64,000 nucleotides of DNA from assembly GCA_019359095.1 (NCBI GenBank), contig JAHHHZ010000025.1, positions 186,001-250,000 on the forward strand, in the 5' to 3' direction. This stretch comes from Pleurocapsa minor HA4230-MV1. GTDB lineage: Bacteria; Cyanobacteriota; Cyanobacteriia; Cyanobacteriales; Xenococcaceae. How positions within the stretch are numbered: position 1 is the first letter of the stretch; every line of letters starts with the position of its first letter. Of this stretch, positions 1-64,000 are shown piece after piece. Made by a program: the position numbers and the translations under genes. The notes beneath the pieces are model-generated. The model was not told the origin of the DNA. It did not search any database and saw only the letters and a program-made list of their open reading frames with translations.

Positions 1-2
1 AA

Positions 3-908
3 ACAGCTGTCTTGGAAATGGCAGCAGCAGCAGGGCTACGTCTCGTTCCCTCAGATAGGCGCAATCCACTGACAACGACGACTTACGGTGTTGGCGAATT
101 AATTAAAGCAGCTTTAGATGCTGGGGCGGAACGCATTTTACTTGGCTGTGGCGATTCTGGTACTAACGATGGCGGTGCTGGAATGGCGCAAGCTTTGGGG
201 GTTAAATTACTCGATCGCACTGGCAAACAATTAAATTTGGGCGGTGGAGAATTAATAAATCTCGATCGCATCGATTTCTCTGAACGAGATCCGCGCCTGG
301 AACGAGTACAGATTGATGTAGCTTGTAACTGGCATAACGTCCTATGTGGAGAAAAAGGTGTCGCTAGAGTTTTTGGCCCTCAAAAAGGGGCTTCAAAAGA
401 AACCGTCGAACAATTAGCTTTGGCTTTAGACCATTATGCCGAAATAATCAAACGCGATTTAGGTATAGATGTTAGGGAAATGCCTGGGAGTGGTGCTTCT
501 GGTGGTCTGGGTACAGGTTTGTACACTTTAATTGGCGCTAAATTATATCCGCGCTACGAAATTGTCATGAAGTATCTCGATCTCGATCGCTTGTTGCCAG
601 AGTCCGATTTAGTCATTACTGCTGAAGGCTGTTTGGATTATCAAACCCCCCATGGCAAAATTCCTGCCGAGGTTGCTTCTAGAGCAAAAATATATGACTT
701 GCCTGTAATTGCTTTAGCAGGAAGTCTGGGTAAGGGTGCAGAGGTCAATTGGCAACATGGAATCGATTACTTTACCAGCATTGTCGATCGCCCTTGTCAA
801 CTAAGTGAAGCGATCGCCGATGCAGCAACCCTATTGACCAATTCAGCAGAATCTATGGCCCGTTTAATGTTAGTTGGGCAACAAGTCGAATTCAAAAGTC
901 AAAACTAA
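3..908 (+). CDS. Glycerate kinase, type 1 (GarK/GlxK family), 5' end outside window
   Basis: The reading frame is open from the first bases (T-A-V-L-E-M-A-A-A-A-G before the first ATG at 18), so the start lies upstream of the window; about 300 C-terminal residues of a protein usually near 380 are present. Family features seen are the Gly-rich segment LLGCGDSGTNDGGAG, the GSGASGGLGTGL loop and the late acidic motif AEGCLDYQTPHGK. By family knowledge this class phosphorylates glycerate, usually to 2-phosphoglycerate, in glyoxylate/photorespiratory salvage. A small gene and an anion permease follow on the same strand, which may link it to organic-acid uptake; that link is inference. The family call is confident. 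The exact product (2- or 3-phosphoglycerate) cannot be read from sequence. Confidence 0.9.
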   Translation, partial: TAVLEMAAAAGLRLVPSDRRNPLTTTTYGVGELIKAALDAGAERILLGCGDSGTNDGGAGMAQALGVKLLDRTGKQLNLGGGELINLDRIDFSERDPRLERVQIDVACNWHNVLCGEKGVARVFGPQKGASKETVEQLALALDHYAEIIKRDLGIDVREMPGSGASGGLGTGLYTLIGAKLYPRYEIVMKYLDLDRLLPESDLVITAEGCLDYQTPHGKIPAEVASRAKIYDLPVIALAGSLGKGAEVNWQHGIDYFTSIVDRPCQLSEAIADAATLLTNSAESMARLMLVGQQVEFKSQN

Positions 909-938
909 TAAGCAATAAGTAATAAGAGGATTAAAAAA

Positions 939-1133
939 ATGGAAAGTATAAACAACGACAATTTAAATTATTTTTTAACGGCAGAAGATTATTTTAATTT
1001 AGGCAAATCTGATGCTTGGGCGGGAAAATCCAAGCGTCCACCAGAAGAGACGGTAGAAGGGGCTGAGTTATACGATCTCGGTTACAACGAAGGAAATATC
1101 GAATACGCGCCGATTCAAACCGAGAATAGCTAA
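939..1133 (+). CDS. Small acidic hypothetical protein (64 aa)
   Basis: The gene starts at ATG 939 behind an AGAGGA ribosome site near 925. The protein is acidic and soluble, with no membrane segment or recognised motif. It contains LGKSDAWAGKSK and LYDLGYNEG, a pattern of short helices with repeated G/Y/D. The stop TAA shares one base with the ATG of the following permease gene (TAATG at 1131-1135), which indicates translational coupling and therefore a real gene. I do not recognise a family. Position suggests an accessory role to the permease or glycerate kinase, which is inference only. Confidence 0.65.
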   Translation: MESINNDNLNYFLTAEDYFNLGKSDAWAGKSKRPPEETVEGAELYDLGYNEGNIEYAPIQTENS

Positions 1134-2635
1134 TGAGTAAAGCTTCTACCAGCAAAGAAGCAGATAACAAGGCGAGATTGAGCGAGACTAACATTTGGTC
1201 ACGCTTTGAAAAACCACAAGCAATTACTACAAGACCACCAAAACGAAAGTTTCGCTGGGTTGTGGATGCTGTATTGCCGATAACGCTATCGCTTCTGGCT
1301 GGAATTATTGTTTTATTACCAACTTCATTGCCAACTGAAGGGCGTTTGTCGTTATTTGCTTTTGCAATAGCGATAATTCTTTGGTCTACGACATCGTTGA
1401 ATGCAGCTTATGTTGCTTTGGCAGCAGTTATTTTACTAATTCTCTCTGGCGGTAGCGACCAAGAAAAACTCTTTGAAGCACTAGAATCAGATGTCATTTG
1501 GCTGATGATTGGTGCTTTTATCTTGGGTGGGGCAGTACAGCAAACTGGTTTGGCTGCCCGCTTGACTCAAGTTGTTGTTTCCAAAGCGCATACTGTTGGA
1601 AAGGTTTTTTGGTTAATGACAACTATCCTAATTCCCTTAGCTTTTGTCATACCATCTACTTCTGGCAGGGCAGCTGTCGTTATTCCAGTTTTTCGTAGTA
1701 TAGTCAATGCCACGGGCGATCGCAAAATTACCCGTGCTTTAGCTTTGTTGATGCCTACCGTCATTTTAGTATCGACAATTTCTACTTTAATTGCTGCTAG
1801 TTCCCATTTAATCGCGATCGATCTGCTTGATGAAATTGCTGATGTCAACCTTTCCTACACTCAATGGGTAGTTTATGGATTTCCTTTTGGAGTAATTGCC
1901 AGCTATCTTTCTTGCTGGGTGGTAATGCACCTGTTTTTGGATAAAAAACGTCGCCAACGCCCACTAGAAATAACCAAACAAAAGCAAAAATCCTTTTCTC
2001 GTGCTGAAAAAACAACCTTAGTTGTAGTTATGGTCATGGTGGTACTATGGCTTACGGAAAGCTGGCACGGCTTGGAGATTGCCACCGTCACCGTTATCGG
2101 TGCGCTAGTGTTAACTGCCCCAGGCATCGGTGCGATCGCTTGGAAAGATGGATTGAAAGCAGTTTCGTGGAATCTGATTATTTTTGTTGGTGCTGCTTTA
2201 GTTTTGGGAGAGGCGTTAATCGAGTCAGATGCAGCCCAATGGATTATCGATCGCCTGTTTGTAGCCAGTGGTATTGTTGGGGCTGATTCTCGCTTATTAA
2301 TTTTGCTGGTATTGTCTTTAATCTCGCTTACTTCGCATATTTACATGACTTCTCATTCGGCGAGGGCAGTAGCGTTAGTACCAGCATTGTTATATCTAGG
2401 GAATAGTTTGCAATTAAATCCAGTCGCCGTTTTATTTATCAGCACAGTGGGGATGGATTATTGTCTTACTTTTCCAGTGAGTTCCAAAGCCTTGTTGATG
2501 TTTCAGGAACTAGAAGAAGAAACCTACAAACCATCGGATCTATTGCGTCTGAGTTCAGTACTACTGTTGGTTCATCTGGGATTAATTATTTTGTTTTATT
2601 ACACTTACTGGAACTGGATCGGCTTGCAATTATAG
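1133..2635 (+). CDS. DASS/SLC13-family anion permease
   Basis: A 500-residue integral membrane protein with a hydrophilic N-terminus of about 42 residues followed by roughly 11-12 hydrophobic segments. The family is shown by LWSTTSLNAAYVALAAVILLI-type opening helices, an IGAFILGGAVQQTGLA segment and the helix-breaking PSTSGRAAVVIPVF loop, which resembles the SNT/S-rich substrate loops of divalent anion:Na+ symporters. Members move dicarboxylates, sulfate or related anions across the inner membrane. It overlaps the upstream small gene by one base and is followed four bases later by a histidine-kinase-like gene, so the three are probably co-transcribed. The substrate cannot be assigned; the glycerate kinase upstream makes a small organic acid plausible. 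Confidence 0.85.
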   Translation: MSKASTSKEADNKARLSETNIWSRFEKPQAITTRPPKRKFRWVVDAVLPITLSLLAGIIVLLPTSLPTEGRLSLFAFAIAIILWSTTSLNAAYVALAAVILLILSGGSDQEKLFEALESDVIWLMIGAFILGGAVQQTGLAARLTQVVVSKAHTVGKVFWLMTTILIPLAFVIPSTSGRAAVVIPVFRSIVNATGDRKITRALALLMPTVILVSTISTLIAASSHLIAIDLLDEIADVNLSYTQWVVYGFPFGVIASYLSCWVVMHLFLDKKRRQRPLEITKQKQKSFSRAEKTTLVVVMVMVVLWLTESWHGLEIATVTVIGALVLTAPGIGAIAWKDGLKAVSWNLIIFVGAALVLGEALIESDAAQWIIDRLFVASGIVGADSRLLILLVLSLISLTSHIYMTSHSARAVALVPALLYLGNSLQLNPVAVLFISTVGMDYCLTFPVSSKALLMFQELEEETYKPSDLLRLSSVLLLVHLGLIILFYYTYWNWIGLQL

Positions 2636-2639
2636 GCTT

Positions 2640-4109
2640 ATGAACTTACGCAAAAAACTCTTAACTACATTTAGTGCTTTGGCACTATTAACCTTGGCAA
2701 CGGCTGGTGTAACACTTTGGGCGATCGCTAAATGGCAAGATAGCGAACAGAGGCTTCGAGCGCATTATCAGCGTAGTTTGCTGCTTCTCGGGGTTCAGTC
2801 TGCTACCTTTCGCGCTATCAAAGAATTGCCAGATGCGATTGTTGGTAATGATCCAGATGCCCGACAGGAGTTTGAAGATTTTCTTAAGCCAGCCGATGCA
2901 GACTTTAAAAGCTGGACAGCCTTGGCTGACACCGAAGCCGAACAACAACAAGTCCAACAAGTTCGTAATGCCTACGAAACTCTAATTAAGGATGCTCGCA
3001 TAACTTTAGATCTTATTGACCAAAATCGACGCGATCGCGCTTTAAGATTATTAGAAGAGCAATTGGAAGGGGTAGATTTTGTCAGATTTCAAGAATTAAC
3101 TCAACAGGCAATCACCAGCGATCGCCAAAATCGCCAAATTATTCAAAGTCAAACTCAAAATACCCGACAAACCGCTCAACTGGTACTAGCGATCGTCGCT
3201 TTTGGTAGTATTTCTTTGATGTTGCTTTTAGCAGCCTATTTGGCTTCAGATTTATTTGCACCTTTAAGAGAAGTAGAGCAAGCATTGAACGATGTCGCTA
3301 AAGGAAACTGGAAACACCGTCTCAATCAAGAAAGAAGTGATGAAATCGGGGCAATTAATCAAGCTTTCAATCACATGGCAGAAACTATTAGCGATCGCGA
3401 TCGCTTGGCAGGTTTAACCAATTTACCAGATAATACCCATAATAATGGTAGGGGAGTAGATAATTCGGCTTGGCAAAACATACCGTCGCGGCTAACACTA
3501 CATCGATTATTATTCCAGTTGCGATCGCAAGTTTTACAGCTAAACTACGATGATGGAGTTTCTTTAAGAAAACACAAGCAAGAATTAATCAATCGACTCG
3601 ATTTACTTTTGCAAGCAGTAAGACGCATTACCGAATTTGGCTTTCCCTTAGATTTAAATCTTGCCCGTACTGACATTCGCTCACTACTTTACGAAGTAAT
3701 AATGCGGTTTCAGTCAGAGTTAATTGAAAGAGCAATTAGCCTCGATTTAAATCTGTCTCCAGAGGTAAGCTATGCTGTCATCGATCGCCTTAAATTACGC
3801 GAGGTTTTGAGCGAACTCCTTCGTAATGCTCTATCCGCCTTACCTGAACGAGGTGGTAGCATTGGTATGCGTACTAACCTTAGCGACGATGGTACGGCAT
3901 TTCTAATTGAAATAGCTGACGACGGTAAAGGTATTGAACAGCCTCTAGTTGAAAAAGTTTTTAGTTCTTCAAACACTTTATTAGATAATAATATTGGCGT
4001 AGGACTAACTTTAACCAAAGCGATCGTCGAACAGCATGGAGGTCAATTGCTCATTAACGGCGAACCAGGTAAAGGAACATACATTCGTATTGAAATTCCT
4101 TTTCAGTGA
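2640..4109 (+). CDS. Membrane sensor histidine-kinase-like protein lacking a canonical H-box
   Basis: 489 residues. TM1 is about residues 8-30, a helical extracytoplasmic region rich in Q and D spans 33-178, TM2 is about 179-201, HAMP about 205-260, a dimerisation-like helix 283-330 and an ATPase domain 345-489. The ATPase boxes are good: N396 in LLRNALSAL, DDGKG at 427-431, GVGLTLTK at 453-460. The H-box is not: where HELRTPL is expected the protein reads FQLRSQV (292-298), so the phosphoacceptor His appears to be Phe; H288 lies four residues earlier. No cognate regulator is adjacent (the OmpR regulator at 5.4-6.1 kb is on the other strand). It may be a degenerate kinase, a phosphatase-type sensor, or use H288. 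Coupled to the permease gene by a 4-nt gap. Confidence 0.8.
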   Translation: MNLRKKLLTTFSALALLTLATAGVTLWAIAKWQDSEQRLRAHYQRSLLLLGVQSATFRAIKELPDAIVGNDPDARQEFEDFLKPADADFKSWTALADTEAEQQQVQQVRNAYETLIKDARITLDLIDQNRRDRALRLLEEQLEGVDFVRFQELTQQAITSDRQNRQIIQSQTQNTRQTAQLVLAIVAFGSISLMLLLAAYLASDLFAPLREVEQALNDVAKGNWKHRLNQERSDEIGAINQAFNHMAETISDRDRLAGLTNLPDNTHNNGRGVDNSAWQNIPSRLTLHRLLFQLRSQVLQLNYDDGVSLRKHKQELINRLDLLLQAVRRITEFGFPLDLNLARTDIRSLLYEVIMRFQSELIERAISLDLNLSPEVSYAVIDRLKLREVLSELLRNALSALPERGGSIGMRTNLSDDGTAFLIEIADDGKGIEQPLVEKVFSSSNTLLDNNIGVGLTLTKAIVEQHGGQLLINGEPGKGTYIRIEIPFQ

Positions 4110-4273
4110 TATACTTCCATCGCCTCCGCTATTCAAAAATATTACTGTGGTATTGATATCAAAAGGTTCAAAGGAAAAATAAACTCCAAGAGATTGCAGC
4201 TTATGGCTTAGAGCTTATAGCTAACCTAACCGTTAAATTGTCGTAACCCGAACTCACGTAAATTAGTCAAATT

Positions 4274-5365
4274 TTAACCCCCAACGCGGAATTCAATCAC
4301 GTCTCCCTCTTGGACAACATAATCTTTACCCTCTAAACGCAACAAGCCTTTTTCTCTGGCTGCATTTTTAGAACCTGTAGTAATTAAATCATCGTAGCTA
4401 ATGGTTTCTGCCTTAATGAATTTCTTTTCAAAATCGGTATGAATTACGGCTGCTGCTTGGGGTGCTTTCATACCTGCGGTAATTGTCCAGGCGCGGGTTT
4501 CTTGCTCTCCTGTAGTTAGATAGGTACGCAAACCTAAAAGATCGTAGGTAGCGCGAATTAGAGATTTTAAACCCCCTTCCTCTACTCCCAAGGCTTCGAG
4601 AAAGTCTGCGGTTTCCTCTGGCGAAAGCTCGACTAATTCAGACTCTACCTGAGCCGAAACCACTACTACCTTAGCTGCTTCATCCTTAACAAATTCGCGA
4701 ACTGATTCTACCCATTCATTGCCTGTCGCCAAATCATCTTCAGAGACATTAGTGGCATAAATAATTGGCTTGTTGCTTAATAATCCTAATGATTTAATCA
4801 TCAGTAGATCATCTTCCGTTAAATCCATGCTGCGGACAGATCGACCATCATTGAGAACTTCACTAATTTTCTCTAGCAGGGCAACTTCTGCTTGAGCCTG
4901 GGGATCATTTTTGGCGCTTTTACGCTGTCTGGCAATGCGTTTTTCTACCTGCGCCAGATCCGCCAGAATCAGCTCCAAATTAATGATTTCAATATCTCTG
5001 ACAGGATCTACCGAGCCAGCAACGTGAATAATATCGTCATCCTCAAAGCAGCGTACCATGTGAACGATCGCATCTACTTCCCGAATATTAGCGAGAAACT
5101 GATTACCTAATCCCTCTCCTTTACTAGCTCCTTTGACCAATCCAGCAATATCCACAAACTCAATTCTGGTGGGGACTAATTTTTGTGAGCTAGAGAGTTT
5201 AGACAGTACCTCTAGTCGATGGTCAGGGACAGATACCACCCCCACATTGGGTTCAATGGTGCAAAAAGGAAAATTGGCAGCATCAGCCTTAGCATTGGCT
5301 ACCAAGGCATTAAACATTGTAGATTTACCCACGTTGGGTAATCCGACGATTCCTGCTCTTAACAT
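4274..5365 (-). CDS. ychF: Redox-responsive ATPase/GTPase YchF (OLA1 family)
   Basis: 363 residues, the usual length of the family. The P-loop is GLPNVGKST (residues 8-16), followed by the family-specific [10 protein letters not shown] segment, [19 protein letters not shown] as G3 region, TNVSEDDL in the place of NKxD (explaining ATP preference in this family) and a C-terminal TGS domain ending in [14 protein letters not shown]. YchF binds the 70S ribosome and is implicated in stress and translation quality control. The start ATG at 5365 sits immediately before the conserved N-terminal beta strand. It lies 24 bp downstream of the OmpR-family regulator on the same strand, so the two may share a transcript. 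Confidence 0.96.
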
Positions 5366-5389
5366 GACGGCTTATATTAGCTTTTAGGT

Positions 5390-6139
5390 TCAGTTTGCCA
5401 ATTTTACTGCATTGGAACTAGATAACTCAAACATATAGCCTCGTCCCCAGACAGTTTTAATATAGTCTCCGTTCCCGTCGCCAATCTTTTTACGTATTCG
5501 CCCAATGTGAATATCTACTTTGCGATCGTCTCCTGCATAATTTTCATTTTGCCAAATAGCGGAAATTAATTCTGCGCGATCCCAGACTCGATTAGGATTA
5601 TTAGCTAGGAAATACAACAGATCAAATTCTAGCGCCGTTAGAGAAACAAGGCGATCGTTTAGTAGAACTTGTCGGCGATAAAAGTCAATTTTTAAATTAT
5701 CTAATGAGATGGATTTTTTATTGGTGAAAGATACCAGGTTATTGTTGCCTCTTCTTAATAAGGCTGAAATTCTTGCTTGGAGAATTTGGAGGTCAAAAGG
5801 TTTAGTAATATAATCATCTGCTCCCCTAGAAAAAGCTTCTAAAATATAGTTATTATCAGTCATCGAACTGAGCATGATAATCATCACACCAGTCTGGCGC
5901 ATTTCTTCACACAGATTAAGTCCCGTATCATCTGGTAAATTGATATCAGAAATAATTAAGTTGGGTTGAAATTTAGGAATTATTTTTCTAGCTGTAGCAC
6001 AGTCTGTAACAGCTTCTGTGGTGTAACCATTGTAGTTAAGAAAACGACCAATTAAATGATGTAAAGTCAGATCATCATCAATAATTAAAATCTTTTTTTT
6101 TGAATCTGCCAAATTATAATAATTTTTTAATAAATACAC
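5390..6139 (-). CDS. OmpR/PhoB-family two-component response regulator
   Basis: 249 residues. The receiver domain (about 15-135) has the acidic pair D21-D22, phosphoacceptor D65 in SDINLPD, a Ser in MLSS and Lys in YITKPFD. The C-terminal winged helix (about 147-243) shows LTALEFDLLYFLANNPNRV and DIHIGRIRKKIG, typical OmpR-type DNA-binding elements, ending with the conserved KTVWGRGYMF. It is therefore a DNA-binding transcription factor. The first dozen residues before KKKILIID are variable, so translation could begin a little downstream. No histidine kinase is adjacent on the same strand; the degenerate kinase at 2.6-4.1 kb is the nearest. Divergent from the decarboxylase gene across about 206 AT-rich bases. 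Confidence 0.9.
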   Translation of the reverse strand: MYLLKNYYNLADSKKKILIIDDDLTLHHLIGRFLNYNGYTTEAVTDCATARKIIPKFQPNLIISDINLPDDTGLNLCEEMRQTGVMIIMLSSMTDNNYILEAFSRGADDYITKPFDLQILQARISALLRRGNNNLVSFTNKKSISLDNLKIDFYRRQVLLNDRLVSLTALEFDLLYFLANNPNRVWDRAELISAIWQNENYAGDDRKVDIHIGRIRKKIGDGNGDYIKTVWGRGYMFELSSSNAVKLAN

Positions 6140-6345
6140 TTAGAGCAACCAGAGTTGTTTATTTGTGACTTTTAAACAATATCAGAGTAATTACTGACAA
6201 ATCGACCGTAATTATCTTTTTTTACCTAAACTTTATCTAAAAAATAGTCTGTATGAAGTTAGGATTAAACCTAGTTTATAGAGTGTTTTAATTAAAATTC
6301 AATTAGATATTTATAACTAAATAAAGTACTTGGGCTAAAAGTAGA

Positions 6346-7794
6346 ATGACCGAAGATTTTCTCGAAACACCTTTGTTAGATGCATTAAGCCAGTCAGCAC
6401 GCAGAAAACAGGCTGCTTTTTATGCCCCAGGACATAAACAGGGCAAGGGAGTTAGCCAAAATATAAGCGACTTAATCGGGAAGCAAGTTTTTCAAGCCGA
6501 TTTACCAGAGTTGCCAGAATTAGATAACTTATTTGCTCCAGAAGGCGCGATCGCGGAAGCTCAAGCATTAGCAGCTCAAACTTTTGGCGCGACTAAAACC
6601 TGGTTTTTAATCAATGGTTCAACTTCGGGAATTATCGCAGCAATTCTAGCTACCTGTGGCATGGGAGAGAAGATCATTTTGCCAAGAAACATTCATCAAT
6701 CGGCGATCGCTGGCTTAATTCTTTCTGGAGCAATCCCCATTTTTATCAATCCTGAATACGATCCTCAAGAGGGATTAGCCTATAACGTCACTCCAGCAGC
6801 GGTTAAACAGGCATTAGAGCAGCATCCCGAGACTAAGGCAGTGATGATGTTGCATCCGAATTATCAGGGGGTGTGTGGTGATTTAAAGGCGATCGCCGAG
6901 CTGACTCATAGTTATCAGATCCCTTTGTTGGTCGATGAAGCACACGGCGCACACTTTGCCTTTCATGATGATTTACCTCCCTCGGCGATGAGTGTTGGGG
7001 CAGATTTGACGGTGCAGTCTACCCATAAAACCTTAAGTGCCATGACTCAATCATCGATGCTGCATCTCCAGGGAAATCGCGTCTGTAGCCAGAGAATTAG
7101 TCAAGCTTTACAGCTAGTGCAATCTACTAGTCCTAGTTACCTGCTGCTGGCGTCTTTAGATGCTGCTAGACAACAGATGGCAACCGCAGGAAAGGAATTA
7201 ATGAGCCAGGCGATCGCTCTTGCCAACGAAGCCAGTCATAAAATAGCCCAAATTCCCCACTTATCTGTCTTAAATCCTCAAATACAACCAGGCTGTAAAG
7301 ATTTCGATCCTACGCGACTCACAATTAATGTCTCGCAACTAGGCATAACAGGCTTTGAAGCAGACGAAATATTACACCAAGACCTAGGCGTTACCTGCGA
7401 ATTGCCTCTATTACAACATTTGACTTTTATTATTTCTTTGGGCAACACTTCAGAAGATATTCAAACCTTGATTCAAGCTTGTAAAACTCTCAGCTCATCC
7501 CCTACTCCCGTACGGGCGAACGGCCGTTCGCCCCTACTTCCCCTACCCTATATTGCCAAAATTTCTCCTCGACAAGCGTACTTTATGTCAACTGAAACTG
7601 TATCAATTGACCAAGCAAGCGATCGCTTTTGTGGTGAGCTAATTTGCCCCTATCCTCCAGGAATTCCTCTCTTAATGCCAGGGGAAATAATTACTCCAGG
7701 AGTAATTAAGTATTTAAAGCAGCTGATAGCTGCGGGGGCAACTATTACAGGGTGTAAAGATCCGAGTCTCCAGACCATTGAGACGCTTAAATAA
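6346..7794 (+). CDS. Orn/Lys/Arg decarboxylase-family PLP enzyme
   Basis: 482 residues of the compact fold-type I decarboxylase group (no N-terminal wing domain). Seen are FYAPGHKQG near the N-terminus, VDEAHGAHFAF (D197 contacts the cofactor nitrogen), and STHKTLSAMTQSS with K228 as the Schiff-base lysine; the C-terminal domain ends with CPYPPGIPLLMPGE. The family decarboxylates arginine, lysine or ornithine in polyamine or cadaverine synthesis; the substrate is not decided here. Residues about 389-398 (V-R-A-N-G-R-S-P) are encoded by a REP-like palindrome inserted in frame at 7510-7537 between the two domains, an unusual coding use of a repeat. cbiT follows 59 bp downstream. Confidence 0.9.
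   Translation: MTEDFLETPLLDALSQSARRKQAAFYAPGHKQGKGVSQNISDLIGKQVFQADLPELPELDNLFAPEGAIAEAQALAAQTFGATKTWFLINGSTSGIIAAILATCGMGEKIILPRNIHQSAIAGLILSGAIPIFINPEYDPQEGLAYNVTPAAVKQALEQHPETKAVMMLHPNYQGVCGDLKAIAELTHSYQIPLLVDEAHGAHFAFHDDLPPSAMSVGADLTVQSTHKTLSAMTQSSMLHLQGNRVCSQRISQALQLVQSTSPSYLLLASLDAARQQMATAGKELMSQAIALANEASHKIAQIPHLSVLNPQIQPGCKDFDPTRLTINVSQLGITGFEADEILHQDLGVTCELPLLQHLTFIISLGNTSEDIQTLIQACKTLSSSPTPVRANGRSPLLPLPYIAKISPRQAYFMSTETVSIDQASDRFCGELICPYPPGIPLLMPGEIITPGVIKYLKQLIAAGATITGCKDPSLQTIETLK
7510..7537. repeat. Palindromic REP-like element inside coding sequence
   Basis: The core GGGCGAACGGCCGTTCGCCC at 7514-7533 is a perfect 20-bp palindrome; the arms extend as GTA/TAC to 7510 and 7537 with one C/C mismatch. 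It is translated in frame within the decarboxylase gene. The same type of GGGCGAACGGCCGTTCGCCC repeat is familiar from intergenic regions of many cyanobacteria, so its place inside a gene is notable. Confidence 0.85.
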
Positions 7795-7853
7795 GATAAT
7801 CAATCTGCTTTTAAAATTTAGCCAAATTTAAATTTCAGTAATTATAATCAACT

Positions 7854-8444
7854 ATGCTCTGGCCTTATAAAACTCCAGGAATTCCCGATCAACTGTTTGA
7901 ACGTCTACCAGGAATTCCCCTCAGCAAAAGAGAGGTGCGAGTCCTAATTCTCTCCTCCCTAAGAATGAAGCCAGATTCAGTATTCTGGGACATTGGCGCG
8001 GGGACAGGGACGATCCCTGTCGAAATCGGTTTACTTTGTCCTGAAGGCAAGATTGTAGCGATTGAACGAGATGAAGAAGTGGCAAAACTAATTAAGCGTA
8101 ATTGCGATCGCTTTGGGGTCAATAACGTCGAGGTGATTCAAGGCAGTGCGCCAGAATGTTTGGCTGCAATTAAACCTCAACCAAATTTAGTTTGTCTCGA
8201 AGGTGGTAAGCCAATTAAAGATATTTTAAAACAAACCTGGAAATATCTTCAGCCAGAAGGACGGATTGTTGCTACTGTTAGTAACTTAGAGAACTTATAT
8301 ATTATCTCCGAAGGTTTATCTGAACTTCAGGCAAGAAATATAGAAGTAGTTCAATCAGCAGTTAACCGTTTAGAAACTAGAGGCATTCATCAAACTTTTG
8401 CAGCGGTAAATCCGATGTTTATTCTCAGCGGGGAAAAATTGTAG
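7854..8444 (+). CDS. cbiT: Precorrin-6Y/cobalt-precorrin C15-methyltransferase (decarboxylating), CbiT type
   Basis: 196 residues. The N-terminal WPYKTPGIPDQLFERLPGIP and PLSKREVRVLILSSLR are typical of cobalamin CbiT; the SAM site is WDIGAGTGTIPVEIG with the acidic IAIERDEE loop and the glycine-rich CLEGGKP segment. CbiT carries out C15 methylation with C12 acetate decarboxylation in corrin ring synthesis; in cyanobacteria the product would be (pseudo)cobalamin. The length matches stand-alone CbiT rather than a CbiET/CobL fusion. No other cobalamin gene is next to it. Start ATG 7854 is well placed. Confidence 0.92.
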   Translation: MLWPYKTPGIPDQLFERLPGIPLSKREVRVLILSSLRMKPDSVFWDIGAGTGTIPVEIGLLCPEGKIVAIERDEEVAKLIKRNCDRFGVNNVEVIQGSAPECLAAIKPQPNLVCLEGGKPIKDILKQTWKYLQPEGRIVATVSNLENLYIISEGLSELQARNIEVVQSAVNRLETRGIHQTFAAVNPMFILSGEKL

Positions 8445-8574
8445 GTTACGATGATCGTTATTTTCTTAACAAATAATTGCTAGGACTTAATCCAGTAATT
8501 TGTTAATCTTTCATAAAGGTTTCGTTAAACTTAATTCTCCATTCTAAATTTAGCGTTTGTAGCAGCAACGCATT

Positions 8575-9450
8575 ATGCCCTTGTCTCGTATAGTTAGTTC
8601 AGTAGTTGCGATCGCCCTAGCCTTGGGCATGATTATTCTTGGAGGATGGTACTTTACTCTGGGTATCGGTATTTTGATTGTCTTAGCCCAGCGAGAATAT
8701 TTTCGCTTAGTCCGCGCCAAAGGGGTTGAACCCGCAGGCAAAACGACTTTAATTGTCTCTGTACTCCTATTACTCAGCGCTACCGTCGCTCCCAACGTTA
8801 CGGATGCCATCTTCTGTCTGGGGGGAACAATTATTTGTTTTTATCTGTTATTCCAACCAAAAATTGCGACTATTGCCGACATTGCTAGTTCCATTTTAGG
8901 ACTATTCTATACAGGCTATCTGCCAACTTTTTGGGTTCGTTTGCGAGTTAATCTGCCTAATAGTAATAATGCCAGTAATTTACCTTTAAATGGTTACTGG
9001 CCAGACTCTTGGCTTAACCCCAGTCAATTTCCCACTGCCCTAACTCTAACTTTTTTAGTCATGGCTTGCATCTGGGCGGCAGACATTGGCGCATATACTA
9101 TGGGCAAAAATTTTGGTCGGACTAGATTATCGGATATTAGTCCGAAAAAGACGGTTGAGGGAGCAGTATTTGGCATCCTGGGCAGCTTAATTGTCGCTGA
9201 ATTAGGAGCGTGGTATTTCCATTTTCCTGCCTGGCAGATTAGTGGCGTGATGCTGGGTATATTAATTGGTATTACTAGCTTACTCGGAGATCTGACCGAA
9301 TCGATGATGAAACGAGATGCTGGAGTCAAGGATTCTGGGCAATTAATTCCTGGACATGGAGGTATTTTAGACCGCACCGATAGTTATGTATTTACTGCTC
9401 CTTTGGTTTATTATTTCTTCACTTTATTACTGCCCTTATTTACAGTTTGA
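8575..9450 (+). CDS. cdsA: Phosphatidate cytidylyltransferase
   Basis: 291 residues with several membrane helices. The C-terminal signature is present: TMGKNFGRTRLSDISPKKT followed by LGDLTESMMKRDAGVKDSG and LIPGHGGILDRTDS, the last being the CDP-diacylglycerol synthase signature with the metal-binding Asp residues. The enzyme makes CDP-diacylglycerol from CTP and phosphatidate in the inner membrane, the precursor for phosphatidylglycerol, which photosystems need. The start at 8575 gives a short N-terminus before the first helix. The region before it (8445-8574) contains no visible gene. Confidence 0.95.
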   Translation: MPLSRIVSSVVAIALALGMIILGGWYFTLGIGILIVLAQREYFRLVRAKGVEPAGKTTLIVSVLLLLSATVAPNVTDAIFCLGGTIICFYLLFQPKIATIADIASSILGLFYTGYLPTFWVRLRVNLPNSNNASNLPLNGYWPDSWLNPSQFPTALTLTFLVMACIWAADIGAYTMGKNFGRTRLSDISPKKTVEGAVFGILGSLIVAELGAWYFHFPAWQISGVMLGILIGITSLLGDLTESMMKRDAGVKDSGQLIPGHGGILDRTDSYVFTAPLVYYFFTLLLPLFTV

Positions 9451-9566
9451 ATAATTTTTAGTTCTTAAACTGTAATTTTCTTAAAGTTTTAATTTTTGAT
9501 TTTTAGGAAAAAAAGAAATATTATTTATGGTTAAGCAATATCTTAACTTTCAAACCATTGTTTCCT

Positions 9567-11144
9567 ATGTTACAGCAAAATAAATTGCCCATGGGGCTAT
9601 TACTACAGCAAGCTGGGTTAATTTCTCGTGAACAGCTACAAGAAGCGTTGGAACTTCAGGCAAAATATACGCAAATGAAGTTGGGGGAAATTTTAACGCT
9701 ACAACAGGGGATCAAAATCAAAACTATCGATTTTTTTGTGGATAAATGGCAAGAAACTATCGAGCAGGGTCAAATATTTCCGCTGGGTTATTATCTGCAA
9801 AAAGCATATTTATTGAACCAGGAGCAAATTAAAGTCATACTTCAAGAACAAAAAAATAATCAGCAAAAATTTGGTACTCTTGCCGTACAAAAAGGCTGGG
9901 TTAAACAGGACACAATTAACTTTTTTCTGGATAACTTATCTTCTAAATCACCCCAGATTATGTCTTTAAATACTTTAGAAGAATATAATCGAGAAAAGTT
10001 ATATTTAGAATTAAAATATGACGACCATACGTTGATTTTAAGTCGCATTTTAGCTTGGACTGGCGGTATTCCTTATCTAACTAAAATTATTGCTCAGGTA
10101 TTTGCTAAGTCTGATTTTAATATTCCTCAAGGGAAAGAAATTAATACAGTCGATCGCTTTATTGAAGTAACACTAATTAAAAAATGGCAGACCAGTAAGT
10201 CAGCAAGATTAATTAGAGCAATCAACCAGAGTTTACTCAATAATTTTCGCTGCGATTCTAGCCTATTGCTGAAAGAATATCGAGATATTTTAATTTCAGG
10301 TAGTAAAAAATATCTAGGGAATAAAGAACAAAAAGAATTACTCTTATTAGGTTTGATTATTCAAGAAAATGAGCAGGTAAAAGTTAGCAATAAAATTTAT
10401 GAGCATGTTTTTAATCAAGAATTTATTGCCAATGAATTAGAGAAAAGACAGCTAAAAGCTACTAATACAATTAATTTTGATAATTCTAACCCAGTCAAAT
10501 CAACCAGCTCAATTATTGAATACAATCCTCAGATTTCCTTAAAAAAATCAGTTTCCCTGTTTACGCAGGCTGATACTAAAGTCAAGCCTAATTCTGTCCC
10601 CAAACAGACTATAACTATTCCAGCTCCATTGACTAAAATAACTTCCCTGGCAGCTTGTGTCGCGATCGCCTCGCTGATCGCGATCGCCTCGCTGATTCCT
10701 TTATTTTTAACTCTTAATAATTATTTCTCACCCTCCAAAACAGAAAAAGTAACGGCTAATTCTATCTGGAAAGCTAATCAACTCCAACAATTTTGTCGGG
10801 AATTAGATTTTGCAGATTCTCAGTCTTTGTCTTTTTTAAGCCTGATCTCCAAATTGGAAACAAATCAACAACTGTTAAATAACTTTCCTGCTAACTGCAA
10901 CGTCGCCCTCGATCACCTGAGACTATTAGCAGCACCCCAATTAGGTAAGGATAATCGAATTTTAGAGGCGATTCGCCATCTCTGCAACGTACCTGCTGAT
11001 TCAGAAATGTTGATTGATGCGGAAATCTGGCTCAAGCGCTGGTATGATTCGGCTAGCTGGGGTAAAGAGACTAAATTATATATCGAAGAAATTAATCGGC
11101 ATGAAAATAAAAGCTGTCCCGCTGCGCATTTTACTGAGTATTAA
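9567..11144 (+). CDS. Uncharacterised protein with MshEN-like N-terminal repeats and one membrane helix
   Basis: An in-frame TTG at 9558 exists, but ATG 9567 gives MLQQNKLPMG and is preferred (525 residues). The N-terminal 120 residues contain two or three units of the type LLQQAGLISREQLQEALELQ and YYLQKAYLLNQEQIKVILQEQ, resembling the T2SSE/MshEN N-terminal domain, some members of which bind c-di-GMP. A single hydrophobic helix lies near residues 362-385, partly created by an 18-bp duplication that doubles AIASLI. The C-terminal 130 residues (CRELDFADSQ...NESCPAAH region) are probably extracytoplasmic, with several Cys. No catalytic motif is visible. Function unknown; a type IV pilus or signalling link is a guess from the N-terminal repeats. 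Confidence 0.75.
   Translation: MLQQNKLPMGLLLQQAGLISREQLQEALELQAKYTQMKLGEILTLQQGIKIKTIDFFVDKWQETIEQGQIFPLGYYLQKAYLLNQEQIKVILQEQKNNQQKFGTLAVQKGWVKQDTINFFLDNLSSKSPQIMSLNTLEEYNREKLYLELKYDDHTLILSRILAWTGGIPYLTKIIAQVFAKSDFNIPQGKEINTVDRFIEVTLIKKWQTSKSARLIRAINQSLLNNFRCDSSLLLKEYRDILISGSKKYLGNKEQKELLLLGLIIQENEQVKVSNKIYEHVFNQEFIANELEKRQLKATNTINFDNSNPVKSTSSIIEYNPQISLKKSVSLFTQADTKVKPNSVPKQTITIPAPLTKITSLAACVAIASLIAIASLIPLFLTLNNYFSPSKTEKVTANSIWKANQLQQFCRELDFADSQSLSFLSLISKLETNQQLLNNFPANCNVALDHLRLLAAPQLGKDNRILEAIRHLCNVPADSEMLIDAEIWLKRWYDSASWGKETKLYIEEINRHENKSCPAAHFTEY
10661..10696. repeat. Tandem duplication of an 18-bp unit containing HIP1
   Basis: Two exact adjacent copies of the 18-mer beginning CGCGATCGCCTCGCTGAT (10661-10678 and 10679-10696). 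Each copy holds the HIP1 octamer GCGATCGC. Being a multiple of three it keeps the frame and doubles six residues of a membrane helix. Confidence 0.9.
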
Positions 11145-11150
11145 GGGTTG

Positions 11151-11174
11151 AAATAGGAAATAGGAAGTAGGAAG
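11151..11174. repeat. Short AAATAGG/AAGTAGG heptamer repeat
   Basis: About three and a half copies of a degenerate heptamer (AAATAGG, AAGTAGG) fill most of the 31-bp gap between two co-oriented genes. The same family recurs at 11867-11944 and 53717-53796. Confidence 0.75.
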
Positions 11175-11175
11175 A

Positions 11176-11868
11176 ATGTTAATCCTTAGCAGCACAACAG
11201 ATACGGCGATCGATCGCCTTTGGAGTTTAGTCTCTGGAGTTTTATTATTAAATAGCGAAACTTTTAAATCGATTAACAACTTACCTTTGGGTTTAATTGC
11301 CAGTATTTTAGTTGTTTTGTTAGCTGGCTTATCGCAAACTTTTGGTCAAAGTGTAATGCTGTTTATCAATCGAGTGCGTCCTTTACGGTTTTTGCTCTCA
11401 GTGGCGATCGCTGCTGTCTTATTCGTCTTTAACTACAATTTTTGGGTTTTTAGTACTTGGCTAGTAGCGGGGTGGTTATTTGGCGTCGATCTGCCGTTGA
11501 TAGAAGTGATCAAAACATTAGGCTTTAGCTATGCACCTTTGTTACTCGGTTTTTTGATCGTAATTCCTTATTTTGGGATGCCAATTTTAGTCGTGCTGTC
11601 AATTTGGACTTTATTGGCGATCGCTAATGGTTTAGGCGCAATTTCTAATTTAAGTATCTGGCAAGCTTTTGAATGTTGTTTAGGTGGATGGTTGGCGCTG
11701 CAATTATCTCAGCGGGTTTTGGGAAAAGCGATCGCACGGATTACCAGCAGGATAGTTGACTGGGTGGCGGGGGTAGAATTAGTTACTGAACCCGACTATC
11801 TCGAACAGATGCTTTATAGTGGCTTGCCGATCCCTCCTCAGAGAACAGATATTCCTGACTTGTTGTAA
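11176..11868 (+). CDS. Yip1-like polytopic membrane protein
   Basis: 230 residues with about five hydrophobic helices (LIASILVVLLAGL, FLLSVAIAAVLFVFNYNFW, a PLLLGFLIVIPYFGMPILVVL pair and an ALQLSQRVL helix). The arrangement with a proline/tyrosine-rich loop FSYAPLLLGF is typical of Yip1-family membrane proteins common in bacteria with unknown function. The C-terminus (DYLEQMLYSGLPIPPQRTD) is cytosolic or soluble. Starts at ATG 11176, 31 bp after the previous gene, so co-transcription is likely. No catalytic residues seen; role unknown. Confidence 0.75.
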   Translation: MLILSSTTDTAIDRLWSLVSGVLLLNSETFKSINNLPLGLIASILVVLLAGLSQTFGQSVMLFINRVRPLRFLLSVAIAAVLFVFNYNFWVFSTWLVAGWLFGVDLPLIEVIKTLGFSYAPLLLGFLIVIPYFGMPILVVLSIWTLLAIANGLGAISNLSIWQAFECCLGGWLALQLSQRVLGKAIARITSRIVDWVAGVELVTEPDYLEQMLYSGLPIPPQRTDIPDLL

Positions 11869-11944
11869 GTAGGAAATAAGAAGTAGGAAATAGGAAATAG
11901 GAAGTAGCAAGTAACAAGTAACAAGTAACAAGTAACAAGTAGGA
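11867..11944. repeat. Heptamer tandem repeats (AAGTAGG / AAGTAAC families)
   Basis: Runs of AAGTAGG/AAATAGG pass into four or five copies of AAGTAAC. The run begins directly at the stop codon of the Yip1-like gene. It belongs to the short tandemly repeated repetitive (STRR) type with seven-base period known in cyanobacteria. Confidence 0.9.
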
Positions 11945-12017
11945 ATTTGATAGCTATAAGCTAATTTAAATTAAGCGTATAAATATAGCAATGTTAAACA
12001 ATGTTAGGACGTTTTTT

Positions 12018-12073
12018 ACTACTACCTACTACCTACTAACTACTACCCATTTGCGAAGCTTATCCTTTAGGAC
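12018..12073. repeat. ACTACCT heptamers followed by a REP half-site
   Basis: Copies of ACTACCT/ACTAACT (complement of the AGGTAGT family) run to about 12048 and are followed by GCGAAGCTTATCCTTTAGGA at 12053-12072. The latter is one arm of the dispersed hairpin repeat described at 29203-29263. Confidence 0.8.
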
Positions 12074-12133
12074 TACCTATGAAGCCGATCACCCTAATTG
12101 TCTATCGCTAATTTTGTACGGCTATATAATTCC

Positions 12134-14968
12134 ATGTTTAAACGAGTAGCATTTATCTTACTGGCATTAAGTATAGTTGCCTTGTTGTCTCCAGCAAATG
12201 CTTGGTGGATAGAGTGGTACGCGATGATCGAAAATCAATTAGTCAATTTACTAATTGATAGTGGACGGATTATTGGGATTTCTCTAGTGCTGGCGGGTTT
12301 ATTAGCGCCGTTTGAAGCTCTCGGCTGGTGGGCAGGATGGTATGGTGGTAAACGAGAAATCTCTTTTAAACCTACTCAAGCCACTCTCGGCAAGGTAACT
12401 GCTGCACCTCATTACATAGTTTATCTAGACGGAATTGGTAAAAGCTCATTTAAATATTCCCTTCGTAGTGGAAGATTTTTACAAAGGTTACAAGAATCTT
12501 TGCCCAGCGATCGCATTTTGATTGATAACATTATTCCCTACTCTGTAATTAATCTGCCTTTAACCCTTAATCGCCCTTTAGCTAAGTTTTGGCTTTGGAT
12601 TGAACGGAGGACTAATTTGGGATTCTTAGTCTTACTCCGTAATATGTTTCAGGTGGCGGTATCGGTTGATAGTCGCTATGGGCCAATCTACAATCGTGGT
12701 ACGGCAGAAATAATTATTGACCGCTTGTTGACTAATGGTTATCAACCTGGAAGTGGTGCTTTAATCACTCTAATTGGTTATAGCGGTGGGGGACAAATAT
12801 CTTTAGGGGCAGTGCCTTATATTAAAAGAGTATTAGCTGCACCAATAGAAGTAATTTCTCTAGCAGGAGTGATTAGTGGCAATAATGAGGTGGTTCAGGT
12901 AGAACATCTTTATCATTTAGTCGGGGAAAAAGATCGAGTCGCCAATTTTACTCCTTGTTTATTTCCTCGTCGCTGGTCAATTATTACTTGGTCAAATTGG
13001 AATCTGGCTAAAAGTCGAGGTGAAATCAGCTTTATTTCCTTGGGCAAAGTCGGACATGACTCTAAAAATGGTCCTTTAGATGAAAATGCGCTCTTTCCTG
13101 ATGGTAGCAACCATTTAGCCAGAACTATAGAAATCATTCTCCGCATCCTCACTCGCGTCGATGGTTACGAACCCTATCCTGCTGCTGTTGCCGATTACTC
13201 AGCAAAATCTAAGCGAGTAGTTAGCGACTATGAAAATTACGTTCAAGCTAAATTTAATCGACCAGACTTTTATCCGATTCAACAATCATCTTCTGCTCAT
13301 TATCTCCCTGTAGCCGAATGGATCGGACGTTTAATCTTGCCTGACGTTACCGAACGTTCTCAGGTTGGTGGAGTTTATTTAGAAGTGCATCATGCACCAC
13401 AACTAGACTTAATTGGTAAAAAAGTATACTTACGCTGGAGCGATCGCCCTGATATCCAGGCTTATGTCAATCAAGTCAAAATTAGGATTGATTTTTCTCA
13501 ACAGGCTTATCAAAGTATTAACCAAGGAATAATTCATCCCACGCGCTTAAATCATTGGCGACAGGTACAGGCGCTGGAATCTTTGGCTGGTGCTAGACCA
13601 AATGATGATGTGATAGTTGCCTTGACTTCGGTAGAGGTAGTTAGAGAACCTCAGCTTATTTTATCTATCAGCCGTGAACCGATTTTAATTACGGGTAGAT
13701 ATTACGCCTTAGTCAGCTTTACTGAATTATTTCCCACTGACTGCGCCCTAGTGCGTCACTACAATCACCATTCTGGGCAGTTTGATGGCAAAGAAGATCT
13801 AGTTTATCTTCCCCCAGTAGTGCCAGATCGCAACGGAGTATTACCTGCTACCGCCAATAAAATTACGGAGTCTCCTTTAAATCAAACAGGCTGGTATATT
13901 TATGGGGCAAAAAATGAACAGGGTATATTTACCGTACAGGCGATCGCTCCTCGCGCTTTATTCCAACTACAGCCTGCTAAAATTATTTCTGGATTACAAA
14001 AAACTACCGACTACATTCACAACCAATATTGGCAGGGTGTAAAACAAAAAAAAGGTCAGATTGATTCGATTCTCCTGAACCCTGGTAACTTATCAGACAC
14101 CGAATTAATTAATTCTTATCAAGAAGGCGATCGCCTGTTAGTTCTTCATACTTATGGCGGTATTGGTGGTAAAAAGCAAGAATTTGCGCCTTTAGGTCTC
14201 TTTTTCGGTCATTTTGCCTTTGGTCTGGCTAGAGTTGTCCGCGAACCACTTACCCAAGAATTACGCTTTAAGATCGGCTATGGTCAGGTATATACCCAAA
14301 ACACCACGGGAATTATTGCAGGTAGTTTGGACTGGAGTAATTTTATCGGCGATCGCCAATTTGGTTGGCTAGGTAGTCGTCCCATTACCGATATCATCGT
14401 CAAGCTGGATGTCTTGGACGAATATAACTTTGATGGCTTACGCCGTTTTCCCCTCAATGCTTTAGCCTATCAATTAGACCGTATGATGGCGCGTTATCGC
14501 ACTGGAGACGGTACTGGGGCTACATTTGTTGGCCCTGCGAACTCCTGCGTACAAGATTCCTGTCAGGCTCTATATCAAGCAATTAATATGACTCTAACCG
14601 AAATTGAGCATAACCCTCAAATTAAAGCCTGGATTACAGCTAACCCCGAACATCCCCAAACCCAAAGACTACAGCGTTTAGTAGCTTTAAACAAAGCCAT
14701 TGAAGACGGACTAATCACTTGGCAAACTCGTGCAGATTGGGTCGATCCCTATCAATCCTTAATTGGTACCCGTTTAGCAGATAGTCCTGTAACTACTGTA
14801 GTTAATGCTTTAACTAGCTGGCGATCGCTTTTACCTCGTTTAGCCAACGACAGCCTAGCAGAAATCTTCCTCAATCATGGTGCGAGTTTATGGCTATTGC
14901 AAACTTATCAAGTAGGAGGTTGGGATCGAGATATAGAACCAATAGCGCCAACGAAATTATGGATTTAA
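12134..14968 (+). CDS. Large membrane-anchored protein with alpha/beta-hydrolase-like and permuted papain-like regions
   Basis: An in-frame TTG lies at 12098, but ATG 12134 gives MFKRVAFILLALS and is preferred (944 residues). Two hydrophobic helices (about 4-22 and 42-62) anchor the protein. A region around residues 90-300 begins with YIVYLDGIGKSS and holds the nucleophile-elbow motif GYSGGG (about 215-220), as in lipases and esterases. A second region (about 655-830) has FFGHFAFGLA (about 690) and, 110 residues later, GPANSCVQDSCQALY (about 800-812); His before Cys in this style recalls LRAT/YiiX-type permuted NlpC/P60 domains. The assignments of both active sites are inference. It looks like a conserved cyanobacterial surface or membrane enzyme of unknown substrate, possibly lipid- or acyl-linked. 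Confidence 0.7.
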   Translation: MFKRVAFILLALSIVALLSPANAWWIEWYAMIENQLVNLLIDSGRIIGISLVLAGLLAPFEALGWWAGWYGGKREISFKPTQATLGKVTAAPHYIVYLDGIGKSSFKYSLRSGRFLQRLQESLPSDRILIDNIIPYSVINLPLTLNRPLAKFWLWIERRTNLGFLVLLRNMFQVAVSVDSRYGPIYNRGTAEIIIDRLLTNGYQPGSGALITLIGYSGGGQISLGAVPYIKRVLAAPIEVISLAGVISGNNEVVQVEHLYHLVGEKDRVANFTPCLFPRRWSIITWSNWNLAKSRGEISFISLGKVGHDSKNGPLDENALFPDGSNHLARTIEIILRILTRVDGYEPYPAAVADYSAKSKRVVSDYENYVQAKFNRPDFYPIQQSSSAHYLPVAEWIGRLILPDVTERSQVGGVYLEVHHAPQLDLIGKKVYLRWSDRPDIQAYVNQVKIRIDFSQQAYQSINQGIIHPTRLNHWRQVQALESLAGARPNDDVIVALTSVEVVREPQLILSISREPILITGRYYALVSFTELFPTDCALVRHYNHHSGQFDGKEDLVYLPPVVPDRNGVLPATANKITESPLNQTGWYIYGAKNEQGIFTVQAIAPRALFQLQPAKIISGLQKTTDYIHNQYWQGVKQKKGQIDSILLNPGNLSDTELINSYQEGDRLLVLHTYGGIGGKKQEFAPLGLFFGHFAFGLARVVREPLTQELRFKIGYGQVYTQNTTGIIAGSLDWSNFIGDRQFGWLGSRPITDIIVKLDVLDEYNFDGLRRFPLNALAYQLDRMMARYRTGDGTGATFVGPANSCVQDSCQALYQAINMTLTEIEHNPQIKAWITANPEHPQTQRLQRLVALNKAIEDGLITWQTRADWVDPYQSLIGTRLADSPVTTVVNALTSWRSLLPRLANDSLAEIFLNHGASLWLLQTYQVGGWDRDIEPIAPTKLWI

Positions 14969-15119
14969 TTCCTAAGCGATTCGATCGCACCTGCTAATTT
15001 ACTCTAGAGTTTTTACATTTAACTTCCCTTAAGTCTTCTAAAATACTGGAAAGTGCGATCGCCCGAGCAAAACCCACGTTGCGGGAAGGAAACAGAACTC
15101 TATAACCATTAGATAATTT

Positions 15120-15338
15120 ATGAATGATTATCAACTTAAAAATCTAGAACGCATTACTTTCAATCCCCAAATCATGGCAGGACAGGCTTGTATTCGCGGA
15201 ATGCGAATTCCCGTATCTTTGCTCGTTAATTTAGTGGCTAATGGTAAGCCTTTTGAAGAGATTTTAGAAGAATATCCAGACTTGGAATTGGATGATATCA
15301 AGCAATCTTTACAGTATGCAGCTTTACTGACGCGATAA
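15120..15338 (+). CDS. DUF433 antitoxin
   Basis: 72 residues with the DUF433 pattern ITFNPQIMAGQACIRGMRIPV followed by LVANGKPFEEILEEYPDLELDDIKQSL. DUF433 proteins are usually the antitoxin partner of DUF5615/PIN-like toxins and fold as a small HTH-like domain. The toxin gene follows at 15375 but carries an internal stop, so this may now be an orphan antitoxin. Start ATG 15120. Confidence 0.88.
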   Translation: MNDYQLKNLERITFNPQIMAGQACIRGMRIPVSLLVNLVANGKPFEEILEEYPDLELDDIKQSLQYAALLTR

Positions 15339-15374
15339 ACCGTCTATCCTTTCCCTACTAATGCCTAGATAAAG

Positions 15375-15737
15375 ATGAAATTTTTGGCAGATATGGGCAT
15401 TTCTTTGCGTACCGTAGAATGATTGCGCGAACTCGGTCACGATGTTTTTCATCTAAGGGATAGGGGATTACAAAAGTTACCAGATGATAAAATTCTCGCT
15501 TTAGCTCAAGTCGAGCAACGAATTATTTTGACTATAGATTTGGATTTTGCTCAACTATTAGCCGTTAGTAAACAATCTCTACCCAGTGTAATTCTATTTA
15601 GGTTGGGTAATGAAAACTATAATGAAATCAATCAACGGCTAATTGAGGTCTTGAAGAATTGTCAACAGGAGCTAGAAACAGGGGCAATCGTCTCTGTAAA
15701 TAATGAAACTTTTAGAGTGAAAAAATTACCAATATAA
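15375..15737 (+). pseudogene. DUF5615-family PIN-like toxin gene interrupted by a nonsense codon
   Basis: From ATG 15375 the frame reads MKFLADMGISLRTVE, then TGA at 15420-15422, then continues LRELGHDVFHLRDRG to the TAA at 15735. The family normally has Trp at this point (VEWLRELGHDV), so a single TGG-to-TGA change explains the stop. The remainder is intact: FHLRDRGLQKLPDD, LTIDLDFAQLL and a full C-terminus, 120 codons in all. The N-terminal Asp of the PIN-like active site (LAD) lies before the stop, so restart at TTG 15423 would give a protein lacking it. Either the toxin is dead or TGA is read through at low level. Confidence 0.85.
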
Positions 15738-15738
15738 G

Positions 15739-15893
15739 CAATCTCAAAACGAAGCTGAAAGTATGGCTTTTTGTCGCTGTTATGCCAGAATTATGGATTT
15801 AATTTCTAATAAAGAGGAAACTTAAATTATGCGAATTTTATTTGAAGCGATCGCAGATAATAAACGCAAGCTATTAGTATAGGGTGATTAAGT
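15739..15893. other. Decayed intergenic stretch with short remnant frames
   Basis: Two short frames end here: one running through MAFCRCYARIMDLISNKEET (stop at 15823-15825) and MRILFEAIADNKRKLLV (15829-15882). Neither is recognisable or has family support. They look like residues of deleted genes between the broken toxin and the truncated GFA gene. Confidence 0.4.
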
Positions 15894-16127
15894 ATGACCG
15901 CTCCTTATACTGGAGGATGTCAATGTGGGCAAATTCGATATGAAATCCAAGCTGAACCTTTGACACTGTATGCTTGTCATTGTAAAGAATGTCAAAAGCA
16001 ATCTTCTAGTGCATTTGGGATGTCTATGCCCGTTCCCCGCGATGCAGTTGTTATTCTCCAAGGACAACCGAAACAATGGAAGCGACTCCCAATTTATTTG
16101 TCTTACTTCCAGCACTTTGGGGGCTGA
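15894..16127 (+). pseudogene. GFA/CENP-V family protein, 3'-truncated by fusion
   Basis: The first 63 codons are a good GFA (glutathione-dependent formaldehyde-activating-like) N-terminus: GGCQCGQIRYEI, YACHCKECQKQSSSAFG, MSMPVPRDA, with Zn-binding Cys of CxC and CHCxxC. Full-length members have about 120-140 residues and a further Cys motif. Here similarity stops at KQWKR (about 16085) and the frame runs 14 codons into P450 sequence read out of frame, ending at TGA 16125. The gene is therefore cut by the same event that removed the 5' half of the P450 gene. Confidence 0.8.
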
Positions 16128-16759
16128 CGCAATATTTTAAAAAACTGATTGCTGAGCGTCGGCTCAAACCCCAGGATGACTTGACCACAGCCTTAGTGAA
16201 AGCACAAGAAAATGACGATCGCCTAACCGACGATGAAATTCTCGCCACGCTGTTTTTACTTTTAAGTGCGGGTCATGAAACTACGGTAAATTTAATTGCC
16301 AGTGGGACGTTAGCCTTATTGGAACAGCCAGAACAATTAGCCCAGTTACGGCAAACGCCAGACCTAATCGAACCCGCGATCGAAGAACTATTGCGTTTTG
16401 TCTGTCCAGCGGAAACAGCTACTGAGCGATATGCTCGTGAAGATATTGCGATCGCAGGTACAACTATTCCCAAGGGCGAACTAGTTTTGGCTGTGATTGG
16501 CTCAGCAAATCGCGATGCTAACTTTTGTGACAACCCCGATCTACTGGACTTCACCCGCGAGAAGAATAATCACGTAGCCTTTGGGCATGGTGCGCATTAC
16601 TGTCTGGGTGCGCCTCTAACACGACTGGAGGGACAAATCGCCATTAATACCCTCGTTCAGCGTATGCCTGATTTGCGCCTGAGCATTGCTCCAAATCAAC
16701 TACAATGGCGAGGCGGTTTAATTTTGCGTGGATTGAAGACATTACCAGTATCTTTTTAG
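16076..16759 (+). pseudogene. Cytochrome P450, C-terminal half only
   Basis: 227 codons matching the C-terminal 55% of a bacterial P450 (normally about 400 residues). Seen are the I-helix oxygen-binding motif SAGHETT, the K-helix E-x-x-R in EELLRFV, the meander and the heme loop FGHGAHYCLGAPLTRLEG with the Cys ligand. The N-terminal substrate-recognition half is missing; the ATG at 16076 belongs to the GFA gene read in another frame, and true P450 sequence begins near 16086 (PNLFVLLPALWGL). Without the N-terminal half the protein cannot make a normal P450 fold. The remaining frame has no further stops, so the deletion looks recent. Confidence 0.85.
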
Positions 16760-16859
16760 ATAATTGCCAGTTCTTAATTCTTTATTGCTTATGAGAGTAA
16801 GAGTATCCCGCGCGATCGCCTTCTGTAAAATAAGATTGCACCTAACTAGAACTAATTTA

Positions 16860-17579
16860 TTAATCTTGGTTTAATAGTTCACTGACAGTAACGATACGAT
16901 AGCCTCTTTGTCTCAAGTCTTTTAAAATACTTTTTAAGGCGATCGCCGTATTTTTGGCGACCTTCAGCGAGTTAGCATGAAAGACTAAAATTGCCCCAGG
17001 AAAAATCATTTGTTTGGTATACATTGCCGTTAACCAGGGATGATTAGTTAAATCAAAAGTATCAAAGGGGATCATGGAAGCGAGAACTAATTTAAGGTCG
17101 TAACTTTCCTTAGCGGTTAAGTTAGCGATCGCTTGCACCATAGTCTGATTATAAAAACCTCTCCCTGGACGATACCAACGAATATCTCTTCCTGTAAGGT
17201 CTAATAGTCGATCGTGTGCTTCTTTAAGCTGCTGCTCAAACTGTTGAGGCGTTAATAAGGCATGAGTTTCGTCGATTACTCCATGATTGGCTATTTCGTG
17301 ACCTTGAGCCATAATTTCCGAGATAATTGCTGAATCAGGACTAAGATGGCTGCTAATGATGAAAAATGTCGCTTTAGCTGGCTCTAAGTGAGCGTATTCT
17401 TGATTGTGTTGGGCGATCGCTTCTAAAATCAATTTAGTGCCACAATCTCCTCGATCTTGGGGACAAGGTGCATCATCAATCGTTAATGCCACTATTTTTT
17501 CTGTCGTCTGGTGATAAAAAATTGCATCAGGAAATAGCTGCGCCACACCGTTGACCAATTCCTGAGATAATTTTTTCAT
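16860..17579 (-). CDS. Polysaccharide deacetylase (NodB-homology) family protein
   Basis: 239 residues. NodB motif 1 is TIDDAP (residues 33-38), motif 2 HEIANHG (H94, H99; metal ligands), motif 3 RWYRPGRGFY and the C-terminal motif ILVFHAN. This is a complete CE4 catalytic core without a clear signal peptide, although the N-terminus begins MKKLSQELVNGVAQL. The family removes acetyl groups from peptidoglycan, chitin-like oligomers or cell-surface polysaccharide. Convergent or divergent neighbours give no substrate hint. Start ATG 17579. Confidence 0.88.
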   Translation of the reverse strand: MKKLSQELVNGVAQLFPDAIFYHQTTEKIVALTIDDAPCPQDRGDCGTKLILEAIAQHNQEYAHLEPAKATFFIISSHLSPDSAIISEIMAQGHEIANHGVIDETHALLTPQQFEQQLKEAHDRLLDLTGRDIRWYRPGRGFYNQTMVQAIANLTAKESYDLKLVLASMIPFDTFDLTNHPWLTAMYTKQMIFPGAILVFHANSLKVAKNTAIALKSILKDLRQRGYRIVTVSELLNQD

Positions 17580-17667
17580 AGTTGATAATCAAAAATTCAG
17601 ATAATTTAATTAGTCTATGATTATTTTCAGGTTACGCACCGTGCCTGTTTCTGATCCGAACTCAGGT

Positions 17668-17673
17668 TATAAT
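17668..17673 (+). promoter_or_regulatory. Candidate -10 box upstream of rplI
   Basis: A perfect TATAAT at 17668-17673 lies 73 bases before the rplI start, in the only non-coding stretch between two divergent genes. No convincing -35 hexamer was found, which is common in cyanobacteria. AGGAG at about 17727-17731 is the ribosome site. Confidence 0.45.
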
Positions 17674-17745
17674 TAAAAACTCTGAGGTGCAGACAAAAAT
17701 CGCCACATCAAAATTAATCGATTATAGGAGAATTTAAGTAAAACA

Positions 17746-18204
17746 ATGGCAAAGCGCGTATCCGTAGTTTTGAATCAAAGTGTCAGTAAATTAGGCAGCG
17801 ATGGAGATCTAGTCGACGTTGCTCCTGGTTTTGCTCGTAATTATCTAATTCCTCAAGGTTTAGCCAGCATTGCTACTAAAGGAATTATTCAGCAGGTAGA
17901 AGTCAGAAGAGAGAAAGAAAGACAAATCAAACTAGCTGAAAAACAGGCAGCCGAAAACAAAAAAGTTGCTTTCAAAACCATTGGCAAATTGACGATTCGC
18001 AAGCAGGTTGGGGAAGAAAACGCCATTTTTGGTACTGTAACCACCCAAGAAATAGCAGACGTAATTAAAGAGCAAGCGGGAATTGAAGTCGATCGTCGAG
18101 GAATTGAAGTTCCTGATGTTAGCAAGACTGGAAACTATCAAGCAGAAGTCAAACTACACCCCGAAGTAAGCGCTACAGTTGATTTCCAAGTAATTCCTTT
18201 GTAG
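17746..18204 (+). CDS. rplI: 50S ribosomal protein L9
   Basis: 152 residues with the L9 N-terminal signature GSDGDLVDVAPGFARNYLIPQGLA, the long connecting helix rich in K/E/Q (VEVRREKERQIKLAEKQAAENK) and the C-terminal domain IFGTVTTQEIADVI...YQAEVKLHPEVSATVDFQVI. L9 binds 23S rRNA at the base of the L1 stalk. The gene stands alone between genes on the opposite strand. Confidence 0.98.
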   Translation: MAKRVSVVLNQSVSKLGSDGDLVDVAPGFARNYLIPQGLASIATKGIIQQVEVRREKERQIKLAEKQAAENKKVAFKTIGKLTIRKQVGEENAIFGTVTTQEIADVIKEQAGIEVDRRGIEVPDVSKTGNYQAEVKLHPEVSATVDFQVIPL

Positions 18205-18316
18205 AAAATAGCTGCAAGAACTAGCAATCGGTAATTTAGGTAATTTAATAACTAGCAACTGGAGATTGAGAAGTAATTATTTTCTTAGCCTCCATTTTTA
18301 TTACCTCCAAGATCAT

Positions 18317-18340
18317 TAGTAATCAGTAATCAGTAATCAA
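18317..18340. repeat. TAATCAG heptamer repeat supplying the stop codon of the CHASE2 gene
   Basis: Three copies of TAATCAG (TGATTAC on the minus strand). The minus-strand stop TGA of the neighbouring CHASE2 gene at 18330-18332 is part of the repeat, and the last two residues (D-Y) are repeat-encoded. The same heptamer ends the subtilase gene at 44103. Confidence 0.85.
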
Positions 18341-20873
18341 TTTCCCATGTTTTGTTCTGCTCAAATAACTCCGTTGCATCCTTTTGGGATAAGGGTTTAG
18401 CAAAATAATAACCTTGTCCGTATTCACAATTAAACTGATGTAAAAGATCTCGCTCAACTTTAGTTTCAATGCCTTCAGCAATCACATCCATCCCCAATCT
18501 GTGAGCCAAGATCACAATGGTGTTGACAATATCTTGATTCTTAACTCCTTGATTCATATTACTGACAAAAGAGCGGTCTATTTTCAAAGTATCTGTCGGA
18601 AAAAGATGCAGATAATTAAAAGAAGAATAGCCTGTGCCAAAATCATCCATGCTAATTTTGATATCGAGTTTTTTTAGCTCGTGGAGTAGTTCGATCGTAT
18701 TGTTGACATCATCCATCACCATGCTTTCCGTGATTTCGAGCTTAAGATTTGCCCCACCTAATCCTGTGGTGATTAATGTTTCTTGGACTTGGGCAATCAA
18801 ATTTGCCTGAGCAAACTGTCTACTAGAAAGATTAACGCTCATCACCACCGATTCTGCATGAGGAAACTGTTCTCGCCATTGCTGCATCTGATGACAGGCG
18901 GTGGTCAAAATCCACTCTCCCATCGGTACAATCAAACCTGTTTCTTCGGCAACGGGGATAAATGCTCCAGGAGAAACAAAACCACGAGTCGGTGACTGCC
19001 AGCGGACTAAAGCTTCAAATCCCTTAATCATGCCCGTTTTTAAGCAAATTATCGGTTGATAGTGAAGTTCAAACTCTTGCTTGTTGATGGCTTGGTTTAA
19101 ATCAGCTTCCAATTCCAGTCGCTTCAAAGCCTGTTGATGCATGTTAGTGGTAAATACTTCATGCCGTCTTTTACCCGATATTTTTGCCTTATACATAGCA
19201 GCGTGGGAAGCTTGTAATAACTCTTCTGGCTGAAAGTCTTCTCCCAAGGGACTAAAGGCTAAACCAATGCTGACACAAGTAAAAATTTCTTGTTCTTTGA
19301 GTTTATAAGGCAAAGCGATCGCTCGATCTAACTTGTTGGCAGTTTCAATCGCTTCTGTGGTGTATCGGTCAGTTTTAATCGCGATCGCAAATTCATCAGC
19401 ACCAACCCTTGCTAAAATTGTCTTGGAATGTAAATTTTCTTGCAATCTTTGAGCTGTTTCGAGTAGAATGCGATCGCCCGCTTGATATCCTAAACCATCA
19501 TTAATTAACTTAAAACGATCTAAGTCTAGACATAAAATCCCAATAAAACCAGGAGACTTGTCCTTGTCCTTGCGCTTAATTTTCTTTAGTTGTTTAGCAA
19601 ATAAACTGCGATTCGGCAATCCTGTTAAAGAATCGTAAAAAAGATTATAAAGTGCTTTATAACCTAAAACACTGGCGATCGTTACAGTTAAACTAATTGC
19701 TGCTGGCATCAAGGGAATCCAGCCTGCCAAAGTAAAGGCGACAAAACAAATAATAATTAAACTGCCAACACCAGCGATTCCCCCCATAATAATTGCTACT
19801 GGGTGTTTTAATCTCCAGGCGATCGCCACCGCTACGATTGACCAACCCCAAACCCAAACTCCTTCAACCCATTCTGACCAAAACCAAAATAGGGTAGCAT
19901 CATCCAAAACGATGCTTAAAATTTGACTGGTCATTTGAGCATGAGCTACCACTCCTGGCATTAAGCTTTCAGAGCCTTGGTTATAGGGTGTGGATAAAAT
20001 GTCTTTGACACTGGGGGAAGTAGCACCAATTAAGACTATCTTGTTTTTAATTAAGCTAGGGGCAACTTTGCCTGCCAAGACTTCATTTAAAGTAACCCGT
20101 TGAGCAATATTGGGTGATTGATAATCGAGCAGAATTTGTTGACCTGCGGTTTCGGCATCTTTTAGCTGATATCCGCCTGAATTTGGCTTTAAATCGGGAA
20201 ATTTTGCCTCTCCAATCTGAAGATAATCATCACCAACCTGAAACTTAAGTTGACGTTCCTCCAAATATTTAAGACTCAAGCGCAGTGAAAAAGAATACAT
20301 TTCCTCAACTTCTGCTGAACCAAACTGAACATACATTAAGTTGCGACGTAAAACATCATCTTCTACATCAGCCACAATATCGTTAAAACCTATTTGTTCT
20401 GAGCGTACTCCAGGGGGTGCTGAAACACCATTTTCTCCATGACCAATTAATTGAATTACAACCACATTATCTTTTTGTAATTCCTGTCTCAGGGCATTTG
20501 TACCAGGGGGATAAGCTACTTCGCGATATAGATCGAATCCAATCGCTTTAGGTTGATGCTGCTGTAATTTTCTTAATAGTTGAGCAATCACCCAATCTTT
20601 AATCGGATAATTATTATATTTTTCTATATCTTTATCCGTAATTTCTACTATTAATAACCGAGAATCAGTTTGATTCTCATTGTGTAGATTGACCATACAA
20701 TCATATGCCAACAATTCTAAAGCCTGTAACGCACCTAAACGCCGAACTCCCATTACTATAACTGTAATTAAAATAGTTAAGAGAAATAGAGAAGATCTAT
20801 ATGTGTTCAGCCAATTATTAGCTTGATTAAAATTCAAGTGTTTATCTTTTAGGCTATTAAAGCTAAATTTCAT
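18330..20873 (-). CDS. CHASE2 - GGDEF - EAL membrane signalling protein
   Basis: 847 residues: N-terminal TM helix (about 28-44), extracytoplasmic CHASE2 domain (about 48-320; e.g. IVEITDKDIEKY, KPKAIGFDLYR-like PKAIGFDLYREV, VLIGATSPSVKD), three TM helices (about 335-405), GGDEF domain (about 412-570) and EAL domain (about 590-835). The GGDEF signature is altered to GADEF (about 489-493), with LTGLPNRSLF intact, so diguanylate cyclase activity is doubtful. The EAL motif is intact (FEALVRW near 620; DDFGTGYSS near 742; EGIET), so c-di-GMP phosphodiesterase activity is likely. A DUF928 gene lies divergently; CHASE2 and DUF928 genes are often neighbours in cyanobacteria. The C-terminus is set by a heptamer repeat. 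Confidence 0.93.
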   Translation of the reverse strand: MKFSFNSLKDKHLNFNQANNWLNTYRSSLFLLTILITVIVMGVRRLGALQALELLAYDCMVNLHNENQTDSRLLIVEITDKDIEKYNNYPIKDWVIAQLLRKLQQHQPKAIGFDLYREVAYPPGTNALRQELQKDNVVVIQLIGHGENGVSAPPGVRSEQIGFNDIVADVEDDVLRRNLMYVQFGSAEVEEMYSFSLRLSLKYLEERQLKFQVGDDYLQIGEAKFPDLKPNSGGYQLKDAETAGQQILLDYQSPNIAQRVTLNEVLAGKVAPSLIKNKIVLIGATSPSVKDILSTPYNQGSESLMPGVVAHAQMTSQILSIVLDDATLFWFWSEWVEGVWVWGWSIVAVAIAWRLKHPVAIIMGGIAGVGSLIIICFVAFTLAGWIPLMPAAISLTVTIASVLGYKALYNLFYDSLTGLPNRSLFAKQLKKIKRKDKDKSPGFIGILCLDLDRFKLINDGLGYQAGDRILLETAQRLQENLHSKTILARVGADEFAIAIKTDRYTTEAIETANKLDRAIALPYKLKEQEIFTCVSIGLAFSPLGEDFQPEELLQASHAAMYKAKISGKRRHEVFTTNMHQQALKRLELEADLNQAINKQEFELHYQPIICLKTGMIKGFEALVRWQSPTRGFVSPGAFIPVAEETGLIVPMGEWILTTACHQMQQWREQFPHAESVVMSVNLSSRQFAQANLIAQVQETLITTGLGGANLKLEITESMVMDDVNNTIELLHELKKLDIKISMDDFGTGYSSFNYLHLFPTDTLKIDRSFVSNMNQGVKNQDIVNTIVILAHRLGMDVIAEGIETKVERDLLHQFNCEYGQGYYFAKPLSQKDATELFEQNKTWEIDY

Positions 20874-21097
20874 AAAGATATTTTAGGTTAAAATAATTAT
20901 TTTGCTTATGTATTTTTACTTAAAAAAATCTTTGGTTATCAGCAAATTAAGTAATAATATTGATTTTTTATTATTGAAAACTAAGATTCAAATCAAGTAT
21001 AAATTAGTTTTGCCGACATGGTGTTATAGATTGACTATAGTTAAACTAGCAAATGTAAAAATGATAATTATCTTGTTAATAAATAAATCAATAAATA

Positions 21098-21859
21098 ATG
21101 TTTAACATTAAATATATACCCACTCAATTGATGAGATTATTTAGCTTAGCTTTGGTTTTAAACCTAATTTGCTTAGGATTAGCTAACTCTGTCACAGCAG
21201 AACAAAAATCAGAAAAAACTAGGACAGCAGATTTTGGCTTACCAACTCATCGTCGAGATGGAGGTAGTAGAGGTAGTCAAGATAGTTGCGTTGTCAATGC
21301 CGAAACCCAAAACTTAATGGCGTTAATTCCGCAAAAGAATGTGGGTAAGAATGCTTCTGCTTCGCCCAAGCTATTTTTCTATGTTCCAGAGCTTAAAAAG
21401 CCTAGTACCCTAGAGTTTGTTTTACGCAATAAACAAGACCAACTGATATACGAAACTTTTCTCTCGACTGAGGGTAATGGTATTATCAGCATTGAAGTTC
21501 CTGCTGGGGTGAAGTCTAATTTGCTGGAAACAGATCAAAACTACCATTGGTATTTATCAATGATCTGTAATCATCAACAGCGTTCTCGTGACATTGTAGT
21601 TGAAGGATGGATGCACCAAGGAAGACTCGATCTGGCTACTCAAACGCAGTTAAATAAAGCAAGTTCGCTAGAAAAAGCCGAAGTTTACCGCCAACAAGGT
21701 TTTTGGTTCGACGCTTTATCGGCATTGACTGAAAATCCAGATTCTGTAGCAGAGGAAACTATGATGCGTCAAAAATGGTCTGAAATGTTAGTTTCTGTTG
21801 GTTTAGAAACCTTAGCATCCAAGCCTTTTATTAAAACAAAATTAATTGAAAATCCGTAG
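21098..21859 (+). CDS. DUF928 domain protein, exported
   Basis: 253 residues. A signal peptide is visible (LMRLFSLALVLNLICLGLANSVTA). The mature part carries the DUF928 pattern: THRRDGGSRG, C in DSCVV, LMALIPQKNVGK, PKLFFYVPELKKP, then the beta-sandwich and NYHWYLSMICNHQQRSRDI, followed by a short helical tail (KAEVYRQQGFWFDAL). The domain's role is unknown; it is often encoded beside CHASE2 proteins, as here, so it may be a periplasmic partner of the CHASE2 sensor (inference). The start at 21098 precedes a clear signal sequence. Confidence 0.88.
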   Translation: MFNIKYIPTQLMRLFSLALVLNLICLGLANSVTAEQKSEKTRTADFGLPTHRRDGGSRGSQDSCVVNAETQNLMALIPQKNVGKNASASPKLFFYVPELKKPSTLEFVLRNKQDQLIYETFLSTEGNGIISIEVPAGVKSNLLETDQNYHWYLSMICNHQQRSRDIVVEGWMHQGRLDLATQTQLNKASSLEKAEVYRQQGFWFDALSALTENPDSVAEETMMRQKWSEMLVSVGLETLASKPFIKTKLIENP

Positions 21860-21955
21860 AAATCTCTACCAATTAACTAAAACAAGACAATACCAAATAC
21901 CGTTTTGCGCTAATTTGATTAATAATGCAAAAATATTATTTCCCCTGATTTATTA

Positions 21956-22846
21956 ATGTTTCCCAGCTACATACCAGCCGAAGCTAGCAATTTAACTGAA
22001 GCTCAATCGATCGCTTTAACAAAACAAATTAAACAAGTAGCTATTCCTACACCATTAAGCAAGGAAGATGTGGCAACTACCTATGTTCATCAAGGAACTG
22101 GGGGTACACCTATTTTGCTCATTCATGGCTTTGATAGCTCTTTACTAGAGTTTCGTCGTCTCTTGCCTATTCTCGCAGCGCAACAGTCAACCTATGCAGT
22201 AGATCTGCTGGGATTCGGTTTTACTCAGCGGAATTTAGAGATTTCACTGAACTCAGAAAATATTAAAACTCATTTATATTGTTTTTGGCAAACTGTAATT
22301 CAGCAGCCTGTAATTATAGTAGGTGCTTCGATGGGTGGTGCAGCAGCGATTGATTTTACGCTCAATTATCCCGACGCAGTAGAGAAGCTGGTTTTGCTAG
22401 ATAGTGCAGGTTTAGCCAAGCAACCCGCCATTGGTAAGTTCATGTTTTCTCCTATCGATACATTTGCCACGGAGTTTCTGCGTAATCCCAAGATTCGTCA
22501 AAGCATTAGTCGCTCTGCTTATTTCGATCGAAGTTTGGCTAGTTTAGATGCTCAAGTCTGTGCTGCACTGCATTTAAAGTGTTTCAATTGGCACAAGTCT
22601 CTAATTGCCTTTACTAAAAGTGGTGGTTATGGATCTCTAATTGACAAAATTTCCACCATCCAACAGCCTACCCTAATTATCTGGGGCAGACAGGACAAAA
22701 TCTTAGGCATTAAAGATGCTGTTAAATTTCAGCAAGCTATTCCTCATAGTAAGCTCGTTTGGATCGATCGCTGTGGTCATGTTCCTCATTTAGAACAGCC
22801 AGATATTACTGCTACAGAAATATTGACTTTAGCTCTTAGCTCTTAG
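21956..22846 (+). CDS. Alpha/beta hydrolase
   Basis: 296 residues of the classic fold: oxyanion-region LLIHGFDSS (about 54-62), DLLGFGFTQR, nucleophile elbow GASMGG with S125, acid near LIIWGRQDKILG and His in DRCGHVPHLEQPD. It resembles cofactor-free lipolytic or C-C hydrolases encoded in many cyanobacteria; substrate unknown. The last residues (LALSS) and the TAG stop at 22844-22846 are encoded by the AGCTCTT heptamer repeat that follows, so the C-terminus was reset by repeat expansion. It follows the DUF928 gene by 96 bp. Confidence 0.88.
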   Translation: MFPSYIPAEASNLTEAQSIALTKQIKQVAIPTPLSKEDVATTYVHQGTGGTPILLIHGFDSSLLEFRRLLPILAAQQSTYAVDLLGFGFTQRNLEISLNSENIKTHLYCFWQTVIQQPVIIVGASMGGAAAIDFTLNYPDAVEKLVLLDSAGLAKQPAIGKFMFSPIDTFATEFLRNPKIRQSISRSAYFDRSLASLDAQVCAALHLKCFNWHKSLIAFTKSGGYGSLIDKISTIQQPTLIIWGRQDKILGIKDAVKFQQAIPHSKLVWIDRCGHVPHLEQPDITATEILTLALSS

Positions 22847-22870
22847 CTCTTAGCTCTTAGCTCTTAGCTT
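22831..22870. repeat. AGCTCTT heptamer tandem repeat overlapping a gene end
   Basis: Five to six copies of AGCTCTT. The first two copies are coding and include the stop codon of the alpha/beta hydrolase gene. Because seven is not a multiple of three, TAG appears in every plus-strand frame within 21 bases. The same heptamer is found at 26628-26678. Confidence 0.92.
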
Positions 22871-23130
22871 TATGTTAAATATTGCTCCAGCAAATTTAAT
22901 TCATTTTAATCAACAATAAATAAAGTTTTGATAAACTCCATGGTTAACTTTTTACTCTCCTAAAATTTATAAACATAATCAATCCTAATAAAATCAATAC
23001 TTTACTCAAATCTTGAGCATATTTCAAATAATTTAGCAATTATTGTCACGATCAAAGACAATGATAATATAAGTATATTCTCGTAAGAAAGAATACTGAG
23101 AAATAATTATTTGTTATCTATTGAATTAAT

Positions 23131-23901
23131 ATGCTTGCTGCAATACAAGGAAAAATAAGCAAAATTTTATCTAGTATTTCTCCTTTTATCGCTCTGGTAG
23201 GAATTGTAATTTTACAAAGTCAAGAATATAAAAAATCAGTAGCAAAACTCAACAATACTGATTATCTAGCACAAGAACAAGAGCAAGCAAAACTAGTCGA
23301 TTGGCAGAAACAAACATCTCACCTTGGCTTTGATAATCTTAAGGCTGATTGGATCTATTTAGACTTTGTTCAATATTTTGGTGATGCAAATGCCAGAGAA
23401 ACTATTGGTTACAAATTAGTTCCTAAATACTTTGAAACTATTACTAAGATTGACCCTCGCTTTACTACAGCTTACCTCAATCTGGCGATCGCCAACTCGA
23501 TGTATGCAGGGTATCCAGACAAGACGATCGCTTTGATGGAAGATTTATTAAAATCTGTAGATCCAGAATCTCCTGATGCTGCATTTCTCTGGACTTCCAA
23601 AGGATTAGATGAATTATTATTTATGGGAGATAAAAAAGCGGCGATCGAGTCTTATAAAATGGCAGCCAAATGGCAGTCTTTAACTAATACAAAGCGACCA
23701 GATGGTTTAACTATTCAAGATTTGGAATTGGCTTTAAAAGATACCGATGAAATAGATCTTAAACAAGCACAAATTAGAGCTTGGTCTAGCGTCTTAGTTT
23801 ATGTTAGAGATCTGCCCAGACAGCGAGAAATTATGGATAAAATCTCTAGTTTAAAAGCAGAACTTTCAGTTTTAGAACAGGCAAATACTACTCAGCCTTA
23901 G
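23131..23901 (+). CDS. Uncharacterised TPR-like protein with N-terminal membrane anchor
   Basis: 256 residues. A hydrophobic segment (ISPFIALVGIVILQ, about 17-31) anchors the protein. The rest is helical with TPR-like pairs: YFETITKIDPRFTTAYLNLAIANS, PDKTIALMEDLLKSVDPES and KKAAIESYKMAAKWQ. It is probably a membrane-associated scaffold. Its last ten codons (LEQANTTQP and stop) are present again at 24874-24902 beyond the Rpn nuclease gene, indicating that the nuclease entered at the 3' end of this gene. Function not recognised. Confidence 0.75.
   Translation: MLAAIQGKISKILSSISPFIALVGIVILQSQEYKKSVAKLNNTDYLAQEQEQAKLVDWQKQTSHLGFDNLKADWIYLDFVQYFGDANARETIGYKLVPKYFETITKIDPRFTTAYLNLAIANSMYAGYPDKTIALMEDLLKSVDPESPDAAFLWTSKGLDELLFMGDKKAAIESYKMAAKWQSLTNTKRPDGLTIQDLELALKDTDEIDLKQAQIRAWSSVLVYVRDLPRQREIMDKISSLKAELSVLEQANTTQP
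23870..23897. repeat. 28-bp direct repeat, left copy
   Basis: A 28-bp sequence ending AATACTACTCAGCC inside the end of the TPR-like gene. It is repeated exactly at 24872-24899, on the far side of the Rpn nuclease gene. Homology stops at both borders: the bases after the left copy are TTAG, after the right copy ATAA. Confidence 0.95.
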
Positions 23902-23941
23902 AAAAGGTAGTAACAGAAAGCTTATCCGATACACTGTATTA

Positions 23942-24844
23942 ATGGCTAATATCAACCACGACCAATTATTTAAAGAGCTTTTAACTACTTTTTTCGTTGA
24001 ATTTCTGGAGCTTTTGTTTCCCTCAGTTCTTGAATATCTGGACACTGATTCAATTCAGTTTGTAGATAAGGAAATTTTTACTGATGTAGTTGGCGGTGAA
24101 AAGAAGATCGTGGATATCGTTGCTCTGGCTAAGTTTCAAGAACAGGATTACTCGTTTTTGATTCATGTTGAAAATCAAGCTTCTAACGCTCCCAAATTTA
24201 ATCGCCGAATGTTTAGATATTTTTGTAGCCTCTTCCTTAAATACGATCGCCCCATTTATCCGATTGTTGTTTTTTCTTATGATTCTCCGCAAAGGCTAGA
24301 CAAAAGTAACTTTGTGATTGACTTTCCAGATAAACAGATTTTAAAGTTTGACTATGAAATAGTGCAGCTTAATCGTCTGGATTGGCGTAATTTTTTACAG
24401 CAGAAGAATCCTGTTGCTGCTGCGCTGATGGCGAAGATGAAAATTGATAAACAAGATCGCCCGACGGTCAAAGCTCAATGTCTTCGCCTTCTGGTTACTC
24501 TCAAACTTGACCCTGCCAAGATGCAGTTGATTTCAGGCTTTGTCGATACCTATCTCCGTCTTAACTCTAATGAGGAGGCGTTATTTCAATCTGAGTTAGG
24601 TACAATGGAAACAAGGGAACAGGAACAGATTATGCAGATTACTACATCTTGGAAAGAAGAAGGACGAATTGAAGAAAAGCTTGCTATTACTCTGCGTTTA
24701 CTCAATCGTAAACTAGGGAATCTCCCAGAGGCGATCGCCGATCGCATCAAGTCTTTAGAACCAATCCAGTTAGATTCTTTGACAGAGGATTTACTCGATT
24801 TTCAATCTCTTGACGATCTTCAGAATTGGCTCAGTAAGTCCTAG
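23942..24844 (+). CDS. Rpn-family PD-(D/E)XK nuclease with C-terminal DUF4351
   Basis: 300 residues. The N-terminal half is the Rpn/transposase_31-type nuclease: DQLFKELLTTFFVEFLELLFP, then KKIVDIVALAKF (Asp) and FLIHVENQAS (E-x-Q, the family's variant of E-x-K), followed by RMFRYFCSLFLKY. The C-terminus is DUF4351 (EEKLAITLRLLNRKLG, SLEPIQLDSLTEDLLDFQSLDDL). Such proteins are multicopy, mobile-looking nucleases proposed to promote recombination. The gene sits exactly between two copies of a 28-bp direct repeat, so it appears as a 1-kb insertion. Active-site residues look complete. Confidence 0.9.
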   Translation: MANINHDQLFKELLTTFFVEFLELLFPSVLEYLDTDSIQFVDKEIFTDVVGGEKKIVDIVALAKFQEQDYSFLIHVENQASNAPKFNRRMFRYFCSLFLKYDRPIYPIVVFSYDSPQRLDKSNFVIDFPDKQILKFDYEIVQLNRLDWRNFLQQKNPVAAALMAKMKIDKQDRPTVKAQCLRLLVTLKLDPAKMQLISGFVDTYLRLNSNEEALFQSELGTMETREQEQIMQITTSWKEEGRIEEKLAITLRLLNRKLGNLPEAIADRIKSLEPIQLDSLTEDLLDFQSLDDLQNWLSKS

Positions 24845-24871
24845 AGTAAGTTGTTCAGCATTTTGTGACGA

Positions 24872-24899
24872 TTTTAGAACAGGCAAATACTACTCAGCC
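24872..24899. repeat. 28-bp direct repeat, right copy
   Basis: Exact match to 23870-23897. In the right copy the frame LEQANTTQP followed by TAA could be the displaced original end of the TPR-like gene. On the minus strand its last bases form the final Gly codon and TGA stop of the GNAT gene. Confidence 0.95.
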
Positions 24900-25361
24900 A
24901 TAAATATTCTTGTCCATTAAATAATTGATAAAAATTTGTCCTCGGCAAGACACTTCTTGAGGATTAATGATTTCAAATCCGCGACTAATAAAAAAAGGTT
25001 TGGCAGTAATACTAGCTTCAGTAAATAAGCGAGTCAAACCTAATTGCATAGCTTTAATTTCTATAGCTTGATAGATCTTGCTACCAATTCCTTGACGCTG
25101 ATGTCGATCGTGAATATAAAAACAATCAATATGACCGTTTGATTCTAATTCACCAAAGCCGAGAATTTTGTCGTTTTCTAAGGCAACATAAGTAAAATTA
25201 CTCGAACATATTGCCAGCCAATCTCTAAAATAAATATCATCAGGCGACCAAGCGATAATCTGTTCCGCCGAATAATCCTGAATATTGACTTTTCTCACTG
25301 TATTGTGAAATAGCTGGGCAATTTGTGGTGTATCTTCAGGTTGAAATAATCTAATCTGCAT
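24894..25361 (-). CDS. GNAT-family N-acetyltransferase
   Basis: An upstream in-frame ATG at 25418 would overlap the Crp gene; the ATG at 25361 (MQIRLFQPED) matches the usual GNAT beginning and is preferred (155 residues). Motif A is HDRHQRQGIGSKIYQAIE with the Q/R-x-x-G-x-G acetyl-CoA loop; FISRGFEI is motif B. Similar to PhnO/YafP-type acetyltransferases; substrate unknown. It is the last gene of a minus-strand trio: response regulator, Crp-type regulator, GNAT, with gaps of 13-14 bp. Its stop codon lies within the right 28-bp repeat. Confidence 0.85.
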   Translation of the reverse strand: MQIRLFQPEDTPQIAQLFHNTVRKVNIQDYSAEQIIAWSPDDIYFRDWLAICSSNFTYVALENDKILGFGELESNGHIDCFYIHDRHQRQGIGSKIYQAIEIKAMQLGLTRLFTEASITAKPFFISRGFEIINPQEVSCRGQIFINYLMDKNIYG

Positions 25362-25374
25362 TATAAATCTGCGA

Positions 25375-26109
25375 TTATTGGCGATAAAAATTATTGTGGA
25401 AAATCTGATAACATTCACAGGAAGTCTCCTCTAAAGCTGGCCGATTTAGAATATGAATTTTGCCTCGGGCATAACTAATTAATCCCGCTCCTTGAAGTGT
25501 ACTGGCGGCGATGGTTACTCCTGAACGACGGCATCCCAGCATCTGACCAATAAATTCCTGAGTCAGAGGCAGCTCTTCAAATTGGGTTAAATCCTGAACT
25601 GTCAGCAGCCAACGAGCTAAACGCTCTTCAATTGTATGATGACGGTTGCAAACTGCTAGTTGAGCAACTTCGTTTAGTCTGGTTTGAGCGTATTCCAATA
25701 ATATTTTTTGCAACTTTCCTCCTCGGTCAAACTCCTGTTTTAAAACCAAAGCCGAAATTTTAAGAGCGCTGCCAACTAATTGAACAATTGCCCGTTGACT
25801 ACTGTAGCCATTTCCCAAAATAACTGGAAGACCAACCATTCCCGTACCGCCAACGATCCCAATTTCCGTAGTTGTACCAGTACTTAAAGTGTTAACCAAA
25901 GAGATTAACGCAGATTTGGGAAAGTAAACGGTTTCGATCTTTTCTGAAGCTTCGTAAAAAACAGTTCCCACAGGAAGAGATATAGAAATTAAGTGAGGCT
26001 CTAGGCGACTATATTCCTCTTCTGGCAAAGCTTTTAAAAGACGATTTGCCGAGCGGGATTGATCATAAGTCAACGGAAAACCTCCATAATTTTCATAATT
26101 TTTCATCAC
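25375..26109 (-). CDS. Crp/Fnr-family transcription regulator
   Basis: 244 residues. The cyclic-nucleotide-binding-like jelly roll is at about 28-145 (LPVGTVFYEASEKIETVYFPKSALISLV), but the GE(R/L)xL...R-T/S cAMP pocket is not obvious, so the ligand is unknown. The long dimer helix is followed by an HTH: LPLTQEFIGQMLGCRRSGVTIAASTLQGAGLISYARGKI read in order. The EERLARWLL motif is typical of the cyanobacterial branch found beside stress regulators. An alternative ATG lies one codon downstream (26106). Neighbouring genes are a receiver protein upstream and GNAT downstream, probably one operon. Confidence 0.9.
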   Translation of the reverse strand: MMKNYENYGGFPLTYDQSRSANRLLKALPEEEYSRLEPHLISISLPVGTVFYEASEKIETVYFPKSALISLVNTLSTGTTTEIGIVGGTGMVGLPVILGNGYSSQRAIVQLVGSALKISALVLKQEFDRGGKLQKILLEYAQTRLNEVAQLAVCNRHHTIEERLARWLLTVQDLTQFEELPLTQEFIGQMLGCRRSGVTIAASTLQGAGLISYARGKIHILNRPALEETSCECYQIFHNNFYRQ

Positions 26110-26123
26110 CTTAAACGTAATGA

Positions 26124-26507
26124 TTAACTAGACTCCCATTCACAAATTTTTGCTATTTGCGAATCTAGATTAACAACATCAAAAGGCTTAGTAATTACTC
26201 CTTCAGCTAAAGTTTTTTCTAACTCACAAAGCATCTTTTCTTGAGTAAAAGCTGTCATGAAAATGATGGGGATTGTACAGGTGAATAAATTAGACTTTAA
26301 GACTTCATAAACAGTCAGTCCATCTAAGCCAGGCATGAGCAAATCTAAAAGAATTACATCTGGTCTTTCAAGTTCTGCTTTAGTAATACCTTCTATTCCA
26401 TCGATCGCAGTTGAAATTGACCAGTCTTGATTCATCTCCAGAGCAAGCTTAACTAGTATTCTGTTATCTTCGTTGTCGTCAATAATTAACAACTGTTTGC
26501 TAGTCAT
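26124..26507 (-). CDS. Single-domain response regulator (receiver)
   Basis: The frame extends upstream to 26579, but the ATG at 26507 (MTSKQLLIIDDNEDNR) gives the standard receiver start and is preferred (127 residues). Conserved residues: acidic pair in IIDDNED, phosphoacceptor Asp in VILLDLLMPGLDG, Thr in FMTAF and Lys in VITKPFD. There is no output domain, so it acts by protein contact, perhaps with the Crp-type regulator encoded 14 bp downstream (inference). Confidence 0.9.
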   Translation of the reverse strand: MTSKQLLIIDDNEDNRILVKLALEMNQDWSISTAIDGIEGITKAELERPDVILLDLLMPGLDGLTVYEVLKSNLFTCTIPIIFMTAFTQEKMLCELEKTLAEGVITKPFDVVNLDSQIAKICEWESS

Positions 26508-26627
26508 TTCAATACAAGCTTTTAGTAATATTTCAATTGTGATTAAGTTTTTTGACCGTCTCTGTACGGTTATCGACATAAGTGAAATTACTTAAATTTT
26601 ATCGCATTTTTAAAGGGATTGATGATG

Positions 26628-26678
26628 CTAGCTTTTAGCTTTTAGCTTTTAGCTCTTAGCTCTTAGCTCTTAGCTTTT
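26628..26678. repeat. AGCTTTT/AGCTCTT heptamer repeat overlapping a gene end
   Basis: Seven or so copies of AGCTTTT and AGCTCTT. The minus-strand TAA stop (26656-26658) and the last codons of the four-helix-bundle gene lie in the repeat. Same family as 22831-22870. Confidence 0.9.
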
Positions 26679-27015
26679 GATTTAAAGCATTTATCATCCT
26701 AGAAATTTCATTGATCTTGTCTGTTAATAATTGAGATTTATTATGATCTAAATAACCTAAATCTCTAGCAATTAATATTTGACATTTGACCTCATAAGCG
26801 CTACCTTGAGCTATATCTAAAAAACGACTAAATTCTTTATCCCCATTACGCCCGCATCCTTCGCTAATGTTTGATTCAATTGACACAGATGCTCGTCTAA
26901 TTTGATTAGTTAGACCAAATTTTTCTTCTGTCGGAAAGTCTTGAGTTATCTTGTATAAGTTGACAGTGAAGTTATGTGCTTTTTGCCAAACTTTTAACTG
27001 GGTGAAATCTTGGAT
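26656..27015 (-). CDS. Four-helix-bundle protein (23S rRNA-IVP/avd-like family), start codon in doubt
   Basis: The family frame is complete upstream of the first formal start: I-Q-D-F-T-Q-L-K-V-W-Q-K-A-H, then TVNLYKITQDFPTEEKFGL and TNQIRRASVSIESNISEGCG, to the stop at 26656 (119 residues, normal family length). The codon where Met is expected is ATC (27013-27015) and directly behind it is a TAA, so no ATG, GTG or TTG can start the full protein. The first formal start, a GTG at 26884-26886, would remove two of the four helices. Either ATC is used weakly or the gene is newly silenced. Family role is unknown; members are often found inside rRNA genes or as diversity-generating accessory proteins. 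Confidence 0.7.
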   Translation of the reverse strand: MQDFTQLKVWQKAHNFTVNLYKITQDFPTEEKFGLTNQIRRASVSIESNISEGCGRNGDKEFSRFLDIAQGSAYEVKCQILIARDLGYLDHNKSQLLTDKINEISRMINALNQKLRAKS

Positions 27016-27095
27016 TTAGATGCGTAGTTGAGGACACGTTTGAGTGGGTCTCCCGCCCAGCTCGTGATATACGTACTGTTAAAATATTGTAATAT

Positions 27096-27136
27096 AAAAG
27101 CTAAAAGCCAATAGCTAACAGCTAATAGCTAAAAAA
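27096..27136. repeat. AGCTAAT/AGCTAAA heptamer-like repeat
   Basis: Four to five degenerate units (AGCTAAA, AGCCAAT, AGCTAAC, AGCTAAT) end just before the stop of the outer-membrane protein gene. Related blocks lie at 29128-29155 and 29379-29420 on the other side of that gene. Confidence 0.8.
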
Positions 27137-27146
27137 GTTGTCAAAG

Positions 27147-28967
27147 TTAGATTGAAAACGGCAAGAACAAACCAACGCCAACACCAAGACTATTATCTTC
27201 TCTGACTCTTAACTGATGCCAAGTAGAAGAACCCACGCGATTAGTTAGATATAGTTCTAAATAAGGATTGCTATTGTCTGTTGTCGGTTGTTTACCTACC
27301 AAAAATGATGGCTGCCAGCGAACTCCTGTTGTCCAAGGAATTTTATCGGCTAATCGTCCATCATTAAAGCTATTCCCTTCACCAACTAAATTAGCCCCAA
27401 CTTCTGCGGTTAAGCTTACTTCTGGCGTGATAGCGATCGCTCCACCTAAATTAAAACCACCAATTTCTAATCCTTGTCGTTGGGCGTAACCCAAAATCGG
27501 GGTGAACCAAACTGCTGCGTTGGCATTGATTTTGTAATGGATGGGCAAGCTAGCAGTTAAAATTAAGAGTTTTCCGTTGCTGCCATCATCTCCCCCAGGA
27601 GTAAAAATCGGCACTGTCTTATCTAAATTGCGATCGGCAAAAGCATCTGCATCATTATTGACAAAATTAATAAAGGGTTCGTTGGTTAAACTTACAGTAC
27701 CAGCAGCACTGAGAGTTATGGGGGAATTTTCCTGCTGATTGAGCAACCTCACTTTAGCGCCGATCCCCTGTTCCGACTCATCCACTTCCCCAGACACATA
27801 ATCGAGAAAAATTACCCCCTCAAAATCCCTGAGCAAACCGTAACGCACTGCGGTTAATATCCCTTGACTACCTGCTTGTAAGTTCAAAGCTAATTTTCTA
27901 CTAGGCAGAGTTCCCCCATCAAAAAAAGCTACCCCGTCAGTAGTAAATTCTGGTTTATTTTTTGGATTAGCTAGCTCACTGTACCTACGATTAGCAGGCA
28001 AAGCATCGGGCATAAATCTCACATTAGCGCCCACGCCTAAAAAATCGCGATCGCCAGTTAAAGATAACGGCGCAAAACTAGCAAAAGTATTAGTAGCATA
28101 AAGATCTAAAGCTAATTGAGGATTAGCCAGATAACGTAAGCCCGCATTATAAGCGATCGCCCGATCTGGTTCACCAGAATTACGATTAATACTATTGTTT
28201 CCCGTCAGAGGTAAAAAGACATCACTGACTAAGGAGAGTTGGGAGCTAACTTGATAAGTAACACCAGCACCCAAGCCCACAACAGTTCCGAAGCTACTAT
28301 CTTCATCATTAGGCAGACGACGAAAAAAAACGGCACTCTCATCTTTAAAGAATGCCACAGTAGGGGTAAAACTAAATTGCCAGCGATCGCCCACATCAGC
28401 AGTGAAGGGAACAGCCAGAGAGACAAATACATCTCGGTTATTAATTTCTGTCATCGTTCCAGCTTGGGTGAACATAAAGCCCCTAGTACCCCAAGAAGCT
28501 GCCACTACTCCACTCAATGAGCGATTACCCGACTGATTTTGCCAAATACGCTGTTTAAGCTCTAATGCTGCCTCATTATCTTCCGTGCGCTCAGACGTAA
28601 ATTCCCCCTGTTTGACTGGTGAGCTACTGTCTACATGTTGAAACTGGAGGCTTAACTGTAGTTCATCGCTAATTCCCCAGGTAAAGCCTGTATTAAAGTT
28701 GACGGCACTATCACTATCATCAACTGCTCCGCGAACTAGATCGGGAAAAAAGAAGCTACGAGTATCAAGGTTAATTATTACTTCGCCCTGACTTAAATGA
28801 CTTGCTGTTGGTTGAGATAGGAGAAGTTCACCTAAAGGAGTTAAGCTAATTTCTGCTTGTTCCAACTCCGATTGAGTAATCTTTTCCTGTGGCAAAGCTA
28901 GAAGAGGATTTTCGCCCAAAATTAGCACAACAATTAAACCAAATAGCCTCACCAACAGTTTATTCAT
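27147..28967 (-). CDS. Outer-membrane beta-barrel-like protein
   Basis: 606 residues. An N-terminal signal peptide is clear (LLVRLFGLIVVLILGENPLLA). The body is rich in amphipathic beta strands with alternating hydrophobic residues (LQLSLQFQHVDSS, SLSGVVAASWGTRG, NPQLALDLYATNTFASF, GVRWQPSFLVG), and the protein ends in VGVGLFLPFSI, an aromatic/hydrophobic last strand as expected for a BAM-inserted barrel. No SLH domain or plug is seen. It resembles uncharacterised cyanobacterial outer-membrane proteins; transport substrate unknown. A gap of 471 bp rich in repeats separates it from the VKOR gene. Confidence 0.8.
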   Translation of the reverse strand: MNKLLVRLFGLIVVLILGENPLLALPQEKITQSELEQAEISLTPLGELLLSQPTASHLSQGEVIINLDTRSFFFPDLVRGAVDDSDSAVNFNTGFTWGISDELQLSLQFQHVDSSSPVKQGEFTSERTEDNEAALELKQRIWQNQSGNRSLSGVVAASWGTRGFMFTQAGTMTEINNRDVFVSLAVPFTADVGDRWQFSFTPTVAFFKDESAVFFRRLPNDEDSSFGTVVGLGAGVTYQVSSQLSLVSDVFLPLTGNNSINRNSGEPDRAIAYNAGLRYLANPQLALDLYATNTFASFAPLSLTGDRDFLGVGANVRFMPDALPANRRYSELANPKNKPEFTTDGVAFFDGGTLPSRKLALNLQAGSQGILTAVRYGLLRDFEGVIFLDYVSGEVDESEQGIGAKVRLLNQQENSPITLSAAGTVSLTNEPFINFVNNDADAFADRNLDKTVPIFTPGGDDGSNGKLLILTASLPIHYKINANAAVWFTPILGYAQRQGLEIGGFNLGGAIAITPEVSLTAEVGANLVGEGNSFNDGRLADKIPWTTGVRWQPSFLVGKQPTTDNSNPYLELYLTNRVGSSTWHQLRVREDNSLGVGVGLFLPFSI

Positions 28968-29438
28968 GCGATCGCCTTTTACTCCCTACCTCAACCAAAA
29001 TTGATTAGTCTTGACTGAGAATTACACCAAAGTTTGTATTCTATCAGCTAGAGGTAAAAGGCTTTGTCCTAGCTAATAGCCATTGGCGACAAGTTAAGAG
29101 ACTACGTTGTTTGTCAATTGGTTTTTAGCTATTAGCTGTTAGCTGTTAGCTTTTGAGATATTTTTGAGAACTTTAGTTACCTTGAAGCGATACCTATATG
29201 CTCTAAAGGACTAGCTTCGCGTCGCGTAGCGGTATACCATTTGCGAAGCTTATCCTTTAGGACAAGGGTACAATGTGCTAAAGCACTAGCTCCGCCCATA
29301 TTTGGTGTTGAGTAAAATAAAAAATAATATCTGTAGTAGTTGAGCAAGACTACTTTTTTTTACTTGTCATCAATGGGCTTTGCCCTAGCTAAAAGCTAAT
29401 AGCTAATAGCTAATAGCTTTTTTGAGTAAAAAGATTCT
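28968..29438. other. Repeat-rich intergenic region, no gene seen
   Basis: Contains blocks of AGCTAAT-type heptamers at about 29128-29155 and 29379-29420, an imperfect hairpin repeat at 29203-29263, and a matched inverted pair CCATTGGCGACAAGT (29080-29094) / ACTTGTCATCAATGG (29362-29376). No coding frame with family features was found. Confidence 0.7.
29203..29263. repeat. Dispersed imperfect hairpin repeat (REP-like)
   Basis: Arms CTAAAGGACTAGCTTCGC (29203-29220) and GCGAAGCTTATCCTTTAG (29243-29260) pair at 16 of 18 positions around a 22-base loop. The right arm recurs at 12053-12072 and 55929-55948, and a variant of the left arm at 53885-53900, so this is a dispersed family in this genome. 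Confidence 0.85.
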
Positions 29439-30422
29439 TTAAAGCTTGTACTTAAAGTCTTTATTACCCTGATAATTAGACATTTCGGCTAACTCTTCGG
29501 GAGTTTTGATTCCTGGATAAAACTTACCGTCAATTTCCCAGGTAGGAAATGATTGAATTTTTGCTGCTCGACAAACATCTGGTTGCGGATTTTTACCTTC
29601 AGGAGCGCACTCAATATAGTTAATCTCGTCAAATGCTTCTTCACCAAATAATTGCTTCTGTTCAAAGCAGTGGGGACACCAATAAGCACCATACTTTTTA
29701 GCGCCTGTAGCTGTTAAATGTTTGGCTAATTCAATTTCCGCTTCTCCAGAAACTGAAGTGACTTTCCAACCATAGGGCGCAGTGTAGTTTCCTGTCGGCT
29801 CAGTAATGGCAATTTTACCGTCTCTAGGATCGACTACCTCATCAGCGATCGCATTGTTATTAATTCCTGAATAGATGCCTAGCGTCACGACAATCGTTAA
29901 CAAGCCGACAATTGTTCCTGTAAACAAGATTTGACCCAAATCTTCCCAATCGCGACCAGTAAGGGTCAAAATCAAGAGGCTGAGAGCAAACATCGCCGAG
30001 GCAATACAGTAGGGACAAACAGTTTTTAATTCCGTTGCCAAAATATACATCAAGTAGCCACTAAATACCGCCATCGCGATACTCCCCGCCAACAATAGCC
30101 ACCAAGTAGCATTTTCCACCTGCTGCTTGAGTTTCTTTTGCGTGTCTGAATTAATAGCTAGAGGAATTAAGGCAAAAGCAGCCATGCTGATATAAGCTAG
30201 ACAGCCAAATAGACTTAGAGGTAAACCAAACACCGTTGCATAGTCACTGTCTAAAACTCCTCCACAGCCAGCACCAGCAGATTCAGCCGAGCAAACTGGC
30301 CCTCCTCCAGTAAGTTTAGCAATAGTAAGATAAGCAGTGAGGATTGCTCCTGCGATCGCGATCGCACCAATAATTGGTCTTGACCAACGATAAATCCAAG
30401 GTAGAGAACGACGACGGCGCAT
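29439..30422 (-). CDS. Vitamin K epoxide reductase homologue fused to a thioredoxin-like domain (LTO1-type)
   Basis: 327 residues. The VKOR part (about 15-185) has four to five TM helices, the loop cysteines C44 and C53, the conserved Ser/Thr region and the active CPYC at 136-139. A periplasmic/lumenal thioredoxin-like domain follows (about 225-327) with WCPHC (C249, C252) and two further cysteines (IECAPEG, PDVCRAA). Such fusions oxidise thiols and pass electrons to quinone; in cyanobacteria and chloroplasts (LTO1) they support photosystem assembly. Located upstream (in reading direction) of the outer-membrane gene; btpA lies 215 bp further upstream on the same strand. Confidence 0.95.
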   Translation of the reverse strand: MRRRRSLPWIYRWSRPIIGAIAIAGAILTAYLTIAKLTGGGPVCSAESAGAGCGGVLDSDYATVFGLPLSLFGCLAYISMAAFALIPLAINSDTQKKLKQQVENATWWLLLAGSIAMAVFSGYLMYILATELKTVCPYCIASAMFALSLLILTLTGRDWEDLGQILFTGTIVGLLTIVVTLGIYSGINNNAIADEVVDPRDGKIAITEPTGNYTAPYGWKVTSVSGEAEIELAKHLTATGAKKYGAYWCPHCFEQKQLFGEEAFDEINYIECAPEGKNPQPDVCRAAKIQSFPTWEIDGKFYPGIKTPEELAEMSNYQGNKDFKYKL

Positions 30423-30637
30423 AATTTAAAAATTAATTAGTAGTTTTTGACAGGAAGATTTTAAGTACTCAATTATCCTCAACCCATAAGAACATTTTTG
30501 CAAAACATTACTTAATCAAAAGCTGAGTAGTTACTGTAGTCAGTTAAAATCCTCTCAGTTATATGGCATTTTTTCAGATTATAGCTTGAGTCAAATTTGC
30601 CTCTAATTTTGCTTTGAATTTTTGCCTTAAATTTTTG

Positions 30638-31489
30638 CTAACGCCACTGCTTAACCGAAGCATTCGATTCTGAATGCAATTTGGTCTTGGGGGGAGTCGA
30701 TCTAGCTGCTTCGACAAACTGAGATACTCTAATCGGATCGATCGTCTCGCTAATCTTGCCCTGGCGCTTGAGGGAGCTAGAGACAATTACCCCATCGGCT
30801 GCCTGCATTAACTGCGAGATATTTGTCCAGTCTGCACCACTGCCAATAAATACAGGGGTATCTCCTGCTGCTGCGGAGGCTAATTCCAAATCTTCTTGGG
30901 TTGGTGGACTACCCGTTGCCCATCCCGATAAAATCACCCCATCTGCCAAACCTCGTTCAATCGTATCTTTAACAGCGGTAGTTAAATTTGGTGTTCCCAA
31001 AGGACGCGCATGTTTAACCAGAACATCTGCCAAAATTGCGACTTCTGAGCCTAATTCACGACGATATCTGAGTATTTCATAAGCTTTGCCTTCAATTAAC
31101 CCTTGATCTGTTGCCATTACTCCCGTTAAAACATTAACTCGAATAAACTGAACCTGAGTACAGGTAGCGATCGCCATGGCGCTACGAGCATCATTACGCA
31201 AAACATTGATCCCAATGGGTAACATGACCATCCCCTTAAGGCGATCGACAATTAAGGTCATGGCGCTAACCACAGCGGGATCCACACAATCCTTGGCAAA
31301 AGGAGCATCAAAAAAGTTTTCGATGATAATTCCGTCTACCCCTCCTGCTGCTAAAGCTGTAGCTTCTTGTTCGGCTCTGGCAATTACCTCATGTAGTTTG
31401 CCTTGCCAACGGGGGGAGGTAGGTAGGGGAGCTAAATGAACCACACCAATTACTGGATTATCTACTTGAAAAATATGTTTTAATTCCAC
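30638..31489 (-). CDS. btpA: BtpA family, photosystem I biogenesis protein
   Basis: 283 residues of the BtpA/SgcQ TIM-barrel family: VIGVVHLAPLPTSPRW near the N-terminus, GVDGIIIENFFDAPF, INVLRNDARSAMAIA, GVMATDQGLIEG and VFIGSGADWTN. In Synechocystis BtpA is needed to stabilise the photosystem I reaction-centre proteins, especially at low temperature. The C-terminal 25 residues after VEAARSTP are lineage-specific. Its proximity to crhR (cold-induced helicase) on the other strand is suggestive but may be chance. Confidence 0.95.
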   Translation of the reverse strand: MELKHIFQVDNPVIGVVHLAPLPTSPRWQGKLHEVIARAEQEATALAAGGVDGIIIENFFDAPFAKDCVDPAVVSAMTLIVDRLKGMVMLPIGINVLRNDARSAMAIATCTQVQFIRVNVLTGVMATDQGLIEGKAYEILRYRRELGSEVAILADVLVKHARPLGTPNLTTAVKDTIERGLADGVILSGWATGSPPTQEDLELASAAAGDTPVFIGSGADWTNISQLMQAADGVIVSSSLKRQGKISETIDPIRVSQFVEAARSTPPKTKLHSESNASVKQWR

Positions 31490-31672
31490 TTTAATTCCGT
31501 CACGCCTGCTTGCTCCTCTTCAAAATTAACTATTATCTCAGACAAAGCTAGGTACTGTACATACTCAAATTGACATTAAACTCAAAACGTTTTGTCGATT
31601 TCAATCAGTATTTTCTCAAGTTTTGTTCCCAGGGTCGAATTTATCTGTTAATATATTTTAACGAAAAGGTTA

Positions 31673-31701
31673 TTTACGTATCCTGATTAGATATGTATAG
31701 T
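31673..31701 (+). promoter_or_regulatory. Sigma70-type promoter of the rimO-crhR unit
   Basis: TTTACG at 31673-31678 and TATAGT at 31696-31701 with a 17-base spacer. Transcription would begin near 31708 and give a leader of about 295 nt before the rimO ATG at 32002. Confidence 0.55.
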
Positions 31702-32001
31702 CTCAAGTTCAGAACCCGTCAGAGGCGGTGTCTTGAATCCAAAATAGTTTTGCGGCAGATGAACTGTCTGGTTAGCTAATGCTCCACCGCGAAACTAGGA
31801 AGCAAAAGCCAACAGTTTGGTCTAAAACTAAGCCCAATCTATCTTTAATATAGCTCTCAAGAGCCATCGGGTTAACGCTTCAACCAAGATATTAAGTCTG
31901 ACCAGTGGTCGAGAGAAACCTTGTCAAATGGCTTTGCCATTTAGACCAAAATGTAAACTTACACCAACTTTGAGATAGGTCTCGAAAATTTAGGATAAAG
32001 A
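31702..32001 (+). ncRNA. Candidate structured 5' leader or independent small RNA upstream of rimO
   Basis: Visible inverted repeats include CAAAA-TAG-TTTTG (near 31741), GCGGTG (near 31725) with CACCGC (near 31786), GCTCT-CA-AGAGC (near 31855), GGTT-AACGCTTC-AACC (near 31870), GACC-AGT-GGTC (near 31900) and AAATGGC-TTT-GCCATTT (31927-31943). TCTCAAGTT at 31701-31709 can pair imperfectly with AACTTTGAGA near 31968, enclosing the whole stretch. It does not match riboswitch, tmRNA, RNase P or SRP RNA consensus that I know. A structured RNA is inference until folded and compared. Confidence 0.4.
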
Positions 32002-33336
32002 ATGGCAAACAAGCCAACCATAGCTATATCCCACTTGGGATGTGAAAAGAACCGTATAGATTCAGAGCATATGCTGGGCTTGCTAGCTCAAGCAGGCTAT
32101 CAAGTAGACTCCAACGAAGAGCTAGCCGATTATGTAATTGTCAATACCTGTAGCTTTATTCAGGCTGCGCGGGAAGAATCAGTTCGTACTTTAGTTGAAT
32201 TAGCCGAAGCCGACAAAAAAATAGTCATTACTGGCTGTATGGCGCAGCACTTTCAGGGGGAACTTTTAGCCGAGTTACCAGAAGCTGTAGCCGTCGTGGG
32301 CAGTGGAGATTACCACAAAATTGTGGATGTTATTGAGCGCACCCAAACAGGAGAAAGGGTTGAGGAAGTGACCCCTGAACCCGTGTATATTGCTGACGAA
32401 ACTGTTCCGCGCTACCGCACTACTACAGAGGGAGTAGCATATTTGAGAGTCGCCGAAGGCTGTGACTACCGCTGTGCCTTCTGTATTATTCCTCATCTAA
32501 GGGGTAATCAGCGATCGCGATCGATTGAATCCATCGTTGCCGAAGCAAAATCTTTGGCAAGTCAAGGAGTACAAGAAATTGTCTTAATTTCTCAGATCAC
32601 CACCAACTATGGTGTGGATCTTTATGGCAAGCCGATGTTAGCCGAGTTGCTTAAGGAGTTAGGCAAGGTTGATGTAGCTTGGGTCAGGATTCACTACGCT
32701 TATCCTACGGGACTCACCCCCGAAGTATTAGCTGCCATTAGAGAGACACCTAATGTTTTGCCCTATCTCGATCTCCCTCTACAGCATTCTCATCCTGAGA
32801 TTTTGCGGGCGATGAACCGACCTTGGCAGGGAAGAGTGAATGATGGCATTATTGAGCGAATTAAGGCAGAACTTCCAGGAGCAGTGCTACGTACCACCTT
32901 TATTGTTGGGTTTCCTGGAGAATCAGAGGCTCATTTTCAACATTTAGTAGATTTTGTCGAACGCCATCAGTTTGACCACGTTGGAGTGTTTACCTTCTCC
33001 CCTGAAGAGGAGACTCCCGCCTACAACATGGCAGATCAAGTAGCGCCTGAAATTGCAGCTCAACGTCGAGACATTCTGATGGAGACACAGCAACCTATTG
33101 CTGCTGCTAAAAACAGTTCTTGTGTCGGTCAACGAGTAGATGTTTTGCTAGAGCAAGAACACCCTGAGACAGGACAGCTAGTAGGTCGCTCCGCACGCTT
33201 CGCGCCAGAAGTAGACGGCTTAGTGTACGTGCGTGGTTCAGCTTCTCTCGGTTCTATAGTTTCAGTAGATATTACCGCTGCTGATGTCTATGACCTCTAC
33301 GGAGAAATAGCAGTTGCAGCTTACACAGCTTCCTAA
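32002..33336 (+). CDS. rimO: Ribosomal protein S12 methylthiotransferase RimO
   Basis: 444 residues. UPF0004 N-terminal domain with cluster cysteines ([23 protein letters not shown]), radical-SAM domain with the C-x3-C-x2-C motif in GCDYRCAFC, the [12 protein letters not shown] segment specific to RimO, and a C-terminal TRAM domain (about 375-440). It methylthiolates Asp of ribosomal protein S12. It is followed 166 bp later by crhR; the rimO-crhR order is also known in Synechocystis, where both are cotranscribed and regulated by temperature and redox. Confidence 0.96.
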
Positions 33337-33502
33337 TTGCTATTGATGAGAGTCTACTGCCTTATGCCTCCAATTGTATTAAGGTAGATTATTTTCCAGC
33401 AGAGCAAGAAACAGTAAGTCGATTGTATGATGATCTGATTTCTGGATCATGCCTCGACTTTTTACCAACCATTAAACCATTAAAGTAGAAATACCAAGAC
33501 TT

Positions 33503-34972
33503 ATGACGACGACTTTTAAAGATTTAGGATTATCCACTAGCACTTTATTACAACTAGAAGAGTTGGGTTTTACCGATCCAACACAAATTCAACAAGATGC
33601 AGTACCCGCTTTACTTCAAGGTAAAGATATTGTCGGTCAATCCCAGACAGGGACAGGTAAAACCGCAGCCTTTGCTCTACCTGCTCTTGAACTTGTTGAT
33701 GCTGATAACAGAGCTGTACAGGCGTTGATTTTAACCCCTACCAGAGAATTAGCGCAGCAGGTTGGAGAAGCCATTAACGATTTCTCTTCAAAAGAAAGAA
33801 GAGTTTTTTCGCTGACGGTTTATGGTGGTCAATCGATCGAAAGACAGATTAGTAGATTGCGTCGCGGAGTCCAGATCGTTGTTGGTACTCCTGGGCGAGT
33901 AATTGACTTGCTAGAACGTCGCGAACTAGTTTTAGATCAGCTCAAGCTGGCAATTCTGGATGAAGCAGATGAAATGTTAAGCATGGGTTTTATTGATGAT
34001 ATCAAGAAAATTTTGCGTCGAACTCCCGATTCCAGACAAACTGCCTGTTTATCGGCTACCATGCCTCGTGAAATTAAAGATCTAATCAACAACTTTTTGA
34101 CTGACCCAGTTTATATTACGGTTAAACAACAAGAAGCTGCTCCCACGCGGATCGATCAGCGCGTATATTTAGTACCCCGTGGCTGGCAGAAAATTAAGGC
34201 ATTGCAGCCCATTTTAGAAATTGAAGAACCAGATTCGGCAATTATCTTTGTGCGCACCAAGCGGACTGCTAGTGAACTAACTAGTAAACTACAAGAAGCA
34301 GGTCACAGCGTTGATGAATATCATGGTAATTTAAGCCAAATTCAGCGAGAAAGACTAGTTAAGCGCTTCCGTGAGGGCAAGGTAAAAATGGTCGTAGCAA
34401 CAGACATTGCTGCCAGAGGTTTGGATGTTCAGGATCTAACTCATGTGATCAACTACGATTTACCCGATAACACAGAAACTTATATTCACCGTATTGGTCG
34501 TACTGGTCGTGCAGGTAAAACAGGGACAGCTCTGGCTATTGCTCAAGCTGGGGATCGACGTGCCATCAAACAGATTGAACGTCGTATGCGAGCTACATTA
34601 GAAACCGTCCAGATTCCCAATCGGGCGCAGGTAGAAGCCAAGCGCATTGGTAAGCTCAATAGCAGAATTAAAGAAACCCTAGCAGGAGAAAGAATGGCAT
34701 CCTTCCTACCTTTGGTTAGAGAACTGGGTAGTGAATATGATGCACAGGCGATCGCTGCTGCGGCTCTCCAAATGGTCTATGACCGCGATTGTCCTAACTG
34801 GATGAAAGGAGAGTGGGATGTTCCCGAAGATACTGATAGCTTCAGCAAGCCACTAATCAAGGGCAAGAAAAGTAGTCGTTCTGCGCATAAAACTAATTAC
34901 AATAAATCTAAATCGATGCCAAGAACTAAGCCTCAAGGTAAGTTAAGATCGGGAGTGATTATCGAGCAGTAG
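33503..34972 (+). CDS. crhR: DEAD-box RNA helicase CrhR
   Basis: 489 residues. Helicase motifs in order: FKDLGLSTSTLLQLEELGF with Q motif (GFTDPTQIQQ), motif I SQTGTGKTAA, PTRELAQQ, TPGR, DEADEML, SATMP, then domain 2 with FVRTKR, ATDIAARGLD and HRIGRTGRAGKTG. The C-terminal extension (PNRAQVEAKRIGKLNSRIKETL and a basic tail) is typical of the CsdA/CrhR group. CrhR unwinds and anneals RNA and is induced by cold and by electron-transport state in Synechocystis. Position behind rimO supports the ortholog call. Confidence 0.93.
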   Translation: MTTTFKDLGLSTSTLLQLEELGFTDPTQIQQDAVPALLQGKDIVGQSQTGTGKTAAFALPALELVDADNRAVQALILTPTRELAQQVGEAINDFSSKERRVFSLTVYGGQSIERQISRLRRGVQIVVGTPGRVIDLLERRELVLDQLKLAILDEADEMLSMGFIDDIKKILRRTPDSRQTACLSATMPREIKDLINNFLTDPVYITVKQQEAAPTRIDQRVYLVPRGWQKIKALQPILEIEEPDSAIIFVRTKRTASELTSKLQEAGHSVDEYHGNLSQIQRERLVKRFREGKVKMVVATDIAARGLDVQDLTHVINYDLPDNTETYIHRIGRTGRAGKTGTALAIAQAGDRRAIKQIERRMRATLETVQIPNRAQVEAKRIGKLNSRIKETLAGERMASFLPLVRELGSEYDAQAIAAAALQMVYDRDCPNWMKGEWDVPEDTDSFSKPLIKGKKSSRSAHKTNYNKSKSMPRTKPQGKLRSGVIIEQ

Positions 34973-35117
34973 ATCTTGCTTAAGCTCTGAGCAGTTTTAA
35001 AGTGTGTTAAAGATCCAAAATTAGGGTATTTTAAAACTGCAAGCATCTTCTGCAATAATTGTTAAATAAGCTAAATAAGCCAGAAGCTCTTTCTAAACAT
35101 TAACCAGCATAGCCCCC

Positions 35118-36227
35118 GTGACTCTGAGTATTCCAAGCAACTTGTCTTACCCCACTATCGCCAAGACGGCGAATAACTGGCAGGGTTTAATTGAAACCTA
35201 TCGTTCCTATCTGCCCGTTAGCGCTGCTACTCCCGTAATTAGCTTATTGGAAGGTAATACACCTTTGATTCCCGTGCCAGCGATCGCCAATCGGCTTGGT
35301 CGTGGAGTCAAAGTGTATGCCAAGTATGACGGTCTCAATCCCACGGGGAGCTTTAAAGATCGGGGAATGACGATGGCGATTTCTAAAGCTAAGGAGGAAG
35401 GAGCTAAAGCAGTTATCTGTGCCAGTACAGGCAATACTTCCGCTGCTGCTGCTGCCTATGCTCGACGAGCAGGTATGAAGGCTTTCGTGATTATTCCTGA
35501 TGGTTACGTGGCTTTGGGTAAACTAGCTCAGGCGCTACTATATGGGGCAGAGGTCATTGCCATCGACGGTAATTTTGATGATGCCCTAAATATCGTGCGC
35601 GAAATGGCCGAAAGATATCCTGTCACCTTGGTCAATTCAGTCAATCCTTATCGTCTTCAGGGACAAAAAACCGCAGCTTTTGAAGTAGTAGACGTGTTGG
35701 GGAATGCTCCAGACTGGCTTTGTATTCCTGTAGGCAACGCTGGTAATATCAGCGCTTACTGGATGGGTTTTTGTGAATATCGCACCGCGGGTAAATGTTC
35801 TAGTTTACCCAAAATGATGGGCTTCCAGGCTGCTGGCGCTGCTCCTTTCGTTTCTGGAACAAAAGTTGACAAGCCTGAAACTCTAGCTACGGCAATTAGA
35901 ATTGGTAATCCTGCTAACTGGTCAAAAGCGATCGCCGTCCAAGAAGCTAGTGGAGGGGAGTTTAATTCCGTAACCGACGAAGAAATTTTAGCTGCCTATC
36001 GCATTTTGGCATCAGAAGAAGGAATATTTTGTGAACCTGCTAGTGCTGCATCCGTAGCTGGGTTACTGAAGGTCAAAGATCGTGTCCCTAATGATGCTAC
36101 CGTGGTCTGTGTGCTGACGGGGAATGGTCTTAAAGATCCTAGTAGTGCAGTAGAACATAGTTTCAACGAACTTAAGCAAGGTATTCCTAACGATCTTGCC
36201 AAAGTAGCTGAAGTAATGGGCTTTTAA
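35118..36227 (+). CDS. thrC: Threonine synthase
   Basis: 369 residues, starting at GTG 35118. Fold-type II PLP enzyme: substrate loop [14 protein letters not shown] lysine in [26 protein letters not shown] and the phosphate-binding loop [11 protein letters not shown], ending [11 protein letters not shown]. The enzyme converts O-phosphohomoserine to threonine. The length and short N-terminus match the bacterial/cyanobacterial monomer-type ThrC without the plant SAM-binding extension. A strong hairpin at 36288-36321 follows. Confidence 0.95.
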
Positions 36228-36591
36228 AAAATATAAAAAAATATAATCTTCCTCATCACCATTGCCAAGGGAAGAGAAAATTGAAAAAAACCGTGTATTA
36301 GTGGCTGCTAATACACGGTTTAATTTACGACTTAACCGATATTGCTAAAATCACAGTTCTATAATCAACGTTGCGATATCTTAGCAAGAAATTTAACGCG
36401 CTTATAAGATAGATCTACTATCTATTTTCGTCTTCCGTGAAAACACTGAGATAATTATTTTGATTTTTTACAGTGATGTGCCAACAACCAGTTGTTAAAG
36501 GATTATTGGTATATTCAGCAATAGTTTAATTTCTTTGTATGATTAACTCAATCGACTTTTCCAAGATTTTAGCTGAGCGGAATAAAGAGAT
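36228..36591. other. Intergenic region between thrC and trmFO
   Basis: Apart from the terminator hairpin at 36288-36321 I see only AT-rich sequence with no credible gene. A trmFO promoter probably lies within the last 150 bases. Confidence 0.55.
36288..36321 (+). terminator. Intrinsic terminator-like hairpin after thrC
   Basis: Perfect 14-bp stem AAACCGTGTATTAG (36288-36301) with CTAATACACGGTTT (36308-36321), six-base loop TGGCTG. A run of A precedes it and TAATTT follows, so it could act in either direction; the T-tract is weak. Confidence 0.75.
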
Positions 36592-37956
36592 ATGAGTCAA
36601 AGTAAAGTAACCGTAATTGGAGGTGGTCTAGCAGGAACAGAAGCAGCCTGGCAGATTGCTCAAGCAGGGGTAGCAGTAACTCTTTACGAAATGCGCCCGA
36701 TGAGAACCTCGCCTGCTCACCATACTGAAGAACTGGCAGAGTTAGTTTGTAGCAACTCTTTTGGGGCGAAAAATAGCGATCGCGCAGCAGGCTTACTCCA
36801 TGAAGAATTACGCCGTTTGGGTTCTCAGGTAATTGCCATGGCGGATCGCCATGCTGTTCCCGCAGGAGGAGCATTAGCAGTAGATCGCGCCGTATTTAGC
36901 AGTGAATTAACTCGCGCTTTAGCCAGTCATCCCCTGGTGGAATTTAAGCGAACCGAGATTACCGAGATTCCCCAAGAGGGTATTGTGGTTCTAACTACAG
37001 GCCCTCTAACCAGTCCGAGCCTAGCCCAAAATCTCCAGCAATTTACAGGCATGGAGTATATGAGCTTTTTTGATGCTGCCAGTCCCATTATCGTCGGGGA
37101 GTCAATCGACAGAGAACGGGCTTTTTTGGCATCCCGCTATGACAAGGGAGAAGCAGCTTATCTTAACTGTCCGCTGAATAAGGAGCAGTATCTCCAGTTT
37201 CAACAAGAGCTATGCCAAGCAGAACAGGTAGAATTAAAAGATTTTGAACGAGAAAGCGCCAAGTTTTTTGAAGGCTGTTTGCCGATTGAAGAATTAGCTC
37301 AACGGGGGGAAGACACCATGCGCTATGGCCCTTTAAAACCTGTGGGGTTATTTGATGCTCGTTTAGGCGATTTTCGCGATCCCGACAACCGTGGTAAGCG
37401 TCCTTATGCAGTGGTGCAGCTGCGACAGGAAGACAAGGCGGGTCAACTGTGGAATATGGTAGGTTTCCAAACTAATTTACGTTGGTCAGAGCAAAAGCGA
37501 GTTTTCCGTCTGATCCCAGGGTTAGAGCAGGCAGAATTTGTGCGGATGGGAGTGATGCACCGCAACACCTTTATTAATTCACCCCAGCTACTAGAACCTA
37601 CTTTACAGTTCAAACATCAGCAAAATGTTTTGGCAGCAGGACAGCTAGTGGGGACAGAAGGCTACACCGCAGCAGTGGCAGGGGGCTGGTTAGCAGGAAC
37701 TAATGCAGCTCGCTTGGCGCTGGGACAACGACCTCTAGCGATGCCTGAAACCACTATGATGGGTGCATTGTTTGAGTTTATTAGCTCTGCCTCGCCTAAA
37801 CATTTCCAGCCTATGCCACCTAACTTTGGGATTATTCCTCCCTTAGCCACTAAAGTCAAGAACAAGCAAGAAAGATATGGTCAGTATCGCGATCGCTCTT
37901 TAGCCGATCTGACTAAGTGGACAACAATCTTGTCCGAAGCCTTAGTTCTCAATTAG
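36592..37956 (+). CDS. trmFO: Folate-dependent tRNA m5U54 methyltransferase TrmFO
   Basis: 454 residues. FAD-binding [17 protein letters not shown] at the N-terminus, [33 protein letters not shown] in sequence order (with the conserved Cys of VCSNSF), DRAVFS, and the C-terminal [17 protein letters not shown] and GALFEFI segments. It transfers a methylene group from methylene-tetrahydrofolate to U54 of tRNA. Length agrees with the family. A 78-residue membrane protein follows 37 bp downstream. Confidence 0.97.
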
Positions 37957-37993
37957 CAACAATCAAGATTAATTAGCATATTAAAACTAAACT

Positions 37994-38230
37994 ATGAAAG
38001 AACAAATTGTCCTGTGGCTGAATCGTCTGCTGGTTGCCGATGTATTTATAGTTTTACTGGGCTTTATCTGGTTTGCGATCGCTGTAGCTGGTCGCTATCT
38101 CAATATACCGTTAGGGTTTGACCTGTGGTATCGCCTTTGGATACCCGTGTTTAATCCAGCGATCGGGATCCTGTTTTTGGGGGCATTCATCACTTGGGGA
38201 ATTAATAAAATTTCTCGCAAGTTTGGCTAA
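37994..38230 (+). CDS. Small two-helix membrane protein (78 aa)
   Basis: Two hydrophobic helices (VADVFIVLLGFIWFAIAVAG and FNPAIGILFLGAFITWGI) joined by a loop YLNIPLGFDLWYRLW and ending in a basic tail KISRKFG, so both ends are probably cytosolic. It resembles small conserved cyanobacterial membrane proteins of unknown role. Gap to trmFO is short enough for co-transcription. Confidence 0.75.
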   Translation: MKEQIVLWLNRLLVADVFIVLLGFIWFAIAVAGRYLNIPLGFDLWYRLWIPVFNPAIGILFLGAFITWGINKISRKFG

Positions 38231-38511
38231 AAATCATTCGTTGACCAATCTCCTTAAATTACCCTTGAATAATTGTTTTTAAACCTACCTCTGTGGCTAT
38301 GATTTGGCAGACGGTGAGGGAAAAAATTGGTCTTCCAACAGAACATATTGCCAAAAAAAGACGATGAGCTAAGATTGCAGGTATGATCGCATTATTTTGA
38401 TGATGTTGGTTTATTGTGTCTACTAAATTTAAATTTAAATTTATCTTAATTTTCAATATTTAAAAACTAGTCTGATGTAGGCAGCTCAACCATATTGAGA
38501 GAAAATACAAG

Positions 38512-40764
38512 ATGCTTATATGTCCCCAGTGTGAATTTGAAAATCCTGAGTCCAACAGATTTTGTCAAAGTTGCGGTGTTTCTTTGACTCATAAAGTTTG
38601 TTGTCAATGTCAAGCAAGTATTCCTATTAAAGCCAAAATTTGCAATGCTTGCGGTGCTGCTAACCACACTGTTCTATGGGCAATAATCTCTCAAACAAAA
38701 ACTTTGCAACTCGATGCTCAACCAGAATTAGCTCAGGCTGTTAGTGATATTAATCATCAATCAGCAGTAGAAATCGCTAGCTTGGCAGATTTATTTGCTC
38801 ATAGCCAGTCAAAAGCTACTCCTGCCTTCCAAATTCAAACGGATACAGAACAGACCTACAATCGTTATGCGCTCAAAACCGAGCCAGATTTGGCAAGACG
38901 CTTGAGCTTGAGCAATACCCATAATTTTTCTCGTGCATTTATCCAGAGTCAGGTAATCGATCAATATCCCCTACAAAAATCTCATTTGGCAACCTTGCAA
39001 AAACAGCAAATGGATTTATTCACTGAATTAAGTCAAGACTTAAACGATTCTTATTTAGCGGTAACTGAATACTGGAATTTGATCGGCTTGCCTACTCACG
39101 CCCTACCATATCTAATTTTAGAAAAATATACGCCAACAATTCCCAAAATTTATGATGCTTGGCAACAACAAGATCAAGGAGTTGTTCTGTTACCAGATCG
39201 TTCTCAATGGCAATTAGTTACTGAACTATGGTCACAGCAGCAATTATCCCTAGCGCAAATTGTTTGGTTTTTGGATGAAATGACCAAGCTTTGGCAACCA
39301 TTGCAGCGAATTAGCTGCGCTCAAAGTCTTTTAGTCCAGGAAAATTGGCGGCTAGATGAAGACCAAGCTTTTTGTCTCCAGCAATTATATATGGATGGGG
39401 ATCAAACACTAACCTTAAAAGACTTAGCTCAAACTTGGCAGTTTTGTTTTGCCAAATCTCATCTAAATCAGATTGAACAGCTAAATTTGCTCCTCAACAA
39501 AATGATCGCAGGAGAAATTATCGAAGTTGAACAGTTGAGATTAGAACTGCATAATCTAGGTTTGGACGAGCCTGAAGTTGAATTCTTAGATAGCAATGAA
39601 CCAGATCTAGCTAATACTACCCTTTTTGAACCTAAAATGACTGAATCAGAATCTGAGGCGATCGCACGACGAGAAGCACGAAAAGCGAAGCGTGAAAAGC
39701 CCCGTGAGCCATCGCGACGCGAAGCCGTTGCCATAAAGGGAATCCCTTCGGATCGGGCTATTGAGCAAGAAGCTAGTGCTAAAGCATACCCTAAAGGATC
39801 TACAGGCGCGTCCAGCTCCCCAGATCCTTTAGGGAAGCCAGTCGTCCTAAAAGACATCGCTTCTCAACCTGAAATTTTCTTTGAAGAAACTGACGATGAT
39901 ATGATGTACTCCAGTGAGTTTGAAGAACAGGCAACAGCCATGATTTCCATGCATCTCAAAGACCTTACTGATGCTTGCTGCACCAATATTGGAGTTCAAA
40001 GAAATCACAATGAAGATTTTTTTGGCATAAAAACTACGATTGAAAAGATCGAGAACAACACCGAAAAGAATTTAAGCGTTCGCGGTTTATATATAGTTTG
40101 TGACGGTATGGGAGGACACGCAGCAGGGGAAGTGGCTAGTGCGATGGCGGTTGAAAATCTGCAAAAATATTTTCAAACACATTGGCAATCAGAATTACCC
40201 ACTCACGAGATCATTGAATCTGGAGTGCTGTTAGCTAATAAAGTTCTCTATCAGACCAACATTGAGAATTCCCGTTCTGGTAGTGGCAGGATGGGAACAA
40301 CTTTGGTGATGGCATTATTACAGGATACTCAACTGGCGATCGCTCATGTCGGAGACAGTCGTATTTATCGTCTCAGTCGCAAACAGGGGTTGGAACAGTT
40401 GACCTTAGACCACGAAGTTGGTCAAAGAGAAATTAATCGAGGAGTAGAACCTGAGATAGCCTATGGTCGACCCGATGCCTATCAGTTAACCCAAGCATTA
40501 GGGCCTAGAGAGAATAACGGTATTCGACCTGAGATTAAATTTCTGGAAATTACGGAAGACTGCTTGATCTTACTTTGTTCCGATGGTATGTCTGATAATG
40601 ATTTTATTGAGGAAAATTGGTCACAGCATCTAGAGCCTTTAATTAGTTCTCAAGCAAATCTACAAGATGGTTTATTTAAATTAGTAGATCTGGCCAACGA
40701 GCATAATGGTCATGATAATATTACCGCTATTCTGCTTAGAATTAAATTAAAGCCTGATTTCTAG
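38512..40764 (+). CDS. PP2C-type Ser/Thr protein phosphatase with N-terminal zinc ribbons
   Basis: 750 residues. The first 50 hold two zinc ribbons (CPQCEFENPESNRFCQSCG; CCQC...CNACG). A middle part of about 330 residues (residues 55-380) is helical and unrecognised. A linker (about 381-448) is encoded by repeat-rich DNA. The C-terminal PP2C domain (about 485-748) has RNHNEDFF, CDGMGGHAAGE, MGTTLVMAL, HVGDSRIYR, LCSDGMSDND and NGHDNITAI, so all metal-binding Asp positions are kept. An FHA-zinc ribbon-kinase gene follows 32 bp later; the two are very likely an antagonistic pair. Confidence 0.92.
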   Translation: MLICPQCEFENPESNRFCQSCGVSLTHKVCCQCQASIPIKAKICNACGAANHTVLWAIISQTKTLQLDAQPELAQAVSDINHQSAVEIASLADLFAHSQSKATPAFQIQTDTEQTYNRYALKTEPDLARRLSLSNTHNFSRAFIQSQVIDQYPLQKSHLATLQKQQMDLFTELSQDLNDSYLAVTEYWNLIGLPTHALPYLILEKYTPTIPKIYDAWQQQDQGVVLLPDRSQWQLVTELWSQQQLSLAQIVWFLDEMTKLWQPLQRISCAQSLLVQENWRLDEDQAFCLQQLYMDGDQTLTLKDLAQTWQFCFAKSHLNQIEQLNLLLNKMIAGEIIEVEQLRLELHNLGLDEPEVEFLDSNEPDLANTTLFEPKMTESESEAIARREARKAKREKPREPSRREAVAIKGIPSDRAIEQEASAKAYPKGSTGASSSPDPLGKPVVLKDIASQPEIFFEETDDDMMYSSEFEEQATAMISMHLKDLTDACCTNIGVQRNHNEDFFGIKTTIEKIENNTEKNLSVRGLYIVCDGMGGHAAGEVASAMAVENLQKYFQTHWQSELPTHEIIESGVLLANKVLYQTNIENSRSGSGRMGTTLVMALLQDTQLAIAHVGDSRIYRLSRKQGLEQLTLDHEVGQREINRGVEPEIAYGRPDAYQLTQALGPRENNGIRPEIKFLEITEDCLILLCSDGMSDNDFIEENWSQHLEPLISSQANLQDGLFKLVDLANEHNGHDNITAILLRIKLKPDF
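39655..39855. repeat. REP-like palindromes translated in the PP2C linker
   Basis: Contains a perfect 13-bp inverted repeat CCCTAAAGGATCT (39789-39801) / AGATCCTTTAGGG (39822-39834) with 20-base loop, an AAGGGA-A-TCCCTT palindrome near 39740, and GCTAGTGCTAAAGCA similar to sequence near 29276. It shares the CTAAAGGA core of the dispersed hairpin family. All in frame. Confidence 0.8.
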
Positions 40765-40796
40765 CATTATGCTTTTCCTTATATTTTAATTTTCTT

Positions 40797-42029
40797 ATGG
40801 TCATTTTTACGCTTTTAGAGCCACAGACAAATCAACCACTACAACAGTGGGAATTTTCTGAACAATCAATGATTCGGATTGGTCGTGCGCAAAATAACGA
40901 CATTGTTCTGCATGGCTATTTTCAAGTTTCGCGACAGCATTTAGAATTGAACCTCATCGATCCCCAACAAGAAAAATGGCAGCTGATTAGTAGAGGAACA
41001 AACGGCACACTAATTAATAATAGTTTTGTGACTGAAGCCGTTGTCAATCATGATGACCTAATTAGGCTGGCAGAAAATGGGCCTGTATTTAAGTTTGAAC
41101 TAAAATCTTATTTAGCGCCATCACAGCCTGAACTAGAACAAACCAACATTCTTAGTAGTCCAGAGGTTTGCGATCACCGAGATAATCCAGAGGGCAGTAT
41201 TTTTTGTCGGCACTGTGGACAACCCGTCGTGGAAGATGAACACTTTGTTGGCTCATATCAAATTCTCCGAACTTTAGGCAGAGGAGGTATGGGAACTACT
41301 TATCTGGCTTGGGATCGCAATCGTACTGTGCAAAACGCACCGATGCTGTTAGTTCTCAAAGAAATGAACGCAGATATGGCTCGGATCGCTAAAGCCAGAG
41401 AATTATTTGAACGAGAAGCTCGTATTTTAAAGTCTTTAGAGCATCCTGGTATTCCTAAATATTATGATTTTTTTGTGGAAAATAATCGCAAGTATATTGT
41501 CATGGAGTTAATTCATGGTCATAATTTGGAACAGTTTGTCAACCAAAGAGGGGCAACAGACCCTAAAAGGACGATCTCTTGGATGATCCAAATTTGCGAT
41601 ATCTTGGAATATTTACATCATTTAGAGCCTCCTTTAGTCCATCGCGATATCAAGCCTGCTAACTTAATGCTGAGAAATCTAGATGGTCGTTTGATGTTGC
41701 TTGATTTTGGTGCAGTCAAAGAACTGGGTACTGCTTTAGAAACTCGCATTGGCGTGGAAGGCTATAGCGCTCCCGAACAATATCGAGGCAAACCCTGTCC
41801 TCAATCTGATATTTATGGCGTTGGTACGACAATTATTTTCTTGCTGACGGGGAAAGCACCTATGCAATACTATCGCTATCAAAGTAACAAATTTGAGTTT
41901 GATATTGAAAATATTCCCAATGTACCAGCTAATTTGGCTAAAATTCTCCAGATTGCTTGTCAACCAGAGCCAAGAGATCGCTATCAAACAGCCCAAGAGC
42001 TTGCCGAGGCTTTAGCTACCTGTCTTTAA
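40797..42029 (+). CDS. FHA - zinc ribbon - Ser/Thr protein kinase
   Basis: 410 residues. FHA domain (about 20-105) with IRIGRAQNNDIVL, SRQHLEL and GTNGTLINN; a single zinc ribbon (VCDHRDNPEGSIFCRHCGQ, about 122-142); then a Hanks-type kinase (about 152-405) with GRGGMGTTYLAW, VLKEMN (catalytic Lys), VHRDIKPANLML, DFGAVKE and YSAPEQYRG. It has no transmembrane helix, so it is a soluble kinase recruited through phospho-peptide binding. It shares zinc ribbons with the PP2C protein encoded immediately upstream, suggesting assembly on a common partner. Confidence 0.94.
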   Translation: MVIFTLLEPQTNQPLQQWEFSEQSMIRIGRAQNNDIVLHGYFQVSRQHLELNLIDPQQEKWQLISRGTNGTLINNSFVTEAVVNHDDLIRLAENGPVFKFELKSYLAPSQPELEQTNILSSPEVCDHRDNPEGSIFCRHCGQPVVEDEHFVGSYQILRTLGRGGMGTTYLAWDRNRTVQNAPMLLVLKEMNADMARIAKARELFEREARILKSLEHPGIPKYYDFFVENNRKYIVMELIHGHNLEQFVNQRGATDPKRTISWMIQICDILEYLHHLEPPLVHRDIKPANLMLRNLDGRLMLLDFGAVKELGTALETRIGVEGYSAPEQYRGKPCPQSDIYGVGTTIIFLLTGKAPMQYYRYQSNKFEFDIENIPNVPANLAKILQIACQPEPRDRYQTAQELAEALATCL

Positions 42030-42070
42030 TCTCTTTGGGCTGCCTCTGAAAACTCCAAGATTTAACTCGA

Positions 42071-42289
42071 TTAATCTTCATCCCAGTTTTCTACTAACAG
42101 TAATTCGCGGATCTGGTCTTGAGGAGAAAAATCAAAGTCTAATAATTCGTTTTTCCAATGCGACCAGTCATTGCCTAATAATAAGGCAATTTTACCAATT
42201 CGATCTTCTGGTTTAACAATTTTAGATTCTACTAAGGAAGACACCTTCCGTTGCAATTTCATCATGGGATGCGCAACTTGCTTCGTCAT
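42071..42289 (-). CDS. DUF4327 family protein
   Basis: 72 residues matching the cyanobacterial DUF4327 pattern: HPMMKLQRKVSSLVES, KPEDRIGKIALLLG, WKNELLDFDFSPQDQIRELL and VENWDED at the C-terminus. Function unknown. It is convergent with the kinase gene, 41 bp from its stop. Confidence 0.88.
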   Translation of the reverse strand: MTKQVAHPMMKLQRKVSSLVESKIVKPEDRIGKIALLLGNDWSHWKNELLDFDFSPQDQIRELLLVENWDED

Positions 42290-42530
42290 ACGCTCAATCT
42301 TGCCTGCTATGATATGTTGATTAAATAATAAAAAGATTAAATCCGTCTGGCTCGACTCTTAATTGTCGTCAGCCTGAAGTTTACGGAAAAACCTCATATA
42401 CTTCATAACTCAGGATAAACTATTTTGGCAAGAGATTGTCACAATTATTACGGTAATTACACCAAAAAGTCGTGAGATCCGATAAAGTCCTGAGATTCGA
42501 CATCAATTGAGAACTAAATATGAGTAAATA

Positions 42531-44105
42531 ATGAGTAAACAAATTGGGTTTTTGGTTTTTGCAGGTATATCTTTATTGATTGCTCCTGTTTTGGCTCTCA
42601 ATAATTCGATCGACAAATCGGGAATTAATGCGCTACGACTACATCAGCCCCCCTATGATTTGCTGGGACGAAAAATTGGCATTGGTCAAGTAGAAGTAGG
42701 TCGTCCAGTTAAGCTAGGTAAAGATAAATCTACTAAACTCTTGGAAGTGATCTCTCCTAGAGCCGTTTTTTATCGTAATCAGCCCCCTGCTTCAGATCAA
42801 AATATTGACGATCATGCCAGTATGGTTGCACAGGTAATGATTGCTCAGGACAAGCAACTAAGGGGGGTTGCGCCCCAAGCTAAGTTATACTCTTCCGCAG
42901 TCGGAGCATTGGGCGATGCTGGACAATCCCAGGAGTGCCTGGCAAGTCAGCATGTAGCTCTACAGAATAGTGGTGATATTAGAGCAATCAATTTTAGTTT
43001 TGGCGAATCTTTAGAACCAGATGATGCTCCCTTAAATGGTAAGGCTCTATTAACATCTTGTATTGATTGGTCAGCACGAGAGCATAATGTTCTCTATGTA
43101 ATTGCGGGAAATCAGGGTCGGGGAGGCATTCCCTTACCCACCGATAATTTTAACGGCATCACCACTGCCTACACCATGCTTAAAGATGGTCAATTTAGTA
43201 AGGTGGACTTTGCCAATCTTAGTGCTTTACCCGTCGGTATTGGTAGGAGCTTTATTAAAAAAGAAATTAATTTTGGTGAGAGGAGAGCTGTCAGCCTGCT
43301 AGCGCCTGGGGGGCAAATTTCGGTCTATAACCAAAAAGGAGAAATTGAAAAGGTTAACGGTACTAGCTTTGCTGCACCCCACATTACGGCAACTGTTGCT
43401 TTACTACAGGAATATGGCGATCGCCAGCTACGGTCTAAATTAGCCAACTGGAGTCTTGATTCTCGTCGTCATCAGGTAATGAAAGCAGTATTACTCAATT
43501 CTGCCGATAAGATTGCCGATCGCGGAGATGGTTTGCTATTGGGTATGGAACGTACGATTCAAGGGGAAAAGAATCAAACCTGGTTTGATGCCGATGCCTA
43601 TGTAAACCCCCGCGTTCCTTTGGATATTCAAATGGGGACAGGACAAGTTAATGCCTGGAGAGCTTATCAGCAGTTTAGCGCGGGAGAACCCCCGTCAAAG
43701 CAGTCTGTTGCCCCATTGGGTTGGGACTATGGAACAGTGAAAGCAAATGAATATCAAGAATATGAGCTAAAACAACCTTTAGTGGCAGGAAGTCATGCTG
43801 CCATTACTTTGGTTTGGGATCGGCTGGTAATGCTCAATGATTTTAATCGCAATCAACAATATGATGCGGAAGAAACATTTCGCGATCGCGGTTTGAATAA
43901 TTTGGATCTTTATCTTTTGCCTGTTGGGGAAGATAGCGACATGAGAAATATCTGCGCTTCTTCTAGTTTTGAAGATAGCATTGAACACATTTTTTGTCCG
44001 ATCCCCACCACAGGACGTTATAAAATCCGCGTCTATTATCGTCACCAACTGAATGAACCTGTACAATCTTATGGTTTAGCCTGGTGGACAAAGAGTAATG
44101 ATTGA
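42531..44105 (+). CDS. S8-family (subtilisin-like) serine peptidase
   Basis: 524 residues with an N-terminal hydrophobic segment (IGFLVFAGISLLIAPVLAL) acting as signal peptide. Catalytic His is H95 in DDHASMVAQVM, oxyanion Asn N194 in IAGNQGRGG, nucleophile S279 in NGTSFAAPHI. At the position of the catalytic Asp the protein reads GQVEVG, so Glu55 replaces Asp. The C-terminal 140 residues form a beta-rich domain with a Ca-binding-like DFNRNQQYDAEE segment. It is probably exported; activity is uncertain because of the Glu. The stop TGA at 44103 begins a TGATTAC heptamer run. Confidence 0.85.
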   Translation: MSKQIGFLVFAGISLLIAPVLALNNSIDKSGINALRLHQPPYDLLGRKIGIGQVEVGRPVKLGKDKSTKLLEVISPRAVFYRNQPPASDQNIDDHASMVAQVMIAQDKQLRGVAPQAKLYSSAVGALGDAGQSQECLASQHVALQNSGDIRAINFSFGESLEPDDAPLNGKALLTSCIDWSAREHNVLYVIAGNQGRGGIPLPTDNFNGITTAYTMLKDGQFSKVDFANLSALPVGIGRSFIKKEINFGERRAVSLLAPGGQISVYNQKGEIEKVNGTSFAAPHITATVALLQEYGDRQLRSKLANWSLDSRRHQVMKAVLLNSADKIADRGDGLLLGMERTIQGEKNQTWFDADAYVNPRVPLDIQMGTGQVNAWRAYQQFSAGEPPSKQSVAPLGWDYGTVKANEYQEYELKQPLVAGSHAAITLVWDRLVMLNDFNRNQQYDAEETFRDRGLNNLDLYLLPVGEDSDMRNICASSSFEDSIEHIFCPIPTTGRYKIRVYYRHQLNEPVQSYGLAWWTKSND

Positions 44106-44135
44106 TTACTGATTACTGATTACTGATTACTGATC
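44099..44135. repeat. TGATTAC heptamer tandem repeat at a gene end
   Basis: Four to five copies of TGATTAC. The first TGA is the stop codon of the subtilase gene. The complement TAATCAG ends the CHASE2 gene at 18330. Confidence 0.92.
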
Positions 44136-44274
44136 ATACTAAATCCAATTCTCAAAAATAACTTTGTGGTAAGCAGTTTAATTTTGCTGAAACTCTATTA
44201 CCCATTATTCAATGTTCGAGGGGGTTTTATTTGTTTATCTCTTTTTCCCTCTTGACAACTAGCTTTCAAGCTTA

Positions 44275-44290
44275 ACTTGTCACCAATGGG
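44275..44290. repeat. Dispersed ACTTGTCACCAATGGG element
   Basis: ACTTGTCACCAATGGG recurs with one change at 29362-29377 and inverted at 29080-29094. It lies at the 3' end of the EamA transporter gene. Confidence 0.65.
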
Positions 44291-44307
44291 TAATGGTAAG
44301 AGCAAAT

Positions 44308-45210
44308 TCAATCTGTTGGTTGATTTACTAATGATACTCCTACAAGAACGCAACCACCGCCAACAAATAAAATAGGGGTGAATGATTCTTGTAAAAAGAT
44401 AAACCCAAAAATAGCAGCAAATACGGGGACTAAATTAATAAAAATGCCAGCTTTGGCAGCACCCAATATTTTGATTCCTATGTAATACCAATTAAAAGCG
44501 ATTACTGTGCCTAAAATTCCTAAATACATTAAACACAATCCAGTTAACCAATTAATGTTTGGTAAGTGATTTTGTTGTTCCCAAATTGCCAAAGGTAATA
44601 AAAACAGAGTTCCCAGCCAAATAGCATAACTAGTAGTAGTTACAACAGAAAGTTGTTGCATCGCTAATTTACCCACAAGTGAATAAACCACCCAGCTAAC
44701 AACACAGCCTAAAATATATAATTCTCCCCTACCAATACCTTGAGCGATCGCAGTTTGCAGATCTCCTTTGGTAATTACTAAAACTGCTCCAGTTAAGGCA
44801 ATAAATATACCAAGAAGTTTGAGATAGGATAACTTTTCTCGCCAAAATAAGCTTGAACCAAGAGCAATAGTTACAGGATTTAAAGCAATAATCAATCCTG
44901 CACGACTAGCAGCAATATCTTTTAAACCTAGAAAGAAAAAGGTGTTGTATGCTAAAACTCCACTTAATCCTAGTAAAGCTAATAAAAAGATCTGTCGATA
45001 ATTGAGTCGCTCTAGTCTATTTTTTTGAACTATATTCAATAGCCATAAACACAGAGAAGCGATCGCAAAACGACCAAATGCTGCTACAAAAGGACTAAGG
45101 TTTTGAGCTACGATTTTTCCTGCGACAAATGTTCCACCCCAAACTACCATAGTCAAGATTAACTGGAGATAGATGATCGTCGATGGCTTGTCATTTAAAT
45201 TTGAAGACAT
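44308..45210 (-). CDS. EamA/DMT-family transporter
   Basis: 300 residues with ten predicted helices arranged as two EamA repeats of five (first about 12-145, second about 160-295). Seen are MVVWGGTFVAGKIVAQ, PFVAAFGRFAIASLCLW, GLIIALNPVTIALGSSLFWRE, and in the second half VVSWVVYSLVGK and GIFINLVPVFAAIFGFIFLQE. Members export metabolites, amino acids or drugs; substrate unknown. 18 bp from the oxidase gene upstream, so probably one unit. Confidence 0.92.
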   Translation of the reverse strand: MSSNLNDKPSTIIYLQLILTMVVWGGTFVAGKIVAQNLSPFVAAFGRFAIASLCLWLLNIVQKNRLERLNYRQIFLLALLGLSGVLAYNTFFFLGLKDIAASRAGLIIALNPVTIALGSSLFWREKLSYLKLLGIFIALTGAVLVITKGDLQTAIAQGIGRGELYILGCVVSWVVYSLVGKLAMQQLSVVTTTSYAIWLGTLFLLPLAIWEQQNHLPNINWLTGLCLMYLGILGTVIAFNWYYIGIKILGAAKAGIFINLVPVFAAIFGFIFLQESFTPILFVGGGCVLVGVSLVNQPTD

Positions 45211-45228
45211 CGCTGCGTATTTTATCTA

Positions 45229-46386
45229 TTAAATAGATTTAGTCAAAGTTAGCTGTAGCTGCTCGATAATTTTATCTGCTGTTCCTGTTTGACTTTGGGC
45301 AAAACGTCTAGCTAAGACAGGTGCATAAACTAGAGTGCTAGTAAAACCAGAAAACAGATAAAGTCCTGTAATGTTAGCTAGATTTCCCACCAGAGCAATT
45401 CCTTGGTTATTAAATGCCACTAAACAACTATGACAAGTACCAGGAATATCTTCGAGTAAAGGTAAGATATAGCCTACCTGTTCACGAATTTGAGCCTCAG
45501 CGATCGCCAAATCAAATTTAGCCTGGGGATGCTCGGCGATCGCGCTAATTTGTCCGATACAGAGACTACCATCGATAAACTGAACTGCGCCTGGATCTAA
45601 GATTACCCGATCTACTCGATCTCCAGGATCTATGGCAGCAGGTTGAGCTTCTAGCCTAAATCTCTGTTGAACGGCAGGCATAACTATTGTAGCTAACTCC
45701 AAATCCATCGGGGGAGTCATAATTAGCTGCGCGTGCGTAAAATAATTATTCACTTTAACCCCTGCTTGCTGCAATAGCGATCGCGATAATCCACCCCCGC
45801 AGACTACAGTATTATTACCATAGTAATTATTAGTCGTGGTGGTAACACCAGTGATTTTGTCTCCTTGACGCACCAGATTTACCACCTGCTCATAGATAAT
45901 CTTGCCTCCATTACGGAGCATGGCTTGAATATAGGCATTAGTAGTCTTTTGCGCCTGGATATGACCATGGGGTAGCTTAAGCACTCCTGAAATGGCATTA
46001 GGATTAAGCAACGGCTCTAGAGTACAGGCATCTTGGACGTTGAGTAATTCTGGAGTAACAGCAAAGCGATCGTAATTCAAGGCAACAGCTTGAGGATCAT
46101 CTTGGCGATCGATAGTTAAGACTAAATCCAGTTCTCTAAATTCCGTATCGGCATCCAATTCCGCACTTAAATGACGATGTAGCTCAATCCCTGACTGAGC
46201 CAAAGTACGAGTTAGTTCATCTGTTCCTGACCAATAGGCTAAACCACCGTAACTATACACAGTGGCATTATCTGGCTGGGGATCTTTTTCTAACAGCAAG
46301 ACTTTAAAGTTTTGTTGACTCAATTCATAGGCGAGACTAGCGCCAGTTATCCCTGCACCAATTACTATCCAGTCGTATGTGGTCAT
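45229..46386 (-). CDS. FAD-dependent DAO-family oxidoreductase
   Basis: 385 residues. N-terminal dinucleotide motif VIGAGITGASLAYELSQ, the FAD ribose-binding LLLEKDPQP, then a substrate domain and the C-terminal GLYLFSGFTSTLVYAPVLA. This is the glycine/D-amino-acid oxidase-like fold; the absence of a Cys-FAD anchor argues for non-covalent FAD. Substrate unknown. It precedes the EamA gene by 18 bp on the same strand, so the two could act on the same metabolite (inference). Confidence 0.88.
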   Translation of the reverse strand: MTTYDWIVIGAGITGASLAYELSQQNFKVLLLEKDPQPDNATVYSYGGLAYWSGTDELTRTLAQSGIELHRHLSAELDADTEFRELDLVLTIDRQDDPQAVALNYDRFAVTPELLNVQDACTLEPLLNPNAISGVLKLPHGHIQAQKTTNAYIQAMLRNGGKIIYEQVVNLVRQGDKITGVTTTTNNYYGNNTVVCGGGLSRSLLQQAGVKVNNYFTHAQLIMTPPMDLELATIVMPAVQQRFRLEAQPAAIDPGDRVDRVILDPGAVQFIDGSLCIGQISAIAEHPQAKFDLAIAEAQIREQVGYILPLLEDIPGTCHSCLVAFNNQGIALVGNLANITGLYLFSGFTSTLVYAPVLARRFAQSQTGTADKIIEQLQLTLTKSI

Positions 46387-46433
46387 ATTAAATTCTGTTG
46401 CGTGGCCATATAGTTATTGATTGCTGTAAAAAC

Positions 46434-47261
46434 CTACGACTCTTTTTTTAGCTGTGCTTTAGCTTGTTGCCACAAAGATTCTAATCCCTCTAAATCATAT
46501 GCTGTTAGGGGACGCGGGGCGAACTTTTCCATCAGTTCCAGACGTTGAATAAAACGGCGGTTCGTTCCCTGTAAACCAGCAAAAGGGTCTAGATCGTACC
46601 AACGAGCCAGATTAATAATGGTAAACAGCAAATCTCCTAATTCCTCCTGTTGATGTGCTTTATCTTCTGTAGTTAGAGCTTCTTGAAACTCCCCCAACTC
46701 TTCAGTAAACTTTGACCAGACTCCCTCAATATTTGACCATTCAAAACCTGCTGCTGCTGCCTTAGTCGATATTTTCATTCCCGCCATTAAAGGAGGAAGA
46801 GTACGAGCATAGCGATCGAGTTTACGGCTGAGAAGTTTTGCCTGTTCGGCGGTTTCTCCTTTTTCGGCTGACTTGATCTGTTCCCAATTTTGGTTGACTT
46901 CGTGCGCGCTGTTGACCTTTAGATCACCAAAGACATGGGGATGACGACGAATCAATTTAGCTGTAATCCCTTCAGCAACATCTTCTAGGGTAAAATTTTG
47001 CTGTTCGCTAGCGATCTGCGTCTGCAACACCACCTGAAGTAATAAATCCCCTAACTCTTCAGCGATCGCTGATTGGTTTTCTGTTTGCAGCGCATCTACA
47101 ACTTCGTAGGCTTCTTCGATCACGTAAGGAATCAAAGTCTGCGGTGTTTGTGCCAAGTCCCAAGGACATCCCCCATCAGGAGATCTAAGTTGAGCAACTA
47201 CTTCAATCAAACGCTGTAAGGCATCTAAAATAGACTGCTGAGTCGTCGAGTCAGAATTCAT
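46434..47261 (-). CDS. mazG: Nucleoside triphosphate pyrophosphohydrolase MazG
   Basis: 275 residues with two MazG units. First: CPWDLAQTPQTLIPYVIEEAYEVVDALQ and EELGDLLLQVVLQTQIA, with the E-E-x-x-E and E-x-x-D metal sites. Second: FTEELGEFQEA and QEELGDLLFTIINLARW. It hydrolyses non-canonical NTPs and can lower (p)ppGpp in bacteria. Length fits the E. coli type. Confidence 0.94.
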   Translation of the reverse strand: MNSDSTTQQSILDALQRLIEVVAQLRSPDGGCPWDLAQTPQTLIPYVIEEAYEVVDALQTENQSAIAEELGDLLLQVVLQTQIASEQQNFTLEDVAEGITAKLIRRHPHVFGDLKVNSAHEVNQNWEQIKSAEKGETAEQAKLLSRKLDRYARTLPPLMAGMKISTKAAAAGFEWSNIEGVWSKFTEELGEFQEALTTEDKAHQQEELGDLLFTIINLARWYDLDPFAGLQGTNRRFIQRLELMEKFAPRPLTAYDLEGLESLWQQAKAQLKKES

Positions 47262-47356
47262 GCTGCTCTATCAAATTTTAATAACTGTATTTTAGCGAAG
47301 AAGGTAGCGATTATTTTCTGTAACTTTAATTTACAGCGAATTTCAGTTGGATAGAA

Positions 47357-47397
47357 CCCATTACCCATTACCCATTACCTATTACTTATTACCCATA
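47357..47397. repeat. ACCCATT heptamer tandem repeat
   Basis: Five to six copies of ACCCATT with variants ACCTATT and ACTTATT, in the gap between mazG and the DUF2470 gene. Confidence 0.9.
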
Positions 47398-47428
47398 ATG
47401 TGTCTACTCAATCGAAAACTGCTGTAAA

Positions 47429-47707
47429 TTAAGCAGTGCGTGCCTGTTTAATCATCGCCACGAGCGTATGATGTGCATCTTCGGCATTTTTGAGGGGGTG
47501 GTCGAATTCTACCCTGACAGGCACGGTTGACCCAGCAATTTGAGCCAAGATATTCATTCCTTGGGGATCGATTGATTCCATCATGGCACTTTCAGTCTCA
47601 GGCGCATTGCCATATACTTGAGCATAAAGAGCGATCGCCGCAGCATGGTCTTGGTTCATATGTTGACAAATGCGATCGCTAATGGCGGGTGTAATAGCTT
47701 CAGACAT
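47429..47707 (-). CDS. DUF2470 domain protein
   Basis: 92 residues: ICQHMNQDHAAAIALYAQVYG, MESIDPQGMNILAQ and PVRVEFDHPLKNAEDAHHTLV. This is the stand-alone form of the domain found at the C-terminus of heme-handling HugZ-like and plant glutamyl-tRNA-reductase-binding proteins. A tetrapyrrole link is family knowledge, not seen here. Start ATG 47707. Confidence 0.88.
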   Translation of the reverse strand: MSEAITPAISDRICQHMNQDHAAAIALYAQVYGNAPETESAMMESIDPQGMNILAQIAGSTVPVRVEFDHPLKNAEDAHHTLVAMIKQARTA

Positions 47708-47770
47708 AATTACTGGAAATAAATGAGATAAAGTTAAAATCAGTTGACCTTATCACCATAAACCTAATTG

Positions 47771-48310
47771 CTAAAGCAATTCAATATTTCTTACTTTACG
47801 AATTGTTTGGGGAAGTACCCCCACCAACAAAGCAAAAGCTTCATCTGGCAAATCTGCTACCGTTGCCACATCAAACCAATGTTCAAACTGATTTAAAATA
47901 ACCTGCGCTCTTTGGGTTGGATGCGGGTTATCAATGATTTGCTTAGTTAATTTAACCCACTGTCGGCGCATTTTATATGCTTGCTTTCTTGCCTGGGAAT
48001 TGCTGGGAGTAACCAGAGAAAGATTACCCACTGCTAAAAGTTTAGATACATCTCGATCGAATTGTCCACCAATAATCGCGCCTGGGCCTGCAAATTCAGC
48101 ATGGTAGGTTTTATAGATAATCAAGCCATTCTTACGTCGAGGATTGACAATCAGTAATTCTCCCTGCTGCAATTGCAGGCGAACTTGCGCGCAAAGATCT
48201 GGGTTATCAGATAATTCTAGTTTGCCTGAGCTGGTGGCGTCCAACTTTACTTGGGAATGATTATTTGGGTTTTGCTCGTTCACTTTTAGAGTACTATCGT
48301 CCAGGCTCAA
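47771..48310 (-). CDS. Hypothetical protein (179 aa)
   Basis: The first 30 residues are polar and probably disordered. The middle contains LQQGELLIVNPRRKNGLIIYKTYHAEF, a beta-rich stretch, and the C-terminal half is basic and helical (QARKQAYKMRRQWVKLTKQIIDNPHPTQRAQVILNQFEHWF, read in order). No signal peptide or membrane helix. I do not recognise a family; the composition suggests a soluble, possibly nucleic-acid-contacting protein, which is inference. It is 45 bp downstream of a GNAT gene on the same strand. Confidence 0.65.
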   Translation of the reverse strand: MSLDDSTLKVNEQNPNNHSQVKLDATSSGKLELSDNPDLCAQVRLQLQQGELLIVNPRRKNGLIIYKTYHAEFAGPGAIIGGQFDRDVSKLLAVGNLSLVTPSNSQARKQAYKMRRQWVKLTKQIIDNPHPTQRAQVILNQFEHWFDVATVADLPDEAFALLVGVLPQTIRKVRNIELL

Positions 48311-48355
48311 AAGTTTAACAGATTATTCCTAACTAACCTAGGATGTATTAAATCT

Positions 48356-48964
48356 TTAAGAGGTTGAAATCATTTTTTTTAGCAGTAAACGAGGAGAATA
48401 ATCAAACCATAAATTTCCCCAATTCGGCTCAATCTGGGAAATTTGATAGCCATTGTGGCAGTATAACTGTTTTGCCGATTCATTACGGTCTAAAACATGA
48501 AGCCGAGTTTCTTGATAACCCCAGTCTAAAGCAGCCTGTTCACAAGCTGTCAAAAGCTGACTACCAATACCTAAGCGACGGTAATTTTGAGCTACAGCTA
48601 AATTAGAAATATAAGGATGTTGCAAACTAGCTGACCACAGAGTCGAACGCAGTGCCACCTCAATCGTTCCCACAATCACCGACTCATTTGAGTTGTGGTT
48701 CTTTGAAGAAGTTACTTTCGCGACTAAGCAGCGGTAATGGGGAGAAGTTGAACGTAATCGATAACGGATATCTTCATTAATGGTAAATCGGAGAATCGGA
48801 TAGATCCAATGGGCAAACTCAGGAAAATTATAAAAACTTTGCGCCAAAATATTGCTGATTTCCTTGGTATCTTCAATTACAGCAGGATAAATCGTTAACT
48901 TTAAATCGCCTTCAACATCACTATCGAGAGATTTTAACACCATTAAATTAAGAGTTAGACTCAA
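48356..48964 (-). CDS. GNAT-family N-acetyltransferase
   Basis: Up to 202 residues; an internal ATG at 48940 (MVLKSLDS) is an alternative start. Motif A is NLAVAQNYRRLGIGSQLLTACEQAA with the R-x-x-G-x-G acetyl-CoA loop, followed by GYQETRLHVLDRNESAKQLYCHNGYQI, read in order. The N-terminal VIEDTKEISNILAQSFY is typical. Similar to ribosomal-protein or small-molecule acetyltransferases; substrate not known. Confidence 0.85.
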   Translation of the reverse strand: MSLTLNLMVLKSLDSDVEGDLKLTIYPAVIEDTKEISNILAQSFYNFPEFAHWIYPILRFTINEDIRYRLRSTSPHYRCLVAKVTSSKNHNSNESVIVGTIEVALRSTLWSASLQHPYISNLAVAQNYRRLGIGSQLLTACEQAALDWGYQETRLHVLDRNESAKQLYCHNGYQISQIEPNWGNLWFDYSPRLLLKKMISTS

Positions 48965-49158
48965 TTTTTCTAATTAATTTTTTTAATTATTGTAGCTGTA
49001 GATTTAAACTACTGATTTTTACCAAGTTTGTTTGGGAATAATAAAACCATGTAGGGACGAAACAATTGCCATCGTTTGGTCAATTTTTAGCTGCTCGTCA
49101 TGGATAGCCGATCTTTACCAACTATCTTTTGCCCAAACCAAAATTGAGAATTGAATCA

Positions 49159-51444
49159 ATGCTTCAACAACTTAAATATAACCAGTTAATGAGTGATTTA
49201 TCTTGGGAAAAAGTAGGTCAATCCGTGGTTGATGTTATTGGTCAATTACTCGATCTAGATATTGCCATCTTGCACCTCCAAAAACTTAATTATGGTGTAG
49301 AACAATATTTTTTCTACCAAAAATCTACCCCACAGGCTACTCAAATAGATCGAGATTTACTCAAATTAACAGTTGTATCTTGTAGCGAATTAGCCTTTAG
49401 TGATGCCTTAACTATTAATCAATATGAGGTAAATCAAGCCGAGTTGCCAATCGATCGCTATAACGTCTGTCTTCAAGTCAATATTGCCTCAATTATCTCT
49501 ATTCCTTTATATTTACAGACCAATTTATGTGCGTCCCTAACCATCCATCAGCTCAACTCTAGCGATCGCTTAGAACCACAACAATTAGAACAGCTGAAAA
49601 TCCTCGCCACTCAAGCAAATTTAATCCTGGCTCAGATCTTGGCGGGGGACCAACTGCAAGAATTAGCTCAAAGAGCAACTACGATTAATCGCATCACCAC
49701 CACAATACGCTCCAGTTTAGATCCTGCCGTGATGTTTGCCGCGATCGCTCAAGAGTTAGGTTCAACTTTGAAGGTAGATGGTTGTACTCTTTCTCTCTGG
49801 ACAAAAAGCGATCGCTTTGTCCGTTGCGTTGGCTTATATAATCCTCACGAAGCAAAAACCCCGCTCGATTCTTCTGGCTGCCAACAGGCCACTACCTCTA
49901 CTGTCCCCATCGCCGAAAATCCGATTTTGCAGGTTCTATTATTTACCAAAAAGACTGTGATGTCTAAAGATTTAGAAAAACAGCAAAACGTGGCTCGTTT
50001 TGAGCTTCCCTGGCACGCCAAAGCTAGAGCCTTGATGATTGTGCCTCTAATTGTTGAAGAGGAGATTATCGGCAGTATTACCCTCAGACAGTCTGATGCG
50101 TCTCGTGACTGGAGTACTTCAGAAACAGAATTAGCCGAAGCGGTAGCTTCCCAAGCAGCGATCGCCATTAGCCAAGTTTTAGCTCATCAACAAGTTCAGG
50201 AACTAGCTCAAAAAGAAACTACCATCAATCGTATTACCAATACAATTCGTTCTAGTTTAGAACCGCCAGTGATGTTTGCTGCGATCGCTAAAGAGTTAGG
50301 ATCGGCTTTAAAGGTTGATGGCTGCACATTATCTCTCTGGACACAAAGCGATCGCTTTGTTCGCTGTGTTGGTCTTTATAATCCTCTTGAACCACAAAAA
50401 ATTATTCTCGATTCTGCTGATTGGCAACAGGCGACTACCTCTAGTGTCCCCATTGCCGAAAATCCGATTTTGCAAGCTCTATTGTTTACCAAAAAGACTG
50501 TTAAGTCTATGGATTTAGAAAAACAGCGTAATCTAGCTCGGTATGAGCTTCCTTGGCACGCCAAAGCTAGAGCATTGATGATTATACCTTTAATTGTCGA
50601 AGAGGAGATTATCGGTAGTATTACCCTCAGACAGTCTGATGCGTCCCGCAACTGGAGTACTTCAGAAACAGAATTAGCCGAAGCGGTAGCTTCCCAGGCA
50701 GCGATCGCCGTACAGCAAGCCAAGTTATATCAACAGCTTCAACTGGAAGAAGAAAAAGTTAGAAAGCTCAATTACTATTTGACTGAATCAGTTCTCAAGC
50801 GCTTTTTGCCCGCAGCGATCGTCAACAAGGCAGCCACAGGCAAGCTTTCTCTCGATTTAACTCCTGAACCTCGGCGCATTACCGTACTATTCTGTGATTT
50901 GGTCGGCTTTACTAATTTATCGAGTCGCCTGGAAGTTATTCTACTAGCAGAAATTCTCAATGAATATCTTGAAGCAATGAGCAAAGCGGTATTCGACCAC
51001 AACGGTACAGTAGATAAATTTGTTGGTGATGGCGTAATGGCAATGTTTGGCGCACCAGAAGACTTATCTTGCCCTGAACAAGCCAGAAAAGCAATTTCTA
51101 CGGCTAAAACAATGTATTTTTATCTCCATATGTTAAATCGACGCTGGCAAGCTAAGGTAAACAGCAGTCGTTCAATCCCGATCCTACAAATGCGCTGTGG
51201 GATACACCAAGGGAAGGCGGTAGTGGGGATGTTTGGTGGGGGACAAAGGAAAGACTATACAGCTGTCGGTAAGGTGGTTAATATTGCCTCTCGTTTGCAA
51301 AGTGTAGCTCTACCCAACAGTATTCTGATTTCCGAAACTACGGCTAATGCTCTCAACCAAAATATTAATTGGGGACAGGTAAGGAATTTTCAGCTTAAAG
51401 GTATTGATGATGATTTTAAAGCCTATATGATTCGGGTTAAATAG
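49159..51444 (+). CDS. GAF-domain class III adenylate/guanylate cyclase
   Basis: An in-frame TTG at 49129 would add ten residues; ATG 49159 is preferred (761 residues). One N-terminal GAF-like region is followed by two nearly identical GAF domains in tandem (about 83% identical by hand), and a C-terminal cyclase domain (from about RRITVLFCDLVGFTNLSS). Metal Asp residues are present (FCDLVGF, VGDGVMAMFG), Lys precedes the second (DKFVGDG) and Thr occupies the other purine-specificity position (DYTAVG), a Lys/Thr pair typical of class IIIb adenylate cyclases. cAMP production is therefore likely; several class IIIb enzymes respond to bicarbonate. Soluble, no membrane helix. Confidence 0.9.
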   Translation: MLQQLKYNQLMSDLSWEKVGQSVVDVIGQLLDLDIAILHLQKLNYGVEQYFFYQKSTPQATQIDRDLLKLTVVSCSELAFSDALTINQYEVNQAELPIDRYNVCLQVNIASIISIPLYLQTNLCASLTIHQLNSSDRLEPQQLEQLKILATQANLILAQILAGDQLQELAQRATTINRITTTIRSSLDPAVMFAAIAQELGSTLKVDGCTLSLWTKSDRFVRCVGLYNPHEAKTPLDSSGCQQATTSTVPIAENPILQVLLFTKKTVMSKDLEKQQNVARFELPWHAKARALMIVPLIVEEEIIGSITLRQSDASRDWSTSETELAEAVASQAAIAISQVLAHQQVQELAQKETTINRITNTIRSSLEPPVMFAAIAKELGSALKVDGCTLSLWTQSDRFVRCVGLYNPLEPQKIILDSADWQQATTSSVPIAENPILQALLFTKKTVKSMDLEKQRNLARYELPWHAKARALMIIPLIVEEEIIGSITLRQSDASRNWSTSETELAEAVASQAAIAVQQAKLYQQLQLEEEKVRKLNYYLTESVLKRFLPAAIVNKAATGKLSLDLTPEPRRITVLFCDLVGFTNLSSRLEVILLAEILNEYLEAMSKAVFDHNGTVDKFVGDGVMAMFGAPEDLSCPEQARKAISTAKTMYFYLHMLNRRWQAKVNSSRSIPILQMRCGIHQGKAVVGMFGGGQRKDYTAVGKVVNIASRLQSVALPNSILISETTANALNQNINWGQVRNFQLKGIDDDFKAYMIRVK

Positions 51445-51459
51445 TAAGTAGCAAATTAG

Positions 51460-51516
51460 GTAGGAGGTAGGAGGTAGCGTTACTTGTTACTTGTTACTCG
51501 TTACTCGTTACTCGTT
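51460..51516. repeat. Heptamer repeats AGGTAGG and TACTCGT next to a gene end
   Basis: About three copies of AGGTAGG-type units, then five copies of TACTTGT/TACTCGT reaching the minus-strand TAA stop (51515-51517) of the permease gene. On the minus strand TAA occurs once per unit. Confidence 0.85.
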
Positions 51517-53170
51517 AACGAGAATGGGTAATCCGCCAGCTTAAAAAAATGACAGGGATTATACCTACTAGAACAATGGCTAAGGCTGGTGCGGCAGCTT
51601 CGGCAAGTCTCTCATCAGAAGCGTATTGATAGACTCTAATACCCAGAGTATCAAAATTAAAGGGGCGAATAACTAAAGTAGCGGGAAGCTCTTTCATCAC
51701 ATCCACAAAAACTAACATGGCAGAAGTTAGTAACCCTCCCGACATCAACGGAGTATGAATGTTCCACAGGGTGCTAGTTGAACCATAACCCAGACTGCGG
51801 GAAGCATCATCTAAACTGGGAGCAATTTTATTGAGGCTAGATTCCACCGAACCAAAACCAACTGCCAAAAAGCGGACTAAATAAGCAAAGATTAGTGAGA
51901 AAATTGTCCCTGAAAGCAGCAACCCCGTAGAAATATTAAACGTCGAACGCATCCAACGATCGATCAGATTATCTAACCCCGCCACAGGAATTAATACTCC
52001 CACGGCAATCACTGAACCTGGGATGGCATAACCCATAGCAGAAATTCTGACCGCCGTTTTCATCAGCCAGTTGGGTTCTAGTCTTTGTCCATAAGCCATC
52101 AATAATGAGATGACCATAGCTGCGATCGCTGTAATGCTGGCTAAAGTAAAACTATGCTGGGCTAAATCTCTAAAATCAGCATCAAAAGAACTATCGAGGT
52201 TGTTTAAGGTTAACTGTAATAGATAAGCTCCAGGAATGATAAAGCCAAAAAGTACGGGTAATAAACAAGCAATTAACGCCCCTAAACTATGCCCAGGATT
52301 GAGCTGAAATGGGACAATCTTTTTAATTGAACTGGAGCGCTCGTAATATTGAGCTGCACTGCGCGATCGCCTTTCTAAAACAATTAAAATTAACACAAAG
52401 ATCATTAAAAAAGCTGCTAACTGGGCTGCTGCCGATCTCTCCCCCATCCCTAACCAGGTACGATAAATTCCTGTCGTAAAGGTGTTTACGCCAAAATATT
52501 CGACCGTTCCCAAGTCATTGAGGGTTTCCATTAACGCCAAGGCTAAACCCGCCATAATTGCTGGTCTGGCTAAGGGTAAAGCCACAGTGAAAAAGCTCCG
52601 CCAGGGATTACAGCCTAAAGAGCGACTAGCTTCCATCGTACAGACTGACTGTTCTAAAAATGCCACTCGTGCTAAGAGATAAACGTAGGGATATAGCACC
52701 AACAACAACATTAAGGCTGCTCCCCCCAAAGAACGGATTTCAGGAAACCAATAATCTTCAACCCCTGTCCAACCAAATAAGTTGCGGAGAGTTACCTGCA
52801 CAGGGCCAAAGTAGTCCAGCATCTCTGTATAGGTATAGGCCAAGAGATATGCAGGGGCAGCTAAGGGCAGCAACAAACCCCACTGTAACCATGTACTCCC
52901 CCAAAAACGGCACATCGTCACCAGCCAAGCCGTACCCACACCAATCAGGCAAACTCCTATTCCCACCAACAGCATGAGCCAGCAGGAGTTTAAAATATAA
53001 CTTGGTAAAACTGTGGTGGCTAGATGTTTCCAGACAGCACCAGATTTAGTAAAAACACTGCTAAAAACAAATAAAATCGGTAAGGCGATAATCAAAGCGA
53101 TCGCCATCACTAACAAAGTCCAGCTACTGAGAGCAAAACCCTGGGCTACTTTACGTGGGGAGAGAATCAC
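51515..53170 (-). CDS. futB: Fe(III) ABC transporter permease, FutB type
   Basis: 551 residues with about twelve helices in two fused permease halves. Each half has an EAA-type loop: EASRSLGCNPWRSFFTVALPLARPAI in order in the first, and DDASRSLGYGSTSTLWNIHTPLM in the second. This two-in-one permease is typical of ferric-ion systems (FutABC in Synechocystis, AfuB/SfuB elsewhere). No substrate-binding or ATPase gene is adjacent, so partners are elsewhere. Its stop is embedded at the border of a heptamer repeat. Confidence 0.88.
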   Translation of the reverse strand: MILSPRKVAQGFALSSWTLLVMAIALIIALPILFVFSSVFTKSGAVWKHLATTVLPSYILNSCWLMLLVGIGVCLIGVGTAWLVTMCRFWGSTWLQWGLLLPLAAPAYLLAYTYTEMLDYFGPVQVTLRNLFGWTGVEDYWFPEIRSLGGAALMLLLVLYPYVYLLARVAFLEQSVCTMEASRSLGCNPWRSFFTVALPLARPAIMAGLALALMETLNDLGTVEYFGVNTFTTGIYRTWLGMGERSAAAQLAAFLMIFVLILIVLERRSRSAAQYYERSSSIKKIVPFQLNPGHSLGALIACLLPVLFGFIIPGAYLLQLTLNNLDSSFDADFRDLAQHSFTLASITAIAAMVISLLMAYGQRLEPNWLMKTAVRISAMGYAIPGSVIAVGVLIPVAGLDNLIDRWMRSTFNISTGLLLSGTIFSLIFAYLVRFLAVGFGSVESSLNKIAPSLDDASRSLGYGSTSTLWNIHTPLMSGGLLTSAMLVFVDVMKELPATLVIRPFNFDTLGIRVYQYASDERLAEAAAPALAIVLVGIIPVIFLSWRITHSR

Positions 53171-53437
53171 AGTCAGTCTTTATTGTTATTACTTAATGAT
53201 CAAATTTTACCAATCATGTCAACTCCCAGCTCAATTTGTAATTAAGACTACAAGTAAATAGTTGCAATATTTGACAAGAGATATAGAAGTGTAACGTAAC
53301 GATGGTTTAACTTATACAAACCTATTCAAGATCATCAGAATTAGCTTTAATGCAGATATGAGTCTTTTGGCAGCAGTATAGATAGCCAGAACAGGATTCT
53401 TATGCTTCAAACAATCTAAGATCGTGAGAATAGAGCG

Positions 53438-53713
53438 ATGAATGAGCCGTCGAAACGAGATGTCTTACTGGTAGAGCTAGAAAGAGAACGTTCGGTACGT
53501 CGTACTGCCAGCTTATTATCTGATAAGCGATCGCGCATTAGAGATGAGTTGGATCGTTTGATTAGTCATCTTTCGCTTTTAGTCTCCATCCCTCATAAAA
53601 CGGCAGAAGATCCTCAACCAGAATCAGCTATTTTAATTGAAGCAGCAAGACGCATCGACGATCCTGTCTTTACCGAGTTAGTAATTCAATTGATTCGAGA
53701 GCGCCAAAATTAA
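53438..53713 (+). CDS. Small charged helical protein (91 aa)
   Basis: Highly charged N-terminal half (RDVLLVELERERSVRRTASLLSDKRSRIRDELDRLISHL), helix-rich and possibly coiled-coil, followed by a linker PHKTAEDPQPES and a second helix pair (ILIEAARRIDDPVFTELVIQLIRE). No known domain recognised. No membrane segment. The start ATG 53438 follows AGAATAGAGCG. An AGGTAGT heptamer array begins directly after its stop. Confidence 0.7.
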   Translation: MNEPSKRDVLLVELERERSVRRTASLLSDKRSRIRDELDRLISHLSLLVSIPHKTAEDPQPESAILIEAARRIDDPVFTELVIQLIRERQN

Positions 53714-54203
53714 ATTAGGTAGTAGGTAGTAGGTAGTAGGTAGTAGGTAGTAGGTAGTAGGTAGTAGGTAGTAGGTAGTAGGTAGTAGGTAGTAGTATTT
53801 TTAAGATGTCTTCATGTTTTTACCTACTAAGTAGGTAGGCAAAATAATTGATCAAACCCCTACCCTTAGAGCTATTTGTTACTCGTCCTAAAGGACTTGT
53901 CTCGCATAGTTTCCGTCGCGTTTTGGGTAGGAAGATTCCCACCCAAAAGCCGACGGGGAGATACCGCTCCGCATATTACTCGTTACTCGTTACTCCTTAA
54001 CCTCATTTTCAATTTAATTACACCCACCTACTTACCTACTACCTAATCTCAACCCATCAATTCAAACTTGACGATCTATTAGGGCTATATCAGTCTCATC
54101 AGGTGGGAATAAGATAATTAATATGGGTTTTACGGCAATTTTTAGCAATATTTATTAGGCTAATTAACAAATCCTCAGTTACTTCAGTCTTAAACGCCAC
54201 ATT
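53714..54203. other. Repeat-rich intergenic region, no gene seen
   Basis: Holds the long AGGTAGT array (53717-53796), a CCTAAAGGAC repeat arm (53885-53900), a hairpin at 53921-53948 (TTTTGGGT pairs with ACCCAAAA, with GGAA/TTCC inside) and a TACTCGT array (53976-53996). No coding frame is supported. Confidence 0.75.
53717..53796. repeat. AGGTAGT heptamer tandem array, about 11 copies
   Basis: Eighty bases of near-perfect AGGTAGT with seven-base period, the longest tandem array in the window. It starts three bases after the TAA of the preceding gene. TAG appears in all three plus-strand frames. Confidence 0.97.
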
Positions 54204-55394
54204 ATGATTGAGCAGATCAAATCTCAATACTCTCTGTCTTGGATTACTCAAATAGCCGAAATTCCCCAAGCAAGCTGGGATGAATTAGCCAAACCCCTGG
54301 CTACTCCTTTCTTAGAGTGGGAGTGGCTAAATAATCTTGAAGTTTCGGGCAGTGCAACGGCTCGTAATGGTTGGCAACCTTGTCACCTGACAGTCTGGCG
54401 CGATCGCTATTTAATTGCTGCTGCACCCTTATATATTAAGGGTCATAGTTACGGAGAATTCGTTTTTGACCATCAATGGGCAGATTTATCCCATCGTTTG
54501 GGAATTAATTACTATCCAAAGTTGTTGGGCATGACTCCCTTTACTCCCGCAGTGGGATATCGGTTCTTAGTCGCTCCTGGGGAAGATGAGGAAGTGATTA
54601 CTGAATTGATGCTAGCAGCGATCGATAACTTTTGCGATCGCAATCGGCTTTCTGGCTGTAATTTTTTATTTGTCGATCCTGACTGGCGCAAAATGATGGA
54701 GAACAATGGTTTTGCTAGCTGGCTGCATCATGGCTATATTTGGTCAAATCAAGATTTTAACTGTTTTGATGACTATCTCAAGATGTTTAATAGTAATCAG
54801 CGCAAAAATATTAAACGCGAAAGGAAAGCCGTCACCCAAGCAGGCTTATTGACCAAAACTTATGCTGGAGCGGAAATTCCCCAGTATCTATATGCTGATA
54901 TTTATCGATTTTATAGTAGTACCTGCAACAAGTTTTACTGGGGGAGTAAATACCTTACTCGACGGTTTTTTGAGCAGCTTTATCCTAACTATAGCGATCG
55001 CGTCTTATTGATTGTGGCATATACCGAGCAAGATGATCGCCATCCTGTCGGTATGTCTTTCTGTCTGCAAAAAGGCGATCGACTATATGGTAGGTACTGG
55101 GGCTGTTATGAAGAATATAATGCCCTGCATTTTGAAGCCTGTTACTACAAACCAATTGAATGGGCGATCGCCAATGGCATCAAGACTTATGACCCAGGTG
55201 CAGGAGGTAGACATAAAAAAAGAAGAGGCTTTCCCGCTACTGCCAATTATAGTCTTCATCGCTTTTACAATCCCCGCATGGCGCGAATCCTACATAACTA
55301 CATCGATGATGTCAATCGAATGGAGCAAGAGGAAATTTCCGCCATCAACAATAATCTCCCTTTCAATAAACAAGAAATTACGTTCCATTTATGA
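54204..55394 (+). CDS. FemAB-like/peptidogalycan biosynthesis (GNAT-fold) family protein
   Basis: 396 residues. Features of the PF04339-type family: TPFLEWEWLNNLEVSGSA near the N-terminus, WQPCHLTVWRD, FNSNQRKNIKRERKAV (basic motif), and the C-terminal HFEACYYKPIEWAIANGIKTYDPGAGGRHKKRRGF, read in order, with YDPGAGGxHK. The name is inherited; the fold is two GNAT-like units as in FemAB aminoacyl transferases. Reaction unknown. Soluble. Start ATG 54204. Confidence 0.88.
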   Translation: MIEQIKSQYSLSWITQIAEIPQASWDELAKPLATPFLEWEWLNNLEVSGSATARNGWQPCHLTVWRDRYLIAAAPLYIKGHSYGEFVFDHQWADLSHRLGINYYPKLLGMTPFTPAVGYRFLVAPGEDEEVITELMLAAIDNFCDRNRLSGCNFLFVDPDWRKMMENNGFASWLHHGYIWSNQDFNCFDDYLKMFNSNQRKNIKRERKAVTQAGLLTKTYAGAEIPQYLYADIYRFYSSTCNKFYWGSKYLTRRFFEQLYPNYSDRVLLIVAYTEQDDRHPVGMSFCLQKGDRLYGRYWGCYEEYNALHFEACYYKPIEWAIANGIKTYDPGAGGRHKKRRGFPATANYSLHRFYNPRMARILHNYIDDVNRMEQEEISAINNNLPFNKQEITFHL

Positions 55395-55523
55395 TTTTTT
55401 TGCTCAAAATCAGCATCAATTACTTTACAGATCGAGGCGATAATAAGGGAAATTTGAAGAATAGCCCCAAACCCAAATTGTTTTGATAACATTTACGTAT
55501 TACCAATTAAGATTAAAATCGCT

Positions 55524-55661
55524 ATGTCTGACTTAAATCGAGGAATAATGAAGTTTGATGGTGCAGACAAACCAATTTTGGTTGCTGTATCCGCCCTGTT
55601 AATTTTTGGAGGCATAACTGCTTTAATTTTATGGGCCTTAAAATCAGCCTATGTAGTTTAG
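55524..55661 (+). CDS. 45-residue single-helix membrane protein
   Basis: MSDLNRGIMKFDGADKPI, then one hydrophobic helix LVAVSALLIFGGITALILWAL and a short tail KSAYVV. The soluble N-terminus followed by a single helix is the layout of small photosystem or NDH-associated subunits; the sequence looks constrained and has a clean ATG and stop. I cannot assign it to a named subunit with confidence. It lies between the FemAB-like gene and tRNA-Tyr, same strand. Confidence 0.7.
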   Translation: MSDLNRGIMKFDGADKPILVAVSALLIFGGITALILWALKSAYVV

Positions 55662-55775
55662 CTTTGCCTCATTACTACAGGAAGCAGAGCGCGAACAGCT
55701 CAAAATTCAGTTAATTTTATTTTTATTGCTCTTTTGCGTTTATCCTGTGTTATGATATTTAATCGTGACACGAAA

Positions 55776-55857
55776 GGGTCGATGTCCGAGTGGTTAAAGG
55801 AGGCGGACTGTAAATCCGCTGGCTACGCCTACGTTGGTTCAAATCCAACTCGGCCCA
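55776..55857 (+). tRNA. tRNA-Tyr (GTA)
   Basis: 82 bases ending with discriminator A; acceptor GGGTCGA (55776-55782) pairs with TCGGCCC (55850-55856), allowing a T-G pair. Anticodon loop CTGTAAA gives GTA; T arm GTTGGTTCAAATCCAAC is standard; a long variable arm marks the type II bacterial tRNA-Tyr. CCA is not encoded. Confidence 0.96.
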
Positions 55858-56627
55858 CTATATGAAAGTAACGAGTGAAGAGTAACAAGTAACGACGGAT
55901 TGGGCTTGTTACTCTTTACTTTTTATTTGCGAAGCTTATCCTTTAGGACTCGTTACTTAAAAAATACAAAATTATACTTAAAAAGCAGACCTCGCTTAGT
56001 TGGGGTCTGCTTTTTAATTTTTTAGAGCAGCCAGCTAGATCATCATGATCGAGTTATGGTTCAACTTTAATTTAAAACCAATAGACTATAACCAAAGATT
56101 GATGACAAAATTGATTTTTTTTGTTCCCATATAACGCATTTAAAGTATAAACAATAAACCAGGCATATTGAAATAAATTTAATCCGTCTTAAAGCTTTGC
56201 TATACCCCTTTCAGTGTCTTATTGATAGGCGATCGTCTATTATTATCTAGTTAAATATATTAGAAAATTCACCTACTAGGTGTGATTTTTAGTTACCATA
56301 ACAAAGTACGCTAAGCATTTAAGTTAAATTTTCTCATTACTTACAAGACTCTTCAAAATTAGGTGACATGATTGAAATAGCATCCTGTTTCACAATACTC
56401 CCTGCCTATTTTTAGCTGCGTTTATTTTAAGATAATGACAAAAATCAACTAATTGTATTGCGGACAGGAAAACAGAAAACTGTATTCTTCATCACTATAA
56501 TTTGCCTTTCAAAGAGTTTTTGGTACTATCTTATTAGCTTTTTGAAGCAATTATGTTATCTCAACTTAAATAAGGGACTTACACAACCCTAAAAATTTTG
56601 CACTTACCGTTTCTTTCGGAATAAATA
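55858..56627. other. 770-bp intergenic region upstream of the cyclase gene
   Basis: Begins with AAGTAAC-type heptamers (about 55863-55893), a copy of the REP arm (55929-55948) and the strong terminator at 55980-56015. From 56020 to 56627 it is AT-rich with no supported gene. The length suggests a long leader or complex promoter for the cyclase gene; I found no recognisable operator. Confidence 0.6.
55980..56015 (+). terminator. Intrinsic terminator after tRNA-Tyr
   Basis: Perfect 12-bp stem AAAAAGCAGACC (55980-55991) with GGTCTGCTTTTT (56004-56015), 12-base loop, followed by AATTTTTT. It would end the tRNA-Tyr transcript about 160 bases after the tRNA. Confidence 0.92.
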
Positions 56628-58388
56628 ATGACAAAGACTACCTTGGCAGTTAAAGCTTTTATCTCTAAGCAAGACTGTAAGCCTCTGACGTGCCAGAACT
56701 TGGAAAAGGCTGTAGAAGCCATTTGCTGTAGCGAACAATTCAAAAGCTTATTGCTTTCATTGATCGATAGTCCTGCTTTTTCTCAGGAATTAGGAGCAGA
56801 GTTTGCTGAAGTAGATGCAGTAAAGGGTATATCCCCTTGTCGCAAGCTTCGCACTTGTCTTAACCTTTCTCTGAGCAGCTTTTTTGGCGTTTTGGCAGAA
56901 CTTTTCTCTGCCTTCGACAAAACCATAGGTCAGGAGTGGTACAAGTTTGCCAACAAAATACACTCCTCAGAATTAGGCAAAATCAAGCTAATCGATTATT
57001 TGAAAAACAGTGCCGAGGGAGAATTTTATCAAGATTTAGCAGAACGTTTGGTTAAGGAAAATCCCCACGCCATCTATCCTACTTCTAGTTACCGTGAAAG
57101 CCGTGGCTACGTGGAAAGCACCCCTGACGATCAAACTATTGAGGCGGTAATGAGGTCTAGCACCTTTACTTCCATTAAAGTTATTGATAATTCTCTCGAT
57201 CCTGAGCAGTTGTTGTTGAGAGATATGTATATTTCTCATGGACGTTGTGTATGTCTTGTTGACCAAAACGTTGAGAGCTATTTTGGTGAACAGCTTGAAC
57301 ATTATTTTGACTATCACGGCATTAAGCTCGAAAAACTGGTATATCGAGCAATGGAAGTGGATAAAGGTATCTACACTGTCGAAAAAATGCTTGGTGATTT
57401 TAAAAACTTAGGAGTATCGCGCAACGAACCAGTGTTAATCGTTGGCGGTGGTGTGTTAGCCGATACTGGAGGACTAGCCTGCGCCCTATATCATCGCAAT
57501 ACGCCCTACATTATGCTTTCTACTTCTATTGTGGCGGGTATCGATGCAGGGCCATCTCCTCGTACCTGTTGTGATGGCTTTGGCTATAAGAATCTTTTTG
57601 GCGCTTATCATCCTCCAATACTATCAATTACCGATCGCTATTTCTTTAAGACTTTGAGAGAGGGATGGCTGCGTCACGGAATCATTGAAATTATTAAAAT
57701 GGCTGTCACTAAGGACGCAGAGCTATTTGAAATGATGGAACAGGCTGGCCCTCGGTTAATCGAAACACGTTTTGGCACTATGGGTTGCGAAGCTGATCCT
57801 GAGATTAATCTTCTATCCCAGAAAATTTTGGGTGCTGCATTACGAAGCTATGTAGCAGCAGAATACGACAACCTTTACGAAACTCATCAATGCCGCCCTC
57901 ATGCTTATGGACACACCTGGTCACCTGGGTTTGAAATTGAAGCTGGCTTGTTACATGGACACGCAGTTGCTATAGGGATGGGTTTTGGTGCTTACCTAAG
58001 TCTGCGGATGAAATGGATTGATGAAGCACAATTTCAGCGTATTATGCGCCTAATTAGTTCGTTTGGGTTGAGCCTATGGCATGATATTATGTTGAGAACA
58101 GATACTCTGTGGGCATCTCAGCAAAAGATTTTTGAGAAGCGTGGTTGTAACTTAGCTGCACCACTACCTAAAGGCGAAATTGGTCAATGTGGTTATCTCA
58201 ATTCTCTGACTCGCGAAGAATTAGATCGAGCAGTTGCGGAGTATCGCTTAATTTGCCGTGAGTATCCCCGCAAAGGTTTGGGAATTGAGCCTCACTGTAG
58301 CGATGTAGGATTAGAAGATCCTTCAACAGTAGCTCATGCGCCTTTAGAGTCGGCGAGCATTGATTCACAGCATCTCTCGGCTGTATAA
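56628..58388 (+). CDS. Sedoheptulose-7-phosphate cyclase (DHQ synthase superfamily) with N-terminal extension
   Basis: 586 residues. The DHQ-synthase-like core runs from about 180 to 555: NAD site IVGGGVLADTGG (271-282), metal ligands expected at E354 (HGIIEIIKMA), H429 (YGHTWSP) and H443 (LLHGHAVA), and YHPP at 327-330. YGHTWSP and the C-terminal YPRKGLGIEP mark the sugar-phosphate-cyclase branch that makes C7-cyclitols (EEVS, EVS, DDGS) rather than dehydroquinate synthase. The active-site loop reads GPSPRTCCDG (308-317) where DHQS and mycosporine-type DDGS have K-x-x-V/I-N, so the product class is open. An N-terminal extension of about 175 residues has no recognised domain. FkbM methyltransferase and glycosyltransferase genes follow. 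Confidence 0.85.
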   Translation: MTKTTLAVKAFISKQDCKPLTCQNLEKAVEAICCSEQFKSLLLSLIDSPAFSQELGAEFAEVDAVKGISPCRKLRTCLNLSLSSFFGVLAELFSAFDKTIGQEWYKFANKIHSSELGKIKLIDYLKNSAEGEFYQDLAERLVKENPHAIYPTSSYRESRGYVESTPDDQTIEAVMRSSTFTSIKVIDNSLDPEQLLLRDMYISHGRCVCLVDQNVESYFGEQLEHYFDYHGIKLEKLVYRAMEVDKGIYTVEKMLGDFKNLGVSRNEPVLIVGGGVLADTGGLACALYHRNTPYIMLSTSIVAGIDAGPSPRTCCDGFGYKNLFGAYHPPILSITDRYFFKTLREGWLRHGIIEIIKMAVTKDAELFEMMEQAGPRLIETRFGTMGCEADPEINLLSQKILGAALRSYVAAEYDNLYETHQCRPHAYGHTWSPGFEIEAGLLHGHAVAIGMGFGAYLSLRMKWIDEAQFQRIMRLISSFGLSLWHDIMLRTDTLWASQQKIFEKRGCNLAAPLPKGEIGQCGYLNSLTREELDRAVAEYRLICREYPRKGLGIEPHCSDVGLEDPSTVAHAPLESASIDSQHLSAV

Positions 58389-58628
58389 AGCAAGATTTAA
58401 AGATTAAATATCAAAGCTATATTTGGATAATTGGGTTGCTCCTGGTTATCCAATATTTTTTTAGTTCAAGCCACAAAATATTTGTTACAAATACTATAAA
58501 TGTTGGAAATGAGAGCAAGATCGGAATACCAAAACTTACCAACACTATCTTTTCATTTACTTTTTCATTCTATGGTAACCTCAGACAAAATTTGTAAAAA
58601 GTAAAGTAGTTTAATTGGCAGGATTGAT

Positions 58629-59360
58629 ATGAAATTAATTAAGGATATAACTCAGTCACTGCTCTGGAAAAATGGTTATAATCTTCAACGAATTCGTGAT
58701 TTTCCAGAAAAAAATATTGACTTATTAAAATTATTAGTCAGGCAACTATTTCAAAATACTCCTGAAGCTGTCATTTTACAGATTGGGGCTAACGACGGGA
58801 AAACAGGCGATCCTGTCCATTCAATCATTACACAAGATAATTGGTCAGGAATTTTAGTTGAGCCTCTGCCCAATTTATATAATGAACTTTGTCACACATA
58901 TAGCCATTTATCAAAGTTTAAATTAGAAAATTGTGCGATCGCCAAAGAAGATGGTATGGTTAAACTCTATCGAGTTAGGGCGGATGAATCACTGCCAGAA
59001 TATGTTAAATTACTTGCTAGTTTTAATCGTGATGTTATTCTTAAACAAAAGCCATTAATTCCTAACATTGAGCAATTTATTGAAGTTGTTGAAGTGCCAG
59101 GAATTAGTCTTACTTCGTTGATTAAGAAGCACTGTATCCAACACGTAAATCTCTTACAAATAGATACTGAAGGCTTTGATTACGAAATTCTCCAAATGGC
59201 TTTTCAAAGTAATTTATTGCCAGATATTATTAACTTTGAATATACTCATCTTTTGCCTGAAGTAACTAGAGAATGTGGAAATTTGCTTGCTTTAAAAGGA
59301 TATTCTTATCTTAAGGTTGGCCGAGATATCGTAGCAGTGCAGCAAAGTTTGATTGATTAA
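58629..59360 (+). CDS. FkbM-family SAM-dependent methyltransferase
   Basis: 243 residues. SAM site ILQIGANDGKTGDP, the acidic WSGILVEPLPNLYNEL, NCAIAKEDG and the family signature LLQIDTEGFDYEIL. FkbM-type enzymes are O-methyltransferases acting on natural products and surface glycans. It lies 240 bp after the cyclase gene and before a glycosyltransferase gene, same strand, so a role in modifying the cyclase product or a glycan is plausible. Start ATG 58629. Confidence 0.9.
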   Translation: MKLIKDITQSLLWKNGYNLQRIRDFPEKNIDLLKLLVRQLFQNTPEAVILQIGANDGKTGDPVHSIITQDNWSGILVEPLPNLYNELCHTYSHLSKFKLENCAIAKEDGMVKLYRVRADESLPEYVKLLASFNRDVILKQKPLIPNIEQFIEVVEVPGISLTSLIKKHCIQHVNLLQIDTEGFDYEILQMAFQSNLLPDIINFEYTHLLPEVTRECGNLLALKGYSYLKVGRDIVAVQQSLID

Positions 59361-59533
59361 CTTGAGTAACTTTACTAAATCTTAGACCTCGTTCCTAACA
59401 CAATTTTCACTAAGATTCTTGGCTTTCATATTTTGGTAATTACTTTTTAAATATTTATCTATTTTGGTTTAAATCTATTGTGTCTAAGCACTATGCATTT
59501 AAGCTGATGTAAAAAACTTCTAGGAATTTGCCG

Positions 59534-60592
59534 ATGAAAATTTATACTTTTAACGCCACCGAAAATACTCGTGTTGAAATGTTATGGTCATTAAGGCCTC
59601 AACATAGAGATAATATCTTTAGTCAATTCATTACCGAAAACCGCTATATAGAGGTTGATTCGATTCAGGATTGCGACGTAGCGATTTATCCCAACAAAGC
59701 CTTTACTCCAGAAACCTTAGCTTTCGATCGTTCTGTATATCAGGCAGCCCAAGAAGCGCAAATGCACCGTAAACCGCTGATTATCGATGCAATGAGTGAC
59801 TCTGATGTGTTACTCGACATACCTTGGGCGAACATTTTACGTAATGGTTTGTATAAAAGTTTAAAAAAATCATTTGAAACGGAATGTCCTTACTGGAGCA
59901 ATGATAGAACCAAAAGAGGTTTGGATGCTCTAAATATTCCCCCTAAAGGAAAAAAACCAGTTATTGGCTTTTGTGGAACTACATCCTCAAGGGGTAAGTT
60001 GGCAAACTTGAGTAAATCTATTGTGCCTGATGCTGTGACTAAATTAGTCTTATCTCAAGGAAGATTGTCTCGTCGGGTAGATCCCAGAATAACCGAAGGT
60101 ATGAGTCTTCAATTAAGAGAAACGGCAATGAAGATACTGGCTGCCGATTCAAAACTTGAAGTTTGTTTTGATGTTACTAATAATCGTCAAAGTTATTATG
60201 TTAAGAATGAATCTAATAAAACTACCCTAGAAAATCTGTTTATTGCTAACACTGATAAAAGTGATTATGTGTTGTGTGTCAGGGGTGGCGGTAATTTTTC
60301 GGGACGCTTTTATATGGCGTTAAATGCAGGGCGAATCCCTGTGGTTATCGATACTGACGGGGTAATTCCCTACGAAGAACAGCTGCATCTGATCAAAGTT
60401 CCAGTCAACTCCCTCAACGACCTGGGAGAAATAATTGCAAGTCATTTTGCCACAACCACAGAACGAGAGTTAAAAGAGATGAAACGAGAAAATCGTTTAG
60501 CCTACCATCAACTTTTAGCTCCTGAAAAATTCTTACCAAAGTATATTAGGCAGTGTTGCAACCAAACCTGTGGTGTGGCAGTTGGCTCTTAA
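59534..60592 (+). CDS. Exostosin-like (GT47-type) glycosyltransferase
   Basis: ATG 59534 (MKIYTFNATE) is preferred to a TTG six bases upstream; 352 residues. The N-terminal half is an alpha/beta region with DCDVAIYPNKAF and KPLIIDAMSDSD; the C-terminal half has GFCGTTSSRGK and the exostosin-like donor motif SDYVLCVRGGGNFSGRFYM followed by ALNAGRIPVVIDTDGVIPYE, read in order. No membrane helix. The sugar and acceptor are unknown; the neighbouring cyclase and methyltransferase make a decorated cyclitol or a cell-surface glycan the main options. Confidence 0.78.
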   Translation: MKIYTFNATENTRVEMLWSLRPQHRDNIFSQFITENRYIEVDSIQDCDVAIYPNKAFTPETLAFDRSVYQAAQEAQMHRKPLIIDAMSDSDVLLDIPWANILRNGLYKSLKKSFETECPYWSNDRTKRGLDALNIPPKGKKPVIGFCGTTSSRGKLANLSKSIVPDAVTKLVLSQGRLSRRVDPRITEGMSLQLRETAMKILAADSKLEVCFDVTNNRQSYYVKNESNKTTLENLFIANTDKSDYVLCVRGGGNFSGRFYMALNAGRIPVVIDTDGVIPYEEQLHLIKVPVNSLNDLGEIIASHFATTTERELKEMKRENRLAYHQLLAPEKFLPKYIRQCCNQTCGVAVGS

Positions 60593-60743
60593 CTTACATA
60601 AAATGTAAAAATTCTTTGAAACATAAAAAAACTACGACTAACAGTTAAATTAATCGCAGTTGATCGAGTGTAAATAATTAGCACCTCTACCAAAAATCAA
60701 CACGTTATTAAGTTTAGAAGATTTTAAAGCATGAGATTTTGCT

Positions 60744-60872
60744 CTAAGTTAGAGGGTGAAATAATAGGTCTGGAAAAAAACGATTGAATTCAATTAAAAT
60801 CCCTGCTGTAAATGTCAACAGAGCCATAATCAAAACTGGGGCAGTAGAAAGAAACTTTTGTAAGTCTCCCAT
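60744..60872 (-). CDS. psaJ: Photosystem I subunit IX (PsaJ)
   Basis: 42 residues. [19 protein letters not shown] with one membrane helix and the conserved C-terminal [13 protein letters not shown] strong AGGAGG ribosome site lies just upstream (about 60878-60883). It follows psaF by 33 bp in the same direction, as in other cyanobacteria, and the two form an operon. PsaJ is a single-helix subunit next to PsaF at the edge of photosystem I. Confidence 0.97.
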
Positions 60873-60905
60873 AGTATCCTCCTGTGAAACAATAAAGAAT
60901 GTGAT

Positions 60906-61403
60906 TTAGCGCGGAGAGACAGTGATTTCCGATTCGTCGGCAATCAATTTACCACTGGTAAATTCGCCAAAGGCAAGCAGTGGCCAAGTAGCAGCAGCTA
61001 ACATCTTGCTTATAGCCAAGGGAACGTTAATCACGATCTCTTGCATTTCGGCATTTTTCTCATCTCTAACTGCAATGACATATGAGCGACCAGCCCAACC
61101 AATCCAGCCAGCAATGTATAAGAATAAAACACTAGGAATAAAAAAGTCTCCCATGTGTGACCAGCGACCATCTACGATTAGATGGGGGAATCCTTCAGGG
61201 CCACAAAGAGCTTCTGCATAGCGCTCGGCTCTAATTTGACCAGAGTTAGGATCGTCTGTAGTGTTACGGAAATTTTTAGCTTTTTGGACGTAGGCAGGAT
61301 TTTCTCCGCAGGGAGTTAAATTAGCTACATCATCAGCATTCGCTGTGGGTGCAAAACCAAACCAAAGCGTAAATACCAATATTAAAGCAAACAACCTTCT
61401 CAT
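60906..61403 (-). CDS. psaF: Photosystem I subunit III (PsaF)
   Basis: 165 residues. Signal peptide for lumen export ([20 protein letters not shown]), mature start near [15 protein letters not shown], disulfide cysteines in LTPCGE and LCGPEGFPH, the [20 protein letters not shown] helix and the second hydrophobic helix [22 protein letters not shown], read in order. It binds the lumenal face of photosystem I near the plastocyanin/cytochrome c6 site. Divergent from tsaD over 95 bp; the same psaFJ/tsaD arrangement occurs in other cyanobacteria. Confidence 0.98.
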
Positions 61404-61498
61404 GAATATGTTTCCTTTTGTGACAGATAATTATTGTGTTTGTACAAAAGCGCCAAGATAGATTCTAGACGCTAACTAATAGATAAATTTATCAAAGG

Positions 61499-62533
61499 AT
61501 GGCAACAATTTTAGCGATCGAAACAAGTTGTGACGAAACAGCGGTGGCAATTGTAAAGAACCGTCAAGTTTTGAGTAGTATTGTTTCTTCTCAGATTGAA
61601 TTACATCAAACTTATGGCGGAGTTGTCCCCGAATTAGCATCTAGGCAACACCTGGAAATAATTAATCCCTGTATAGATCGCGCCATGTCAGAAGCGAATT
61701 TAACCTGGCAAAATATAGACGCGATCGCAGTTACCTGTACTCCAGGTTTAGTAGGGGCTTTATTAGTCGGCATGGCAGCAGCCAAAACCCTATCGATAAT
61801 TCACAATAAGCCGTTTTTAGGGGTGCATCATCTTGAGGGACATATTTATGCTTCTTATCTAGCTCAACCAGAATTACAACCACCTTTTTTGTGTTTACTA
61901 GTTTCTGGTGGACATACTAGTAGTATTTACGTCAAAGACTATGGCAAATACGAATTACTCGGCTCAACTAGAGATGACGCAGCAGGAGAGGCCTTTGATA
62001 AAGTAGCGCGGTTATTAGATTTAGGCTATCCAGGAGGCCCCGTAATCGATCGCTTGGCACAGCAAGGCAATTCTAAAGCATTTCAGCTACCAGAGGGCAG
62101 AATTTCCTTACCAGAAGGGGGATATCATCCCTATGACTATAGCTTTAGCGGTATTAAAACCGCCGTTTTGAGATTGGTAGAGCAGTTACAACAAGGTGAA
62201 ATCCCTGTTAATGATGTGGCAGCCAGTTTTCAAGCTACTGTAGCTAAGGTGTTAACTAAACGCAGCGTTAAATGCGCTCTCGATCATGGCTTGGATACTA
62301 TTACTATCGGCGGTGGGGTGGCTGCTAATAGTGGATTAAGAACACACTTACAACAGGCAGCTGAAAAACACAACCTCAAAGTCTATTTTCCCCCTCTAAA
62401 ATTTTGTACTGATAATGCCGCGATGATCGCTTGTGCAGCAGCCCAACATTTTAACTTGGGACATGTTTCTAGTTTGGATTTAGAAGTGCGATCGCGGATG
62501 CCCATCGATCGGGTAATGGAGCTATATGACTAG
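61499..62533 (+). CDS. tsaD: tRNA N6-threonylcarbamoyladenosine synthase subunit TsaD
   Basis: 344 residues. [15 protein letters not shown] at the N-terminus, metal-binding [12 protein letters not shown] (near 110-120), [28 protein letters not shown] and [11 protein letters not shown] near the C-terminus. It completes t6A synthesis on ANN-decoding tRNAs. Intact. Its last 46 codons are present again at 63318-63455, beyond a toxin-antitoxin module, with mostly synonymous differences. Confidence 0.97.
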
Positions 62534-62540
62534 AATACTA
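62396..62540. repeat. tsaD 3'-end direct repeat, copy 1 (in the intact gene)
   Basis: Pairs with 63318-63462 at a constant offset of 922 bases, no gaps. Of 45 sense codons, 13 differ; 9 changes are synonymous. A stretch of 42 bases near the end is identical. Confidence 0.93.
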
Positions 62541-62667
62541 TTTCGCTCGACAAAATAATAAGGTTGTTTTCTCAGCTGCTCTGCTCTGGCTCAATAAATC
62601 GAATTTGGCTGCGATTTAGAGCGGACATTTGTGTACCATATAAGATACAGTTAATAGAGGGAGAAGA

Positions 62668-63021
62668 TTGAAAAGACTACCAGCCAAGTTTTTTCGCTCC
62701 GAAGGAGGTGTGGAGCCAGTCAAAGACTGGTTGAAAACTTTAGACCGTGAAGACTGCCGTATCATTGGCAGTGATATCAAAGATGTGGAATTCAGCTTTC
62801 CCATTGGCTTACCCCTGTGTAGATCGCTTTCAGGTTATAAAGATTTGTGGGAAGTGCGGAGTAAGATAACTAGAGGAAAAATAGCGCGGGTCATCTTCTA
62901 CATCAGCAATGGTGAAATGATTCTGTTAAATGGGTTTGTTAAGAAGTCTCAAAAGACACCGAAGAAAGAAATTGATTTAGCCGTTAAACGTCAAAAGGAA
63001 CACCAGACATATGACCGATAA
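62668..63021 (+). CDS. HigB/RelE-superfamily toxin (phage Gp49-like, DUF891)
   Basis: 117 residues starting at TTG 62668 behind AGAGGGAGA. Gp49-like pattern: EPVKDWLKTLDREDCRIIGSDI, LPLCRSLSGYKDLWEVRS, ARVIFYISNGEMILLNGFVKKSQKTPKKEI, read in order, with the usual R/K-rich ribosome-dependent RNase-like surface. The antitoxin gene overlaps the 3' end by 11 bp (toxin first, as in higBA). Probably an mRNA interferase. Lies in a 922-bp segment bounded by tsaD 3' ends. Confidence 0.92.
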   Translation: MKRLPAKFFRSEGGVEPVKDWLKTLDREDCRIIGSDIKDVEFSFPIGLPLCRSLSGYKDLWEVRSKITRGKIARVIFYISNGEMILLNGFVKKSQKTPKKEIDLAVKRQKEHQTYDR

Positions 63022-63295
63022 TCCTCACACTGGCTCTAGCTTCGATGATTTTTTACTTGAAGAAGGGTTGCAAGTCGAATGTACGGCGATCGCAATTAAA
63101 CGAGTCTTGGCACGTCAGCTCGCGGAGGAGATGAAGCGACAAAATCTAACTAAAACAGAAATGGCAAAGCAGATGCAGACCTCCAGGACTCAGTTAGATA
63201 GACTACTTGATCCAGAAAAGACAGGAGTGAGCATTGAAACTATCACTAGAGCAGCTTCGGTAGTTGGTCGTCAACTGCGAATCGAATTAGTGTAA
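63011..63295 (+). CDS. HigA-like XRE-family antitoxin
   Basis: 94 residues. HTH of the XRE type: LAEEMKRQNLTKTEMAKQMQTSRTQLDRLLDPEKTGVSIETI, read in order, ending GRQLRIELV. It would neutralise the upstream toxin and repress the operon. ATG 63011 overlaps the toxin stop. Complete. Confidence 0.9.
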   Translation: MTDNPHTGSSFDDFLLEEGLQVECTAIAIKRVLARQLAEEMKRQNLTKTEMAKQMQTSRTQLDRLLDPEKTGVSIETITRAASVVGRQLRIELV

Positions 63296-63317
63296 GGCAA
63301 TGCGAATTGTTCTTTCA

Positions 63318-63462
63318 CTAAAATTCTGTACCGATAATGCCGCAATGATCGCTTGTGCCGTAGTTCAACATTTTAACCTGGGTCATGTTTCCCGTTTAGA
63401 TTTAGAAGTGCGATCGCGGATGCCCATCGATCGGGTAATGGAGTTATATAAGTAGAATACAT
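63318..63462 (+). pseudogene. Duplicated 3' end of tsaD
   Basis: An open frame without start matching the last 45 codons of Tsa[14 protein letters not shown], then [18 protein letters not shown] and [13 protein letters not shown], stop TAG 63453-63455. It differs from the functional copy mainly at synonymous sites, so it had been under protein selection until separated from the rest of the gene. Confidence 0.92.
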
Positions 63463-63540
63463 TTCTGGTGCAATTTAATGATGAGCTACAACAGGAAAGA
63501 AAGTTAAAATTAGGAGTAGCCATAATATCAACAAAAGGTG

Positions 63541-63693
63541 ATGACAGATAAAGTTTCTAATCCAGATCCAAAAACTAAAGTGACAGAGAAAAATCCTTTA
63601 GCTGATATTGCAGGTAAGTTTGGTGGTCAATTTTGGCAGGAAACGCAGTTGGAAATACAACTCGCTCGAAAAAATCAAGCAGTTAAATCTTGA
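63541..63693 (+). CDS. Small antitoxin-like protein (50 aa)
   Basis: MTDKVSNPDPKTKVTEKNPL followed by ADIAGKFGGQFWQETQLEIQ and a basic tail. The pattern polar N-terminus then NPL-x-x-IAGKF-x-x-x-x-W is like small cyanobacterial antitoxins encoded before PIN toxins. Preceded by AAAAGGTG. No toxin gene follows in the remaining 300 bases. Likely an orphan or the start of a broken module. Confidence 0.55.
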   Translation: MTDKVSNPDPKTKVTEKNPLADIAGKFGGQFWQETQLEIQLARKNQAVKS

Positions 63694-64000
63694 GCGCTCA
63701 CGAACATTTGACTAATCTTATAATCCAGCCTCAGACGATACGTTGTACATCCACGCAAGCTTGATTGAAATAAAAAAAGGTGATGCTCTTATGAACAAAA
63801 AAAAGAGAATCAAGAAAATGTTCGACTTAGCCTCTTTGGATTTACAATCCAGTAGTAATTAGCGATAAAAACGAAAAATAATTAAAAGAAATTGATAGTT
63901 ATGATAAGTTAGTCAATATCTTAAACTCAGATTTTTTCAACTTTTTATTGTCAAATATATTAATTTTTTTATGAAAAGTTTAAAGTTTATTTGATAAATG
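63694..64000. other. AT-rich tail of the window without a supported gene
   Basis: Contains only a 23-codon frame at 63791-63862 (MNKKKRIKKMFDLASLDLQS) behind an AAAGGTGAT site, which has no recognised family and may be a remnant or the N-terminus of a lost gene. The last 130 bases are almost pure A/T. Confidence 0.5.

Follow-up and report, generated by a model that had tools for sequence, protein, structure and literature searches.

The locus studied here raises the question of how a segment of about 1 kb, holding a single Rpn-like gene, came to lie between two convergent genes and within an exact direct repeat. The window, i.e., the whole stretch of 64,000 nucleotides that was analysed, is part of a 5.64-Mb cyanobacterial draft genome (G000, 36 contigs). 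In it, an ORF of 256 aa (23131..23901, forward strand) is followed by the Rpn-DUF4351 gene (23942..24844, forward strand, 300 aa) and by a convergent GNAT acetyltransferase gene (24894..25361, reverse strand), an ORF with matches to Pfam GNAT families whose ATG is at 25361, the ORF as listed opening at a GTG at 25418. The first of these genes is called here TPR-like, the name given in an earlier, sequence-only reading of this DNA; its protein matched no Pfam family at 0.001. The repeat, TTTTAGAACAGGCAAATACTACTCAGCC, is exact over 28 bp, with a left copy at 23870..23897 and a right copy at 24872..24899 (both forward strand, 1002 bp from start to start), and the match extends to 33 bp (23870-23902 on the left) with two mismatches, then including the stop codon. 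The left copy forms the final codons of the TPR-like frame, and the right copy lies between the Rpn tail and the GNAT gene, whose stop codon (TGA, minus strand, 24894-24896) is inside it. The sequence-only reading had proposed that both copies encode LEQANTTQP plus a stop, that the roughly 1-kb segment between them holds only the Rpn-DUF4351 gene, and that the GNAT stop falls within the right copy, and all of this was found: the peptide is in frame in both copies (CCT-TAG on the left, CCA-TAA on the right), and the 974 bp between them contain one complete gene. With up to three mismatches allowed, a scan of all 5.64 Mb gave these two copies of TTTTAGAACAGGCAAATACTACTCAGCC and no others, and a reversed control pattern gave none, which disposes of the objection that the repeat is a common dispersed element. 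By a simple calculation, the probability of an exact 28-bp repeat arising within 4 kb by chance is negligible.

The same pair of genes was then sought in relatives, as that reading had suggested, and the site was found to be empty in two genomes of the same genus, G021 (L008) and G018 (L012), in which the TPR-like and GNAT genes are convergent and adjacent, with no Rpn between them, and in G018 with overlapping 3' ends. Relatives of the TPR-like gene are present in 26 of the 27 genomes of the family and GNAT matches in 8 of the 13 genomes of the genus (the own genome counted in both cases), and Rpn matches were detected in 15 of the 27 family genomes; of four TPR-like relatives in a public collection, two are from Pleurocapsa, one from Waterburya and one from a Hyellaceae MAG. 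Relatives carrying an Rpn gene at this place without repeats, which would have spoken against an insertion, were not encountered, as no Rpn match (E 1e-5) was detected at the 29 TPR-gene loci of other family genomes (two of these loci overlap, three are second copies and some are on contigs that end early). The blocks of G018 and G021 follow the window from the TPR-like gene rightwards to about 36.2 kb, with a gap without match at 25.4-26.6 kb, and the right repeat copy aligns across both junctions. To the left of the TPR-like gene, no match of at least 40 residues to window 12-23 kb was detected in these blocks. As judged by alignment, the gene pair and the right side are common to the window and to G018 and G021, and the left side is not. 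Identity to these two genomes is 67-68% for the TPR-like gene and 70-74% for GNAT, and at this distance the ancestral letters of the site are not directly readable from them. The nearest genomes by TPR identity, G016 (79%) and G017 (76-81%), have no GNAT match at E 1e-20, and so they cannot show the site.

The segment missing from the G018 and G021 junctions corresponds to 23898..24871 (forward strand, 974 bp, or 969 bp if the duplication is taken as 33 bp), and the direct repeat bounds it on both sides. The left copy is the native TPR end, aligning with the native TPR 3' ends of G016, G017, G018 and G021, and its tail, CCTTAGA, is the gene end found in G017, so that the original letters may be those on the left, with two substitutions possibly acquired on the right. 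The sequence-only reading had suggested that the right copy is the original junction; the collinearity with G018 and G021 and the GNAT stop inside it agree with this, and it does read as the original GNAT junction, with the nuance that two of its letters may have changed since. The right boundary of the insert is placed by the Rpn paralogue on C20 (L040), whose homology covers 23919-24872, stopping at the first base of the right copy, and with which the right tail of the cassette (24845..24871, forward strand) is common. On the upstream side, blastn homology starts at 23919 for L040, at 23924 for L257 (from G017) and at 23929 for L039, and later for L038 (23939) and L041 (23942); the stretch concerned, the element ATACACTGTAT (23919..23941, forward strand), is partly common to some Rpn copies of the own genome and to G017. 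Of the sequence upstream of the start codon, the window has only 0-23 bp in common with those own-genome and genus Rpn copies whose alignment spans that codon, so the inserted unit would barely exceed the ORF. None of the compared Rpn copies matches 23898-23918, at the left end of the insert, and the left edge is uncertain by about 5 bp.

Apart from an antisense ORF nested in it, the Rpn ORF is the only one of at least 80 aa in the insert. Neither a transposase nor an integrase was detected there, nor a terminal inverted repeat, and none of the 10 inverted pairs (at least 14 nt, 22500-26500) links its two ends. The genome holds four Rpn copies, one of them split in two pieces, and at the three outside the window no flanking repeat scored above 14. 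The C20 copy, near 164 kb, includes a 50-bp and a smaller extra stretch that resemble dispersed repeats; compared with the window copy, it is uneven, near-identical stretches being mixed with divergent ones.

We consider it probable, with good support at this locus, that an ORF-sized Rpn cassette of about 970 bp was inserted at the convergent gene ends with a target duplication of 28-33 bp. A self-contained Rpn-DUF4351 gene would have entered as a fragment where the TPR-like and GNAT genes converge, duplicating 28-33 bp of the target, and this duplication would restore the TPR C-terminus and its stop on the left and leave the GNAT end whole on the right. Among the surveyed cases described below, the window alone combines an empty site, a defined right boundary and a collinear right junction.

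In the Rpn-DUF4351 protein, the model TIGR01784 (Rpn family) matched residues 6-95 only, with 24.2 bits (E 2.5e-5) and a cut-off of 52.1, so the protein is Rpn-like and not a formal member of the family by that model; DUF4351 was recognised at residues 239-297 with 64.5 bits (cut-off 25). Among 178 sequences, D58 is conserved in 175, E77 in 176 and Q79 in 151. For a confident structure model (mean pLDDT 91.1), no match below E 0.001 was obtained in the PDB; the top row is an unrelated integrative model, and the weaker rows include NucS/EndoMS, Cap4 and BstEII, which we take to be PD-(D/E)XK nucleases. An internal ATG, preceded by AGGA at 24621-24624, 7 nt upstream, would start a putative intragenic antitoxin RpnS (24632..24844, forward strand, M231-S300) that contains DUF4351. 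Met231 is present in 175 of the 178 Rpn proteins and an SD-like motif precedes it in 170 of these 175, the same motif being found at four other Met positions in 4/166, 0/175, 0/174 and 0/135 cases. Ahead of Met231, codon usage moves towards CAG for Gln (76 of 86) and GAG for Glu (134 of 171), in contrast to the other positions that were counted. These patterns fit an internal start giving a putative C-terminal antitoxin that would be near-universal in these proteins. For E. coli Rpn proteins, an internal start and an antitoxin are described as shown in parts of PMC10327210, where DUF4351 is also named for RpnS-type proteins. The ORF alone thus looks like a putative complete toxin-antitoxin unit, in which case an insert of its size may suffice.

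The sequence-only reading had also called for a survey of other Rpn genes. Our Rpn searches spanned 27, 388 and 386 genomes, overlapping, and gave 217 loci, from which 183 distinct Rpn genes of 700-1350 bp with 300-bp flanks were kept, genes that were shorter, longer, cut off or identical being dropped; the sample consists of high-listed loci, is not random and over-represents multi-copy genomes. A flanking direct repeat was defined as a score of at least 18 (match +1, mismatch -2, ungapped), the approach having been set by a preliminary pass over 58 rows, some of them redundant. Such repeats flank 39 of the 183 cyanobacterial Rpn genes, and were detected in 2 of 204 other ORFs of the same loci, both adjoining Rpn genes, and in 2 of 236 controls without an Rpn match in the gene or its flanks, both simple repeats. 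After grouping by common flanks, the ratios were 21/99 Rpn sites and 2/62 control groups (Fisher p 0.001); for single-gene sites they were 11/74 versus 0/26 controls (p 0.06), or versus 2/236 Rpn-free control genes. The enrichment of flanking repeats is solid for Rpn genes and sites alike.

These repeats are common but of mixed origin, so a long target duplication cannot be assumed for each Rpn gene. Another Rpn-like ORF (at least 150 aa) lies within 2.5 kb of 17 of the 39 repeat-flanked genes, and many other cases are, by inspection, dispersed, palindromic or simple repeats. In seven cases the repeat duplicates a portion of an adjacent gene (the window, G289, G136, G038, G338, G379 and G081), and four of these copy the 3' end of the neighbour, every copy reaching a stop, with ungapped lengths of 28 (33), 35, 48 and 65 bp; of these four, the window alone could be compared with an empty site, and in G136 there is a third copy. 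A duplication of fixed length was rejected because the repeat lengths vary between loci. When copies of neighbour 3' ends were sought at the protein level, 130 Rpn genes had a testable neighbour and 12 of these scored at least 50: six belong to the above copies of part of an adjacent gene (the window, G038, G136, G379, G338 and G289) and the other six are arrays or repeats. Of 150 controls, 2 reached this score, both near Rpn genes. L191, a match in this test, resembles a palindromic repeat by inspection. In E. coli, no flanking repeat was detected at rpnA, rpnB, rpnC and rpnE (best scores 7-9). The rpnC and rpnA regions are covered to at least 80% in 4831 and 4808 of 5426 E. coli genomes, and no empty site appeared among the 40 matches listed for each search, all of which name an Rpn-type gene.

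On sequence grounds, a second locus with the anatomy found in the window is in G289 (L256/L085), a genome of another family. There, the final codons of a gene for 1191 aa that we take to be BrxC-like are duplicated in a 35-bp repeat (33/35), whose copies end in TAG (left) and TGA (right), and beyond the Rpn ORF the insert has only 19 bp. No empty site was found for it, the gene end being detected just in G289 itself among the 58 genomes searched. In this region (C2:80000-95000, L256), the Rpn gene and a PIN-type toxin-antitoxin pair lie between the BrxC-like gene and another that from its protein is presumably PglX-like, in what we assume to be a BREX-like operon.

For the five remaining cases, the names HAD, dnaE, hsdM, KefB-like, ParDE-like and VapBC-like used here are our assignments from the appearance of the proteins. 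In G038, a 65-bp repeat (62/65) copies the end of a HAD gene and each copy runs to a stop. Five relatives have the HAD gene without an adjoining Rpn insert and with a different right neighbour, and since none of them matches more than 18 bp of the dnaE side, there is no clean empty site. In G136 (L192, C77:78900-84800), the 3' end of hsdM is present three times, and another toxin-antitoxin cassette, of the ParDE-like type, is likewise bracketed by copies, as if toxin-antitoxin genes had been inserted one after another at the same gene end. The order there is hsdM, Rpn, copy, ParDE-like pair, copy, VapBC-like pair, and the last two hsdM-end copies have a further upstream stretch in common. In G338 (L219, C185:11500-17300), three copies of a KefB-like fragment are separated first by one Rpn gene and then by one Rpn remnant, the pattern expected if a cassette bounded by repeats is amplified. 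As the fragment is present three times in each, G136 and G338 were rejected as simple target duplications. The 92-bp repeat of G379 (L203), at first the most promising case, was discarded: in the sister genome G673 this Rpn is present, partly deleted, but the copy on the helicase side is missing and the upstream region is the one common to other relatives, so the repeat is later than the insertion. G081 (L224) was dropped as unclear: in G059 the site is occupied by Rpn and lacks the right copy, and in G115, where there is no Rpn match, the hydrolase gene adjoins the initial 49 bp of the apparent insert of G081.

Several of these results bear directly on the origin of the repeat in the window. 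A target duplication is supported by the end of the C20 homology exactly where the right copy begins, by the collinearity of that copy with the empty junctions and the GNAT stop in it, and by the G289 locus together with the enrichment at Rpn genes. Against it count the lack of collinearity on the left with the empty-site genomes, the unmatched 23898-23918, and the lack of repeats at the other Rpn copies of the genome and at E. coli rpnA, rpnB, rpnC and rpnE; moreover, G379, G136 and G338 indicate that Rpn genes can come to be flanked by repeats through other routes. The CCTTAGA tail also counts against it, as it would fit a left copy brought along with the insert. This would occur if a donor, as a fragment or a circle, with a TPR 3' end followed by Rpn had recombined by homology in the resident TPR end, the left copy being that of the donor and the right one the resident's. 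In favour of this, the hsdM-Rpn junction is identical in G136 and G040, of two families, so those two genes have moved as a pair. But among the TPR-gene loci examined Rpn adjoins the gene only in the own genome, and it is the Rpn tail, not further TPR sequence, that precedes the right copy, so we regard this additive integration as unlikely.

Still less probable is a tandem duplication of the TPR end plus Rpn followed by loss of the second Rpn, leaving a second TPR end. Rpn arrays are indeed common, as the 17 of 39 genes with a nearby Rpn-like ORF indicate, and the order in G338 is of this kind, but in the window the deletion would have had to restore a junction collinear with the empty sites, and no second Rpn is found in the sequence beside the right copy. 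Attachment sites are often located in gene 3' ends, which the integration restores, and a site-specific integrase acting in trans on a 28-bp site in the TPR 3' end would give a similar picture; however, the segment has no integrase ORF, the site sequence is present genome-wide only as the two copies, and the repeats at other Rpn genes vary in sequence and length, making this explanation very improbable. A Xer dif-like 28-bp site was also considered, by comparison with what we take to be the dif-like motif, and rejected, as by eye the repeat has no arm symmetry. That the repeat is a chance or dispersed element, as the palindromic or simple repeats flanking several other Rpn genes could suggest, may be practically discarded for a 28/28 bp identity with one of its two genomic copies inside a coding region.

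Returning to the insertion with target duplication, its product could have been formed in two ways. A target break with long staggered ends, from two nicks about 30 nt apart, would be filled in, and a fragment carrying the Rpn ORF would be joined into the break during the fill-in; alternatively, a template switch during replication would lead to the same product. The most likely mechanism, we infer, is that the ORF was captured at a long-staggered break, with roughly even chances between this and template switching, and it is possible that the putative Rpn nuclease itself made the break. A more general proposal, which we hold as doubtful, is that Rpn-DUF4351 ORFs are minimal mobile units, with toxin, antitoxin and mobility in one frame, moved by their own long-staggered breaks. 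The nuclease would make such breaks in the chromosome and repair would capture a fragment with its own ORF; the target duplication would spare the interrupted gene, and the cells keeping the ORF would survive through the accompanying antitoxin. If true, gene mobility would here be driven by a nuclease and need no transposase, in common with restriction-modification genes.

Insertion with long target duplication was reportedly described for the latter genes by Nobusato 2000 and Furuta 2010. The window appears to work in the same way: a nuclease gene with no accompanying IS is present at a single locus within a long direct target repeat, and repeat lengths also vary among the Rpn loci, of which the window alone has been compared with an empty site. 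It differs from those insertions in its cargo, one Rpn-like ORF with a putative internal antitoxin in place of a restriction-modification system, in its cyanobacterial host, and in that the repeats copying the 3' end of a neighbour are shorter, 28-65 bp (ungapped). In the available portions of the literature, the target duplications that accompany the insertion of restriction-modification genes are described as long and variable, their mechanism not being known (PMC3874152, PMC3031569, PMC1643837, PMC4978471), with a length of the order of 100 bp (PMC3874152). The Rpn toxin-antitoxin genes of PMC10327210, in the portions available, share with the window the Rpn-type nuclease, the internal start with a short C-terminal protein, the patchy distribution and the arrays, which there appear to arise by tandem duplication; those portions describe rpn coding regions with variable ends and without identifiable target-site duplications, whereas the window presents a duplication together with an empty site. 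For rpnC, two independent insertions at one locus were suggested, and an enzyme moving its own gene was left open, in the accessible part of PMC5350276. We recognised no report of target duplications at Rpn genes in the open-licence literature.

Two other kinds of element invite comparison. Genomic islands and cassettes at attachment sites in gene 3' ends are bounded by a direct repeat that restores the end of the target gene, as in the window, but the segment here has no integrase, is about 1 kb with one gene, and no single site sequence is reused. Classical insertion sequences are also about 1 kb, with a single gene and a direct repeat, usually far shorter than 28 bp; in the window the repeat is far longer, and neither a known transposase nor terminal inverted repeats were found. 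The interest of the locus is that two classes of nuclease-plus-protector genes, Rpn and restriction-modification, would be joined under one pattern, giving a testable model of a nuclease gene that spreads through its own breaks, and that the duplication would explain how such genes settle harmlessly at gene ends.

Some other features of the window were also observed. The stretch between GNAT and the next common gene (25375-26579), with genes that we take to be Crp-like and a response regulator, has no counterpart in the right-hand blocks of G018 and G021. At 22829-22871, a heptanucleotide repeat, (TTAGCTC)n, marks the end of an alpha/beta hydrolase gene, and at 11175-11868 an ORF lies between simple repeats of the type GGAAATAGG.
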